64,000 nt of DNA from Xylona heveae TC161 (lineage: Eukaryota; Ascomycota; Xylonomycetes; Xylonales; Xylonaceae): assembly GCF_001619985.1 (NCBI RefSeq), contig NW_017264195.1, positions 2,356,001-2,420,000 on the forward strand, in the 5' to 3' direction. Made by a program: the position numbers and the translations under genes. The notes beneath the pieces are model-generated. The model was given only the letters and a program-made list of their open reading frames with translations, did not search any database and was not told where the DNA came from. Positions 1 to 64,000 of this stretch are shown in pieces (positions within the stretch are counted from its first letter, which is position 1; the number at the start of each line of letters is the position of its first letter).

Positions 1-3000
1 CAAAGCCGTTCTCTACCTCGTCTCTGCCAAAAGTGAGGTTATTCATACCTAAAACGGGTCAGCAAAATTGAAAATCCCTAATTCCAAATTGCATGCATGC
101 TTACATCCTTGACTGGCAGACGAGGCCTTGAATGCTTTGAAAATGACATCAACGATTCTTTGGCTCGTCAGCACATTGCCGGCGCAGCAAGCTGCCTCAG
201 GACTCGGCCGTAGGAGCGAGTTTTCGGGTATTTCGATAGTAATCGGTGCAATGGCGCCTTGGTTCAGTGGAATATCTGCGTCCACCATACAACGCAAAGC
301 GAAGATGATTGCGGAATGACAGATGGCGATGGGCGCATTCCAATTTCCTTTTCCACAGTTAGTACCTTTGGTTGACAAAAGGCAGCACTCCAATTACTTA
401 CCATAGGCCTCTGGTCCGGTTCCATCAAAATCGAAAACAGCGGAGCCAGTCTTCTTATCGATTGACACCTTGAGCTGAATTGGAGTTCCGTCGTCCATGT
501 AATCAACTGCTTCGAGCTCCGTGCGGTCCTGCCGCTCCGCAATATCTTTCAACATGTTTCGCACTGCCTGTTCTGAAGCTCCCTGAATCTCGGCCATGTA
601 TAATTGGACAACGTCGAGGCCATAGTCACGAATAAGAGCCTGAATCAGTTGAGTGCCTCGGTGGTTAGCGGCAGCTTGGGCCTTGATATCGGAGATGTTG
701 TCTCGAAGGCATCGTGTCCCACTGCATCCAGGGTGCTCAGATGGCTTCATGAGAAGATTTATCAGTTCCTCCTCCTGGAACTTTCCACCCCTAACTACCT
801 TGAACGCCTCCATGACTGCTCCTTCCTCCCACAGTTCTCGAGAGTTCGGCGGCATTGATCCGGGAAGCACTCCTCCAATATCGGCATGATGGCCTCGAGA
901 AGCCGTCCAGAAGATAATGTTTTTGCCTTCTGCATCAAACACTGGGGTGATGACGGTCAGATCAGGAAGATGGGTACCTCCGCACATAGGCGAATTAGAT
1001 AAAATAACATCTCCTGGCCTAAGATCATTTCCCCAATGGTTAATTTGCCATTTAACAGCGAACGCCATGCTTCCAATCATTGCCGGAACGTGGGGCGCAT
1101 TGGCAACTAGACCTCCATTAGAAGCGAAAACAGCACAGGTGAAATCAAGTCGCTCCTTGATATTGGTGCTGACACTGGTCTTCTGAAGAGCGCGACCCAT
1201 CTGTTCGGCAATGCTCATGAAGCGATGTCCAAAGATTGACAGTTGAATAGGGTCCACCTTGTTGGATAACTTGTCATGCACATGGGGATCAAGGTCAATA
1301 ATCACCATGGCGGAAAGGATGGTAGCCGTAGCATTCGGCAGGACGACAATGGTCTGCGTGTTGTCAATGATCATGGCGGGACCTTGTATCTTTGCGCCCT
1401 GAGAGAGGGTGGGAAGCTGATATGTTGGTGTCGCAGTCCATCCCGATGGGGCGAAGTAGACCTGGCTATACTTCGAGGGCTTTGGCGGTGAGGTCTCTAT
1501 TAAGCCCTTCAATTCCTCCAGGGGAGAACATGATTCCTCAATAACACTCTTTCCGGTAGACCGGACACGAATGTCATCCACAATGACAGGTCTATCTGAG
1601 GGAGTGAAGCCAAATTCCTTCTGGTGGGCGTCGTAAAACGCCTTGACAACGCCCCCTTCCTTATCAGTTTCCTGAATCATCAGGGGTGTGTCACTGCCTT
1701 GGAAACGCAAGTTGTAGTAACGATCCGTTGAGATTTGAGCATAATTGCAGCCCTGATCCAGCAGCGCTTGCTCGGCTCTGTCCTCAATAGTCTTGAACCC
1801 AGTCATGAGCGCCTCCGAGCAGCCAGACTCATAATTTAGAGCAGATGGCATGCGCTCCTCATGCGAAATATCAGCCAGGGCCATTCCATAGGCCGACAAA
1901 ATCGATGAATATTTATGGATCAGGACCCGCCTAATGCCAAGAACCTTGGCAATTGAACAGGCATGCTGTCCTCCAGCACCACCAAAGGACGCTAGGTTAT
2001 GACGACCGGCATCGTGACCTTTCGCCTCGGTGAGTGCTCGAATCGGTCTGCACATTGCTTCATTGGCCACGTCGAGAAAGCTAAGAGATATGAGCGGTTG
2101 TGTTGCGGTAAAAAGGGTGGCTCAAAAACACTTACCCGGCAGCGACCTGCTCGAGCGTGAGTCCCAGATTCGTTTCATTGTTAATCTCCTTTGTGAGCAG
2201 AGCAAACAATTCTCTGCTTCTTTCGACATCCAATCCCTCGTTTTCGTTGGGGCCGAAAATTTTGGGAAATGAATCTGGAATAAGTCGACCCAAGACTACA
2301 TTGGCATCGCAGACTGTCAATGGACCGCCTTTTCTGTAGCACGCCGGTCCAGGGTGGCTTCCTGCGCTGTCCGGACCCACGGCAAATAACCCATTTCGCC
2401 AAGTCAAGATACTGCCACCGCCAGCGGCGACAGTATTGATATCTAGCTGAGGACTTTGGATTGTAACTCCAGCAGTAGTGGTCTCAAAAATAAGCTCCGG
2501 TTCGCCCGCGTACCGGGAAACATCAGTCGAAGTTCCTGTTGAAATCGGTCAGCGATTCAGCATTACTTAAATACTGCACTCAAGTCATGCTGCTTACCTC
2601 CCATGTCAAAACCAATCACCGGTGTCCCATCGTTATCATCGAAGCTGGTCTTCGCATAGCCTGTTACGCCTCCCGCAGGCCCGGAAAGAATGGCTCTGAG
2701 ACCAGAAAGTCTATCAAAAGTTAGTCAGTCATACAGACATCTTCGTGCCGTGTGCCGCACCTCGAAAACTCTACAAGGCCTAAACAGCGATGATCAGTAC
2801 GTGTATTTTTTTTGGCATATAAGCAAGAAACTTAGTCGTACCTCCGTCGCTTTGCATAAATTCGCATCGGCAGTTGCTTGACTCCAGGTCGGTAAAGCCA
2901 GATACAAATCCTTCAATGTATTTCTTAATCTCCGGGGTGAGATAAGCGTCCGCAGTAGCTGAATTTCCTCTCGGCACAGCTTTGATCACTGGAGCTAACT

Positions 3001-3878
3001 CGCAGGACAGGGAGATATTTGTGAAGCCAATATCAGCCGCTATTTTGCCAACAGCTAGCTCATGATCTCGGAACGTATAGCTGTGCATGAGACAAACTGC
3101 TACTGAGCGGTAGCCGACATCGTAGAGTTCCTGTAGGTCTTTTCGGACCTTTTCCGTGTCTAAAGAAGCATCAGCGAACCTTGCTCTTCTACGTGCAGAA
3201 ATTGCCCTTGCCGTACCCATTGGTTGTAAAATTCTCACGGCCTCGCCAGTGACGCCTTGGACAAGATCTTTGTCCGCGGAAATGTCGATCTTTTCCGGCA
3301 CATTGCTTTCAGACCACGCCTCAAGCGTGACTCGCTCCGAGACCTCAACGACCTTGCTGTACAAAACATCGGGTTTGTTGATTGCAAGGTCAAACATGCG
3401 AGGACGAGACTGGTTTCCAATGTGTAATAAATCCTTTAAAATTCACAAGGCGTTTTAGTGCATAATCTTTCCTTGGGCATAGTAAAATCACATACCTTGA
3501 GACCTTCAGTGACAACAAGGGCCACGTCTGCACCTTTTCTTTCTAATAAGGCATTTGTAGCGACAGTGGTGCCCATTCGAATGGACTCTGTTCGGCGTTA
3601 GAATTCAAGTAGTTGCAAGTCAGCGTTACAGGAGAAAAGCAGTACTTACCGACTCCTGTCAGAGAGATCTTTTGTCCTTTCGGATAGGATTTGCCGGTGG
3701 CTCTTTCTAAAACACGTCGAATGGCTTCGACAGGAGCATCTGGGTAATTACCCGGATCCACCGAAAGAAGCTTTAACACAATATCATTTTGGCCTGGGAC
3801 AGAGGCAACGCAATCCGTGAATGTTCCACCTCTGTCAATGGCAATACGGATGCCCGGCTCAGGGGCTTTGGCAATCAT
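1..3878 (-). CDS. OXP1: 5-oxoprolinase (ATP-dependent), 3' end cut by window
   Basis: Hydrolyses 5-oxo-L-proline to L-glutamate with ATP in the cytosolic gamma-glutamyl (glutathione) cycle. The N-terminus has the HyuA nucleotide-binding signature DRGGTFTD (residues about 17-24), followed by [16 protein letters not shown]. Downstream are [13 protein letters not shown] and [11 protein letters not shown]. The HyuB half starts near [20 protein letters not shown] and includes [14 protein letters not shown] place the start at the first in-frame ATG (3878), just before the HyuA signature. Exons (minus): 3650-3878, 3496-3587, 2842-3433, 2761-2779, 2598-2710, 2136-2535, 402-2080, 105-347 and 48 to beyond 1. 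All eight introns are GT-AG and keep frame. About 1,138 residues lie in the window; the family is about 1,280-1,350, so only the glycine-rich C-terminus is missing. The fourth exon is only 19 nt. A bacterial-type hydantoinase is less likely because HyuA and HyuB are fused. Confidence 0.95.
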
Positions 3879-5394
3879 CTTGGGTTCAGGTGCCAACGAT
3901 GCTCAACGCATCAAATGTAAGGAATGAAGATGAAACAAAAGTAAATATTTGACCTTACATGGTCCCAAATGGAAATTGGACATCTTAATATATACAGTCA
4001 ATGACAACTATGGTTCTTGTCCCTCATTGCACCGCGAACCTGCGAGTTGGACCCCTCCACGCTGATCGGCACGATAACGATCTTGCCGACGGTTGATAGA
4101 GTGGAGGGCTAACCGACGAGAACGAGCAAATCTTCGGCAGCTACGACCAGTCTTCCGTTCCCTCAGTCGCCCATCTCGTATGGCCAATGAGGAGTCTCCA
4201 ACGTAATTCGATAGAAAACGCAATGGAAGGCGGATAGCTATCGAAGACATGTGGAGCACCAGACAACCGGGTCTTGATTCTGAAGCCGATCGTTTGCCAG
4301 TGTGGAAACTCTAGAAGAGATTACTCTACTGGCCTGCAGCCTTGCAACTTAAGTTAATGGGCCCATAGAAGGGCGCGCGCTGAGCCTGCGTCCAAGATGC
4401 TCGGGCTCGCGTCACCATAACCGCGGTGAAAGGTATCGATCGGTCTTATTACTGCAATTTATCGACACGAGCTCGAACCAGAAAAGCCGACTCAGACGCG
4501 AAATTGTCGAGCCATCTGCAGTCTCTCGGATGCTCGAGCCGCATTCCTACATGAAGCACCATCTCTCGCGAGTAAAAGCTGCCAGAAGCTGGTGTATGGC
4601 GGGTAGGATAACTTTTAGTAGCCGTCAATCGCACCTCGTGTCATGTGTTTGGATATTTCAGGCCCTTTTTTGTTATACATTAAGCGTTGCATTTTGACGC
4701 CATGGTCCAACGTTGATATTCATTGGCTGTTTCGTGTGCCGCACTCTTGTACTGTACAAGTGATGTTCCCTGCCACCACATTTATGATACCATGGGTTCG
4801 CGATCCCAACCACCTAAAATTCAGCCATGGAAATACCATTCTCGACCAACACACGATGTAACCACTCACTCGAAAGTTCAGAATTCTGAATCATTTTGCA
4901 AAAAGAACAGTATCCGTCCTGTCCAGCATTCAAATACGCTCAGTCAAAAAAGAGGCCTTCAACCAACGGAAGGCTTGCAAGAAAAGTGAAGCCGTGAGGC
5001 GGTCGCTGTGTTGGCAATTCGCTTAGGCGCACACCTCACGAAGCCCAAAGCTGCAACCCGACAGATTATTTGTTCAGCTTATAGGGAAATTCGGATATCT
5101 GGGCGTCAGATTGTCGTCAAAGACATGTTATAGCCAAATAATTGTCGGTCTAAGATCAATCGAGCACACCGCCTACTATCGACATTGCATTGCGGAGGTC
5201 CAAGTCTCCGCTCCTCAGTTGCAACAGTTTAGCCAGCAACGGAGGCTTTATATAACTCACCTCAGGACACGCTCAGCGAGCTTTCCTGCCTTTCATCTTA
5301 AGGACAAATTTCCATAACATACAGAAATAATTTCCATTTTAATACCCCACCGCTCCGCCAATAAACCCACTGTCGACGCAGAAAACCCGCCATC
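3879..5394. other. Intergenic, divergent promoter region (1.5 kb)
   Basis: This lies between the starts of 5-oxoprolinase (minus) and the small membrane protein (plus), so it should carry both promoters. Short open frames exist at 4008-4259 and 4643-4989 but show no recognisable motif, splice structure or biased composition. I do not call a gene, RNA or repeat. Confidence 0.6.
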
Positions 5395-6045
5395 ATGGCC
5401 GGTATGGTACTGGTTCGACGAAAATATCACTGGCCAGAGGCGCAGCTGAATATCTGGGTTATTATTATGCTAGCGGCGGCAGCAACGGTGCTGGGCATCT
5501 TTGCTGATTTCATCACTGTCCAGCATACCCTGCGATTGGGGATTCCTTGGTAAATTAATCCAACCTAGGTAATACATTACATGGACACAGAAGGCTGATA
5601 ACATCTTAGGCTCTTTCCATTCGAAGTTGCTACAGGGTCCTTGGCGATTCTATTCATCATAGTAATGCTGGTCCTTATTGGTCGACGCATGTTGCTGCCA
5701 GGAATTGTGCTAGTAGGCACTTTCATCCTCTTTGTGCTATGGCTCACAGGGCTGGTTGAGACATCAATCACGCTCTTCGGCGCATCGAACAATGTCAACT
5801 GGAATTGCCAGCGCTACGTGAACGATCAGAAAGTTACAGGGCAAAGCATCAATACCTTGGCATGGCTTCAGCAAAATAGCATATGTACGTTCCCATGATA
5901 CTGTGGCCAACAGAAATCGATAAGCTGACAATCATTTAAAGGTCAAAGCTGGATGGCCGCATTTGCCTTTAATTTGATCGGCACGGTATTTTTGCTTTGG
6001 ATGTTTATCATGGCGGCGCAGGTCAATCGGGACGAATACGATTGA
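5395..6045 (+). CDS. Small four-helix membrane protein, unknown function
   Basis: I do not recognise the family. The model has exons 5395-5549, 5610-5884 and 5942-6045 with GT-AG introns that keep frame, giving 177 residues. Four hydrophobic segments are visible: WVIIMLAAAATVLGIFADF (about 22-40), SLAILFIIVMLVLIG (about 62-76), IVLVGTFILFVLWLTGLV (about 84-101), and a C-terminal segment within AFNLIGTVFLLWMFIMAA. The loop before the last helix contains NVNWNCQRYV. This layout (short cytosolic N-terminus, 2+2 helices, charged tail NRDEYD) is like MARVEL or tetraspan-type fungal membrane proteins, but no signature residue proves that. ATG 5395 follows an adenine-rich leader. A second in-frame ATG lies only two codons on. 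The 3' end faces the next gene (convergent). Confidence 0.82.
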
Positions 6046-6444
6046 AATCTGGACGAATATTATGAATCTCCTTTAACAATCCATTTCTTGAACACCAAAA
6101 TCGTAACTCCGCACGTCTCCTTTGGAGATAGATGATACATCGACGAGTAATGACAAGACAATACAAATACGTGTTGTGAGAATTTCGGGAAGTATCCGGG
6201 AGCAATGGCGTTTGGGGATTTTAAGACCTTTTACTATAACTCCAAGCGAACTGGGTAGACATCTGCATTGAACGGCTATATCATTTAATATCGAGCATCA
6301 CGAGCGATTTTTTTGGTAATTGCAAGAAGATAAGAAGATATATTTCTAAAGCCAGATTGTATTAGGCGAAGCTAGAGATATTCGAAAGGGATATCAATTG
6401 AGAAAAAAAAATTCTTCGTATAGATGCGACTCGCATTGTCGAAA
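6046..6444. other. Convergent intergenic spacer, AT-rich
   Basis: Holds the 3' UTRs of the membrane protein gene (plus) and the small hydrophilic protein gene (minus). AT-rich, with an A8 run near 6404. Nothing else is evident. Confidence 0.6.
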
Positions 6445-6773
6445 TTAGTTCGAGAACTTCTCGGGGACCTTCTTTCTAAGAGGATATTAGCATTGCTCCT
6501 GTGAAATAAGACCGAAAAGAGTGTAGCTTACCCAGTGAACTTTTCGAACACACCGCGAGCACCGTCGGTGATCTTCTCGTTGGTGCTACGGTCAAGGGTC
6601 TGGCCGTGGCCGTACTTCTTCTCGACAGCATCGAGACCTAAATCTTCGTGTCAGTAATTGTCGGATTCGATCGACTTCGTTTATAACTGGCTCCATAGAC
6701 ACGCACCCTTGTCAACGTAGTCCTCCTGCTGGTCCTGAACCGGGGGGTTTCCGCCTTGCTGCTGAGAAGACAT
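6445..6773 (-). CDS. Small hydrophilic protein, 67 aa, unknown function
   Basis: Three short exons (6707-6773, 6532-6637, 6445-6475) joined by GT-AG introns of 69 and 56 nt give a 67-residue protein with no cysteine and no hydrophobic segment. It starts MSSQQQGGNPPVQDQQEDYV, continues DKGLDAVEKKYGHGQTLDRS and ends TGKKVPEKFSN. The pattern DKGLDAVEKKYG, then TNEKITDGARGVFEKFTGKKVPEK, matches a widespread family of tiny fungal proteins that look like hydrophilins and are often abundant in spores or under stress. That role is recollection of the family style, not shown here. Every intron phase is consistent, which makes a chance ORF unlikely. It is too short and too spliced to appear as a single open frame. 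Confidence 0.82.
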
Positions 6774-7805
6774 TTTGGATGGAGTTGAGAGATATGAATC
6801 TTAATGGGATGCTTAACAGTCTGTGGGATGTTTTTCTGCTGGAAAATCAAGTCCAAAGATCTGGGGACGGGCTGGGCTATTTCTACTCTGACATGAACGC
6901 TTGTTTGGGGCTGGGGTCACCAGGGTTTTACGTCATCGGAGGCTTACACCAGCTGAAGGTGGGGCGGCACGCGAAATGAGCACAGATTGGTTACGGAGTA
7001 CTCTATAACCCCCGGCTCGGTACTCTTTCACCTCTGACACCGACAGAGATTCTATAGGCCCGTAATCTATAGTAGTCTATCAAGGTCTGATAGAGTACGA
7101 AGTCTTCCGCCATGGACTCTGCCTGGGTTGAGTGAGTCAAGCATGTGAAAGGCTTTGCTTTGTTGAAGAGGACGATGGTCAACAGACTTCCTCTTCTCCA
7201 GCCCACTTTGATGTGTAATTTATTGATTTGTTAACTATGGCCATCGACTTCATTTGCAATCTCTCAATTGATTCTGTAGATCGATCGCTGGGGTGCAGGA
7301 CCCTGAATCTACGAGGAGAAATCGCCCACGAAGAGCTCAGCAATGCTTGGGGCGACCGGCAAGAGGCCCCACGTCGGCTACTCCGATACCTTCTAACAGC
7401 TGGCCGGCCACGCTACAGCGACACCTTGTGGGGACTAACGCCTCACAAGGCTTGGCAGTGATGTCCTTTTTGAGAACAATGAGAGTTGATCCATGCATAT
7501 AGGTACTTCGTACATGGAGTTTCAAGAGGGGGAACAAAGGATTATACGCTCTGTTCCATAGCTGTTCGTAAACTGTGCCCGTATACACCAAATATGATCA
7601 TCTAAAAGTGAGGCAGCCATTTCTCCATCTGGCAAAGCTCGTCATCAGTCGCTTATCGGCACGTGCCGCTAAGATAAGGCTTCGCATATCTCTTGCGACT
7701 GCTATTGACATGAGTCGGAGACTTGTCATGGGTTTGATTCAACTCCTAGTCACGGATCCTGCAGTTCGCCAACAAGCAATGGTTTGACCCTCGCCATTCG
7801 GGAAG
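6774..7805. other. Intergenic, divergent promoters
   Basis: About 1 kb between the small hydrophilic protein (minus) and the SNF2-RING gene (plus). One TACGGAGTA copy lies at 6992-7000. Short open frames between 7228 and 7787 have no supporting motif and are left uncalled. Confidence 0.55.
6992..7000. repeat. TACGGAGTA motif, copy 1
   Basis: Exact 9-mer in the divergent region 6774-7805. Three further exact copies, in either orientation, occur at 15442-15450, 15534-15542 and 16339-16347, all intergenic. Confidence 0.7.
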
Positions 7806-10800
7806 ATGGCCAGTCCTCGCGTGTGTGCTAGCATTTTAGGTAAATTCTTGAACTGCAAAGTCGCTGTGTAAAGCGTGTTGCAACCAATCTGACGTGTTTA
7901 GGCGCGACTTCGCATGACCTCGTCAACTTGCTTCGGGTGCCATCAGAGAGATTTGATTCACAGGATATCGATAGAGCTGAAGGGCCTCCAAAAAAGCGTG
8001 CCCGTCTTACAAATGGCACCAAAGATGGAACATCATCTCCTCAGCCCAAAGATTTTGTGGTTTTGGCCTCTTTCGGATTAGACGTGGTACGATCATCTCA
8101 CCTCTTCCTCTTCAAACAGTTGTTTCTGACTGCGCGTTAGATTTTCACAGCGGATTCTGACAGCGCTCAAGTATTGGATGATGTTGACTCAACTTCTGTC
8201 GAGGATGAATGGGATGTAACGGTTCGGGCCATCATAGAGACGGCGCCATCCCAATATGATATTGTTCTCGCCAACCCGACCACTGGCCGTTGCATGACCC
8301 TCGAAGCCTTATCGGATACCCTGCATCAGGATTTTGAAGACTGGCAGATTGCGCTTGGGTTGGGAACAAGAATGACCTCTCGTGCACTCTCTACTTTTCG
8401 GCTTCGTGTCCCTCGGTCAGACAACAAGGGGCGACTAAAATTACGGGCAAAGATACTTTGGCGCATCGCGCGGTCGCTGGGTGACTGTCCAAAGAGTGAT
8501 AGGCAGCGTCTTCTTGAACGATATTTTGCTACTGGGAAGCCCAATCGAGCAAGTCAAAGGCTGCTTCAGGACTTTTATGAGTCGGTTCACGTTCCGCCGA
8601 CAGACCAAGAGGTGCATCCTGCTGTGCAGAGCGACTTGGTCGATTGTCAACTGTATCCCTTCCAGAGACGGACTGTAAATTGGCTTCTCCACCGAGAGGG
8701 GATGGAGTTCAATTCTTCCGGGCGGCTAACTCCGTACGAACGGCCAGAAGGCGAACTTGTTCCCCCGTCGTTCTATAGCGCCACCGATGCAGAAGGACGT
8801 CCGTTCCATTTCAGCCATCTGCTCAATTACGTTACAGATGATATTTCAAACGTTTCTTTTTCTACATCAAACGTTCGAGGGGGAATCTTGTCGGAGGAGA
8901 TGGGTTTGGGTAAAACCGTTGAACTAATTTCGCTCATATGCCTTCACCGGAGAACATTACCCACGCAGGAGCTCATATTCGATCCCTATTCCCACGAATA
9001 TGTAAGACCTTCATCCGCGACGCTCATCATCACGCCGCCTACTATCTTACAGCAGTGGCAAAAGGAGTTAGCCTCTCGCGCACCAAGTTTGAAAGTGATG
9101 GAATATAAGGGAGTAAAGCGGCAATGGGCAGCTTTAGGCAAAGAATGGTCAGAAGACACGGCATTAGGAGCTACAGTATCAAACGACGAGCTTGTGTCAA
9201 TCTTGATGGAACACGATGTCGTTTTGACGACATACTCTGTGCTGTCAAGCGAGATTCATTACGCCAATGCTCCCCTACAGCGAAACCTCCGACACTTGAA
9301 ACGTTACGAGGCAAAGCGAAGTCCATTGGTCCAAATTTCTTGGTGGCGAGTATGTCTCGACGAGGCACAAATGGTCGAAAACGGCGTCAGCAACGCTGCA
9401 ACTGTTGCTCGCCGCATCCCTCGGTGCAATGCATGGGCCGTTACCGGAACTCCATTGCGTAAAGACATCAGAGACCTTCTGGGACTTTTGATATTTCTCA
9501 GATATGAGCCATACTGCGAGACGGCCGTTTGGAATTCGCTCGTTCAGGGTCATAAAGATGCCTTCCGATCCATTTTCGAGGCCTTGGCCTTGCGCCATAC
9601 GAAGGATCTTGTAAGGGATGACCTTCGCCTGCCTCCACAGACGCGTCTTGTGATTACTGTCCCGTTCACTCAGATTGAGGAGCAGCATTACAGCCATGTC
9701 TTCCAGCAGATGTGCGACGATTGTGGACTAGACACGGACGGAGGACCTCTCAGCGCATCATGGGATCCGGATAATCCTACGACCATTGAGAAGATGAGAG
9801 GTTGGCTGCGGCGACTCCGTCAAACATGTCTTCATCCCGAGGTCGGCGGTATCAATCGAAGAGCTCTTGGCTACCATAATGCTCCGTTGAGGTCTGTTGG
9901 CGAAGTCTTGGAAGTAATGATTGACCAGAACGATGTTGCTGTGAGGACGGAAGAGCGATCTCACCTCATGTCCCGTATAAAACGAGGCCAAATGTTCGAA
10001 AACAAGAAGGAAACTCAGAAGGCGCTAGATATTTGGATGGAAGCACTTCGACAAGTTCAAGACATTGTCGCGGATTGCAGGGCTTCTCTCATGAGCGAAA
10101 TGAAGAGGCATGCGGACGTGGAAGGCAAGTCGGTTGGGACGACAAAAACGCCAAAGAGAAGTGATTCTGATAGCGAGGACGAGGAGGATGAGGATATGCA
10201 TGAAAAAATGGGTCGCATTGGAGCCCACCGTTTACGGCTCCGTAGTGCACTAGAAATTGAGCATATATGCACATTCTTTGCCGCAAATGCTTATTACCAG
10301 CTGAAGACGAACCCCGACCTCACGGAACCAGATTCTGATCGATTCGCAGAGTTGGGAAAGACGGAAGAAGAGTTTTACGAAAAGGCCAAACTTCTTCGAA
10401 AGGAAATCCTATCGGAGGTACTTGGTAGGGTCAACAAACTAATAGACCGAATGGGAAAGCAAGCAAAGACCAAGGGATTCACGACGATACCGGAAATATT
10501 ACCGTCGATGACCTCTGGCGGTATTGAAAATCGAAAGGTTTTGGAGCGGCTTGATGAACTCACCGAATCTTTGAATGAACAAGGAGAGCAGTTGGATCAA
10601 TGGCGGGACAAAATGGTCAAGCTGTTGATTCAGCCTTTGGTCGACCAGGAAGAGGGAATGGAGCTCCAGGGTGACGAATATGAAGTCTCGACGAAACATC
10701 AAGAGGAAGTATACGTCTACATGGATGCTCTTCGTGCGACAGTCGCCGATCGCCATGGCGCTTTGACGGGCCAGATTAACACTCTCATCGAAGGCGAGAT

Positions 10801-12462
10801 GAAGATTGCCTTGAGTAGGGCCAAGGAAGGCGAAGGGCCGCTACCAGCCCTGCTGCAAGAAGTTCTCGCTACCCGGGCAAGATTAGTGCCGGAAAAGTCC
10901 CTTGGATCCATCCGCGGTATCCTTTCCGAATTGCGAAATCTTGCCACGGCGCTTCGATGGCAGGAAGACGGTGGCAGCAGCCGTGCTACTGCGGAACTGG
11001 CGCTTGTCGAAGGAGAAATCCAGCGCCTGCATAAAATATCGATCGCACAGACGAGGGCTTTGGCCGGCCTGGAAAAGGAAATGGAGCTATTTCGACAGAC
11101 GATGAACTTGCGGCTAGATTATTATCGGCAACTCCAACAAATCTCAGACACGGTGGCACCCTTTGAACCGGCGGAAGATGAAGATGTTGATAAAATATAT
11201 TCCTCAATGGAAGACAGCGAAAAGAAGCTTGCAAATAAAGTCTCATCGCTGAAAGCCAAAGGACGATATTTGCTTCATCTCAGGAGCGAATCTGACAGCA
11301 AAGAGACACAGCGGCTGTGTATCATTTGTCAACAAAATTTTGAAGTCGGAGCGCTCACTGTTTGCGGCCATCAATACTGCAAGGATTGTATGCGGCTTTG
11401 GTGGGCTCAACATCATAGTTGTCCTATCTGCAAGCGACATCTCAAATTGACGGACTTGCACAATATTACGTATGTAATGATTCTTGTGTGATATGAGATT
11501 TTATTAACGTGGAACAGATACAAGCCTCAAGACCTGCATGTTCAGGAGGAAGCTCAAGTGGCCGACGATGTCGATCAGAGTGTCAAATCCAGCCCTTCTT
11601 CCATATACTCAAACGTCAGCACCACAACGCTGAACCAGATCCAGAACATTGATCTGACCGGGTCGTTTGGAACAAAAATCGATACGTTGGCGAGACATAT
11701 TCTTTGGTTAAGGGAGCACGACCCCGGCGCCAAGTCGCTTGTCTTCTCGCAATTCCGCGACTTTTTGCAGATTCTTGGGCCTGCGTTTCAGCGGTTCAAA
11801 ATTGGATACACCTCGATAGATATGAAGAATGGAATTGAGGGTTTCAAAAACGATCCGGCGGTACGTTGATTACTCTTTGTCTTTTGCTAAGCGCCGGCGC
11901 TATCGGCGAGAAAACGGAAGCTGGCCTGACATTCTTGGAATAGATTGAATGCTTTTTGCTGCACTCTCAAGCCCATGCTTCGGGTCTTAACCTTGTCAAC
12001 GCCACCCACGTGTTTTTATGTGAGCCTCTGATCAACACTGCTATTGAGCTGCAAGCCATTGCGCGAGTACATCGGATCGGTCAACAGCAGCCAACAACCG
12101 TTTGGATGTACCTAGTGAAAGATACGGTGGAAGAAGCCATTTATGATATATCGGTTGCCCGACGTCTTGCACACATGGGCGGCCGATCGAGAAGCGTGTC
12201 GGGAGCAACTACACCTGCGGTGAGTGAAAGGGAGCTAGATGCGGCCAATTCGTATGAGCTGCAGCAAGCGCCGTTGAGCAAACTGCTCGGGAAGCGGGCT
12301 AGCGAGGGCGAGGTGGTTGAAAAGGAAGATTTGTGGAATTGCCTGTTTGGCAAGTCGCGGAGAAGATCCAATCTTCCCACTTCGAGTCCGCTGGCGACTG
12401 AGGTTGGCCGACACTTGCGGGCCACTGCTGCCGAAGAGCGTCGAGCAAACGGCCAACCGTGA
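7806..12462 (+). CDS. SNF2-family ATPase with RING finger (SHPRH/Irc20-like E3 ligase)
   Basis: Predicted nuclear DNA-dependent ATPase and ubiquitin E3 ligase, probably acting in replication-stress tolerance or recombination like SHPRH/Irc20. Exons 7806-7839, 7902-8086, 8141-11469, 11518-11860 and 11944-12462 give 1,469 residues in continuous frame. Visible in order: Walker A GGILSEEMGLGKTVELISL (about 318-336); motif II as DEAQ (about 479) in place of the usual DEAH; SNF2 motif AVTGTPLRKD; a long coiled, charged insertion with an acidic block (SDSEDEEDEDM); a C3HC4 RING from CIICQQNFEVGALTVCGHQYC to CPICKRHL (about 1,132-1,172); then the C-terminal helicase lobe with SLVFSQFRDFL and motif VI ARVHRIGQQQ (about 1,335). 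A RING between the two helicase lobes defines the SHPRH/Rad5/Irc20 group. No HIRAN domain is seen, which argues against Rad5. PKKRAR near residue 65 is a likely nuclear signal. Confidence 0.93.
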
Positions 12463-13637
12463 CTTTATTTCGTAACTATTGCATTGGATATATACGGGAG
12501 TTTGGTCTGGATTTACCATATATCAGTTGGATACCACCTTTCAGTCAACATTTACGGGGCGCATGGACGTTTTTATCATTGGACGCCTGGCGCATATCGA
12601 TTTTCAGAGAGCTTTACTTTGTGCCAGGATAGAGAATACAAAGAATTTTTGTTTCTGTGCAATTTTCTTTCAATTTGTGCAGTATGTCACGTGACTTCCG
12701 GTGAACACTCAAATATGAAATGTTTGATCTTTAAATGCTGCTCTTCCTGTTGGACGGGTGCGTAATAAAGACAACGATGCTGTTTTAAAAAAACCCCTGT
12801 CGATCTCTGGTAGTGATAATCGGACCGTTATCAATTTTTCAAGACAACTCTGTACAAGACGTGTAGTCCGTAGCGATGATGGCGGAGGAAGTACCCGGTT
12901 TAACCATATTAGCCTGATTTGAGTGGGAAACAAGCTTTATGTTCCTGGTGGCCTCGGTGGTGGCACTTTTGTCAGTTGTCAGCCACCACGAGTGAGAAAA
13001 GACGAGTTGGTGTCGTCAGGGCCAAGGCCGGACCGAGGGGACCAAACCCAATTTAGGTTTCGGGCGGTAGATTTTTGGGCGTGTCGGATCCACCGAGATC
13101 CGTGCTGAGATGACGAATAACTAATTTCCCGGGGGGACTCCAAGGAGGCAAAGACGCGCATCCTGACTGTACTCGTACTCTAGTAATCCCCTGTGAACCA
13201 GGACACCCACACAAGTCAGAAATTGCCTGTATGATATCATGCCGTCATGCCGTCATATCCCCTTGCCGTAATGTACCAAAATATCTCCGGTTTTATGCCC
13301 CAACATTCATTTTTCCATTTTTTCACAGCCACCAGTGCTGTCGTCACTTGCTTATACCACGACACAAGACTTCCCCGCCATCCGCTCCAGAGCCTGATTT
13401 CTCAAATACACACAATCGGTCAGCTCGCGACATTACCCGTCGCTAATTAAGCAGGAGAAAAATCTGCGGGAAACTGCTGGAGGGGTCCTATCCTGGAGGT
13501 TATATTTCGAAAGGAAAAGAAATTCAGTCACCACACTCCACGGCAATCCGGAAGGACACGGCGACGACAACTTCAACCTCAACTTCAACAATCTCCATCC
13601 ACATCAACCATTATCATCATCATCATAATCCGCCAAC
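12463..13637. other. Intergenic, 1.2 kb, promoter of Frag1-family gene
   Basis: Contains the 3' UTR of the SNF2-RING gene, an E-box palindrome at 12686-12695, and a long C/A-rich leader of CAACTTCAAC and ATCATC repeats (about 13565-13630) just before the next ATG. No coding signal is recognised. Confidence 0.55.
12686..12695. promoter_or_regulatory. GTCACGTGAC palindrome (bHLH E-box type)
   Basis: A perfect 10-bp palindrome with CACGTG core. This is the known recognition core of fungal bHLH factors (Cbf1/CPF1-like). It sits 220 bp after the stop of the SNF2-RING gene and about 950 bp before the next start, so its target is unclear. One site this size can occur by chance. Confidence 0.3.
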
Positions 13638-14719
13638 ATGTTCGGTCTCTCATACTGGGTTTTCCCGCTCGTCTCAGCGGGCATGTGGCTAGGCATGCTC
13701 CTGGCCATGTTGATTACATGGGAGGCTGAAGGACATCCTCATTATGCTTCGATGGAGTCGGGTCAACGCATTGCGTACATTTCAGGTGAGCAACAATCCC
13801 TTTGATGTGTTTGGTCTGGAAATTGAAAAAGAGACTAATACCTGTTTGTAGACATTGGCGCCCAAGGACTCAAGCCGCTTTTCATTACCGGATGTGTCAT
13901 TACCACAGTCTTCCTAGATCTCTCCTTTGCGTCTGAAAGATGGCTGCGACACCGGGGTAGACTGGCGCGAAACGTTTCCATCTCTGAGAAGATTCTGTCG
14001 GGGCTCTCTATCGCCTTTGCCATTGCTGGTACCGCTGGCTTGATCTTGTTATCAATCTTCGACACCCTTCATCACCCTCGTATGCACGATGGTTTCTTGG
14101 TGCTCTTCATGTATGTCTCAATCCTTCCGTTTGAGCTTATTACAGTTTCATAATCTGACAATGGACGTGTTTAGTGGCGGCTATGTCATTTCTGCCATCT
14201 TCATCTGCGCCGAATACCAGCGCCTAGGCATCAAGTACCGCCAGTACCGAGTTCTCCGGTTTTCTTTCTGGATCAAGCTCACTTTCATCATCACTGAGAT
14301 TGCCTTGGCTATTGGTGAGTTCTGTCCTGTTCTCTGGATCTATCAAGTGACAGTCAAGCTAATGATTATGAACAGCCTTTGGTGTGTGCGGTCACGAATC
14401 CAAGAGACAGGCTGCTGCTGTTCTCGAGTGGAGTAAGTCTTATGAAACCATCCTGCTATTGATCACCAGATGACTAATTGAATATCCAGTCATTGCTCTC
14501 ATCTTCACCTTTTACGTCTTGACCTTTTTCATCGATCTTCTCCCGGCTGTGCGGACCAAGAACAAGGCTGTGCGAGAGGCCCAGCAAGAAATGGGCATCA
14601 ACCCCGCTGCTCCGGCGCCACACGATGGCCAATTCTTTGAGCCTCCGTCTCACAACTCCCTAGACAGCCGTGCCGGTCTGACCAACGATGGTCGCCACTA
14701 CCGTCAACCCAACTTTTAA
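13638..14719 (+). CDS. Frag1/DRAM/Sfk1 family membrane protein
   Basis: Multi-pass membrane protein of the Frag1/DRAM/Sfk1 family. Members act in GPI-anchor lipid remodelling, autophagy control or plasma-membrane phosphoinositide signalling (yeast Sfk1); which role applies here cannot be told. Five exons (13638-13785, 13852-14110, 14175-14314, 14376-14432, 14490-14719) give 277 residues. Six hydrophobic helices are visible, starting with YWVFPLVSAGMWLGMLLAML (about 6-25), then GLKPLFITGCVITTVFLDLS, LSIAFAIAGTAGLILLSIFD, GFLVLFIGGYVISAIFIC, FWIKLTFIITEIALAIAFG and IIALIFTFYVLTFFIDLLP. The family-typical first loop has AYISDIGAQGLKPLF, and the charged RYRQYRVLR-like stretch precedes helix five. 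The C-terminal 55 residues are polar and probably cytosolic. ATG 13638 is the first after a C/A-rich leader. Confidence 0.9.
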
Positions 14720-15659
14720 AAAAAAAAATTCCCGCCTCATCTCCAAGGATCTTTTTTCCTTTGAACACATCTTTCTCTTCCCGTTCTACCAAACTAATAC
14801 CATACACGTGGAGTTGATCGGATCATTATACTCTTTTTTTTTCTTTTCATTAGAACCGTTCTCAAAGAGTTTTTTCTCTGGTTTTTGCGCTAGCATCGCA
14901 TTACAGCCGGCGCATTTGTTATGAATGACGAGACTGATCCAATGATGATACACTACAGGGTTTTATGGCGTTGGGGGCTATCCGCCTTGTCTTTTATCCC
15001 AATGTAATTTCATCAGCATGTAAAAGCTGGCATTGTACATTAGACTGTATATTAGTACATTTTTTTTTCGTCATCATACCTGAATTATTCTCTTGGTCAT
15101 ACCTGTAATTCGAGTAACATGTCTCGTGTCGTAGTCTCGGTTTGGGTTTATCTACCTATGTGTTATATCTATGTATATAGTTTGGCCCGTATCCATCCAC
15201 TCGCGCAAGCGCATCGATCCTTCCCTATCGTCTTTGCTACAATCTCCCTTTCCTTCATAATACCATCCTTCATCCTTGCGACTATCGTGTTGTCTCCTCA
15301 TTCATTTCCTTCCTCTCTTGTCCTTTCCTTCACTTTACCAATACTTCCGTTCCCTTGGATTTATCATTCTGTTTTATTTTATTTATTCATTTATAATTTA
15401 TTTATCTTACCCTGTATTTTATTTTTTATTTTATGTTATTGTACGGAGTAGAAAAAAAAAAATTAAAAGAAGAGGGAAACACAAGGGAAAAAAACCGAGG
15501 GGAAAAAATGTATGCCAACATGCTAGGGGCGAGTACTCCGTAGGAGGGATTAAAGAGGCGGGTGATGAAGTAGAAGCAAAAAACTATGGGGAGGTTGGAG
15601 GTACAAACCCTCTGAGGGAAAGTACCTTAGAGATGGAGACCGAAAAGAAAAAAAAAGAA
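14720..15659. other. Intergenic, T-rich 3' UTR and low-complexity DNA
   Basis: Starts with an A-rich then T-rich 3' UTR of the Frag1-family gene. From about 15370 it turns into (T)TTAT-rich and then A/G-rich DNA, with TACGGAGTA at 15442-15450 and its complement at 15534-15542. Long open frames here (for example 15276-15749) are compositional artefacts. Confidence 0.55.
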
Positions 15660-15731
15660 CGACCTCGACGCGACTCGAACGCGCAATCTTCTGAGCCGAA
15701 ATCAGATGCCTTACCATTAGGCCACGAGGCC
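15660..15731 (-). tRNA. tRNA-Arg (anticodon TCG)
   Basis: Read on the minus strand, the 7-bp acceptor stem pairs GGCCTCG (15731 to 15725) with CGAGGTC (15667 to 15661), and the discriminator base is G at 15660. The D arm region reads TGGCCTAATGGTAAGGCA. The anticodon arm is TCTGA-TTTCGGC-TCAGA, so positions 34-36 are TCG, decoding CGA. The T loop is TTCGAGT. There is no intron. All stems pair, so it looks functional. Box A and box B promoters are the D and T arm sequences themselves. Confidence 0.95.
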
Positions 15732-16743
15732 CACTTGGAAGTGGATTAGATAAGATGCTTTGTAGATTGTATATATACCTTCTCTACCTTTAGGTATCTT
15801 CCAGTTACACATTACCTCTCTTGTTGCACTTTGCTTCACTTGTTGCACTTCTTCACTTTTCTACCGACAGAAGACAGACCGACAGAAGATAGCCTGACAG
15901 CGTTCAGCCGCCCGTTGCCGCGAGATGCGCCTCGGTGTGCCTTGGTGCAAGTAACTTTACAGTCCTTACTGTACTCCGAGGACTCTATAGCATGGCAACT
16001 TGGCAGCTTGCAACCAGGCAATTAGGCAACGTGGCGATATGGTGATAGCGACGGGGCCTACGAGTCCTCGGTCCTCGGTCCTCGGTCTGAGGGTATGGAA
16101 CCATGTTCGTAGGATCCACGCGCGAGGGGCCAGACCAAGGGACGTTGGACCCTTGGACACAAGGACAGTTCCTCGGTCGTCTAATGTCTATGGTCTATTG
16201 TCTATTGACTATGTAACCTATAGGCTACAGTCTACAGCCTTGGATGTACAGCGTACTCTGTATATCAATGTGTAGAAGCAGGTAGGTATCTCATGTCTGG
16301 TAATTGGTTTATTTTGGATTCTGCATGTATCTACAGAGTACGGAGTACGGTCTACCTGACTGGATTTACTAGGTGTATAGGAAGTTATGGAATTGTAGGA
16401 AAGAGTATAATATACTTAGACCTATTAAAATTTTTCAAAAACCTTGAAAGGAAACCCCCAAAAAAAAAGAGGATGAATATGTAAACGAGGAAAGAAATAA
16501 AATAAAACAAACAAGTTCATTATATAATCAGAGAAGTACAAGATAAAATTCGTCAACGAATGTATACTTTTACCCGGAGAAAAGAATATCCAATAAAAAG
16601 ACTTGATAAATAAAAGAAAAACTTGACACAAAATTAAAACCCCCCCCCCTTTTGAATTAAAAAATAAAATAAAAGAAAGATAGAGAAACAAAACAAGATT
16701 GTAATATTATATTGCAAAGGGAATCGAGGGACAAAAAAAAGAA
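15732..16743. other. Spacer between two tRNA genes, repetitive AT-rich DNA
   Basis: About 1 kb with short direct repeats such as TCCTCGGTCCTCGGTCCTCGG (about 16063-16085), GTCTATGG/GTCTATTG runs (about 16185-16210), a TACGGAGTACGG motif at 16339, and poly-A/poly-C tracts near 16458 and 16641. No gene is supported. The repeats are too short and irregular to name an element. Confidence 0.5.
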
Positions 16744-16840
16744 CTCTCCCTCGGGGAATCGAACCCCGGTCTCCCGCGCTTGCGATTCCGTATTAAGCGA
16801 AATTGACAAGCGGAAATCATAGCCACTAGACCAAGGAAGA
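16744..16840 (-). tRNA. tRNA-Asp (anticodon GTC) with 25-nt intron
   Basis: On the minus strand, acceptor strand TCTTCCT (16840 to 16834) pairs fully with AGGGAGA (16751 to 16745), allowing one G-T pair. The discriminator is G at 16744, as expected for Asp. The D arm reads TGGTCTAGTGGCTATGAT. The anticodon stem TCCGC/GCGGG closes a loop TTGTCA-C interrupted by an intron at 16779-16803, placed one base 3' of the anticodon, the canonical position. Removing it gives the loop TTGTCAC and anticodon GTC. The T arm is CGGGG-TTCGATT-CCCCG. It depends on the tRNA splicing endonuclease for maturation. Confidence 0.93.
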
Positions 16841-17587
16841 TGTATACGATCCGTTGGCGGATCGCCTTGTTGTGACCAACTGAGCTAACTGAGTTGTTGA
16901 CTTCGGTAGGCTTAATGTGCTTTATATACCCGTTCTCTCACATCACCACCACTTATGATGTTGGATGTGTCTTTTATATACGGATACCTGCCGCTCACAT
17001 CACCCCTTCTTCGCTGTTCGTAGCTCGGTGTTGTGCAACTTGCAACTTGCGCTCGTTGGATGTTGAATTGTTGATGGAGCCGGAGGCTGTGACTGATAGG
17101 ATCAAAGCCGCGATAATCTACAATATAGATTTTAATTTGACATGGTGTGTTTGTGATTCGTATCATGGTGGATCAATAAAAACACAATACAAGAACATAG
17201 CACTCTCTTCAGCAGCAGTACGTACTAGAACGTTCAAAGCAAGCCAGACCAGCAAGCTGGGCATTTGGTAAGGTAGCGGAAAAAAAAAAACAAAAAAAGC
17301 AAAAACAGCCAAAAAACAAAAACAAAACAAAAACAAAAAAGAATCGGATTTGAGATTTTCATTCCATATTTCTAATGTACACCCTCGACGCCTTGAATAT
17401 TAGGTAGGTAGCTAATAGTAATGCCTAATATAATACATCCAGTAGTGCATATCCAGTATTAATGGTATGCATTTTTACATGTATGCGTATTTACATGATA
17501 TGTCAAACGGCTATATAAGAGAATGGGGAGAAAAGAAATGGATATACACTGATCATGAACTTTAATGCGGGATGCATTGGTGCTTCT
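16841..17587. other. Intergenic, poly-A/CAAAA tracts
   Basis: Lies between tRNA-Asp and the 3' end of the mitochondrial IF-2 gene. 17281-17340 is an A-rich tract of CAAAAA-type repeats. A frame at 16894-17271 has no motif and I do not call it. Confidence 0.5.
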
Positions 17588-20500
17588 TCACAAGTACCGC
17601 TTTTCAATCTTCTCTTCGTAGGCCTGGACGAGATCGCCGACTTGGAAGTCGTCCCAGTTTTCGAATCCCATGCCGCATTCGCTGCCCTTGCGCATCTCGG
17701 TGACGTCCTTTTTGACGTTTTTCAGAGACGCTAGTGATCCTGTTTGACGGTCGTTAGTATCGTACATATTGAACGGGATCAAATTAACATGAAAGAAGAT
17801 GGGAAGGGACAATAAAGAGGCAAGAAGTAAGATGAATTGCGAAAAGTAAAGTAAAGTAAAGTAAAGTAAAGTAAAGTAAAGGGAATAACATACCATCAAA
17901 AATAACTTCCTTGTTCCTGAGAACACGAATCTTGGCGTTTCGCGCGACAACTCCGTTGCGGACTTTACATCCGGCAAAAGGCTTGGTGATTCTGCTCTTG
18001 ACATTGATATCAAAGACCTGCGCCACCTCTGCTTCACCGAGCACACGCTGCGTGACGCTGGGAGCAAGGTGCTCAGACAAGATGCTTGTGATGTCGTCGA
18101 CGAGACGGTAAATGATATTGTGATCGAGAATCTTGACACCGGCGGCTTCGGCCTTGCGCGAAATGTGGGGGTCAATGGGGAGATTGAACGAAACGACATG
18201 TCCCTTTGCGACGGCGGCGTGGTCAATGTCGAATTCGCTGACAGGACCAACGGCGGAGCGGAGAATGTGTGCGCGGACTTCTTGGTTGCCCAGAGCGGCG
18301 ACGGAATTGATGACTGCTTCGACGGAGCCGCTGACGTCGCCTTTGACGATGAAGAAGACTTCTTTGATACCACCGCTACTGCTCGAGCGCGCAGCGGCGT
18401 CGAGCGCTGCCGCGGCATCACCATCTTGCACGCCGGAAGCGAGGAGTTTCTCACGCTCGCGCTTTTCTTGCTCGACTTTGCGCTGGTCGTTGATCACCTC
18501 CATGTCTTCGGCCATCTTAAGGCGTTCTTGTTTCTCAAGACGAAAGTCGATTACGCTTTTGGCCTTTTGTTCGTCGGGTGCTTGAAGAACCTCGTCGCCA
18601 GCCACGGGCTGCTCGCGCCATCCGTCGACTTCGACAGGAGTTCCTGGTCCGGCGGCCTGGACTTCCACACCCGCTTCATTGCGAAGCGAGCGAACACGGG
18701 CCCAGGTTTGACCGGCAACGATAATATCTCCGGCATGCAAGGTACCGCGGCGAACTAGAACAGTGGCAACACGGCCTGCCTTCTTGGTCGTGGCTTCGAG
18801 GACCCAACCTTCGACTTGGCCGTCGGTTTCGGCTCGCATGTCGAGGATTTCGGAGAGCGTGATGGCGGCTTCTTCGAGCTCCGGCATGCCCTGGCCTGTC
18901 TTGCCGCTGACGCACACAACTTGTGTGTCGCCGCCAAAGTCTTCAACTTCCACGCCGTGTCGGGCAAGATCTTGCTTGACGCGCTCAATGTGCGCGTCTT
19001 CCTTGTCAATCTTGTTGATGGCGACTATGATGGGCACGCCGGCGGATTTGGCGTGCTTGATGGCTTCAATAGTCTGGGGCTTGACGCTATCGTCGGCAGC
19101 GACAACCAGAATGACGATATCTGTGACGTTGGCGCCACGTTGGCGCATGCTGAGGAACGCAGCGTGGCCGGGAGTATCGAGGAAAGTGATGAGTTTACCG
19201 GACGGCATAGGGACGGAAAATGCGCCAATGTGTTGTGTGATGCCGCCGTGCTCAGAAGCCGCAACGGACGACTTGCGCAGCCAGTCCAGGAGGGTTGTTT
19301 TGCCATGATCGACGTGGCCCATGATTGTCACGACAGGAGGGCGCTGTGGGAGGAGAGACTTGTCCTCAGCCGGAGGTCGGGCTTGCAGGTCCTCTTCTTC
19401 TCCACGGTCGATAATAGGCTCATAGTTGTATTCCATGGCGATGAGACCCGCAGTTTCGGCATTGAGAATGTGATCGTGCTGTGTATCCTCGAAGCCAAGC
19501 TCTTGCATTTTCGACACAAACTCGGCGAGTCTAACTCTAAAAGCCTGTGCCAGGTTGCCCACAGTAATATATTCCGGCAGCATAATCGGTGTGGGTTCAG
19601 CTACGGCTTTTTGTGCCGCCTTATGGGCTTGCTTCTCCTTCTTCTTTTGCTTTTTGCGTTCACCTTTCGGAGCGTACTCTTCCTCTTCACCGACTTCATC
19701 CTGCCAGTCCTCTTCATTAACGATAAATTCGCGATTCTTCGACTTGCCCTTACCGCGGCGACGGTTGCTCTCCTCTTCGACCGCTGAAGACTTGGGCTTC
19801 GAGTCTTTTGCAAACTTTTCCGCGCGTCGGCGTTCCCGCTCCCGACGAGCTTCAACCTCCCTGCTCTCATAACCACGCAGTCCTTCGCGTACGGCGTTTC
19901 CTCTGGCTAGGGGCTCGTCGACTTCTGGCTGCTCCTCAATGTAAGAAGCACCCCCGATCCCTTCAGTCGCAAGGCCAGCATCTTCGCTCTTCTTTGTGAA
20001 TCCCACAAACTTGCCACGTCGGCTTACCTTTTCTCTTTGGTGACGCTGAACCTCGAACTGCTCCAAGTGATCAAGAGCCAAAGCCCCAGAGGGGCGGCCT
20101 TTGTCTGTAGCTGCCGAAGAACGCCGATTGAGGTGCTTCCAATGGGAGCTAACATCATCTCCAACCGCTGAAGACCGATCGCGATCTTCGCCGATTCTGA
20201 TCGGACGAGACTTCTTCTCCGACTGGAAACGGCCTCTTTGACCCTTAATATTCGTATCGCTATCCTGTTTGGAGTGATCCCTCTGGTACTTGTCGCCGCG
20301 CGACTGACGATCGCCACGCTTATTGTAAGGTTTCTTGTTTAGAAGCGCTTCTCGTTCTTGTTCCTCCTCTGGCGAAAGAGACGCGCCTTTTCTGTATGCA
20401 CCTTTGCCGCTGAATGCGTGATGCTGCCCGGGGCGGTGTGGAGGACGTGCCGAGGATTGTGTCTGCTCCGATGCTTCATTCTGCTTGGCTATACGTTCTC

Positions 20501-20995
20501 GCAGAGCTTGTCGCTCACGCTCTTCTTCCGCAGACAGACCACTGCTGAACGAGTTTCCCCATCCACCCGACTGCTTATTTCCAAAGCCTCCCATACCTCC
20601 CCATCCTCCGGACTGTTCAGATGAGTCCTGTTGGCGGGCCGCCGAAGACGCAGACAAGTGTCTTCTCTGATTGTGCCATTGAGACGGAGTCGAGCGCGCG
20701 AAATATCCAGGCGTAGCGGTAGTCGCGTTTGCAGCAGAAGAGCCATTAGTTGAAATGCGATTCGCGCAGAATACGCATAGGTGCTGCCGGGTAGATTTCT
20801 AGAGAATACGTTATTTAATTTCCCTTGAGTTCTGAGTAAAGAAAAGAGTGCGTCGAGTGGAAGAATCAGATTCCTTTTCACGCTTCTGACAAGCATGCCA
20901 ATTCACCACAGCCTTGGAAATAATGCCCAGGGGTTCGTGGTCAGAGAGAGAATTCTATGCCAACGTACCTGCCATAACGCTCTTTGCGCTTTCAT
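17588..20995 (-). CDS. IFM1: Mitochondrial translation initiation factor IF-2
   Basis: GTPase that brings initiator tRNA to the mitochondrial small ribosomal subunit. Exons 20969-20995, 17894-20798 and 17588-17739 give 1,027 residues. A 9-codon first exon (MKAQRALWQ) joins an arginine/serine-rich presequence ending near QRRHLSAS, which suits mitochondrial import. A long charged, disordered region (about 90-420) precedes the helical IF2_N region (about 430-470). The G domain (about 490-660) shows P-loop GHVDHGKTT, DTPGHAAF, and NKID. C-terminal beta-barrel and IF-2 C domains follow, including KGDVSGSVEA and the ending GFENWDDFQVGDLVQAYEEK, the classical IF-2 C-terminal signature. Yeast Ifm1 is shorter; the extra length is the disordered N-terminal part. 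The last intron carries a pentanucleotide tandem repeat. Minus-strand neighbours on both sides are separate units. Confidence 0.95.
17842..17881. repeat. (TAAAG)n microsatellite in IF-2 intron
   Basis: About seven tandem copies of the pentamer AGTAA/TAAAG on the plus strand (CTTTA on the coding strand), inside the 154-nt last intron (17740-17893). They sit 7 to 46 nt downstream of the 5' splice site. Copies are essentially perfect, which suggests a young and length-variable repeat. Confidence 0.9.
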
Positions 20996-21927
20996 GATGA
21001 ATACCCACAACGCGGCTTACTGCTCCCCAGCAGGCAATTGACTAAGGCGGAGTATATTCCAGGCCCACTGAATCAAGCCATATATTTTCCAGCTAAGAGA
21101 GAGAAGCTGTAAATGTTGAACAGATGAATGTGTGCTCAGCGACACATAGTAAATCAATCTGCAGCTCAGGGAAAAAGCTTAGGGAAATATTGCAGGAATC
21201 GGAATCGGCGAATCGGACCCTGTAGTGGATAAATTGCGGACAGAATGGAATATACCGGTCAGACTCTACTCATCACTGCACGGACCAACACTCAGTACTC
21301 ACTCAGAGATATCATATCAAGTGTAAACGATTTTGCAATTATGACGAGACTCGAAGCCAACCATCCTTATCAATGAATCATATACCCATCAAATGCTCAA
21401 ATCCCGATTATTTTGTAACGAGCTGGTCTGATGAATGGCTAGAAGCGGGCAAAGGAAGTCAAATTACATGGCCAAAGTGTCGAGCCGCGGCACAGAATAT
21501 ATGCCAATAGAAGCCAGATATGAAGCAGATCGTGCAAGCCTCACAACGATTGCAAATAGACATACTGGAAGTTTGGTAGGCAGTGAAAAATAATACAGAA
21601 ACATGCATGAACATCACGTGAAAATTTATCAATCCTTGGCATATCATCCCGAGACAGGCACGGCGGTGTAAGCAGAACATTAATGATAAATGGTCCTAAC
21701 AATGAACAGCCAAGCATGTTGATGCATAGCGCTATACAAACAAATTAAGTGTAGCAGAGACAATAGATCATCCCAAGGCGCCCTCGATTTCGTCAGGTAT
21801 CGAAATCAGTTTAGCAAAAGTCAAGCCAGATTCAAATCAGTTCCGAAACGCCAAAACTCTTAATCACATGCACATCGTCAGCCAAAGAAGTAACCGTTAT
21901 GGAGCAAGAGTGCAGCTGGCCTTGGTA
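20996..21927. other. Intergenic, IF-2 promoter and App1 3' flank
   Basis: About 0.9 kb with the promoter of IF-2 at its left and the 3' UTR of the App1-type gene at its right. I see no coding or structured-RNA signal. Confidence 0.55.
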
Positions 21928-23248
21928 TCATTTCTTCGTCAAAATATTGACCCTGGCATAGAGCTCGCTCGGGTCAGTAAACACATGCCACACATCCCGA
22001 GGGACATGCTTGAAAGCCTCTTCAAATCTCTTATCCTCATTCTTGTCTGTCTCGTTCATTTCAAAAATGTCAGTCACTTTGCGGATGAAAATAGCCCGGA
22101 TCCAGTGAGGATATTTCCGGTACACTTCCGCGTACGCTTCGGGGTCGCTCTGCGTCGAATCACCCAGACAGATGAATTTCCGGTTCGGCAGCCAAGAGTG
22201 GATCTTCTCCATACGGTCGACTTTATACGCTTGCGTTCCCTGAGTGAGGGATGCGAGGAATCCTGCGAGGTCCATCCATGATGCGTCGCGCAGAATAATG
22301 GTGCCATCGGGATAGTACTCCCGACGGAAACTGTGCAGGAAAGGATACAAGTTGTAGGGAGATGCGGAAAGATAGAACCATGATGGGTTCAAAAGTTGGT
22401 TGATGTGGGAATAGAGCTCAGGCATACCCGCAATAGGCTCAGGCGGGAGGGCAAATGTAGTACGAAGAATGCCAATAGGGCTTGGAGTCAGTGTGACTTT
22501 GATGCTATCGTCAATGTCTATTTATGAAAAACCATTAGTGATAAATTTTTAAACGTATAAAAAGTAATGAGTTCAAAGACCGACCTGATATGAAGCCCCA
22601 TCCTTCAGGCTCTGCAAAGTGCGTGGTCATGCTCACATGATGCGCTTCTTCGCCGTCAATCACAGCGATGTGCTTTGCGCGATTGTCAGGATGAGGATCG
22701 CCGCCTAGGCTGATGCTATTGTTGCTGACGCCATTACGTCCACTCGGTCCCAACTTGGCAACGGAGCCGTTGTGCAACAGAATGTTTACGGTGCGCGCCG
22801 GCAAGATGGTATCGAACATGGGCTGAACACGTTTGCGAATAAGGGCTTCTACGGCCGCTTCGTCCTCGCCTGGCTCGCCCAGGCGCACCTTCTCCGCAAC
22901 ATCTGCGACGAACTTGCTGAACCATTTGCCGCTGTTTCGGCGAAAGTAGGCGACGATAAATTCTGCTTGAAATGGCTGGCGGCGCAGATTGATTGCACTG
23001 ACGGGCCGATATGCAGTGTTGTCCAACAACCAGACCGTATCCTCGGCGGTGACCGGCCGCGCAAACGGGTTGTAAGAGCCCAGATAAGAGCTCGCAGAGT
23101 CAAGAAATGGGGCCTGCATGCGGGAAGGCATCGCGGGAAGCTCGTGCTCAACCTTGGGAAAGTCACCCGTTTTGCGGGTTTGGCGTTCTTGCGGAGTCTC
23201 CTCCATCTTTTGTCGCATACGATCCACGTCTGAATTTATAGGCTCCAT
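21928..23248 (-). CDS. App1-type phosphatidate phosphatase domain protein
   Basis: Predicted Mg-dependent phosphatidate phosphatase of the App1 (DUF2183) family, which in yeast dephosphorylates phosphatidate at cortical actin and endocytic sites. Exons 22585-23248 and 21928-22517 give 417 residues. The N-terminal half has the beta-rich segment TVNILLHNGSVAKLG, and HHVSMTTHFAEPEGWGFISG leads into the catalytic motif DIDDSIK split by the intron. The C-terminal half has the HAD-like features FYLSASPYNLYPFL, LRDASW, KVDRMEKIHSWLPNRKFICL followed by GDSTQSDPEAYAE, and KVTDIF. GDSTQSDPE is the family acid motif IV. The catalytic motif reads DxDxS where DxDxT is usual. I chose ATG 23248 because no ATG lies upstream in frame. 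Yeast App1 is longer (587 aa), so this looks like the shorter filamentous paralogue. Confidence 0.9.
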
Positions 23249-24954
23249 CGCGGCTAACGATATGAAATGATATTTCAAACGCGCGTGTCAAATGATATAG
23301 CTAAGGCTGAACAAAGATAAAGAGAATATATTGTATCGGAGAGACAGTGAGAAGGACGTGTGATCTCGAAAGAAAGTGTATCAAGCGCGGAAATCTGTAG
23401 GCCGACGCGCAGAGCACGATTTTCACTTAACGGATCAAAATATAGAGGTATCAGTTAAGGACAGGATACTGATAGAGGAGTTAAATCAAAATATAAGAAC
23501 ACATGAACCAAAGAATACTGAATAATGAGATCATCAGGAGTCGGGTGGACGAGCGGACTCTCAAATAGGTTGCCAATAATTTGCCCATGGGGGTGGCGGG
23601 CGACAGACCCCTCGGTCATGCTGATCGACGGTCTGAGATCAGCGATTCATCTCTTGAGATGGGGAAGTTAGTTCAGTAGAGACATGCGAAACCAAGCCTT
23701 CCTCGACCAAACAGATTTCATAGGGGCAGACTTAGCGGAAAGTCCGCCGAGACTGCGGACGCCAACATCAGAAACGCCATGTTAGCCACCAGCGGAACAT
23801 TTGATATCAAAGAGTCAAGAGCATGGGACCGAAAAAGGAATGCGAGACCCTGTCGCTTCAGCCATGGGATGGGTCAGGCTCCCCACCTGGACAGGGACAG
23901 CCCCCCTCGTGCCGACCAGTCATTAGTTATTGTCAGCATTGAACCCAGTTGTGCAGCTGTCAAATCCAACATTAGCGCGTTGATTATCGCAATTGAAACT
24001 GATGTTCGAACAAAAAGACCAGAGGGGACTGCGCTCGAAGACACCCAGAAATATTGCAAAATTGTCATTAATCTGTCGTATCGTTCGAGCCTTGCAAATG
24101 AATAGGTGCGCAGGACAGATACTGAGTTGGACTTATGATGCTAAGCTATAGCGTTAGTCAAGATAGCATAGATAGCTGTCTGATTCCTGCGCCTAAGGCG
24201 GAACAAGTATAGCTGAAGCTCGAGAGCTAAAAGTCCAACCTCGTCCTTAAAAGAAGGCGGCAGCTAAAACGCCGCTGGACCACGGTCCAAGTCAGCGCTA
24301 CCCCCAAAATCATAGGGCTTTCATGAAAGTACTCCGCAGTATTTGATCAAGCTATTGTAGATTCATAGTCAGCAATATGTTCAAAAAAAAAAAGATAGAA
24401 AAGCTAAGACCTCAGCTGCAACTCTAGCGGCACATAGCCAGAACCTTGTTTAGCATCGAGGCTATGGGTGTCTGTGCAGACATCCCCAGTCAGCCATGGG
24501 GTTGGAGATGTCTGGGCCCTTGGTCGCCCCTGTCATCACCATGTAAGCTGAAAAGAACACCGCCCAATTTTTCTATCTTCGTACGAGAGTGTGGATATAT
24601 TCACAAATTGAAGCGCATCACTTCACCTGAGTCAGGAAACCACGAAGTGTTAAGAGAAAGCGAAATTCATATGTGAAGACAAGAGGATTCTTATTTTTAG
24701 AAAGTTCTGTTGACATCCTACGAACAGAAATGATTAATTAAACACCCACCCATGATCATTCGGTGGGGGCGTAGTTTGCGCACAAACCCCTGCTACGAAT
24801 GCGGAATTAGTGCTGCCATGAAAAAGGGGAAATGCTTAATTTACATCTTCAACTACAAAACTACTAATGAAGAATGATATGCAACAGGTGCAGATGAGGA
24901 GAAATTCTCTAACGCAAAATAAGCCCGCAAAAAGTGTAGTTTAGCACGGGTATC
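23249..24954. other. Gene-poor 1.7-kb stretch
   Basis: Lies between the App1-type start and the GGA stop, both minus. A 108-codon frame at 23779-24105 has no family motif, and no splice-joined extension is convincing. Several short GC-skewed blocks (for example around 24200-24320) look like decayed sequence, but no terminal repeats or transposase remnant are visible. Confidence 0.5.
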
Positions 24955-27424
24955 TCAGGCTACACCCAACGATGGGATTTCTCCTTGCTCTTCGCGAAAC
25001 TCAATTCCTTCCCGATACGACGCTTTCCACCGTAGCTTGACCGTATTGCCCTTGCCCCGTTCTACACCATTCAGATGGATGGATTGAGTAATCCCGTTGC
25101 GCTGATGTGGCTGCATTGACCGTCCGGACTGGGGTTCCAGCTTGAGCGAGTAGCCCTATTGTCAAAGATTAGCATTAACTCGAAAAGCCAAGTAGCTGGA
25201 CAGAAGATATCGATGCACACTCACCCTTGTGACAGCAACTTGGAAAGTGAGATCGGAAAGTGCCTGAGCAGAATTGTTGGAGAACCTAGCAAGAATTTCC
25301 AACGTTGGATTTTGTCCAGCTGGTCGAGAAACGGCTAGCACAACTTGAAGGCCCGAGTTGAGCACCAGGACCTCCTTCGTTTCAGGCTGATCGGGCAGAG
25401 CTGACGAGAAGGTCCATTCGTCATCAGCGGCTGCCGAGGTGGGCTGTACAGGCGCCGGAGCGGCAGGCTGGCCAAACCCGAACCCTGAAGGTGTAGCAGA
25501 TGTGTGCTGTTGGAACTGGAAGGGCGAGTCCTGTCGCTGAGAAGAGGAGGTGAGGCTTGCGAATGGGTCAGCAGCAGCTCGCGGCTGAGGTGCGGGTGGC
25601 TGCTGGGACAGAGCAGGCGGAGGGGTGGCGGTTTGCGAGCTCGATCCTAGGCTAGATAACGCTGCAAATGCATCATAGTTGGGTTTTGTTGCTTGCGGCG
25701 GTGGTGGGGGCGGTGGAGAAAGGGTTGGTGTCAAAGCTTGAAGAGGAGTTTGCTGGGGGGATGCAAATGTGGGCAATGTAGAACCTTTAAAACGTTAATA
25801 AAGATTTTAATCAAATGAGATGTGATTAGACAACACTTACTTGGGGCTCCACCCAGGCCAAGAGAGATGCCACCTCCTTGACCATAGCTGCTGTCCTGAA
25901 AGGAGAGACCAAGCAAGTCATCCTCAAGACCCCCGGCTTTGGGAGCATCTGTCGATACAGGAGCAGAACTGCCAGATGTAGAGGCGAAAGGTACGGGAGC
26001 AGGAGCGGGAGCGGGAGCGGGAGCAGGCTCGGGCCCTCCGAGATCGATCAAAGAGAGCTCGTTTTCTGCGTTTTTGCTGACTCCAGTCGTGGTTCCCAAT
26101 GTTCCTTTGGGTATCTTGGAAGCGCCAGAGAGATCGCCCTTTTTGATCAGCTTGTAGCGCTCAATGGTTCTGTGTATGCTGTCGTTAATCTCCAAGAGCT
26201 TGGCCACGGCTTCTGTGTCGTCTGATTCCTCTTCGCACATCTTTTGAATCTTGGGTTGTGCGCTTGAGAGCGCAGTCGAAAGCTCCTGCAACGAACGATA
26301 AGTTAAACCTTGTCAATGGATAAAAGAATCAAAGTGACGCCACAAAAAATACCTCAAAGACATCGCCTTCCCGGATAGCATCACCCTCTCGATACTGCTG
26401 CAGCATATCTTCCAGCAGCCTTGCTTTTTCCTGAATCTTGCCCACTTCTTCCGCAGCTTTTGCCCGATAATCAGTCTTATTCCGTGTATCATATCCTGCC
26501 ATGACTTTCATGAGCTTGTTAGCCTCCTGGAGGTCCGCAGGTGTGCCTCTTCTGATCAACTCCTGGAGCTTGGCGGACTGAGCTGCTCGTTCTTCCTCTT
26601 CCATCTCCTCGGCAGACCGAAGATTCTATCGTGACAGATTATATCAGCATAGTCCATATCACGACCGTATAGTTCGTTCGGTAAGCACATACATCGCTAG
26701 GATTGAGCACTGCAGCATCTTCCTTTCGTACTTCTGGGAACATGTACCCCTTGTAGCTCAACAACCGATGCATGTCCCTGATGAAGCCGAGATCCTCCTT
26801 GTAGCGTGAGGTCTGACATATTGTCTGACGCCATTCCTCAATGGCCTCCAGAATCCGCAGCTGGACCTTGGTAGGGCGCATGGGTGGGCGCTCCGGGAAG
26901 CGACGGACGAGCTCATTGAGAAACTCTTTTGTGCTGATCTGAAGGTGGAACGGGTAGCCGCAGTTTTTGACGCAGATATCGAGAAGCTGTCGGTGGTACA
27001 GTACATTTAGTAAATGCGCAGAAGCTCTCTAGACGGGGAAATGTCACGTTGATGCACGCACCGTCAGCGCAAGCAATGACACATTGGGGTTGCGGTGATT
27101 GATGAAATGAACAATTGCTACAGCAGCTTCTCGAGGACTGGGAAATATGGGTCAACGATTCCGTATGAGAGATCAAACGGCCGTGGGCACAGAAGCTTAC
27201 GCATTGCCCTTCTTGGAATTAATAAGGTCGGCAATCTCAAGGTCCAGGGCCAGGTTCGGCTCATAGTTCTGAGGATCGCAGGCATTCTCTAGACGGCTTT
27301 GATTAGAACATATTCAGAAGAGTCGGATTCCGTAAGAAAAGAAGCATAATAACGTACGAATGAAGCGCTGCAAGACAGAGGGAGAAGGGTCGCCGAGACC
27401 GCCGAGGCGGTCCCTGGCGGCCAT
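24955..27424 (-). CDS. GGA-type clathrin adaptor (VHS-GAT-GAE)
   Basis: Arf-dependent clathrin adaptor for trans-Golgi to endosome sorting. Eight exons (27358-27424, 27201-27288, 27062-27137, 26693-26986, 26353-26625, 25841-26285, 25225-25784, 24955-25155) keep frame and give 667 residues. The VHS domain (1 to about 170) contains LEIADLINSKKGNAPREAAV, HRNPNVSLLALTLLDICVKN and CGYPFHLQISTKEFLNELV. The GAT three-helix domain (about 185-320) has LQELIRRGTPADLQEANKLM and the ubiquitin-binding helices. A proline/alanine-rich hinge follows, with an (AP)n run at about 380 and phenylalanine/aspartate-rich clathrin or adaptor peptides. The GAE ear (about 545-667) has EVLVLNSGLQVVLAVSR and LTFQVAVTRGYSLKLEPQSG. 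The order matches yeast Gga1/Gga2. It shares a 405-bp divergent promoter with the Tsr3 gene. Confidence 0.95.
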
Positions 27425-27829
27425 TCGCGCCGATGTGGCCTCCACGGTGGTGGTTTGAGAGGGTCAACAGATGGAAGAAAAGGAGACGAAGCTCCAGATT
27501 CAATAGTATATACTATTGAAGCTTGTATTGACTATGGCGAGTGTGTTGTTTGGTGTCGGAGGAGTTGAAGTGGGGGAAAAGGGTCGGTGGAGTGCCTGCC
27601 TGCTTGGCGATGATGTTGATGATCTAAACCCCCCAAAAGTCGCTCCGCTTTCATCGATTATCAACTCTATCAACCGCCGATACTCCGTGTACCAAAAACA
27701 ATTCTCCATATTATCTCAACTCCCAAATTCTAGAGGAACCACTCCATCAAGTCAAATTCATTAAAATTTAAATCTATACCAAAGGAAAACAATTATCGAA
27801 ATTGACTCATCTGCTCCTCACAACTTAGA
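27425..27829. promoter_or_regulatory. Bidirectional promoter between GGA and TSR3
   Basis: The 405 bp between the two divergent start codons must hold both promoters and 5' UTRs. The TSR3 side is A-rich just before its ATG; the GGA side is C/T-rich. No specific factor site is claimed. Confidence 0.6.
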
Positions 27830-29227
27830 ATGGTCCGCCACAAGAAAGACAATTTCTCATCGCGGGGCAAAAAGTTCTCGAGCGGTCCTCGACGAGGCCC
27901 TCCCCGCGAAGGCGGCGATGGTTCTTCCTCCGATGGGAGACCTCCTTACAAAGCAGCCTGCTGGGATCTCGGACACTGCGACCCAAAACGATGTTCTGGC
28001 AAACGGTTAATGCGTCTGGGTTTAATGCGAGATTTGCACGTGGGACAAAAATACGCAGGCGTTGTCGTCTCGTACGTTATTGCGCTTCTCTTCCAGATCC
28101 ATTCAATGCTAACATATATTCTCTTCCCCAGACCTAACGCCAAGAAAATCGTCTCCCCAGCAGATAAGGAAATTCTCGAAGCGTATGGTGCGGCCGTGGT
28201 AGAATGCTCCTGGGCTCGACTCAAAGAAGTGCCGTTCAACCGCATTGGAGGCAAATGCGAACGTCTCCTGCCCTACCTCGTTGCCGCAAACACCGTCAAT
28301 TACGGACGCCCATGGCGACTCAACTGCGTCGAAGCGCTCGCCGCATGTTACTACATCTGCGGGCACCCAGACTGGGCAGAGTCTATCCTATCGCATTTCT
28401 CATACGGTGAAGCCTTTCTCGAGATCAACGGGTCATTACTGAAGCGCTATGCCGCATGCGAGACAGAAGAGGACGTCAAGAAGGCAGAGGAAGTCTGGCT
28501 GGACAAGATTGAGCGCGAATACGCCGAGAACCGCGAAGAAGCACAAGACGACGATATCTGGAAGACGGGAAACACCAATCGCCGAGTCATTGCAGATGAC
28601 GATGACGACGAGTCCGGATCCGGATCCGGTTCTGAAGACGACGAGGACAATGAAGGGCCAAAACAAACGCGCACTCTCGACCTTCCACCCACCGACGACG
28701 AAGAAGACGAAGACGACGAGGCAGAAATGGCTGCCCTTCGACAAAAAGTCCTCAATTCAAAGGCATTTGGCGGTGGATCAGGCTCAGCGTCCCAATCGAA
28801 TACCAACGCGCCATCATCATCTGCCCAAAAGCAACCAAATGACTACAGCGGGACAGGCGTCGGCGCAAAACACGACAAAGCCCCACAGTCTTCTAACGAT
28901 AGCAAAGGACGTGTCCTCGTAGGCGACGAGTCCACCGGTGGTCCCTACGTTGTCGACTATTCCAAGGGACGCTCAACGCATATTCCTCGCGGTCCCGGCG
29001 CGGAAGCTACGAATTTCCAACCTGATTCGGACAACGAGGGTAATTATTCCAGTACAGACGACGAGGAAGACCAGGATGACGAAGATGATGAATTTGATCG
29101 TATCATCGACGCCACGCCCGTGACGGACAGGTCGGGTATTCAAGCCAAGCAGCGTGCTCGAGAGAGGGACAGCCAGATTAGTGCAGTCTTTTCGAGAACG
29201 TCCCTTTCTGCGCCGAAACGGTGGTGA
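27830..29227 (+). CDS. TSR3: 18S rRNA aminocarboxypropyltransferase Tsr3
   Basis: Transfers the 3-amino-3-carboxypropyl group from S-adenosylmethionine to the hypermodified pseudouridine of 18S rRNA during late cytoplasmic 40S maturation. Exons 27830-28071 and 28132-29227 give 445 residues. The RLI-like N-terminal part shows WDLGHCDPKRCSGKRL (about 45-60); the core has VSPADKEILEAYGAAVVECS, WARLKEVPFNRI, RLLPYLVAANTVNYGRPWRL, NCVEALAA and FLEINGSLLKRYAAC. The last 200 residues are highly acidic and serine-rich, as in other fungal Tsr3. The single intron is 60 nt, a multiple of three, with no stop in frame, so retention would insert 20 mostly hydrophobic residues. The start is the first ATG after an A-rich leader. 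Confidence 0.95.
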   Translation: MVRHKKDNFSSRGKKFSSGPRRGPPREGGDGSSSDGRPPYKAACWDLGHCDPKRCSGKRLMRLGLMRDLHVGQKYAGVVVSYVIALLFQIHSMLTYILFPRPNAKKIVSPADKEILEAYGAAVVECSWARLKEVPFNRIGGKCERLLPYLVAANTVNYGRPWRLNCVEALAACYYICGHPDWAESILSHFSYGEAFLEINGSLLKRYAACETEEDVKKAEEVWLDKIEREYAENREEAQDDDIWKTGNTNRRVIADDDDDESGSGSGSEDDEDNEGPKQTRTLDLPPTDDEEDEDDEAEMAALRQKVLNSKAFGGGSGSASQSNTNAPSSSAQKQPNDYSGTGVGAKHDKAPQSSNDSKGRVLVGDESTGGPYVVDYSKGRSTHIPRGPGAEATNFQPDSDNEGNYSSTDDEEDQDDEDDEFDRIIDATPVTDRSGIQAKQRARERDSQISAVFSRTSLSAPKRW

Positions 29228-30203
29228 TTTGTGTCTGTTCCTTTTCTTTCCCTCTTTTTTCCCCTGCCATATTCTCTCTCTTTCATTTCATTTCTATTTT
29301 TTTTTAAATGCCATATATCATTCAAAAGTGTTGAGAGACGCAAGAGGCAACATGTAAAAACCATGTTTCGCGATATAAGTACCCTGGCGTTAGGATATCC
29401 AAAGACAGAAACCAATGAAAACAGTGACATAAATCACATCATTTTACCATCATTCTGCTATATATAAGTGCATTTGTGATTATCAGATCTGCATTTTCAC
29501 AGACAAATGAGCAAAGCCATCACAAGTATCACGAGGGCTGAGATAAAAATACACAAACATCAAGTGAGATGAGTAAGAATATTTGAATTGAAGCAAACTA
29601 AAGCTATTGTGATTGATTGATTGATGGTTTCACTGATAAATCCTCAGGACAGAGAGGACTGTGAAAACTGCGATATTGAGCGACGTATGGTTCGTTAAGA
29701 TTGGTAGCATCATGACCTGAGAAAAGTCATGACAAGTGAAATGTACAAACCATGTGAGTTATCGCTGTAACAGAAAAAGAAAATAAGCAAAGTGAAGCAA
29801 AGAGTAGAATCAACAAAGGAAACAAGGAGAAAAAGAGGTGGAAACAGAAGTAACGTCCACGTCAACCACGTCTGCAACGACGACCATCTGTGATTGCAAA
29901 TCACTATGATATTGTGCATCGTAACCCTTGTGGCCGGCACAGGAGTAGATACATGCTGTAGATCGAAGCTACCAGGCTTGATAAATCCAGCAGTGAGAGC
30001 ACCCGATAGTGTTGACTTTAAGTCGAATCTTTGCTTCGAGAGATTGTTTGGATTGGATTGGTGCGAACAGGTCCACGCGAACAGTGGATGCTTGGCGTTG
30101 ACAAATAGACCCTTAAAATGTTTCTTTTTTTTTTTTTTTTCAATTTTTTTTTCAAATGACCACATCAAACGGGGTTGTGAGGGCATCTGATCTTCTTCCG
30201 TCT
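29228..30203. other. Convergent intergenic region, about 1 kb
   Basis: Holds 3' UTRs of TSR3 and of the coiled-coil gene. T-rich near 29280-29310, and a T15-type tract lies near 30125-30155. Open frames on either strand (29710-30190) follow base composition and are not called. Confidence 0.55.
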
Positions 30204-32510
30204 CTAGAAGAAGCCCAACTTAGTTCCATCACCAGTCTCGCCAACCACGCCACCGACAACAGCTTCCCCAACGGCATGTGTGTTTCCTTGATGAGTGCGA
30301 GATCGCCGCTCTTTGCGGGCACTGAGTGACTCCACGGTAGGTGACTCTTCGTCATACATCTGGCCCGCATAAGCATCTGGATAATTGGCAGTAATGCGAG
30401 TGTCTTCCATGGGCCGAGGCTGAGGGGTTTCAAGGGGGAAAAGTTCAAATGTTTGACCATTAGACAAAGTCACAGTCCGCTTGCCATTCTCATCAATCTT
30501 GATATCCTCGGCGCGGATGCTAGAACGGTTGGGCCCGGGGAAGCGCCGAGTGCGAGGGCTGACGGGGGAGAAAGGATCCTCGGCCGCAGTGCCAATGACA
30601 GCTGCAGGAGACGAGAAAGCGCCGGCGGAATATGCACTGTTAGTAGCATTTTTACCGAATTGATGGTTTCCCGAAGAGAGGTCCTTTCCAGAAGTTTTCT
30701 CTGCGGCTTCCGGCTTTGATGTGAACAATCCTGGACGAAATGGGACTTGAAAGTTCGAAGTTCGCTCGTTATTGGACTGTTCAAGAAGGCTAGCACCACG
30801 GCTGCCAAACGGGTAAACAACATCAGGCTCAATGACTGGCATGCTTTGCTGAGCTCCGTAAATGGCATGCCTGCGACTGGTGCGGGTTGAATTTGCCCGC
30901 TGAGGAGCGCTGTGCATTACCAGAGTCGGGCTGGCAGGCGAGAACGAGACTGGTCGAGCCACGTGCGTGCGTGAGGATGAAATATGTGCCTCGAATTCAG
31001 CTTGCTGTGGCGCCATGCTAGGCACTTGTGTCTGGGAAGTAGTGTTACGAGTGGAACCAGCGCGAAACAAGGTATTCTCAGCAGGCGTATTTGTCAGGTC
31101 ATCGAAATTAACAAGTGGCTTCAGCGGCCTTTGTCTCACTGATTCACCTTGCTGTTTCGGCTTAGTGAGGGTCCGTGAACGCCGGCGACCCTCGACTGGA
31201 ACAGCGACCTGTGTTTCGAGAAGAGTAGGATATGACAACCGCCTGTATTCAACAGAGGTACGAGGGGGGAAGCTGTCATTCAGTGCATGAGGTTTCTGTT
31301 TTAGCTGCTCGGAAGTCCCCAAGGGAGCTTCCATTGCACCAAGTGCGGGCAGTGCATAAGACCCAGTCTTCTGTTTGGCTTCTTCACTCTTCTTTTCGAA
31401 AGTCTTCAAGGTATTGGCGGCGGCTTCTTGATTCTGCAAAGCACACTTCGCCGCAGCAAGCTCCTTTTCGAGCCCTGTCACTTTAAGATTGGCGGCTTGA
31501 ATTTCATCTCTCAGACTATTCGTGTCAAGCTCACGTTCAGTGACCTTCTGCTTGAGAATATCATTTTCCTGCACTAGCTCTTGAAGCTTGGTATCTGTTT
31601 GCGGTGCTGGAAGCAGCACCCCTCCGCTTAACTCTGTGCTTAGGGAATTCGCTGCGGTTTCCAAATCAATCAAGTCTTCAGCCAAGGTGCTTGTTTGACG
31701 GCGAAGGTGAGATTGGGCTTCCTCAAGTTGTTCCTTAAGCTTTGAGACCTCTTGCTTAAGGTTCGAGACCTCTTGCTCAAGCCTCTTAATTTCAATACGG
31801 TGGAGACTCTCATTTGTGTCCGCGTTCGCTCTTGTCAAGTTTAGAAGTTCAAACCCATTCTGGAGAACCTGATTGGCCTCTTTAACTTTCTTCACGAGAT
31901 GCTGGTTTTTGATCTCCAACGCGGCAACACGGTCAGCATATTTGTAACCGTCTTGTACTAGACCGGCAATACGCTGCTCAAGATCTTCGTTCTCGAGCTT
32001 AATACTTTTCACTTCGGTAGAAAGCTTGGTTTGAAGAGAGTCCACCTGCTCTTCCATGGTCTCCTCACGCTTCTTGGCCTGCCATAACTCAACTGCCTGT
32101 GCCTCGGAAGTCTTTCGAAGCTTAATATAGGCTTCAGCCAGGTTCTCAGGGAGAGGTGGCGGCGTCCGCACTCGATTAAGCTGCGGCAACTGAGCTTCAG
32201 CAATCTCACGCTTGGAGTTAGGAGGGGAGGGCTGCTCGGAAGATTGCTTGTCGAATGACCGACGAAGATCGAGGCCTGGACGTTGAGGGTTGCCGGTGTC
32301 AGGAGATGTTGGGGTTGAAGAAGGTTTATTCTTGTCCTTCGTTGCAGACTTCTGCTTTTTACGAATGCTATTACGCCGGACTGTGGGAGTCAGTCTCGCG
32401 TCAACTTCACTTGGGGGAACTTCAAATCAAAGAAGGAGGCAGGTAAACAAGGGAATATAACACTTACCAGTGCGAGACTGCCAGCTTAGGAACTGCGATG
32501 CAAATCCCAT
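30204..32510 (-). CDS. Coiled-coil protein, unknown function
   Basis: Exons 32468-32510 and 30204-32380 give 739 residues. I do not recognise the family with confidence. The N-terminus (MGFASQFLSWQSRTVRR) is followed by a basic serine/proline-rich segment to about residue 90. A long coiled coil (about 95-370) includes LPENLAEAYIKLRKTSEAQA, LVKKVKEANQVLQNGFELLN and heptads such as LEQEVSNLKQEVSKLKEQLE. The rest is disordered and serine/proline/arginine-rich, with a conserved-looking patch DIKIDENGKRTVTLSNGQTF near residue 655 and a small glycine-rich C-terminus. Such architecture is common among spindle-pole, septal or cytoskeletal scaffold proteins (Cut12-like proteins are one possibility), but nothing diagnostic is present. 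It lies tandem with the next minus-strand ORF, 266 bp apart. Confidence 0.85.
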
Positions 32511-32776
32511 TCCGAAGAAGAATTTGGTTAGCAAGCTATCAGAGTGTTGTTGTTGTGGTTGTGTCTGAAGTTTGCAGCTGTATCGGATGTTGTGAGAGAG
32601 AAGAAGGATGATGGAGGATAAATCATCCAAGCTTCGCTCGTCAGGGTGTGGGTGACAAAAGAGGTACCGAGCCAAGTATTTGAGCTGCATTTCAGGTCAG
32701 CACAATAGTCTCCATGACGATGCAGTTGGCTTTGTTTATTTCATTCACGAAGAAAATAAATCAATACAGCCCACAA

Positions 32777-33508
32777 TTACAGCAACATATCATCATTGCA
32801 GTCTACATCAAAGAGTAGCCTTACCTCCTGTTCAGACCACATAGCATCCTCACAACCGGTAGTTATATTATCTTGCCAACTTGTATTCTCTTCGGTATAG
32901 TTTTCGGCGCTCTTCAAACTTTCCTCAAGTAGCTCTATGCGTTGCTCCTCCATACTCCAGTGATCATCCCGCGAATTCTCAAATGCACTGCCCTCAAAAG
33001 GTGACACCAGCGCCTCAAAGACCCCTAGCCCGACCACTTCTCTTCGTGAATAAGCAGGCAGCGTGCAGTCAGACTTCGAAAACTCTTCGTGATCTGGAAC
33101 GCCCTGCTTTTCTAGTGGCATAGACCCCGCCAATTCCACGGGCGGACCATTGGCTTGGATAGGTAACTTCGTAAATGCTTCCTCCAATGCTGACAAGCGC
33201 TTCTGCGAATGTTCTTCGTGCCTCATTAACATCTCGAGCTCCGGAGCTAAATTCGTTTCCCCATGAAGTTTCTGGCCAGCTAATGTACACTCACGCTCAT
33301 CCTTCGCCAGATGGCATTGAGACTGGAGCGACATCTGCGAAGGTAAATACTGTGGCTGGGGACGGCGTCTCTTCCTCGACATTGTTCTCCCCATATGCTG
33401 ACCATGACTGTCCTCGCCGAGGCTTGATATTGGGACTAAGCCCCCTGTTCGTAAATCATCACTCGGAACGCGAGATCGCTTCCTGAAAGACAAAGACAAA
33501 GGAGCCAT
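32777..33508 (-). CDS. Hypothetical 243-aa acidic-tailed protein
   Basis: A single-exon frame from ATG 33508 to TAA gives 243 residues. The N-terminus is basic (SLSFRKRSRVPSDD and later SRKRRRPQP, possible nuclear signals). A short coiled region (about 90-115, HEEHSQKRLSALEEAFTKLP) follows, and the C-terminus is strongly acidic (about 185-243, MEEQRIELLEESLKSAENYT). No domain is recognised. It lies 266 bp upstream of the coiled-coil gene in the same direction. It could be lineage-specific; its length, opposite-charge halves and plausible ATG argue for a real gene, but the single-exon form and absence of motifs leave doubt. Confidence 0.55.
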   Translation of the reverse strand: MAPLSLSFRKRSRVPSDDLRTGGLVPISSLGEDSHGQHMGRTMSRKRRRPQPQYLPSQMSLQSQCHLAKDERECTLAGQKLHGETNLAPELEMLMRHEEHSQKRLSALEEAFTKLPIQANGPPVELAGSMPLEKQGVPDHEEFSKSDCTLPAYSRREVVGLGVFEALVSPFEGSAFENSRDDHWSMEEQRIELLEESLKSAENYTEENTSWQDNITTGCEDAMWSEQEVRLLFDVDCNDDMLL

Positions 33509-34353
33509 GATAGGAATGCGTGGAGATTAACAAGAGCATTGTAGGCAACGAGGGCACAGATTTAATGCAGTATACGACCTCCAAAATAGCAACGTAGCAA
33601 TGACTAAGGACATGAGCAAAATAGTCTATAAATCGAAATGGCAACAATATGTCATCAATGCAGCCGAATATATGTTCAGGAAATGCAGACTTGGAATCAC
33701 GGTTGCAGTCCCACCTGCATATTGTCCTATACACAGTAGCAGACGTGGTGATTAAAAACAGTAACAAGCCACGAGAACTAAATATCCAGAGCATTTTTGC
33801 AGCGAAATGCAAAGATAAATTTGACCCGAAGCCAAGCCTATGACGACGATGAAACATTCAGGGTCAGTTAGAAGGTCAAGGGGGCCGAACTCCCTTTGCT
33901 CCTAAGGGCGACGGGACTGTGCACCTGTCAGGCCGCACGTCCAGGTGCCCTAGTCGCCCATAAAAGGGTAGCATTTTTGCCTCTTCAAGGGCCTTGAAAC
34001 GAGGTGGTTTCTGGCATGACAGCGATGAAGCAGAACTGAGGGTAGTCCCTCGTTTCTCGATGGGTAACATGGGCGGCAACTGAGGAAGAACGAAGAGAAG
34101 TTGATTATTGAGAGATCGACAGGCGTCGTTACAAGAATGCAAGCGCCGTTTCGCCAATGATCGGATCCAAGACCCCCTTGTACGTAACTTAACTGTCAGA
34201 AGGAAACTTAGCGACTTTCGCTTCGGCCTGCAAGCCAAAACATGAGACTAACAGGGACTAGATCTTCTCATCTTATCGCCAAATCTCTCGTTGTTTGATG
34301 AGCTTTGGACAAGTATCGGACATTTAGCTCTTCGATCCCAAGGTGTACAACAA
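33509..34353. other. Divergent intergenic region, 0.85 kb
   Basis: Lies between the hypothetical protein (minus) and the SNIP1/Pml1 gene (plus), and should contain both promoters. No motif or gene recognised; a frame at 33876-34238 looks random. Confidence 0.5.
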
Positions 34354-35498
34354 ATGGCGGACAGCGGCTTCGATAGTCGGGATCGACGCCGGAGGCGGAG
34401 CCCTTCGTACGCATCCGAATCTGGAACCGCTTTTCGACGTCGAGACAGCCACGATCGAGGCCATCGCAGCTCACGCCGCCGGGATCATGCCGACGATGAT
34501 GTCGACAATGGCCGAAGTGGTCGGAGAGAAAAGTACAGCAATCGAAAAGACCGACATAGGGACCGAGAACGGGGCAGACATGACAGAGATCGCTCTCCTA
34601 AGCGCCAACGACGGCGCTCATATTCACCTCGCGATCACAAAGAGGAAGCCGAAGAACGGCAGAGGCGCCGCAGACGAGACGATCGATCAAGATCACAGGA
34701 GAGACGACGAAGAAGACCTAGTCCTCCTTCGCGATCACCTTCACCTTCCTACTCCAGTAAACGCTCTCGAGGTCCTCTTCCCAGCCAAGAAGAATCTTTT
34801 CATGGACAAGGTTCCTCCAGACAGCCCTCTCGGCGCGATACCGATCGAGATGCCCGAGCCAGAAACGACCCCGAAACGGATGACGCTGTAACCAAAGCTT
34901 CCCCTCCACCGGAGAAACAAAAGCCAAATTTCGAGCGGACTGGTGCCCTAGCTCGCGAGACAAACACTGTAGAAGGAACGAATATAGTATTGAAGTACAA
35001 CGAGCCGCCTGAGGCAAGGAAACCCCCGTCTAGAGACGCGTGGAGACTATATGTATTCAAGGGGCCGGATCTGCTCGAGACGGTGGAAATATTCACACGA
35101 TCGTGCTGGTTAGTAGGCCGAGAAAAAATGGTGGTCGATTTCCCCATTGAGCATCCGAGCTGCAGTAAGCAGCATGCGGTAATCCAGTTTCGACATATTG
35201 TCAAGACGAACGAATATGGGGATAAGGATGCTAGAGTGAGGTATGTACAAGTGTTATGCGTAGTCTTCGATGAAAAAGGCGCTATGGAATTGTTGCGCAT
35301 GGTGAGCAAACGGGCGTAAATTCAGTGCTAATTCTTGCGTTTAATAGACCGTACATTATTGACCTTGAGAGTGCCAATGGAACTAAGGTCAATGGCGAGA
35401 AGATTCCAGCAACGCGCTATGTCGAATTACAGGACAAGGATATGGTTCAGTTTGGCCTCAGCACGAGAGAGTATGTCCTAATGCTGCCTCCGGGATGA
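34354..35498 (+). CDS. FHA-domain splicing factor, SNIP1/Pml1 family
   Basis: Predicted subunit of the RES (pre-mRNA retention and splicing) complex, acting on the spliceosome in the nucleus. Exons 34354-35240 and 35348-35498 give 345 residues. The first 180 residues are an RS/RD-rich disordered region (blocks such as DRRRRRSPSY, KDRHRDRERGRHDRDRSP). The C-terminal FHA domain (about 215-345) shows NIVLKYNEPPEARKP, WRLYVFKGPDLLETVEIFTR, SCWLVGRE with the phosphopeptide-binding Gly-Arg, PIEHPSCSKQHAVIQFR with conserved S-x-x-H, and DLESANGTKVNGEKIPATRY. The order matches human SNIP1, yeast Pml1 and plant DAWDLE. The reading frame is open upstream, but 34354 is the first ATG in it. The intron falls inside the FHA domain. 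Confidence 0.94.
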
Positions 35499-35892
35499 AT
35501 ACAGAGTTTAGACTTGATGGACCCAAAGTATCCATGGGTGTTGCAAGCAGAACTGGCTATATGGGAAGAGTGAATCATGAAAGCCTTGAGGACTTGTAAA
35601 AGTTGATGCACATATTAACAACCATAATGCATATATTACACTTGAGTACCATTTAACGGGCAAACTATTTCAGCTAAAAGCTGTTGATTCATTCATTTCC
35701 TTTTTCTCTGCTTCGGCTAGAATTATCGAGCAGCATCGAGCAGCATCAACCATTTCCACGAAATCATTATGGTACAACGTAGCAAAGCATAACAGCGTTA
35801 GGGAAAAGATGCTATGATCAACGAAAGAAATTACTGCCTGATTGTTTAAACTCGTTAGCCTTCTGCAGAGATCAAGATCTGGTTGTGAAGAC
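35499..35892. other. Convergent spacer
   Basis: Holds the 3' UTRs of the SNIP1/Pml1 gene and the LEA-like gene. Nothing further seen. Confidence 0.6.
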
Positions 35893-36486
35893 TCACTCAA
35901 ATCCATGTTCCTCGCTACTGAATTCGTTGGCCTTGCCCTTGGCCTTGCCCTTGACCTCTGAAGCCTTGCCCTTTGCCTGGCCGGAAAGCTCAGACGCCTT
36001 GCCCTTAACCTCACCAGCCATTTCTTGGGCGCTGGCGGCCGCCTTCTTGGCATCGAGTCCGAACGCGTGCTCTAATTCTCAAAATTAGCATACTGACAAG
36101 AAACTCCTGAAGCGTCAAGAGCAAGAACATATGATTGGAGCGAAATAGGACGATCCCAATTAGGGTTGGAGGAGTATGCTCTTCTTCGAACAGTGTACTG
36201 AGAAGGACAGGGGAGCCGTTTGTGAGAAACGTAAATATGAGCAGTCGCACGGCAAATATGCCTAAGGGGTAGAGAAAAGTGGAAATTTATCGATCTAGAA
36301 AGATAGACGAGGAGATTACATACGGCCTTTCTCAATGCCTTTCACCAGCTCATCAGAAATCTTATGGTCAATCTTGTGTGCAGCGTTCTTGACACTGTCA
36401 ACTGGTCCCCTGTTTGCCACACGAGGGGTAGTGGTGAAGGTCCTTCGGCCAACAACCTGAATGGTTCGGCGGATCATGAAAGACAT
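35893..36486 (-). CDS. Mitochondrial LEA-like small protein
   Basis: Two exons (36324-36486, 35893-36071) with a 252-nt intron give 113 residues. The N-terminus MSFMIRRTIQVVGRRTFTTT is an amphipathic arginine-rich presequence typical of mitochondrial import, with a likely cleavage region near FTTTPRVA. The mature part begins VDSVKNAAHKIDHKISDELV, and the second exon carries repeated KGKASE/KGKA units (GEVKGKASELSGQAKGKASE), the 11-mer-like, alanine/lysine-rich pattern of LEA group 3 proteins. Those proteins stabilise membranes in drying or freezing; the function here is inference. The long intron has a branch-point-like CTAAT close to the acceptor. It faces SNIP1/Pml1 convergently. Confidence 0.82.
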
Positions 36487-37447
36487 GGTGATTGAATTTA
36501 ATTGAGAAGCCCTAAGAAAAATGAGGGTTGTTTACTCTTGGGAGCAATGGATGGCGAAGCTGATGGGTGTAGTGGTAATTGAGGATGGAAGATGGCTTTT
36601 TAACACAAAATCGATGATTAGAAGAAGAGAAAGTATCCCGAGGTAAAAGAGTTAAATAGTGTAAGGAATGAAGTTGGGGGAGGCGAACTCTTGGGGCAGC
36701 TGGACACTTCCGTCACAGGAATCCCTATGCTCCAAGCTCCCAAAAAGGTAAACTGTGTGGGGTTTCGCTTCGGCAGCTAATTTAGGCTAGCCCCTGCAAA
36801 TACGTCATGCTTACTAGCAGGATGCCAAGTCTGGGGTCAAGAACCTTACCCTAATCCAGGAAAGGTTATAAGTCAACGTAATGTCACGACGAAAGTTGGG
36901 TGAAACGATGATGGTAAATATGAACTCGTAAGATGCAAAGGCAAGTATTATGGAGAATAGTGAGACCGCATTGCCAAATTGCAATCGAATTTCATGGAAA
37001 AAGGGATCAGGCGTAACTTGTGACGTATTGAAGAAAGGGTCTAAGTTCACATGATTTGATCCAGGGGGATGTACCTTTTCCTTGTTCCTTGATCACAATA
37101 GTGACACAATCTAAGTGGATGGAAACTTGTCACCCTGAGAACAATGACGAAATGCTGGCGTAAAATTCACACAACAGCAGGTACCAAAGCATGCCATTTT
37201 AATCGGAACAGGGGGCCTGTTCTCCACACGAAAGAGGGAAAGCAGATTCTCTCGTTGGAAATTAAGCGTGCGATTAACATCATAGTATCAAAATGAAGAA
37301 TATGAAGCAGGACAAGGAAAATAGCCGATTGATGACCGAACATGAGGGGAAAAAATGTAACGGAAACTATAGAGCTGACCACTCTTAAACATAAAATGAA
37401 GCCACAAACCACGTAAATGCCGTGAATGGAAAACTAACAACATAGAC
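36487..37447. other. Intergenic, about 1 kb
   Basis: Promoter of the LEA-like gene at its left and 3' flank of the HeLo-like/pseudokinase gene at its right. No gene, RNA or repeat recognised. Confidence 0.5.
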
Positions 37448-39350
37448 TCACTGGGCGTCAAAATTAGCGAGGCAAAGTTCCAACCCACTGACTATTCGAT
37501 CACAAAAACGTTTCTGGGTCTCGCGATTAGACAGGTCAAAATCTCCATCCCACCAGATGCATGCTTGGACCGCTTTCTGGTATCTAAGGCCTAAGTCAGA
37601 GAAAACTGACCCTGCTTGAACATGATCGAAAGCGGCGAGAAATTCTCTCATTTCGTCGTTGCCATCCTGTTCTCGTCCATTGCCTTTGCTAGAATTTGGA
37701 TCAATCAAAAGCTGCGAACGCCCTATTTCTAGGAGTATCACCCCGAGGCTATATATGTTGGAGCTTCGGAAAATGTTTTCTGTGCCAGCTTGCTCATTGT
37801 GAAATTGATGAAATTTCGCGGAAACATAAGGTGCCCAGTTCTTTTTGTCATCTAGAAACAGCAACACATCTCGGCTGCGCCATTTTTGTTTAATCCAAGG
37901 CGAAGAGTGCAAATAAAGCAAAGAGACGGCGAGAGTGAGGGCAAGTTGCAGACGGTCTCGAACTCTCATGCACGTTGCCTTGTCCTCTGATTGCAGAATG
38001 TCTCGAAGACATCTCTCTTCAAACCGCGGTGCGACTGTTGAAGCCCGATAAAAAAGATACAAGTGCTGATCGTCCACCGGCACATAGCCAAGATATGTCT
38101 CAGACGGCGAAAGTCTTGAGAGACATGTACATAAGTTGTCAATCTTTGCTGTAACTATGTTTGGGTCAGCACAACCACGTGGTACTCTGCAATCTTGGTT
38201 ATCCAAAGAGCGTTTCCTAGAGATGTCTGCAGTATCGAAAACGAATGAAACTCGCTTCCTCATTTTTGATTTTGAGCTGGAAGTTGTTATGACTTCGGCT
38301 TTCGAGGCTGATTTGGGGGCCCTAATAGTAGATACCATTCTCGATTTGACTTCCAACGCTTCGATCATAGATCTCTTGGTCGAATCGTATTCATCAACGT
38401 CCATTCTGCTTTCCATGACGGATTGCGCTTCTTGATAGACGGCCACCAGCCTGAACACAGGCTGAGGGGGTGAATGGTCAACAGTCTGGGAATGCTTTGA
38501 GTTTGTTGGAAGCGACAATCTAAGAGAATCACGCTCGAATTCCAGGCGTAGATTGAATCCATGGCAGTGACATTTGACAGTCTTCGCCAAAGCCGAATGT
38601 AGCCAATTCAGGTGCCGTTGAAAGGCAGATACGGACGACAATTCTATACTGCTTTTTTGATTGACATGGACTGTTTTCGAACGTTGGGGGACAGCTTCCG
38701 TATTCCGACTCTGCAAGATATTGTTGACGATGTGATTGTAATCTTCTATGCGCAGTCGAAGATCGGCTAAGAGTTGTCGCAGGCGGTCTTCGCTACCTGC
38801 GATCCGCCTTTTGGTCATAGGAGAAAGCTTTCGGTAGGCCAAAATGTCGTCTTTTATCCCTTCGCGTTCAATTTGCTTCTGCATTCAATCTGAGCATACT
38901 GATAATTTCTTGGGAACAGATTGCGCTCACCGACTCCGTAAAAGAAATTCCCTTTCCGGAAGAGCTAGTTTTCTCCAGAGCCTTTTGGATATCTCCGAAC
39001 GAATATATGCACAATGCAATTGCGTTCATCGCCGCCTCAAAATTCTCACCAAGATGAGCCCTAAGTTGAGATTCCCACGCAGAATCTTGCCAAACATTTA
39101 AATCTCCGACATTGTCGTCAACAAACATTGCCTGCACTTCCTCCTTGGTTTTAAGACCGGCAAGCAGTTTAATACATTGTTGTATAAACCTCTCTTTCCA
39201 CATAAACAACTCGGTCCGTATCCTTAGGTTGATGCCCTTGATTTGGTTTGTTGAGCGGACAAGGCCCAAAATTGCCTTCTTGCCGCCGAGACATTCTATA
39301 CCAAGACTGACCACAGATATCCCGAGACTCACAGCATCAAGGGCGGACAT
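37448..39350 (-). CDS. HeLo-like helical domain plus degenerate kinase-fold protein (DUF7580 type)
   Basis: Exons 38931-39350 and 37448-38878 (52-nt intron) give 616 residues. The N-terminus SALDAVSLGISVVSLGIECL resembles the helical N-terminal domains (HeLo/HeLo-like) of fungal prion-controlled cell death proteins and NLRs. The C-terminal half (about 330-616) has kinase-like landmarks: LGYVPVDDQHLYLFYRAST, LQLALTLAVSLLYLHSSPWI and NIYSLGVILLEIGRSQ (subdomain IX-like). The catalytic loop position reads WRSRDVLLF and no DFG is seen, so it should be catalytically dead. Proteins with this layout are common and multi-copy in Pezizomycotina and are usually listed as DUF7580 or prion-inhibition related; a role in self/non-self response is inference. 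An in-frame ATG at 39404 would add 18 residues; I prefer 39350 because the family starts with the hydrophobic helix. It shares a 300-bp divergent promoter with the zinc-finger gene. Confidence 0.85.
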
Positions 39351-39650
39351 TTTGCAGCGAAAGATGGACCCCGTTCGATTTTGCTTTTGGATTAAAATAA
39401 ACATGGGCCATCGCTCGCAGCTATTCGTATGCTCCCAATCGATTCATGGTGCTGTGGCTGTATAAAACATCGCCCTCGGCTGCCACAACCCCTGCTGCGC
39501 AGCCTGATGCCCTGGAGGCCGGGGCTCAGCCTCGCTGACCATGGCTGCGGAGTCGCCAACACTGGTACATCACCATTCTGTCGAAGTTTTGTCGAGATTT
39601 TGTTGAGGCAATTCTATCTTTACGGTTTTTTTCGGTATTTTCATGAAAAT
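39351..39650. promoter_or_regulatory. 300-bp bidirectional promoter of the pseudokinase and zinc-finger pair
   Basis: The two divergent starts are only 300 bp apart, so they must share control DNA. T-rich near the zinc-finger gene start. No factor site is claimed. Confidence 0.5.
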
Positions 39651-42278
39651 ATGGCAGACAGTGCCGAGATCGGATTTGCTGGGGACGTCGTCCAAGTTTG
39701 CATTTCAGCATCTTCAAAACTACTAAAAGAAGCCAGACAACACGATGCCGGAAAGTTGATTGAAAAGCAACTGCAAGATGATGTTGACAGGCTCCGCTTG
39801 TGGGCTGACGGCTTCGAGATAAAGGCGGGAGAACTAGACATATTACTTGAGAAAGATGATCAGATGAAGACCGCAGTAATAGCTAATCTGGGTTCTGTGG
39901 CCAGCCTTTTGTCTAAGGGTGAGTTTTCCAAAGATTCTCACACCAAAACTTTACTATCACGCTTTGACGTTAATTACTGGTTTTAGCAACCTGTAGATTC
40001 CTCCAGGACAAGGATTTGAGCATACGTTTGCGAACGTTGGTTGAAAAGGCCATCTTGATCGAGCCCCGAACAGAGCACCTGTTCGACTACAGCTCCGATG
40101 AAGAAGAGCAAGGCCCAGAAAGAGTGCCTGGTGATCTCAGGGCGGGGCAAAATAAAGAGGATGGTGAAGATGAAGTTGATGAAGCTTGGTCAGCGTTTTG
40201 CGAGGACTTTTCTGATTTATGTCAATTGCTTTTCGATTTTGCGCCATTTCTCATGGAATTACAAGAAACCGGAATGATTTCGAATGAACCTCAGGAGGAT
40301 GACACAACAAAACCCGTAACGAGTGGAGAACAGTGTGATCTTCCTCATAAACATCTCAGACGAATGATCATGGACAAGTTCCCAGAAGGCGATCCGCAAC
40401 TGATTGAGAGAATCGCGACCGAATGTTGGACTTTGTATTGCGGACTCAAGGAAGGCTACGCAGAAAGTGAGAAACAAGCGCGAAAGGATGCTCATAGCGA
40501 CAGGGACTCAGGTAACGGTTCGAAATTACAAAGCAAAGCCGTCCGAATAGCCCTTTCAATTTTGAAAGACTTCGAAAATAGCAATGTGGAGAAGAACATA
40601 TGTTTCGATGAGCATTTCCCCCATTCTTACAGTTTCCCGGGAGCTCCCAGTCCTCCTGTTCCATTAAAGATTGGACCTTTGTTTCTTTGCACCATCTGTT
40701 CGAAATTGGTGCCGGTTTTCTCAGATGTTGATATATGGCGGTAAGATGTGCTTACAAACTTCACAATGATCGCATCTAATTTTTACTCTTTCTAGAAGAC
40801 ATATTTTTGATCATATTAGTCCCTACATCTGCACCTTTCAAGATTGCCCAGAGAGGCAGCATCGGTTCAGCTCCTTATCATCCTGGACTGACCACGAGTT
40901 TAACTGCCATCGGAAACCATCCAAATGGCAATGTATATTCTGTTTGCCCTGTTCAGAGCAGTCATACATATATTTTGGCCTAAGAAATTTCGAGGCACAT
41001 CTTGATCTTGTCCATAGGGAATGTTACTCGGCCGAGGACAAATTTTCCATAATGGAAAAATGTAAGAGGAGCCCTGTCAAGAATACTGCCAAGAAAGCAA
41101 CATGTCCATTCTGCGCAACCGAACTTCAAAACAAAAGAAGGATGATCGCAGGACACGTGGGCAGGCATCTAGAAGATATTGCACTTCCAATTGCGAGCAT
41201 TTTTCTCGCGGCAGAGGAATCGGATCGTGAATTTATCGACTCAAATAGTGCTGGGGTCTCTGATAATTTACTGTCCAATCCTGAACATAATCTGCCGTAA
41301 GTGCCCCTCAAACTGGATCAGTGGTACCTATACTGATACTTTGCAGAAAGTGCAATGAAACCGGCTCCTGCCTGTGGGGGCTTTCAAAAGCAGATTGGAA
41401 ACATGTAATTGGGGGTCGGTCGACAGAGAACGAACTTCATAAGCATATGAATCCACAACATGATGCAGATCCGCTATTCCCCGACTTCCCATTCTCGTGC
41501 TTTGAACACGAGTCAAATCAAGAGAGTAGTTACGATCAGCACATGAAGTGGAAATACGATTTGGATTCTGTGCTAGGAATGAACTATGATAATCAACCTC
41601 ATCACTACGCAAAATCTAGAGACTCAGTGGCTCCTTGCAGTTCGACTCCTGACAGAGAACCAGAAGATGGTGGTCCAGAATTTCCGGCGCTTCTCCGTTT
41701 GATGCGGTCGAAAATACATCATTATGCTGGCGAAAGGCCCTCTGAAAACATTTTCGATGAGAAGGTCCAGGAATTGGAGAGTCCTGCATCCAAAATAATA
41801 CAAGAGCAACAACTTCGAGAAGAACTTCAGAAAATCTTTTTTCGTCGGGCGGGATTTTTATTGTCTAAAAACCCGGGACCTTTTACGCCAGAGCACAACA
41901 ACAATTCAAGTTTGGTTGATGAGCCGAGAGTGTCAAGCGAAACTGTCACAAGAGACATTAGTTTCTGCCATATTTGCGAAGAAGTAAATCTTACTCTCCC
42001 AATTATATACTGTAAGATTGGAAAGTGCAGGAAGCGCTGGCACCGCAAGTGTCAAACTGCTCGAGATGTTATATATCAAGAATGTAAGTGCTTGACACCT
42101 ATCTCATATTTAATAATCAGCCTTTTTTAGCTAACGTTTTCTAAAAATTTGAAACTAATGGTTTCCAGACGATGGATATTGTGATTCATGTTTTGAAGAG
42201 GAACTCTTGAGTCTCGTAAGCGAAGATGAAGATGAAGATGAAGATGACAGTGAAGGCGAGGAGGATGATGACGAATAG
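39651..42278 (+). CDS. Multi-C2H2 zinc-finger protein with helical N-terminus and PHD-like C-terminus (AcuF-type)
   Basis: Exons 39651-39918, 39987-40740, 40796-41296, 41347-42083 and 42169-42278 give 789 residues. The N-terminal 90 residues (VVQVCISASSKLLKEARQHD, then LQDDVDRLRLWADGFEIKAG) are helical and resemble the N-terminal regions of fungal STAND-associated C2H2 proteins. Four zinc-finger-like units follow: CTIC with HIFDH (about 323-346), CTFQDC with HEFNCH, CIFC with HLDLVH, and CPFC with HVGRHLEDIAL (about 443-465, the most typical of the AcuF-type family). A PHD/RING-like Cys/His cluster near 715-760 runs CHICEEVNLTLPIIYC, CRKRWHRKC and CDSC. The tail is acidic (EDEDEDEDDSEGEE). 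Function is unknown; a nuclear regulator is likely. Divergent from the pseudokinase gene. Confidence 0.85.
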
Positions 42279-42948
42279 ATGAATACTCTCACGGAGATGG
42301 ACGTGGTAATGACAAGAAAACGACCATCCGCTACATGACCAACACTACAACATGGATTTTCTGATAGTCATGAAATGAAACTCTACATCCTTTTCGCTAT
42401 TGTATCCTAATTATCACGGAATCTTTAAAAGTGAAATTTCATTTAAAGGCGTGCAACATGCCAACAACAACTGGATCAAATTTTCTTGTCCATTGATACA
42501 TGCTATGATTCAGCTGCTTGCCTAAAGCCACCACAAATGATCGAACAGTCTATCCTCCATGGAACTATTGCTGCAGAATTCTCAGCCGACAGAGAAAAAA
42601 TTTGCTCAATAGCTCTATAGCGAACCGCAATCATCGACAAAATGTCAGACAAACAAATTCACGGAATACCAATCTATAGAGGCGCTGCCGCAGACCAAAA
42701 AGACGAATGCGAATGTTACACTGCTACACACCCACATTTTCTTGACAAGCCTCCGTCATGAATCGTACATATTCTACTAATTTTCCGAACTCCAAATCGT
42801 CATATTCAAAAAAATCGTGTATATAGTAGACTTCAATATAGATTTACGGTGCAGTATATCCCAAAGAACCAGCCCATCTAATCCGCCAATCATCCAGTGA
42901 TCTTATACATATGTAATTGTAACCCATCGTGAATGATAGCTAACATGT
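42279..42948. other. Convergent spacer, 0.67 kb
   Basis: 3' flanks of the zinc-finger gene (plus) and the esterase gene (minus). AT-rich; no coding or repeat signal. Confidence 0.55.
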
Positions 42949-44473
42949 CTATTTAGCCAATACTTTGCCACCCTTGCGAACCCCTCCATATACGTGCTCA
43001 AATCGAGGTTCGGTCCCAGGTGCAGGGAGGCTCTTGACAGTCTTGCCCTCCGTCTTCGTTGCAGCAGCGTAACCAAATCTTGTATAGATATATCAACGCC
43101 ATCTAAAAGTAGTTGGCCAGCTTTTCTCAGAAAAGAATGTCCTTCATGAACCCGTAACGTACTGCATAGCAATGTCCTTACCGTGCAATAACAAGATTTC
43201 CTTATCTATAGCCCACCTTGCTTTGACAACGGCCGGCGCATCTCTTGCGGAGCGCTTGATAGCCTCCACAACAAGAAGGTACCCCGGAGCCTTTTGCGCG
43301 CTAAACTTGCATATGTTCGCGTGATCTGCCTGGATAGTTGCGTGGCTCACGCCGCCTTTTAATGGGGTCGCGGAGGCCTCATCCACGACCTGACCGATAC
43401 TTGTTAGTATAACACTTTGATATCATCCATTTCCTCCCGTCCTTTTCTTATGATTAATGAAATGAAAAGGGAAAAAGAATCAAGCAAAAGAAGCGGCCGG
43501 GTAGGGGGAAAAGAAAAGAAACGAAAAGAAGAAAAAGAAGAAAGCACGTACAATTTTCTTCGTAAGTCCAAAATTCATCGGCAACCCCTCATGGAAAAAA
43601 TACATTTGAAAACGATGATCAATCGACTCAAAATAGCGAGTTATCCCTGCAAGCGACTCGCTCTGCCGCTTGAGCGCATTCACCAACCGTGGGGAAGTGT
43701 GAAGGACCGCCTTGGGCACCATCGCGCGGGCGATTGACTCTAGGATTGATCCCCATTTGGCCAAATCGGAGCCAAGGTGCGGCGTGCCCAAGAACAATAT
43801 CCCGTACGTAGAGAGATATATAGAGCGCAGGTGTTCCACGTTCTTTTTCTGGATGGTGGACGAATACGTCAAGGCGGATTTGACTACTAGGCCGCCGAGT
43901 GAGTGGCATATGAATACAATGGGCCGTTGCGTGGCTGCGTCCCCCGCCAGGGACCGGTTGGCACAGAGTTCGGAAACCAAAGTTTCGGCGTGCCTGGGGA
44001 TATTGTCTTTGGATGCGCCGCCTACGCCACTTGTGCCAGTCATGAAGGCTGCCACGTCGGCGTTGTAGCCGTAGGTAAGAATCCGGACTCGCTCGTTTTG
44101 GAGAGAAGACGGGAGAAGATCGGCGGGCCAGAATACGGAGGGGTCCTTTGTGGTCCAGGTCAGATATGGATGGCCATGGAGGCCGTGAACCAGGACGATA
44201 CTATCTGTATTAGCCTCTCATACAGCCAAAGACAGAGGGGGGAGGTAGTGTAAAGACGCACTCAACGAGAGGATCCTCGGCACTGTAAACCTCGCTCAGT
44301 CCGAATCTCTCAACTGTCGCCCCATTTGATGTCTTGACTGAAGCCTGATATCATAGTCAGCATTTTTTATCCTTGCTTTTTTGCTTCTAAATCCCACAAT
44401 CCTACGATTCCACAACCCCCAAGCCCAGAAACTCCGCAACGGCAACGGCAACCCCTTGAAGGAGGATCGGCAT
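42949..44473 (-). CDS. Stand-alone alpha/beta serine esterase (NLR-associated SesB/SERAC1-like)
   Basis: Predicted lipase/esterase of the type found as the N-terminal effector domain of many fungal NOD-like receptors (SesB-like) and in SERAC1. Supported exons: 44267-44344, 43552-44214, 43163-43389, 42949-43078; a first exon near 44400-44478 is needed but its splice joint is unclear, so the start (44473 used here, 44478 possible) is tentative. About 385 residues. Visible: GLSEVYSAEDP, IVLVHGLHGHPYLTWT (oxyanion region), nucleophile elbow CHSLGGLVVKSAL, FLGTPHLGSDLAKWGSI, TKKIVVDEASATPLKGG, and VSHATIQADHANICKF with the probable catalytic His. In NLRs a P-loop NTPase follows RWAIDKE; here the protein instead ends in about 45 lysine/glycine-rich residues (FGYAAATKTEGKTV to GGKVLAK). 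No NB-ARC or NACHT is found in any frame downstream. Confidence 0.78.
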
Positions 44474-44478
44474 ACCAT

Positions 44479-46096
44479 TTCTCAAATATACTCCGTCTAT
44501 AAAACACTCATATTTTCCAAAACTTGGGGGTAAAAGACAAAAGATAACTGATAAATGATAAATGATAAATCTTCCAATATATGCAGCACAACTTTTTCCC
44601 CTGTCTTTTATTTCTCGCACAATGCACAGAAGTCCTCGTAAAGCAAATATACAATCTCGTACGTCCGTACAAAACAAAAACATCTCGAACAATGCGGACT
44701 ACCTCGACTTATTTATCTTGTACAACACCACAGCACAGTCGCAGCCGCAGCCGCAGCGTAGCGCTCAAGCCTTCAATTGCAACATTCGACACGAATTAAA
44801 TCGACTGATGCACATCTGCGGCTTGCGGCTTGCGGCTACAAGGGGGGTGTAAGAAGCTCTAGCCAATAGATTTGTTGCCAGTCGCACTGCGCGGCGGCTA
44901 TCGGGCGGCTATTGAGCATTCTGCAACTTTGCCGCAATGCACGGTGCATAGTGCAGGACACATGAAACACGTCGTGTGTCGTATATATCGTGTTGTAGGC
45001 TGTGACGCTTGTCGGATACTCAGAGTCTATGTTTAGTGGAATTCTATTTCCCGGGGTTAGGGTCCAGTGCTAAGCGCCGAGGTCTTTTGCCGATGAGAGC
45101 CCAGAGACCTGGACCAAAATAACCACCGTACCACATTACCACGACACCAGGACACCAGAACACCAGGACAATATGACATGGATATATCTAGCTCTGTAAA
45201 CGTCAAATGGAAAGAGCACGAATTATGTTTCGTGGGCGGTCGATAATCCTTGAAAAAATTGTTATCCTTGGCACGTTCAGTAAGCAGGAGAAATGCACTT
45301 GCGGTCTCGCCATAAGCTGGATTGTAGCGGACGTCAAGAAATACCGCGTAGTTACCGGCAGGAAGGTGAGGATGAAGGGTACAGGGTACACCGTATGATA
45401 CATGCTACAAGTCTAGCAGACTATCTGGTTGATAATAAAATAGGTAGTGGATGTAAAAAGTGATATACAGTGGCGTAATGATAAAGTACATATGCCTTTA
45501 ATATAGTCAATGTTGTTATATACCTTATATTCATAATTTCCTTCGAGTCGATGTATAAACAGTGTCTCCTACATGTCAACTGCCGAGACTACAACGAAAC
45601 AATATACGCCATATGACGAGCAGAGGCGTAAGAGCTCCTATGCGAACAGAAAAATACACAAACATAGCAATCGGGAAGCTCCATACACTGTGGTATGCGC
45701 TCGTTGGCTCTCTCGCTCGCTCATGCCAACGACGCATCATGCAAATCGTGACTCAGATGATAAAGCAGAAAGCAATATAAGAAAAGTAAACAAATATTGG
45801 TAATAACGTAATTTCGCCTTTCAGACACCAAAATGAAGATAGTTAACCAGCAAGCTTATTCTGCACACGCTCACAAGGCAGCTGGCCTGGCAGGCATTCC
45901 CAGAATGGCGAGAAGAGACGTGCCCTATGTTGTCGCAGTTATATATTTCTGTAAGGCGACCAAGCAAGCTCAGCTATGCTTATACTTCTTTGATAGTGTT
46001 GATACTATGTCGAAGCCGCGCAAATGCTCTTGAAGCTACCGGGGCATAGGAGAAAAAGGAAGTTTGACGAAAGAAGACCATGATCGAGCCTGTCAT
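44479..46096. other. Intergenic, 1.6 kb, AT-rich
   Basis: Lies between the esterase promoter and the 3' end of the enoyl-CoA hydratase gene (both minus). Short repeats occur (TGATAAATGATAAATGATAAA near 44546; GACACCAGAACACCAGGACA near 45146; CGGCTTGCGGCTTGCGG near 44818). Small frames (44562-44852, 45562-45803) have no motif. No gene called. Confidence 0.5.
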
Positions 46097-47333
46097 TTAT
46101 TTTCCTTTGAACACTGGCTTTCTCTTCATGACGAATGCGCTCAAGGCTTCATCTCGGTCTTCTGTCGTGAGAACCTTCTCGTAGCATTCAATTTCGTTTT
46201 GCTCGGCTCCTTGCCAGCCATCTACGGCCTGTAGTGCGGCCTTGATAGCGAGTGGTGCACCCTCAGCAATGACGGTAGCAAGCTTAATTGCCTCGTCGAG
46301 TACTTTTTGACGAGCCACGCCTTCTTGCTGCGCTTCTTCCGGCGTAATCTCCACTAGGCGGTCGCAGAGGCCGAGAAAGTATGCTTCAGGCCCACTGACC
46401 TGTCGACCGGTCAAAATAAGATCGCGCGCATGTTGAGGCCCGACAATCATGGGCAGGCGATAGGTGCCGCCCGCACCAGGAATTATGCCTAGACGTGTCT
46501 CAGGCAGACCAACGCGTGCGGAGGAGCCAAAGACTCGCATCTTTGTGCAGAGCGCAAGCTCGAGGCCGCCGCCGAATGCATTTGAAGCGATTGCAGAGAT
46601 GGTTGGGATAGGGAGGGAAGCAAGAACGTTAAAGGCGCTCCGCAGGTAGGACAGGAAAACTTTTGTTCTACGAAAACAAGTGAATGGTTAGTCGAGATTT
46701 CGCAATTGAGATTTAGAAAATCGGGATTCTCTGGTGGTTGAATAGGAACATAAAGCTGAAATGGACGGGCAAGAACCGAATGGCGGAAAAAGGCCAGAAG
46801 AGGGAAACCTACTCATCATGTGTAAACTGTTGCCGCTCTTTCAGATCAGCCCCGGCGCAAAAGCAATTGTCTACGTCACTCGCAATTATGAGCGCCTTTA
46901 GGGACCCTTTGCTGCCATCGTAGCGTGCTGCACTAATCTCCGAATTCAACTGCGCCAACAACTCCCTTGAAAGCGCATTTCGAGCTTTAGGCCGATTTAG
47001 CGACAAGATACGAATGGAGCCCGAGTAAGGAGCATCCACATTTGTGACCTTGACCATGGATGAAGAAGATGAAGTGGAATAGCATCGTGCCGCGGCAGGA
47101 GCTAGAGTAAGAGCGTTTGAAGAGATGTATGACTTTGCACCAGTTGTATATTTTGAAGCAGTTGAATACCCGCGACTTCGTGTTCTCAAGGAGTCTTGTG
47201 CTGAAGAAGTGACGGCAGGTTGTCCAACGACAGCGACCGCGCCAGAGACATTGCTGATGCGGGGAAGAGCATTCTGCCCGACAATAGCAGTTGTCGGAGA
47301 CGCCCGTAAAGATGAGAAGATTGGGGAACGCAT
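46097..47333 (-). CDS. Mitochondrial enoyl-CoA hydratase, methylglutaconyl-CoA hydratase (AUH) type
   Basis: Crotonase-fold enzyme, probably hydrating 3-methylglutaconyl-CoA to HMG-CoA in leucine breakdown. Exons 46813-47333 and 46097-46667 (145-nt intron) give 363 residues. The first 90 residues are Ser/Arg/Ala-rich with MRSPIFSSLRASPTTAIV and RGYSTASKY, a clear mitochondrial presequence. Core motifs: LNRPKARNALSRELL, ALIIASDVDNCFCAGADLKE (first oxyanion loop), SAIASNAFGGGLELAL, and GLPETRLGIIPGAGGTYRLP with the catalytic glutamates of the crotonase family, then the C-terminal QNEIECYEKVLTTEDRDEAL. The LKERQQF sequence after CAGADLKER is typical of AUH rather than short-chain EchA. The exact substrate is inferred. 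The coding start is followed directly upstream by a purine-rich strand. Confidence 0.92.
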
Positions 47334-48309
47334 GTTGTTTGGATCAAGGAAAGGGAAATGGAGGAGTGGACGCGGTCAAAAGAAGAGCAGACGAAGCTGA
47401 GCAGAAAAGAAAAGAGCAACTCTTTCGCGGTCAGGATTGTTGGGAGGAGGAGAGGAGGAGAGGAGGAGAGGAGGAGAGGAGGAGAAAGGGATCACCGCCT
47501 TGAATTGTTGTATGTGTTCATAGAGCAAGAGCGGGTACGTGTGCGAGGTGCGGGTACCTTGCTGTGGGGCTTTGGGCGCAGGGTTAAAGAGGAAAAAATG
47601 GACCCTGTCGATGTTACGCGTGTGACATCTGCTTGGTAGATTAATGCGACGGAGCTATCAATTTGCCTTGGTTTGCTAATGTCCCGTCTCATGATTGGCT
47701 TTCCACTCTCTACAGAGTAAGACTACAACCTGTTTACCTTGTCTACTGGGGCTGCTCTTACTGTTTCCCATGTATCTTTGTTCTCCACTCGGTTCGCTTT
47801 AGTCCGACGGGTAGATGCGGGTGTGGGGGAAACGCGGGGGAAATCCTCCGGGGTGCCGAGCAAGCGAGAAATCACCTGTGGGACTCACCATTTTCAATTG
47901 TCGTGCCCCTGATTGGCCCTTCTCCTTGTCTCCCATGTACCGCTGTACTGCACTCATCTCCTGATACCTTCATTTCTGAAACATCCCTTTAGGCATAAAA
48001 CACCTGATCAGATTGACGATCAGCCAATCGGAAAAATATCAATGCTCTGCAGATTGACGGCTTCAAAGTACCCCCTCTGTAGCCTTGTAATTGGCCGATA
48101 GCGTAAATGCTTGATAATGCAAAGACCACACCAGCGACCCACAAAAGAACCAAAAAGTCCCCTCAATTCTGCTGACACGGCCGTGCCACTCGGAAACGCC
48201 AGACTCCATTTCATATGCTGAATGCCCACTCTATCTTGATCATCGTCATTCATGACATGCGCCGAAAAAGCATAAGATCCTAGTATACAACTTGCGAGAC
48301 CAAGGACGT
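47334..48309. other. Intergenic, 1 kb, with GGA-rich microsatellite and imperfect duplicates
   Basis: Promoter of the AUH-type gene and 3' flank of the PPR-like gene. It contains a GAGGAGAG tract (47445-47485) and two related blocks around 47686-47790 and 47898-47965. Frames across it are artefacts of the purine bias. Confidence 0.5.
47445..47485. repeat. GAGGAGAGG tandem microsatellite
   Basis: About four copies of a GAGGAGAGG-type 9-mer on the plus strand, about 110-150 bp upstream of the AUH-type start codon. On the coding strand it is a C/T-rich tract, of the kind common in fungal promoters. Confidence 0.85.
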
Positions 48310-51300
48310 CTATTCTAGGTACTCCACAGGAAATCGCCCAGATTGAATATAATCTTCGACCTCCTCGTCGCTAGGCCATCTGCCCCAGCCTGGAACCAAT
48401 TCCACCTGCTCCCGGATCAAATCGATTGTATGCTGCGACGTCCTTTCATCAGGTTCAGATATCTCCCATTCGAGGTCCAAGCCATCTGATTCCTTCCAGC
48501 TCCGTTCGACAAAGACGCGCAAGGCCACCAGAGTTCTCCGTAATATTCGCTCGCCATTGCTCGATTCACCGGCCACTGCTTCGAGCTCTTGAGAGTACAG
48601 TCTCATCCACTGGACCAGAGAGAAGAGTGCGTCATAGTCTTGAAGTAGGCCCAGAACTCGTACGAACGAGTGCAGCACAGCTGGGGCCGGAATTTCAAGC
48701 AGAGATGGCAAGAGGGTTGATGAGCCGATGCCTTGCTCTTCATTGGGGTTCCACTCAGCAGGATGCAGCGGAGCAATGTCATGCAGAGAGAAATTCAGCG
48801 TAGCCCCAACAAGCCTTCTGAAGCAGTGCTGGATGATTTGAGAGCTGCCCTCAAGGATGATTGTCCCTTCTTGCCATTGACGAGATAGTTCGACCCCCCC
48901 TTCCGTAGCTGACTGACACTGCGCCCCAAGACGTAGCTCGTAGCTCCCTAAGATTGCCTTTTCCAGCCCGATGCAGACGGTTTGAAATGCTTTCCCGTCG
49001 ATGTCGATGCCAAAAAGTTCCATTTTTGCCATAGTCTGGCGTATGATCTTCCAGGAGAGAACGTCGTGCCAGACAGGTGCACTTTTGTATTCCCAATAGC
49101 TGACCACTGCGCCATCTCGGGCTAAGGCGCCGAGCAAAGAATACCAGCATGACCGATATGAAGAGCCTCGAGCCGTAACGAGAGAAAATGCATGAAGCAG
49201 AGGTTTTACTCGATTATATGGTCTTCTCTTGTCAGCTCCATGCTCAATCAGCGCATGTTCTTGGCGAATATCAATTGTTGAATACGGAGCAAATCGACAG
49301 AATAAGTTGATCAGGGAAGAGAAGACATTCTCAGGTATTGCACGAAGTTGTTCCGAGGCAGAGGCTAAAAGCGTTTCCGGCGGCTGAAACACGCTTGCCA
49401 AAACTGACGGTGGCAGTCCACTAAGTCGAAAATATGTCAAGCCAGCGTCTAACGAGTTGGCATGGAGTAGTAAAAAACTCAAACATCGTGGAGAAGGAGT
49501 ACATCCTTCTCGGACCATCTCATCAAAGAGAGTATCCAGCGGGAGTAGTGGAGATGGAATATGTACAGCCTCTCTAGGAGAAATAGGTGCTGGATATACT
49601 CTTTTGCTGTCGCCAGGAAGAAGATCATCGTCTTCGTCAAAGGCTTGTTCCTCCGTGATGCGACCGCTTTCCAGGTCTCTGAGCTTCCTTTCCTCCTCTT
49701 TAATTCTCTTCTTGTCAAAGACTAATTTCTCAAACATGGCAAGGTATATTTCAGACGAGGGACGGAGCTTCTGGTCTTTGAAGGCAAGAAAGCCGGCCCA
49801 GGCCTCCTCTACCGTGCGCGTAGCTCGAATCCGTGCAGCCCAGATATCATGGGATTGCTCAGCCTGCGAAGGTGGAACAACCCCTTGACCGCCGCTTGCC
49901 CGACGTACGAGAGCTCTGGTTTGAATGGTTGGGCTTTGATCCGTGTCCCATCCAGCGAGAATGTTTGCAGAAAGCTCCCAATTAGTGTGGGCGTAGCCGG
50001 CCTCCTTGAGCCGCAGCATGGATTCAGTTGCTCGGCTGATGCCATCTTCAAAACCTTTATCTGCATCTATCCCGAGTTTGTCTTCTTTCCATGGCGGCCA
50101 AGACTTGGCCTTCATTGCAGCCCACGCTCGTTCTCGCAGGGTTTTCTTGTGAGCGAGCTGTACCCTCGTGACGGCCCGGTAGCCCTCACGGTTGATAATC
50201 AAGGGTGGATTGAAATGGGCCATTTTCTTCAAGAGGTTGAATTGAGCCCGCTGATGATAAGGGAGAGAGAGAAAAGGCGATTGAGATGACGGCACAGATA
50301 GCAGTGTCAATGCGCGGTTGTACAAAAATGTTAGCCTCGATACAACCGGCGACTTGAGTGATGTCCTCGCATTCGGCTCAAAACCGTGATCAGCTTCCTT
50401 TTTGCCATGAAGCGAGAGCATGGAAGTAATGCTAGGGATTGATGCTGGCCAGACTTGACGCGCATGACGAAGAAGTCTAACCACTAGAGTCATCATAGTC
50501 GATTCGTCCATTTGAGAAGGCATTCGCGAAAGTGCATCCGAGGTGTTCCATCTTCGAGCAGTTCCGCCGTCCCCCTTGACAAGGTTTTCTCGTCGAGCAG
50601 CCGCCGGGGATCTTCTATTCCTGAAGTGGGGCCGCCGGCCAAGCAGTTGATCCCAAGCGTGAGAAAGTAATATTTTCAGAGTCCGACCATTGATATTTGC
50701 CCGTCGCAAGAGAAAGAGGAGTAAGAAAGAAGGTACATTTTTGTGCTGAGGGCCTTCACGGTTAAACCTCGGGGTCGCTATCATCATGAGTCTCCACGCC
50801 GCTCTTTCTGTGTCCGGCGCGGTCAAAATCCAGGCCCATTTGACAATATCCTCAGGCCCATAGCCCCTTAATTCTAGGAACTTTATAGACTTTTCATTGT
50901 AGACATTGAATATCGCTCTGTCGAGGTGGGCTTGCAAACTCTCGTCTAAGGAAATCGGGTCGTAATACTGAATAATTGGCCAAATTTGTCTTATGTAGTC
51001 CGCCACGATAAATTGAAAGGAAAGAATATGATCCGAATGGGCGCAAGTGGATAGGTGGTGCGAGGATGGTAAATGGGACAAGGGAGACTTTCCCCTTTGC
51101 TTTGCTCCAAGTTTCCACGGCGCAATGTACGATAAATCTGCTTTTCCGTTAAATTTTGGCGGAACAGATTGAAATTGTGCAGTCGCCTCTAATGCAGAGA
51201 TCAACCAATGAGATGGAGAAGGCCTCTGTGCTTTTAACTTCCGTCTACTTAGAGGCTTCGAAGTAATCTGCTGCGGTCCCGTTTGCAGGCTGGTGCTTGC

Positions 51301-51634
51301 ATCTGGGAAGGGCGCATCATTGGCTTCGTCGGATTCGACGCAGGAACGCCTTTGCTCCGCACCGACATCGCTGACCTTGTCATCTTGTTCACCCGCGGAG
51401 CTATTTGATGAGGGTTGCGTTTCCCAGGATTCATAATGTACGCGAGTACGGATCGGACCGGAGGTGCGATGATAGGATGCCTAGAAATGACCGTGGTTAA
51501 AAGGGTTATATGAGATTCTGCAATGAAACAATGCTCACATAGAGGCATTTGTTAATGGCAAGAACGTTAGCCTCAGAGACAGTGGAGCGAGCGAGAGCTC
51601 TGCCGAAGGCACTGTGGAGCCACAATGACAGCAT
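48310..51634 (-). CDS. Large mitochondrial helical-repeat (PPR-like) protein
   Basis: Exons 51539-51634 and 48310-51480 (58-nt intron) give 1,088 residues. The N-terminus MLSLWLHSAFGRALARSTVS is an amphipathic, arginine-containing presequence, so a mitochondrial location is likely. The remainder is predicted mostly helical with pentatricopeptide-like pairs, for example PLDTLFDEMVREGCTPSPRC, LDAGLTYFRLSGLPPSVLAS and LGLLQDYDALFSLVQWMRLY. The C-terminus WGRWPSDEEVEDYIQSGRFP resembles endings of fungal mitochondrial expression factors. Such proteins bind mitochondrial mRNAs for stability or translation; the target is unknown. The start was chosen as the ATG that puts the presequence in frame with exon 2; an overlapping ATG four bases upstream is out of frame. 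A possible unspliced segment near 51060-51100 cannot be excluded. Confidence 0.8.
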
Positions 51635-52555
51635 TCATTGGGATTCGGAATTAACATTTATTGTAGTGAAGCTTGTGTGAACTCTGAGAAACTATAACTG
51701 CACAAGACACAATGAAAGATGGAGGGCCAAAGGTAAATGTGAATGCGAACCACAGACATTGGAATCATGAAGAAGAAGTCTACGAAGTAGGTAGCTAGCG
51801 GAAGAGCAGGGCGAGAGGGGAAGAGGAGAGACAGGGGAGGGTCCATTGTTGTCCCCAATGGGTTCCGGGGGATTGACCAACTAGAGCGCCAGCTAGAGTG
51901 ACATAGTGACATGGGGAACCTGGGGTAGACCGTCTCACGTGATTGTCATATCCGCGTCCCCGAAAAGGAGTTTAGCGTCCAGGCAAAGGGAACTTGTAAT
52001 CTCCAACCCTCTCGAACTTTGCTTTGATCAGTCTCGTCCCTCGAGAGATTCTGCTACGATCCCCTAGTGTGCAAGGAGGCTGGCCAATTTGCTTTGCCTG
52101 GCTATTTGTATCCTTCTCTTGACGACGTGATTCGGTGGAGATTGATATTTTTGGCTTGTGCAGGTGTCATTCTTTTCGCATATTCTTTCGTGTACTCTGC
52201 TGGGCCCAAAACCTCCGATCGGCCTTTCTCGTTCGCGAGGCTCACTCAAACGAAGTCGACCCCTTCGACTACCACCAAAACCGTCTCATACAAATCCTGA
52301 CAGGTATTCGCGAACCGAGCGTGTATCACGCTAGGCTTTGGTACCAAAAGTTATCTCCAAAAGTACGTTGCTTATAGCTTTCTGCGTTTGAGTCTGTCCA
52401 ATATGCATTCTCCACGTTCTTGTCCTTGTCTCCTTGTCTTTAGTTGTTGTTGCTCACCACTTTGCGACAGGAAACCGCAAGGGTTTCCAGCGAGAGGCGC
52501 GTCAACACCTCGCTGTTCTTCTTCCCATATTAAACAAGGGACACAGTAGACCATC
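51635..52555. other. Divergent intergenic region, 0.9 kb
   Basis: Between the PPR-like gene (minus) and the Q/P-rich nuclear protein (plus). Contains a CACGTG core near 51937. A frame at 52067-52300 with one hydrophobic segment (RLIFLACAGVILFAYSF) has no ATG at its beginning and no clear splice partner, so I do not call it. Confidence 0.5.
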
Positions 52556-55385
52556 ATGTCAAGTCCTGATGGCGTCTTGAGCGCTGCAACGCGCCCCGAT
52601 CCTTTCTCTGTACCGGCAAAGCGCAAACGGACAGAAGGCGAAACCAAAGAGGAAAGTAATGGAGTAGTTGAGAAGGCTCACGAATCTACTACCGACTCGG
52701 CGTCGGAGAGCTTGAACACATTCCTCGAAGACATTCTGGAGATTCTAAAGCAGTCAGTATCCAATTCACTGTTGAACAGTGAAGATTATCTAACGGCTAT
52801 ACTTGAGCAGGCAAGATACTACCCCATCTCTTCTAAATCAACCTTTGCCAGTAGGAGAAACCGATGCCGCCGAAGATCTGCCAGCATCGAAGCGCCAGAA
52901 ACTATCGGGCACCAACGATACCAGTACGATAACTTCAAAAGTCCTTGCCAAAAGATACGGTTCTGTCAGCGAATTCGCTCGTGACATCGACGTCGCATCG
53001 TCTGCCATCCTTGAGGCGCAGGATCGTCCCAGTAACGGCGCCCATCAGCAACAGCAAGCTACGTCCCCAAAGAGGCTGCTCAGTGCAGGCATTCTCGCCC
53101 TCAAAAAGAATTTCAACGCGCTGTTACTGAGGGAGAAAATGTTAAAATCGCCGCATTTTGACATAGAATTGACAGTCCCGGGCGAGAGCTCTGGCGAGGT
53201 TACGATCAAGGAGGAATCCACTGGACCTCGAGAGACTCGAGAGGTTCTTACTTTGCTGGGCAACGCGCCGCAGCCAAGGCAACTCTTCTCGAGTCTCCAG
53301 ACCCCCGTCTCCTCGACACGTTCGTCCCAAGGCGAAAAGGCCGATACTTATCCACCGCTTCGCGAGGGAGTACTTCCCAATGGCATTGTAACCACAAAGA
53401 TCATTCCGCTCCAATCCAGCGAGATCAATGATGACAGGATGCATGTGCCGACGTTGGGTGAACTTTTCACACCACCACCCACATTAGCGCCTCTCAATCC
53501 CCCCCGGCGTGCAAGGAGTATTGCTCCAGCTGGCAATTCAATCAGCTGGTATAATCCCGAGGATGAAGAAATCAATGCATCGCGTGCTCGCACGACGGGC
53601 CTCTACCCCTTTCACGACCTCGCTACCGGTCATTCTCTGAAGTACAATTCCTCAACTCCAGCCACGAAGCCTCTGCAGCCGGAAGGGCTTGCCAGCTCAG
53701 CAGACGCTACAGCTGATGAGAAGAGCAAAGAGGATGCCCTTTTTCGAAGCGTGTATTCTGGTTTTGCACCCACCCGAGACGACTCCGCCGCTATAGTTCC
53801 TGAGGCAACCAAAAATAGAATGTGGTGGCGCAAAAAAGGCGAGGACATTTTTGGATACGCATTCAACGTTTTTGGGGACTCCGCCTCTGAGACGGACAGA
53901 GCTGATTCTAGCGGAAAAGCTCAGCTTGTGTCGGAGGGAGATAAGGCCCTGCAAGAAGCCGTCGAGTCATTTGTTCCGGCTGATCCACCAGGAGATTTCA
54001 GCACAACTTCAAAAGAGGCTGACGATTTAGCAAAGCAAACGGATGAAATATTGAGTGAAATCTCAGACCTTCTCGAAACCTTGAATTCCTATCAACGCAA
54101 CCGGAATCTATCACTGGCGTCGGATTCACGTTACGACCGTGGCAGCCAGCTCTCTGCCATGGTTGGTAGCCCTTCGAGTCCCACTTCCGCTGAGGTGGAT
54201 GTGTACAACCTTCTTAAGTCTCAATTATCTGTACTAATCGCATCGCTTCCTCCGTATGCGGTTGCGAAATTGAGCGGTGATCAATTAGAAGCTCTTAACA
54301 TTAGCACGCGTATTCCAGTGGAGAGTCCGTCTTATCGCGGAGTCATGGAAGAAGAGGAGGCTGTTGCAAGGGCCAGGGCTGCAGCATTGAACGCCGCTGC
54401 AAGTACCCCACCTCCTGCAAGGGCTATGAATCCGGCCTTGGCCGCGCAACCGGCCCTTGGACCTTATCAAACACCTCACACGATCGCCAATCCATACAAA
54501 CAGCGACAAAGCTACTTGGCGCAGGTGTCGACGCCCCGGCCTGGTCCGCCGACAACGCATGTCCCGGGGCAGTACTTTGGGCCGACGCCAGCTCCGGGTC
54601 GGCCCACATCAGCCAACGCTCATCGGGGAAGCATCAGTGCGCAACCTTCCTATCAAACTCCTCGGCCGCCATCATCTCAGGCGCAACGTGCTCCTTACCC
54701 TCCGCAAGCCTATACGCCTTCTATGACCCGCAACGCTCAGACGCCCTACGCCCAGACAAATCCGCATCAATATTCACAGCAACAGAATCAACAAGCATAT
54801 CAATATAACCAACAATTTCAGGCAACGGCTGCGCCAATGGGCCCTGGACCTAACCGATCCTATCAAACCCCTGCGCAACCTCAGTACCCGCAGAGAGCAG
54901 CCCCGACAACTGGATATGGCTCATCGCAGAGCCCCTATCCTCAGGCTAAGAGTGCCTCGCCATCCAAAACATATCCGCCTACGACCCCTGCACAGCCGCG
55001 CCAATATTATCAACCACCTCAAGGCCAGAATCCTCCACAGCTTGGTGCCAGTGGTTTTGCAACTTATATGACTGCTGAGCAGCAGGCACTGATTTTGGAG
55101 CGTCAACGGGCTCAGCTTGCGCAACAGAATCAGACTCTGCAGCAAAATCGCCTGGCTTCTCAGGCCAACATGACACGACAGACTTCGACCACGCCCCAAC
55201 CGCAGACGACGCAACAAACGCCGGCTCAGCCACCCCAACAACAACAACAACAACAACAACCGGTTACGCAGTCTGCGCAGCAACCCCAAGCAAATGCTGT
55301 GAACGGTCAACCTTCTTCACAGCCCCCAGAAGCACCTTCGACCACTGGAACTCAACCAAACGGAACGCCAGTAGGCACGAATTAG
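52556..55385 (+). CDS. Glutamine/proline-rich nuclear protein, possibly RSC subunit Rsc58-like
   Basis: Exons 52556-52752 and 52811-55385 (58-nt intron) give 923 residues. The N-terminal part (1-75) has a basic PAKRKRTEGE signal and LNTFLEDILEILKQ running into QDTTPSLLNQPLP, then PASKRQKL, a second nuclear signal. A helical region (about 115-190) includes VLAKRYGSVSEFARDIDVAS, AGILALKKNFNALLLREKML, which looks like a degenerate bromodomain helix bundle. A middle conserved-looking patch is SISWYNPEDEEINASRARTT, then WWRKKGEDIFGYAFNVF. The last 330 residues are Q/P/Y-rich (PYQTP, SYQTP repeats; a Q8 run near 55240). I recall fungal proteins with this layout annotated as Rsc58, part of the RSC chromatin remodeller; that identification is uncertain. 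Confidence 0.85.
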
Positions 55386-56081
55386 TTGGTGGAAAATGAA
55401 AAGTAGATTGGAATGGAGTTTTATGGTCTATTTGGGGTGGCAGCTTGATTATCCATCTACCTGGTGTTATTCATGAGATTACAAGTCGACCGAGGCACGG
55501 CAATCTTTTCTTTTTCAATGCTTTGTCGTCCTTGTAACATTGTTCGGGAACACGCTCGCCATCATTAAGCGCTTGAGCAATTGGTTCCTTTTCGGGAACG
55601 TAGTCACTACTGGGTCACCTCTCACAAAGAGTACAAATTATGTCTTACTCTTCAATAGATGTAAATATTGATGAAATTGATCGACTGCGTTCAATGTGTT
55701 GTTACTAGCCAAATGCAATGTCTACGGTGGTATTTGGCCGAGTTCGTATATTTAAAGGACAATTATTTGTCGCCAGCAATACAAGTGTTTGATTAGAGAA
55801 AGAGTTCTTTAGCTTCATTTTATCATTTGTTTGGAATATATTAATCCTTGAATCTATGCCGGTATTGGTTCTGGAAAGACAGCGTTACTAACGTGTTGAC
55901 GTACGTTTATGTGCTCTCCGTCTTAGTCGAGATCGAGCGGAACCGGAGCGCGACCCTTTCCGCAGCAAAAGTTACCCGCTTCAAATACCCGACTGTCAAC
56001 ACAGTGAAACTCACGACGACCGAGCAACGCAATCAGCGACAATTCTGTCAAGGCATCCGGAAACCGTAACAAAGCGGTATT
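55386..56081. other. Intergenic, 0.7 kb, GatB promoter
   Basis: 3' UTR of the Q/P-rich gene and promoter of GatB. A frame at 55848-56069 is unsupported. Nothing else seen. Confidence 0.55.
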
Positions 56082-58365
56082 ATGACCCGATCGCGGCTAT
56101 CTGGGGCCGCAATCAAGCATGTTGTTTCCCTTCCGACCCGTGGTTTCATCTGTCGGAGCTGCCTACAGCAAATAAGGCAGTTGAGGACATCTACTCCATT
56201 GGGATCTCCTGCACAACAGTCATCTCCCTTCAGTGCTAGCAGCAGTCTCTCCGTGTCATCTTCTTGCTCTTCTTTTCCTTGGACTGCAAGAAGAAGACGG
56301 CAAACGCAATCAGAACTAAAGGCTGCACGAGTGTCAAACGACCGCAAATTCAGCACCAGCTTCGCGGCATACGAACGGGACGAACAACCATCAAGGCCAG
56401 CAAATAATGAAATTATACCTCTGCGCAAGCAATTAAAAGAGGAAGCGAAGCTTAAAAAGAATACCGGTGGTGGTGGAAAGAAAAAAGGGGCCAGAAATGA
56501 TGACAAAAGTAAGGACTGGGAATTGACTGTTGGCATTGAGATTCATGCGCAACTCAATACTGAGCATAAGCTTTTTTCTAGTAAGGGAGTCAACTCATTT
56601 GCTTGGGAAAGAGTCATTGGAGAAGCTAATTAGAAATATAGAGGCTGCGACCTCGATCAACGATTCGCCGAATACACATGTGGCTCTTTTTGATGCAGCA
56701 TTTCCCGGAACGCAGCCTGTAAGCCAATTTCGAGCAGTCTGCCATGAATAAAGACATTGATGAGGTCTAGGACTTTCAAAAAGAGACATTGATACCGGCT
56801 CTGAGAGCAGCAGTGGCACTGGATTGCGAAGTTCAGCGGACGAGCCGATTTGATAGAAAACACTATTTCTATCAGGATCAGCCGAATGGATACCAGATTA
56901 CGCAGTACTATGGTCTGCTTTACCAACATACGCTATTAGAGAGATTGGACTGACACTGTGCCAGAACCATTTGCCAAGAACGGTTTTCTAGTCCTCCATG
57001 ACTACGATGATATTGACCCGGCAGACGGAAAGAAGGTTGAAATTGGGATCAAGCAAATCCAAATGGAGCAGGATACAGCTCGAACAATATTGCAACCCCC
57101 TTCGACACACTTGCTCGACTTCAACCGTGTCTCACATCCACTCATTGAAATTATTACGCTCCCACACATTCATCACCCTGCCACTGCGGCTGCATGTGTC
57201 CGGAAGTTACAAGGGATCCTGAAGCGCGTGGGGGCTGTTACTACTGGCATGGAAATGGGAGGTCTTCGTGCTGACGTTAACGTGTCTGTCCGACCAAGAG
57301 ACCGATCCAAGCACTTTAGCCAAGGGCAAGCATACTCGGGCGTAGATGGGCTCGGGCAGAGGACGGAAATTAAAAACCTCAGCAGCTTCAAAGCCATTGA
57401 GGATGCAATTATCGCTGAGCGTGATCGACAAATCAGTGTGCTCGAAGCCGGCGGAGTGATTGAAGGCGAAACTCGAGGCTGGAGTTTGGGAAGTACAGAG
57501 ACTCGCAAGTTGCGCGGCAAAGAGGGCGAGATTGATTACCGGTACATGCCTGATCCAGATCTGGGTCCTGTTATTATTGATGAGGTAGGTTACTGCAATC
57601 TTTCTTGATTGTGGATGTTGCCAAGGACATTGTATATCTAATGCACGCACGACAGAGCCTAGTACATTATATCAAGGCGGGATTGCCGCAGACGCCAGAT
57701 GAGGACTTGAGACATTTGGTGGCTGATCATCGGCTTAGCGTTAAGGATGCCAAGACGTTGATTATGATTGATGATGGAACTCGCTTGGATTACTACGAGG
57801 ATGTGGCAGAGAAAGTGCACATCGTGACTGGCCAAACCGATTCGGAGCAGATTTATAAATGGGCTGCAAATTGGTAGGATTACCTTTCCCCCATAGTCAT
57901 CGGCCGTGCGATATAATGTTGACATTGATGTGCAGGACACTGCATGAGCTTGGCGGGCTCTTGACCGTTGCTGAAAAGACGTGGGACGAGAATCCAGTGT
58001 CGTCGGACAAACTGGCAGACATTTTGATTCATCTTTATCACAGCAAGATTACTGGAGCCACCGCGAAGCAGCTACTGGCGAAAGTGTTCCGCGGTGACAT
58101 TCGTTCCATCGAAGAGATTATCGAGGAAGAGGATCTGTTGCTGCGACCCATGGCACGAGATGAGTATTTGGCATTGGCGCAGGAGTTGCTCGCGGAGAAT
58201 GAGGCCATGGTGGAGCAAATCCAGAGTAAGGGACAGGTAGGCAAGGTGAAGTGGTTTGTGGGGCAGATGATGCGACGCGGGGAAAAGGGACGGGTGGAAG
58301 CGGTCAAGGCAGAAGGGATTTTGCGGGAATTGCTGGGGCTAGATGGTACTAGAGATGAGATATAG
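56082..58365 (+). CDS. PET112: Mitochondrial glutamyl-tRNA(Gln) amidotransferase subunit B
   Basis: GatB subunit of the mitochondrial GatFAB amidotransferase, which converts Glu-tRNA(Gln) to Gln-tRNA(Gln). Six exons (56082-56580, 56642-56718, 56771-56912, 56965-57584, 57656-57873, 57936-58365) give 661 residues. An arginine/serine-rich presequence and low-complexity linker (1 to about 145) precede the kinase-like domain, which starts [20 protein letters not shown], then [20 protein letters not shown] and PGTQPDF. Signature motifs: [53 protein letters not shown] and [17 protein letters not shown]. The C-terminal helical and tail domains contain [20 protein letters not shown] and the YqeY-like end [16 protein letters not shown]. 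At intron 1 the nearest AG fails on frame, whereas the AG at 56640-56641 restores KLFSKAATS. Yeast Pet112 is 541 aa; the extra length is N-terminal. Confidence 0.95.
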
Positions 58366-58895
58366 ATGAGCGATCATATTAGATATGAGTCAGATAAATA
58401 GCATGTGTCGATATGATAGGATCAACTTATCTTGTGTAAATGTTGACAATTATACGAATTGGGGTGTGGAGGGAAATGTCACAGATGTGATAGAGCTTGG
58501 CATAGTTACACCTTAGGGCAAGCAGTCGGGAGTGGATAGTGGAAGGTATAGTACCTCAGGTAAGTCATGGACCTCGGGAAAGGCATGTCTAAATAAATAA
58601 AATACAGCGGTACAGTAACCCTGGAATAGCCGCATAGCCGCGTGGGAAGTAAAAAGTATCCCGAATCTGACATCAAATGATGAGTGTTAAGTCATCTCCA
58701 GATTACCTTGCAGCATCCTCTACGCTATAAACGAGGGAAACCAGACAAATCATAGGTGTCCCACATACAGAAGAGTAGAGTGGAGACTGAAGGATATCCT
58801 CGGCGGTTCCAAGACACTCGTATAACTGGCTTATCGGCATCAAGTGGATCTCTATCTAACCAAAGAAGCAAAGTTCGAGAGCGACTCTCTACAAC

Positions 58896-58962
58896 CTGCA
58901 CTTAGCGGTACGCGCGGGAACTAAACCATCGGCGAGGATCCACGAGGATCCCCTAAGTGCAG
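58896..58962. repeat. 10-bp perfect inverted repeat with 47-nt loop
   Basis: CTGCACTTAG at 58896-58905 and its exact reverse complement CTAAGTGCAG at 58953-58962. The loop includes a direct repeat GAGGATCCACGAGGATCC. It sits about 470-535 bp upstream of the arginase ATG. It could form a hairpin or hold paired protein sites. Confidence 0.55.
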
Positions 58963-59114
58963 TTGAAGGCGACATCAGGAATCTAATTCTTAGCCATGTT
59001 ACGTACGAGCCTTTCAACCATGAAAAAGGGATCAGAGAAAAAAGAGGGGGTTTTCTCCTTCCCTCTGAGCTTCGAAATGACGACGGAAGTGGGTGGGTGA
59101 GAAAGAGAGAGAAT

Positions 59115-59170
59115 TTAAATCCCCATCCTTCTTCCTCTTCCTCTTCTTCTTCTTCCTTCTTCTGTTTCAT
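59115..59170 (+). promoter_or_regulatory. C/T-rich promoter tract of arginase gene
   Basis: A nearly pure pyrimidine run of TCTTCCTC/TTCTTCTTCC units about 260-315 bp before the ATG. Such CT tracts commonly mark transcription start regions of highly expressed fungal genes; the start site itself is not shown. Confidence 0.45.
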
Positions 59171-59431
59171 CATTCCTCGGATTCTGCTCCGCATTCTTTT
59201 CCCTTGTTTTTATCTGATCGTTTGAGATACCCCAAAACTTTATTTTGTCCGCCGTCTTTGGCAACCTTTTAACTGCACAGTGAGTTACAGCCCGCATCCA
59301 GACAATTGAACGACTTTGGTCACAATACTCTAACCCAAATTATTCTCTCTCGCAGACTCTTTTTGTGTGCAATCTGATTTTCTCTTTTTAAACCGACTTT
59401 TAAGAGAATTTATTCCACTTATCTCGACACA

Positions 59432-60666
59432 ATGACTGCCCCACCGACTCTGCAGCCCAAGTTCCTACCTCAGCGCGACCAATTGGGTGTCGTCGCTGTC
59501 GGTTTCTCCGGCGGCCAGGTACGTATATTATTTCAATCGTCTTATTGATCACAACCTCAACTTTCACAATCATCCCGATGCCTACAATTAAAATCATGAC
59601 CCAATGTCCACCGCCTATTATTATGCTATACAAATATCTATAACAGGAAGACGTGCGACAAGATGAGCTAACAATTGGGTGAATCCTAGCCCCGTCCTGG
59701 TACTGATGCCGCTCCCATGGCCCTCATCGAGTCCGGCCTGCTCGACCAGGTCCGCGACGAGCTAGGCTACCAAGTGCACTATGACAACAAAGTGCACGAC
59801 TACTCGGACGTGCGGCCCGCCTCTGACCCCGTGTACCGGAACATGAAGCGGCCTGCGACGGTGAGCGCCGTGACCGAGGCCCTGCAGAAGCAAGTCTACG
59901 AGCACGCCAAGGAGGGTCGCTGCGTTCTGACCCTCGGCGGCGACCACTCTATTGCCATTGGATCTATTGCCGGCACGGCCAAGGCCACGCGCGAGCGTCT
60001 CGGCCGCGAGATTGCCGTCATCTGGGTCGATGCCCACGCTGACATCAACACCCCCGAGACCAGCGACTCGGGCAACATCCACGGCATGCCTGCTGCCTTC
60101 TTGACCGGTCTTGCGCGCGAAGACCGCAAGGACGTTTTCGGCTGGATCACAGATGACATGCGCATCAACCTCAAGAAGTTGGTGTATATTGGTCTGCGGG
60201 ACGTGGACCGTGGCGAGAAGCAGATTCTGCGCGAGCACGGTATCAAGGCGTTCAGCATGCACGATGTCGACCGGTACGTTCCTTTTTTAAACCTTTACCA
60301 CTTATAGTAGTGTTCCGATTCCGAGTAGAATCCCCCTTTCTGACATGAATTGGGTAAAACAGGTACGGCATTGGCAAAGTCGTCGAAATGGCCCTCGGCC
60401 ACATTGGCAACGACACCCCCATCCATCTGTCCTTTGACGTCGACGCGCTCGACCCCATGTGGGCCCCTAGCACCGGCACCCCGGTCCGCGGCGGTTTGAC
60501 GCTGCGCGAGGGTGACTTCATCGCCGAGTGCGTCCACGAAACCGGCAGCCTCATCGCCATGGACATGGTCGAGGTCAACCCCTCGCTCGAGTCGCAGGGC
60601 GCTTCTGAGACTATCCGTGCCGGTTGCTCCATTGTCCGCTGCGCCCTTGGCGATACCCTGTTGTAG
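59432..60666 (+). CDS. Arginase
   Basis: Manganese enzyme splitting L-arginine into ornithine and urea, the first step of arginine use as nitrogen source; cytosolic. Exons 59432-59518, 59690-60273 and 60363-60666 give 324 residues, the normal family length. All three ureohydrolase signatures are present: [14 protein letters not shown] (about 105-118), [20 protein letters not shown] (about 130-150), and [20 protein letters not shown] (about 240-259), supplying the His/Asp metal ligands. [11 protein letters not shown] is the arginase-specific active-site segment. MVEVNPSLE near the end matches fungal arginases. The coding region is richer in G/C at third positions than its neighbours, consistent with high expression. 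The 171-nt first intron and the pyrimidine-rich leader are also typical of such genes. It ends converging on the RNase T2 gene. Confidence 0.96.
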
Positions 60667-61115
60667 AGCAATGAGTATTGGCGGCTCAAGGAGCTTTAAG
60701 CAGCCTTATGTTATTTGTAACGACTCGATAACGAGGGGAATAGACGTGAAGCAAAAAACCTTTTCCTTTTTTTAATGTTGTAGCTTATATAGCTTTATGA
60801 ATACTATAGAAATGATGTCTATTTACAAATCAAACATCAGAAAGATGACAATATATTTATACACGCGAGCACCTTGTTTGACATTGGAATGTTATGATCC
60901 TATATATTCTTTGCAATAATCTATATATTCCGCACAATTCATCTGTTGCAGCTTAATCGTCTTCATCGTCTTCATCGATGTAATAATAGTAATAATATAT
61001 ATGTTTTTGGTTACCAATGCCATGTATCATCTACAGGCTCTCATCACCTTCCCTTCTAGCAGCGTCAGCCGTCTGCGATAGCGAATCATGATTTGAACAT
61101 TATCATGACCCTCAA
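60667..61115. other. Convergent spacer, 0.45 kb
   Basis: 3' UTRs of arginase and RNase T2. AT-rich with CGTCTTCAT repeats near 60958-60976. Nothing else seen. Confidence 0.6.
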
Positions 61116-63103
61116 TTAAGAAAGACTCTGCCACTGCAGCTGCACAGTGACAGAGTGGCCGCTACTCGACGAGTACACAGTTTCCTGGTCGCTGCCGGAC
61201 GGGACGCTAGAGGCGTACCAGCTTGCGCTACCGCTGTAGGTGAGTTGGTTGGATGAGGAGGACTATTAATTGTTGCGTTAGTGCGTGCTTTTGATGGTTT
61301 TGATGGTTTTGAATGCTCTTCGCGCCCCCACGACCCAAACAAAAAGCAAAGTGACAAAGAAATATTGAAAGGTAAGGTGACAAAGACAATTGAACATGAA
61401 AGATAAATGAACAAATGTGTTGCTTCACCACATTCCGCTCCACACAACAAGGAATAAAGCTGGACGGAAGCAGAACTGCACGGGTAACTTACGGTAAATA
61501 CAGTAGGGGAGCTGACGGACGAGCCGCAAGTGAATGAACCGCTAACGACGCCGCAGTTGCCCTTGGACGAGGACAGGGTGAAGCCCGAGCCTGTTGATCA
61601 TGGTTTCGTTAGTAACTTGTCTAGGGTGCATTGAAGAATCACGAGACGGGCTCGTGACTGTGTGAAACGAAGGAGAAACACAATAGGAGAAGAAAAAAGA
61701 ATAGATAGAATGGGGACTAAACAGAGGAAAGGGGGTAATACCAGACGAAGAAGCAGTGTACGTGGCACACGTGCCAGAAGTGTACCAGACGCCCGCGCTA
61801 ATCAGGCATCCATTCTGGCTACCGCCATTAACGACATTCACGTAGCCCTTTCCAGAAAACGGACTGCCGGTGGGAGAAGTGCCCGCACTGGTGGTCGTGG
61901 TGGTTGAGCCACCGCCGCTGCCGGACTTGGGGAGATATTTAATGCCAGTGCTGGGGCAGGTTGACTTGGATCCGTCTAATGTATTTGTTAGTCTTGGAAT
62001 ATATGCCGTTTTATCAAGCTGGATGGAATGAAGAAGAAAATATCTAGTTGGGCTGGGGCGTGTTGGAAGTAGAGTACTCACCAGGATCGGATGGCACGAA
62101 TTGGCCAGTCTGAACGCTGCCCTTGACGTTAAAGTGGTACCAGACCTCGTCGAGCGCGCCAGAACTGCAGCCCAAAGTGACGGGGTGGCCGTCGCGCTGG
62201 CTCTCGAGCGCAGACTGAATCTGCGCAGAGGTGTAGGTCTTGGAGGTGGACGGGGTGATGCCGGCATCGGCAAGCCACTGGATTGTCGTGTTAGCTTGAT
62301 ACATAGATTGATATATATTATACAACCATTTAGGGTATGTAATGACGCATAGAAATCATAATAGTGAGATACTCACCTGGTAAGTCGGCAACGTCTTGAA
62401 GAGGTTGACAGTGTCCTGGAGGAAATCCACGAGCTCCTCCTTTGACTGATAGTTCACGTAGCAGTCGGTGTCGAATGTGCTGATACATGTGCCATGCTTG
62501 CCCCATTCATGCTCCCAGAATGTCTCGTCGTCACCGCCGGCATCCTTCCAATATGTGTTCATGTAGTCGAGAAGATCTTGGCGGCCAAAGTCCTGCAGAG
62601 TGCCAGAAATGTCGGTGTATTGGCGACTCTCGTCGCAAAAGGAGTCAAAGGTGCCGTCGCAGTGGTCGGGCCTAGATAGAGACAAACACTGTATTAGCTT
62701 AACATGTTCTACAGTAGGATAAGTTTTGTATGAATTCCATCACAGCTTCCTAGCTATCGCGTTTACGAGAAGCATGAAAGCGCGACATTACATACCACAG
62801 TCCGTGAATGGTCCAGGAATCGGACGGGCCAGTTGAGGGGCTGGTATCCCAAAATTGGGTCTGCAGAAGCTGGCCACCTGGGGCATTAAAGCAGCAGGTG
62901 TTGGATACTGCAGTCGTGTTATGGCAGCTCAATTGGGGATTTGGGCACGACACTGTCGTCCTTTCAAAGGCTGGGATATGGGCCACACGATGACCGGGCA
63001 CAGAACCTCCAAAGGCGCCATCACCGTACTGCAGCATGGCCACCTGGGCCGAACCCAGAGCGACCTGCGCAAAGGTACGAAGCGAAGGGAAATTGTTCAC
63101 CAT
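61116..63103 (-). CDS. Secreted ribonuclease T2 with C-terminal extension domain
   Basis: Endoribonuclease of the T2 family, secreted or vacuolar. Exons 62796-63103, 62377-62671, 62082-62277, 61742-61975, 61493-61590 and 61116-61262 give 425 residues. ATG 63103 begins a weak signal-peptide-like stretch ([18 protein letters not shown]). Both active-site signatures are present: [18 protein letters not shown] (about 100-112) and [21 protein letters not shown] (about 155-170), with many cysteines for disulfides ([20 protein letters not shown]). After the catalytic domain a Ser/Thr/Gly linker ([20 protein letters not shown]) leads to a C-terminal beta-rich domain, [20 protein letters not shown] through [13 protein letters not shown], as in fungal RNase Le2/Rny1 relatives. 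An in-frame ATG at 63289 would add 62 residues and bury the signal, so I consider it less likely. Confidence 0.9.
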
Positions 63104-64000
63104 GTTGCTGCAGAGTATCTTGGTCCGCAACTCATCGAACCAACTTCCTGCTCCAGCTGAAGAAGCGGCATCTTGGACGCATTTAACTGCTGCTCTGGCA
63201 ATGGCGGTGTCGGAGCCCGCCGTGGACGACGAAGAGTTCGTTTTCAGCGAGCTTCCTATTAGAGCGCTCAAGTGGCTGGTGCTAACCATCCTGGACGCAG
63301 ACGTGCAGAGACAGCAGTGGCGAAGGACCTACAGCAACAAGGCAGCACTACGAATGATTGAGCCCAAATGATGTTACTAAGGGATGCACGAGGTATGGTC
63401 GCGTACTGGGGATATCGAGGGATATCGTGGTTAACCTTGAGGATTAATTAGATCGATTCCGCGCACTGTCCAGTCATATCGTCCCAGTCTCACCTGTTGA
63501 CGGCGAAAGGAATGTGAGAGGGTTCCATCCATACCTTGCAATTGTGCGGATATTCCGGTTGTTGCACGATGCAAAAAGGCCCTTGTGTTGATGGGGAAGC
63601 TGGTCCGGGATAAGTCAAACAACCAGGGGAAAGGGAGAGGATCAAAGCATAAGGTCCGGCCCGCAGGGGAAGGGGTCCTCAGCTCCCTATCACAGATAGC
63701 ACGCGGCCCACGCCCTCGCTGGCCTGTGACGGAGCGGAGCTTATGACATATTTTATCCTCGTGGGTGGCTTCACTTGATACCATTGTCTTCCAACCCCTG
63801 GATCTATCGACCTTCCAGATACGTCATGGGGCTCATTCTTGTTTAAGCTATCTCATCTCTCTGCGGGTCCCTCGAAGCGTACGTGAGGGGAACGAATCAT
63901 TGATCGCTTCGAGATCAACATGCAGTGTTCGAATTCTATCCGCCTTCAGTTATCAGCAGTGCCGGCTTAGCTAGTTGCCCTTTGGGGAAATCTTTCCGTT
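63104..64000. other. RNase T2 upstream region to window end
   Basis: About 0.9 kb. The first 190 bp stays open in the RNase T2 frame (see that entry). Frames at 63431-63784 and 63765-63974 show no motif. The next gene lies outside the window. Confidence 0.5.

What the first reader, a model, noticed from the sequence alone, without database searches (positions are those of the whole stretch)
37448..44473. Three-gene island built from NLR-type parts but without an NLR
Seen: a helical/HeLo-like protein with degenerate kinase fold, a multi-zinc-finger protein with helical N-terminus sharing a 300-bp divergent promoter with it, and a convergent serine esterase. Known: each domain class is recurrent in fungal NOD-like receptor or heterokaryon-incompatibility architectures (HeLo-like executioners, SesB esterases, STAND-associated C2H2 proteins). 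Inference: the trio may be a split, receptor-less self/non-self or stress-response module. The flanking genes are ordinary housekeeping genes, so this looks like an accessory insert.
Basis: partly seen in the sequence, partly recalled or inferred. Interest (0 to 1): 0.72.

Follow-up and report, generated by a model that had tools for sequence, protein, structure and literature searches.

The report
Duplicated fungal sensor–executioner-like gene pair
Two of the three fungal genes (a dead-kinase protein and a zinc-finger protein) form a head-to-head pair that occurs twice in the genome, once with a sensor tail resembling this fungus's own immune receptors, so they look like a small two-gene immune-like or self-recognition module; the third gene, an esterase, is probably only a neighbour.

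Summary
The three genes are real. A (minus, 616 aa) ends in DUF7580, a degenerate kinase fold. B (plus, 789 aa) has C2H2-like fingers. C (minus, about 344 aa) is a SesB-like esterase.

The island is not a trio. A close paralogue of A and one of B lie elsewhere on the contig, again head to head (285 bp apart; 300 here), with shared intron positions, although fourfold sites are near saturation. Neighbours and C were not co-duplicated.

In the second copy, the N-terminal and finger core (B') carries a TPR array instead of B's Cys-rich tail. Its only other matches found in the genome are three NLR-type genes (one passes the NB-ARC cut-off, two are sub-threshold). So "NLR parts without an NLR" holds best for a locus outside the window. 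No NB-ARC or NACHT match lies near the island.

My reading: B/B' is a sensor or adaptor with an exchangeable C-terminus, controlling the MLKL-like pseudokinase A/A'. A cell-death or allorecognition role is inferred, not shown. HeLo membership of A failed the profile tests; both structure models were unusable. Fungal relatives were unavailable.

The parts
37448..39350 (-). Gene A, 616 aa: N-terminal region (exon 1, 39350-38931), middle region, C-terminal DUF7580 pseudokinase (exon 2, 38878-37448); 52-nt intron 38930-38879
   Evidence: gene model; PF24476 E 1.3e-16; kinase PDB hits; paralogue A' at G000:C3:1116696-1118620
39351..39650 (.). 300-bp divergent intergenic region between A and B (285 bp in the second copy)
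   Evidence: no shared motif above shuffles
39651..42278 (+). Gene B, 789 aa, five exons: conserved N-terminal region, acidic linker, four C2H2-like fingers (aa 324-465), then a Cys-rich PHD-like C-terminus not shared with B'
   Evidence: model; fingers; zf-HC5HC2H E 0.005, below cut-off; paralogue B' at G000:C3:1116410-1113491
43144..44473 (-). Gene C, about 344 aa, SesB-like serine esterase, convergent with B; judged a neighbour, not part of the duplicated unit; first exon and 3' end uncertain
   Evidence: model; DUF676 E 2.3e-8; single copy; not co-duplicated; weak resemblance to an NLR-type gene at C7:508290-511923

Best explanation
A and B form a two-gene module. B is a sensor or adaptor: a conserved N-terminal plus C2H2 core with an exchangeable C-terminus (Cys-rich/PHD-like in B, an NLR-type TPR array in B'). 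A is its partner: an N-terminal (probably helical) region held in check by a catalytically dead kinase domain, the plan of MLKL. When the C-terminus of B detects a cue, B binds or releases the pseudokinase face of A, and A's N-terminal helix then acts, most likely on a membrane, to kill or wall off the cell. Shown: both gene pairs, the conserved head-to-head layout, the kinase-related fold (by sequence) without the catalytic Asp, and TPR sharing with NLR-type genes. Inferred: binding between A and B, membrane action, cell death or allorecognition. C is probably an unrelated neighbouring SesB-like lipase.
For: One close paralogue each of A and B was found, adjacent to each other and again divergent; gaps 300 and 285 bp. 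A/A' 41.5% identical over 631 aa, B/B' 37% over 493 aa; shared intron positions in A and in B introns 1-2. Fourfold sites in identical residues differ at 33 of 51 (A) and 32 of 43 (B), near saturation, while proteins and layout are kept. 234 window ORFs searched against C3:1107001-1127000 gave 8 rows, all in A/B or their antisense frames. B' C-terminus: TPR_10 E 5.1e-49; its 8 non-self matches fall in three genes, C1 (NB-ARC 39.5 bits, above cut-off), C16 and C7 (20.9 and 16.2 bits, below it). A+A' profile: 11 of 11 PDB matches at E<=10 are kinases; with the DUF7580-like part of a third gene (C7) added, the 60 best shown of 462 are all kinases or BRAF fusions. The catalytic-loop HRD of kinases aligns with KQK/KQR in A/A' and HRG in the C7 protein. 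The best-conserved 20-residue windows of A/A' are the N-terminal helix (18/20) and this degenerate loop (17/20). The C7 gene, C7:657643-661230, joins HeLo (PF14479, above cut-off) to that DUF7580-like domain.
Against: A's N-terminus matches neither HeLo nor HeLo-like profiles, and its PDB profile search found only a mite allergen (3 chains). Its weak similarity to a HeLo-like ORF (10.8 bits, E 0.01 among 597 ORFs) is two pieces that overlap in the target. Hydropathy of that helix is not exceptional (193 of 500 shuffles as high for A, 139 for A'). Adjacency kept since one old duplication could be inertia of a shared promoter. C2H2 fingers fit a transcription factor as well. The copy in the window (B) has no TPR. 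Two of the three NLR-type TPR genes are below the NB-ARC cut-off. Expression, interaction, polymorphism and fungal homologues are all unknown.
Confidence: 0.45

Rival explanations
1. A and B are a conserved bidirectional gene pair of ordinary regulatory genes (a C2H2 transcription factor-like protein and a pseudokinase scaffold), duplicated once and kept together by the shared promoter; no role in self/non-self.
For: C2H2-like fingers and a sub-threshold PHD-like tail in B; one ancient duplication is enough to give both pairs.
Against: B' has an NLR-type TPR array in place of the tail; pseudokinase behind an N-terminal helix recalls MLKL; a HeLo + DUF7580-like protein exists in the same genome.
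Confidence: 0.35
2. All three genes, C included, are one split receptor-less NLR-like module: lipase, helical pseudokinase and zinc-finger partner.
For: C resembles, weakly, the N-terminal ORFs of an NB-ARC-like TPR gene at C7 (33.9 and 31.2 bits; best of 200 shuffles 28.9), and the TPR of that gene resembles B'.
Against: C is single-copy and absent beside the second A-B pair; B and C share no promoter (convergent, 865 bp between coding ends).
Confidence: 0.1
3. The A-B pair is a selfish or killer pair (toxin-like A, neutralising B), a meiotic driver or toxin-antidote unit.
For: Two linked genes, duplicated as a unit.
Against: Ancient, near-saturated divergence with both copies kept; no repeat borders found for the two flanks tested; nothing tested shows killing.
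Confidence: 0.07

Closest known systems
Fungal HELL/HeLo proteins with a kinase or pseudokinase domain and two- or three-gene cell-death clusters (review PMC12881547, passages seen, section 18)
   Same: N-terminal region plus pseudokinase in A; adjacent partner gene, as in two-gene clusters
   Different: A fails the HeLo/HeLo-like profiles; partner is a C2H2 protein, not an NLR or protease
het-S/nwd2 gene pair (executioner next to its NLR; PMC9815663 and PMC10197012, passages seen)
   Same: effector-like gene next to a receptor-like gene
   Different: no NB domain found in B or B'; no amyloid motif was sought
Mammalian and plant MLKL (four-helix bundle plus pseudokinase; mammalian MLKL as described in PMC12881547)
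   Same: domain order; lost catalytic Asp; top kinase matches are IRAK4 and receptor-like kinases (that these and MLKL belong to the TKL group is recalled)
   Different: no demonstrated homology of the N-terminal part; about 245 residues of other sequence between the two
Head-to-head sensor/helper NLR pairs of plants, and head-to-head paired NLRs in Sordariales (PMC12258605, passages seen)
   Same: divergent pair with possibly split sensing and signalling
   Different: neither A nor B is an NLR
Fungal NB-ARC-TPR NLRs (this genome: C1:3242526-3246274, with a patatin-like upstream ORF by a motif that I recall; C7:508290-511923; C16:67757-70732)
   Same: TPR array of B' 44%, 41% and 28% identical to theirs; such repeats are the sensor part in fungal NLRs (PMC10197012, passage)
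   Different: B' has its own N-terminal plus C2H2 core in place of the NB-ARC
AcuF-like C2H2 fungal family (recalled, from no call)
   Same: B's N-terminus and finger spacing look like it from memory
   Different: no matching model came up in Pfam here

Membership tests
Fungal NLR (STAND receptor) | NB-ARC or NACHT domain in or beside the genes | tested here: not met
   none of 19 NACHT and 7 NB-ARC matches at E<=1 lies in the window; nearest NACHT about 0.95 Mb away
Fungal NLR (STAND receptor) | C-terminal superstructure repeats (WD40, TPR, ANK) in gene B of the window | tested here: not met
   no repeat family in B
Fungal NLR (STAND receptor) | the same repeats in the paralogue B' outside the window | tested here: met
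   TPR_10 E 5.1e-49, related to TPRs of three NLR-type genes
MLKL-like executioner | C-terminal kinase fold | tested here: met
   by sequence: 11 of 11 PDB matches of the A/A' profile are kinases, best E 0.0013; best E 2.8e-7 with the C7 row added; the AlphaFold model is unusable, pLDDT 44
MLKL-like executioner | lost catalytic residues (pseudokinase) | tested here: met
   HRD aligned to KQK/KQR in A/A'
MLKL-like executioner | N-terminal four-helix bundle | tested here: inconclusive
   helices in a model of pLDDT 46; no HeLo/4HB hit in PDB
MLKL-like executioner | membrane targeting and cell killing | not testable with these tools
   needs an expression assay
HeLo (PF14479) / HeLo-like (PF17111, here named PigL_N) | profile match of A's N-terminus | tested here: not met
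   not among the matches, even at E<=10 in the genome searches
DUF7580 (PF24476) | profile match above cut-off | tested here: met
   61.6 bits (A), 68.5 bits (A'); cut-off 27
SesB-like esterase (gene C) | alpha/beta hydrolase with a serine-nucleophile elbow | tested here: met
   DUF676 34.3 bits, cut-off 20.3; CHSLGG in the translation
SesB-like esterase (gene C) | N-terminal domain of an NLR | tested here: not met
   C stands alone; 865 bp to B's end is too short for an NB domain plus repeats, and the one ORF scanned there has no Pfam match
Two-gene regulated cell-death cluster | conserved adjacency of the two genes | tested here: met
   in this genome only: pair found twice head to head; other species not available
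Two-gene regulated cell-death cluster | shared amyloid motif or protease link between partners | not tested
   no motif search run
AcuF-like C2H2 family (gene B) | match to the family's model | not testable with these tools
   family recalled; no such model matched in Pfam here

The most novel reading that the evidence does not exclude
A receptor without a nucleotide-binding switch: in B/B' an N-terminal plus C2H2 core replaces the NB-ARC of a fungal NLR, takes its sensor tail (TPR) from the NLR pool, and directly licenses a partner MLKL-like pseudokinase encoded head to head. It would be a third wiring of fungal cell death, beside NLR-amyloid-HeLo and protease-gasdermin pairs.
Probability: 0.22. 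Interest if true: 0.78.

Novelty: new variant of a known kind. Interest (0 to 1): 0.52.

Why it matters
Fungal cell-death modules are known as NLR-HeLo and protease-gasdermin pairs (passages). A pseudokinase paired with an NLR-tailed zinc-finger protein would show that the sensor repeats of NLRs work without the NB switch, and that an MLKL-like plan is controlled by a dedicated partner gene. The duplicated pair with different tails is a ready natural experiment: same core, two sensors. In my seven searches no listed title or abstract start, and no passage that I read, described this pairing; those searches cover only open-licence PubMed Central papers.

Tried and rejected
AlphaFold of A exon 1 (pLDDT 46) and of the pseudokinase part (pLDDT 44): too poor, so no fold search was run. 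A relatives search in viral contigs and genome contigs found none; neither collection is fungal. PDB profile searches with B's first two exons gave 10 and 12 weak, mixed hits, none a HeLo protein. Shared promoter motif: longest shared word 10, six shared 8-mers, within shuffles (maximum 11 and 7). Hydrophobic N-terminal helix as proof of HeLo: rejected, shuffles reach it often. GC3 of C was computed out of frame by my script and is dropped. The first BLAST script printed no BLAST result and was rerun. A MAFFT alignment of B with B' beyond about residue 490 is not homology (BLAST stops at 484/493). C as a decayed NLR: no room and no remnant seen. C4 finger proteins (weak B hits, E 3.8e-4 and 0.0024): no DUF7580 match lies on C4.
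Full report
What is there. The window is G000:C3:2356001-2420000 of a 24.3 Mb, 17-contig assembly. Gene models: A, minus strand, 39350-38931 plus 38878-37448, 616 aa; B, plus strand, 39651-42278 in five exons, 789 aa; C, minus strand, within 44473-43144, about 344 aa with uncertain ends. A and B diverge from a 300-bp gap; B and C converge. A's two open frames are one gene joined by a 52-nt intron.

Domains. A: DUF7580 E 1.3e-16; C: DUF676 E 2.3e-8; B: nothing above a cut-off, PHD-like zf-HC5HC2H at E 0.005. A regex finds four distinct C..C..H-like fingers in B and three in B'. Whether B's N-terminus is helical was not tested. A profile of A exon 2 and its paralogue gives 11 PDB matches at E<=10, all kinases, best E 0.0013. 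Adding the DUF7580-like part of a third protein (C7) gives 462 matches at E<=10, of which the 60 shown are all kinases or BRAF fusion proteins, best E 2.8e-7; that third row has a more kinase-like loop, so one search is the cleaner test. The HRD of the kinase catalytic loop aligns with KQK/KQR in A/A' and HRG in C7. I therefore call it a pseudokinase. Both AlphaFold models are unusable.

The key result. A search of the own genome with A finds one further A-like gene, at C3:1116693-1118611, and a search with B finds one further B-like gene, at C3:1114790-1116383 (two weak C4 finger matches aside). By family profile a third, more distant DUF7580 match exists at C7. The A-like and B-like genes are next to each other, divergent, 285 bp apart. 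A/A' share 41.5% over 631 aa and B/B' 37% over 493 aa. The intron of A and introns 1 and 2 of B are at the same places. Fourfold sites in identical residues differ at 33 of 51 and 32 of 43, so synonymous change is near saturation. tblastn of 234 open frames of the window against C3:1107001-1127000 gave 8 rows, all inside A/B or their antisense frames. C has no second copy, where two candidates were scored. The duplicated unit is therefore A+B, without C and without the neighbours. One ancient duplication suffices to explain two pairs, so this counts as one event.

Swapped tails. After about residue 490, B and B' are unrelated by BLAST. B is Cys-rich; B' has a TPR array (TPR_10 E 5.1e-49) with 126-bp DNA repeats and a 10-N gap. 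A genome search with part of this array gave 12 matches: 4 in B' itself and 8 in three other genes. These are C1:3242526-3244856 (NB-ARC above cut-off, 39.5 bits), C16:67757-70732 (20.9 bits, below cut-off) and C7:509785-511923 (NB-ARC-like match 16.2 bits, below cut-off, in an ORF just upstream). By my reading, with motifs recalled, the C1 gene has a patatin-like upstream ORF and the C7 gene a SesB-like one. The search scores only the best candidates, so other TPR genes may have been missed.

NLRs near by. NACHT gave 19 matches and NB-ARC 7 at E<=1 in the whole genome, most of the NACHT ones below cut-off; none is in the window and the nearest, C3:1446136, is about 0.95 Mb away.

Gene C. It resembles, weakly, two open frames of the C7 gene (33.9 and 31.2 bits; best of 200 shuffles 28.9); neither frame has a Pfam match at E<=0.1, and the genome search with C did not list them. 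This fits SesB-like domains as NLR parts, but C is not linked to the A-B unit.

Is A's N-terminus HeLo? PF14479 and PF17111 do not match it in protein or genome searches. The A1 profile's best hit among 597 open frames of the fetched loci is a HeLo-like ORF at C10, but at 10.8 bits in two pieces that overlap in the target; those loci were partly chosen for HeLo matches. The same genome does have HeLo joined to a DUF7580-like domain (C7:657643-661230; HeLo 27 bits, above its cut-off of 23.2; DUF7580 24.6 bits, under its cut-off of 27, and 27.6 with its neighbours). Conservation between A and A' peaks at the N-terminal helix (18/20) and the degenerate loop (17/20). Verdict: works-like-MLKL is plausible; HeLo membership is not met.

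Mechanism. I propose B/B' as sensor or adaptor with an exchangeable tail, and A/A' as a pseudokinase-gated effector. Shown: gene pair, layout, fold relation by sequence, TPR sharing. Inferred: binding, gating, membrane action, death. About 45% for this reading; 35% for an ordinary regulatory pair.

Literature. [quoted passage not shown] PMC9815663, PMC10197012, PMC12258605 and PMC5485727 were seen as passages. No search listing that I saw described a C2H2 partner; DUF7580 gave no paper.

Limits. No fungal relatives, no expression, no strain data. Gene models are mine.

Noticed in passing
G000:C7:657643-661230 (L037): A 1196-aa open frame with HeLo (above cut-off), a DUF7580-like domain and, by eye and recall, a protease-like GDSGAW stretch in the next frame downstream: a further pseudokinase architecture in this genome, with a Zn2Cys6-like gene (by eye) as neighbour instead of a B gene.
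   Followed up: partly
   Followed up: no
G000:C7:508290-511923 and C1:3242526-3246274: Probable SesB-like and patatin-like NB-ARC-TPR NLR genes with many similar TPR units.
   Followed up: partly
G000:C3:1114221-1114230 (L035): A 10-N gap inside the TPR array of B', perhaps an assembly gap in near-identical repeats, so the array length is unknown.
   Followed up: no
window 43390-43551: Intron 3 of gene C as modelled is 162 nt with a long pyrimidine-rich stretch, longer than the other introns modelled here (47-85 nt).
   Followed up: no
window 42903-43205, minus: Open frame of 100 aa past the modelled stop of C, with a possible GTACGT donor before that stop; no Pfam match; C may extend.
   Followed up: partly
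window 15660-15731, minus: tRNA-Arg (tcg) in a comparatively AT-rich stretch.
   Followed up: no
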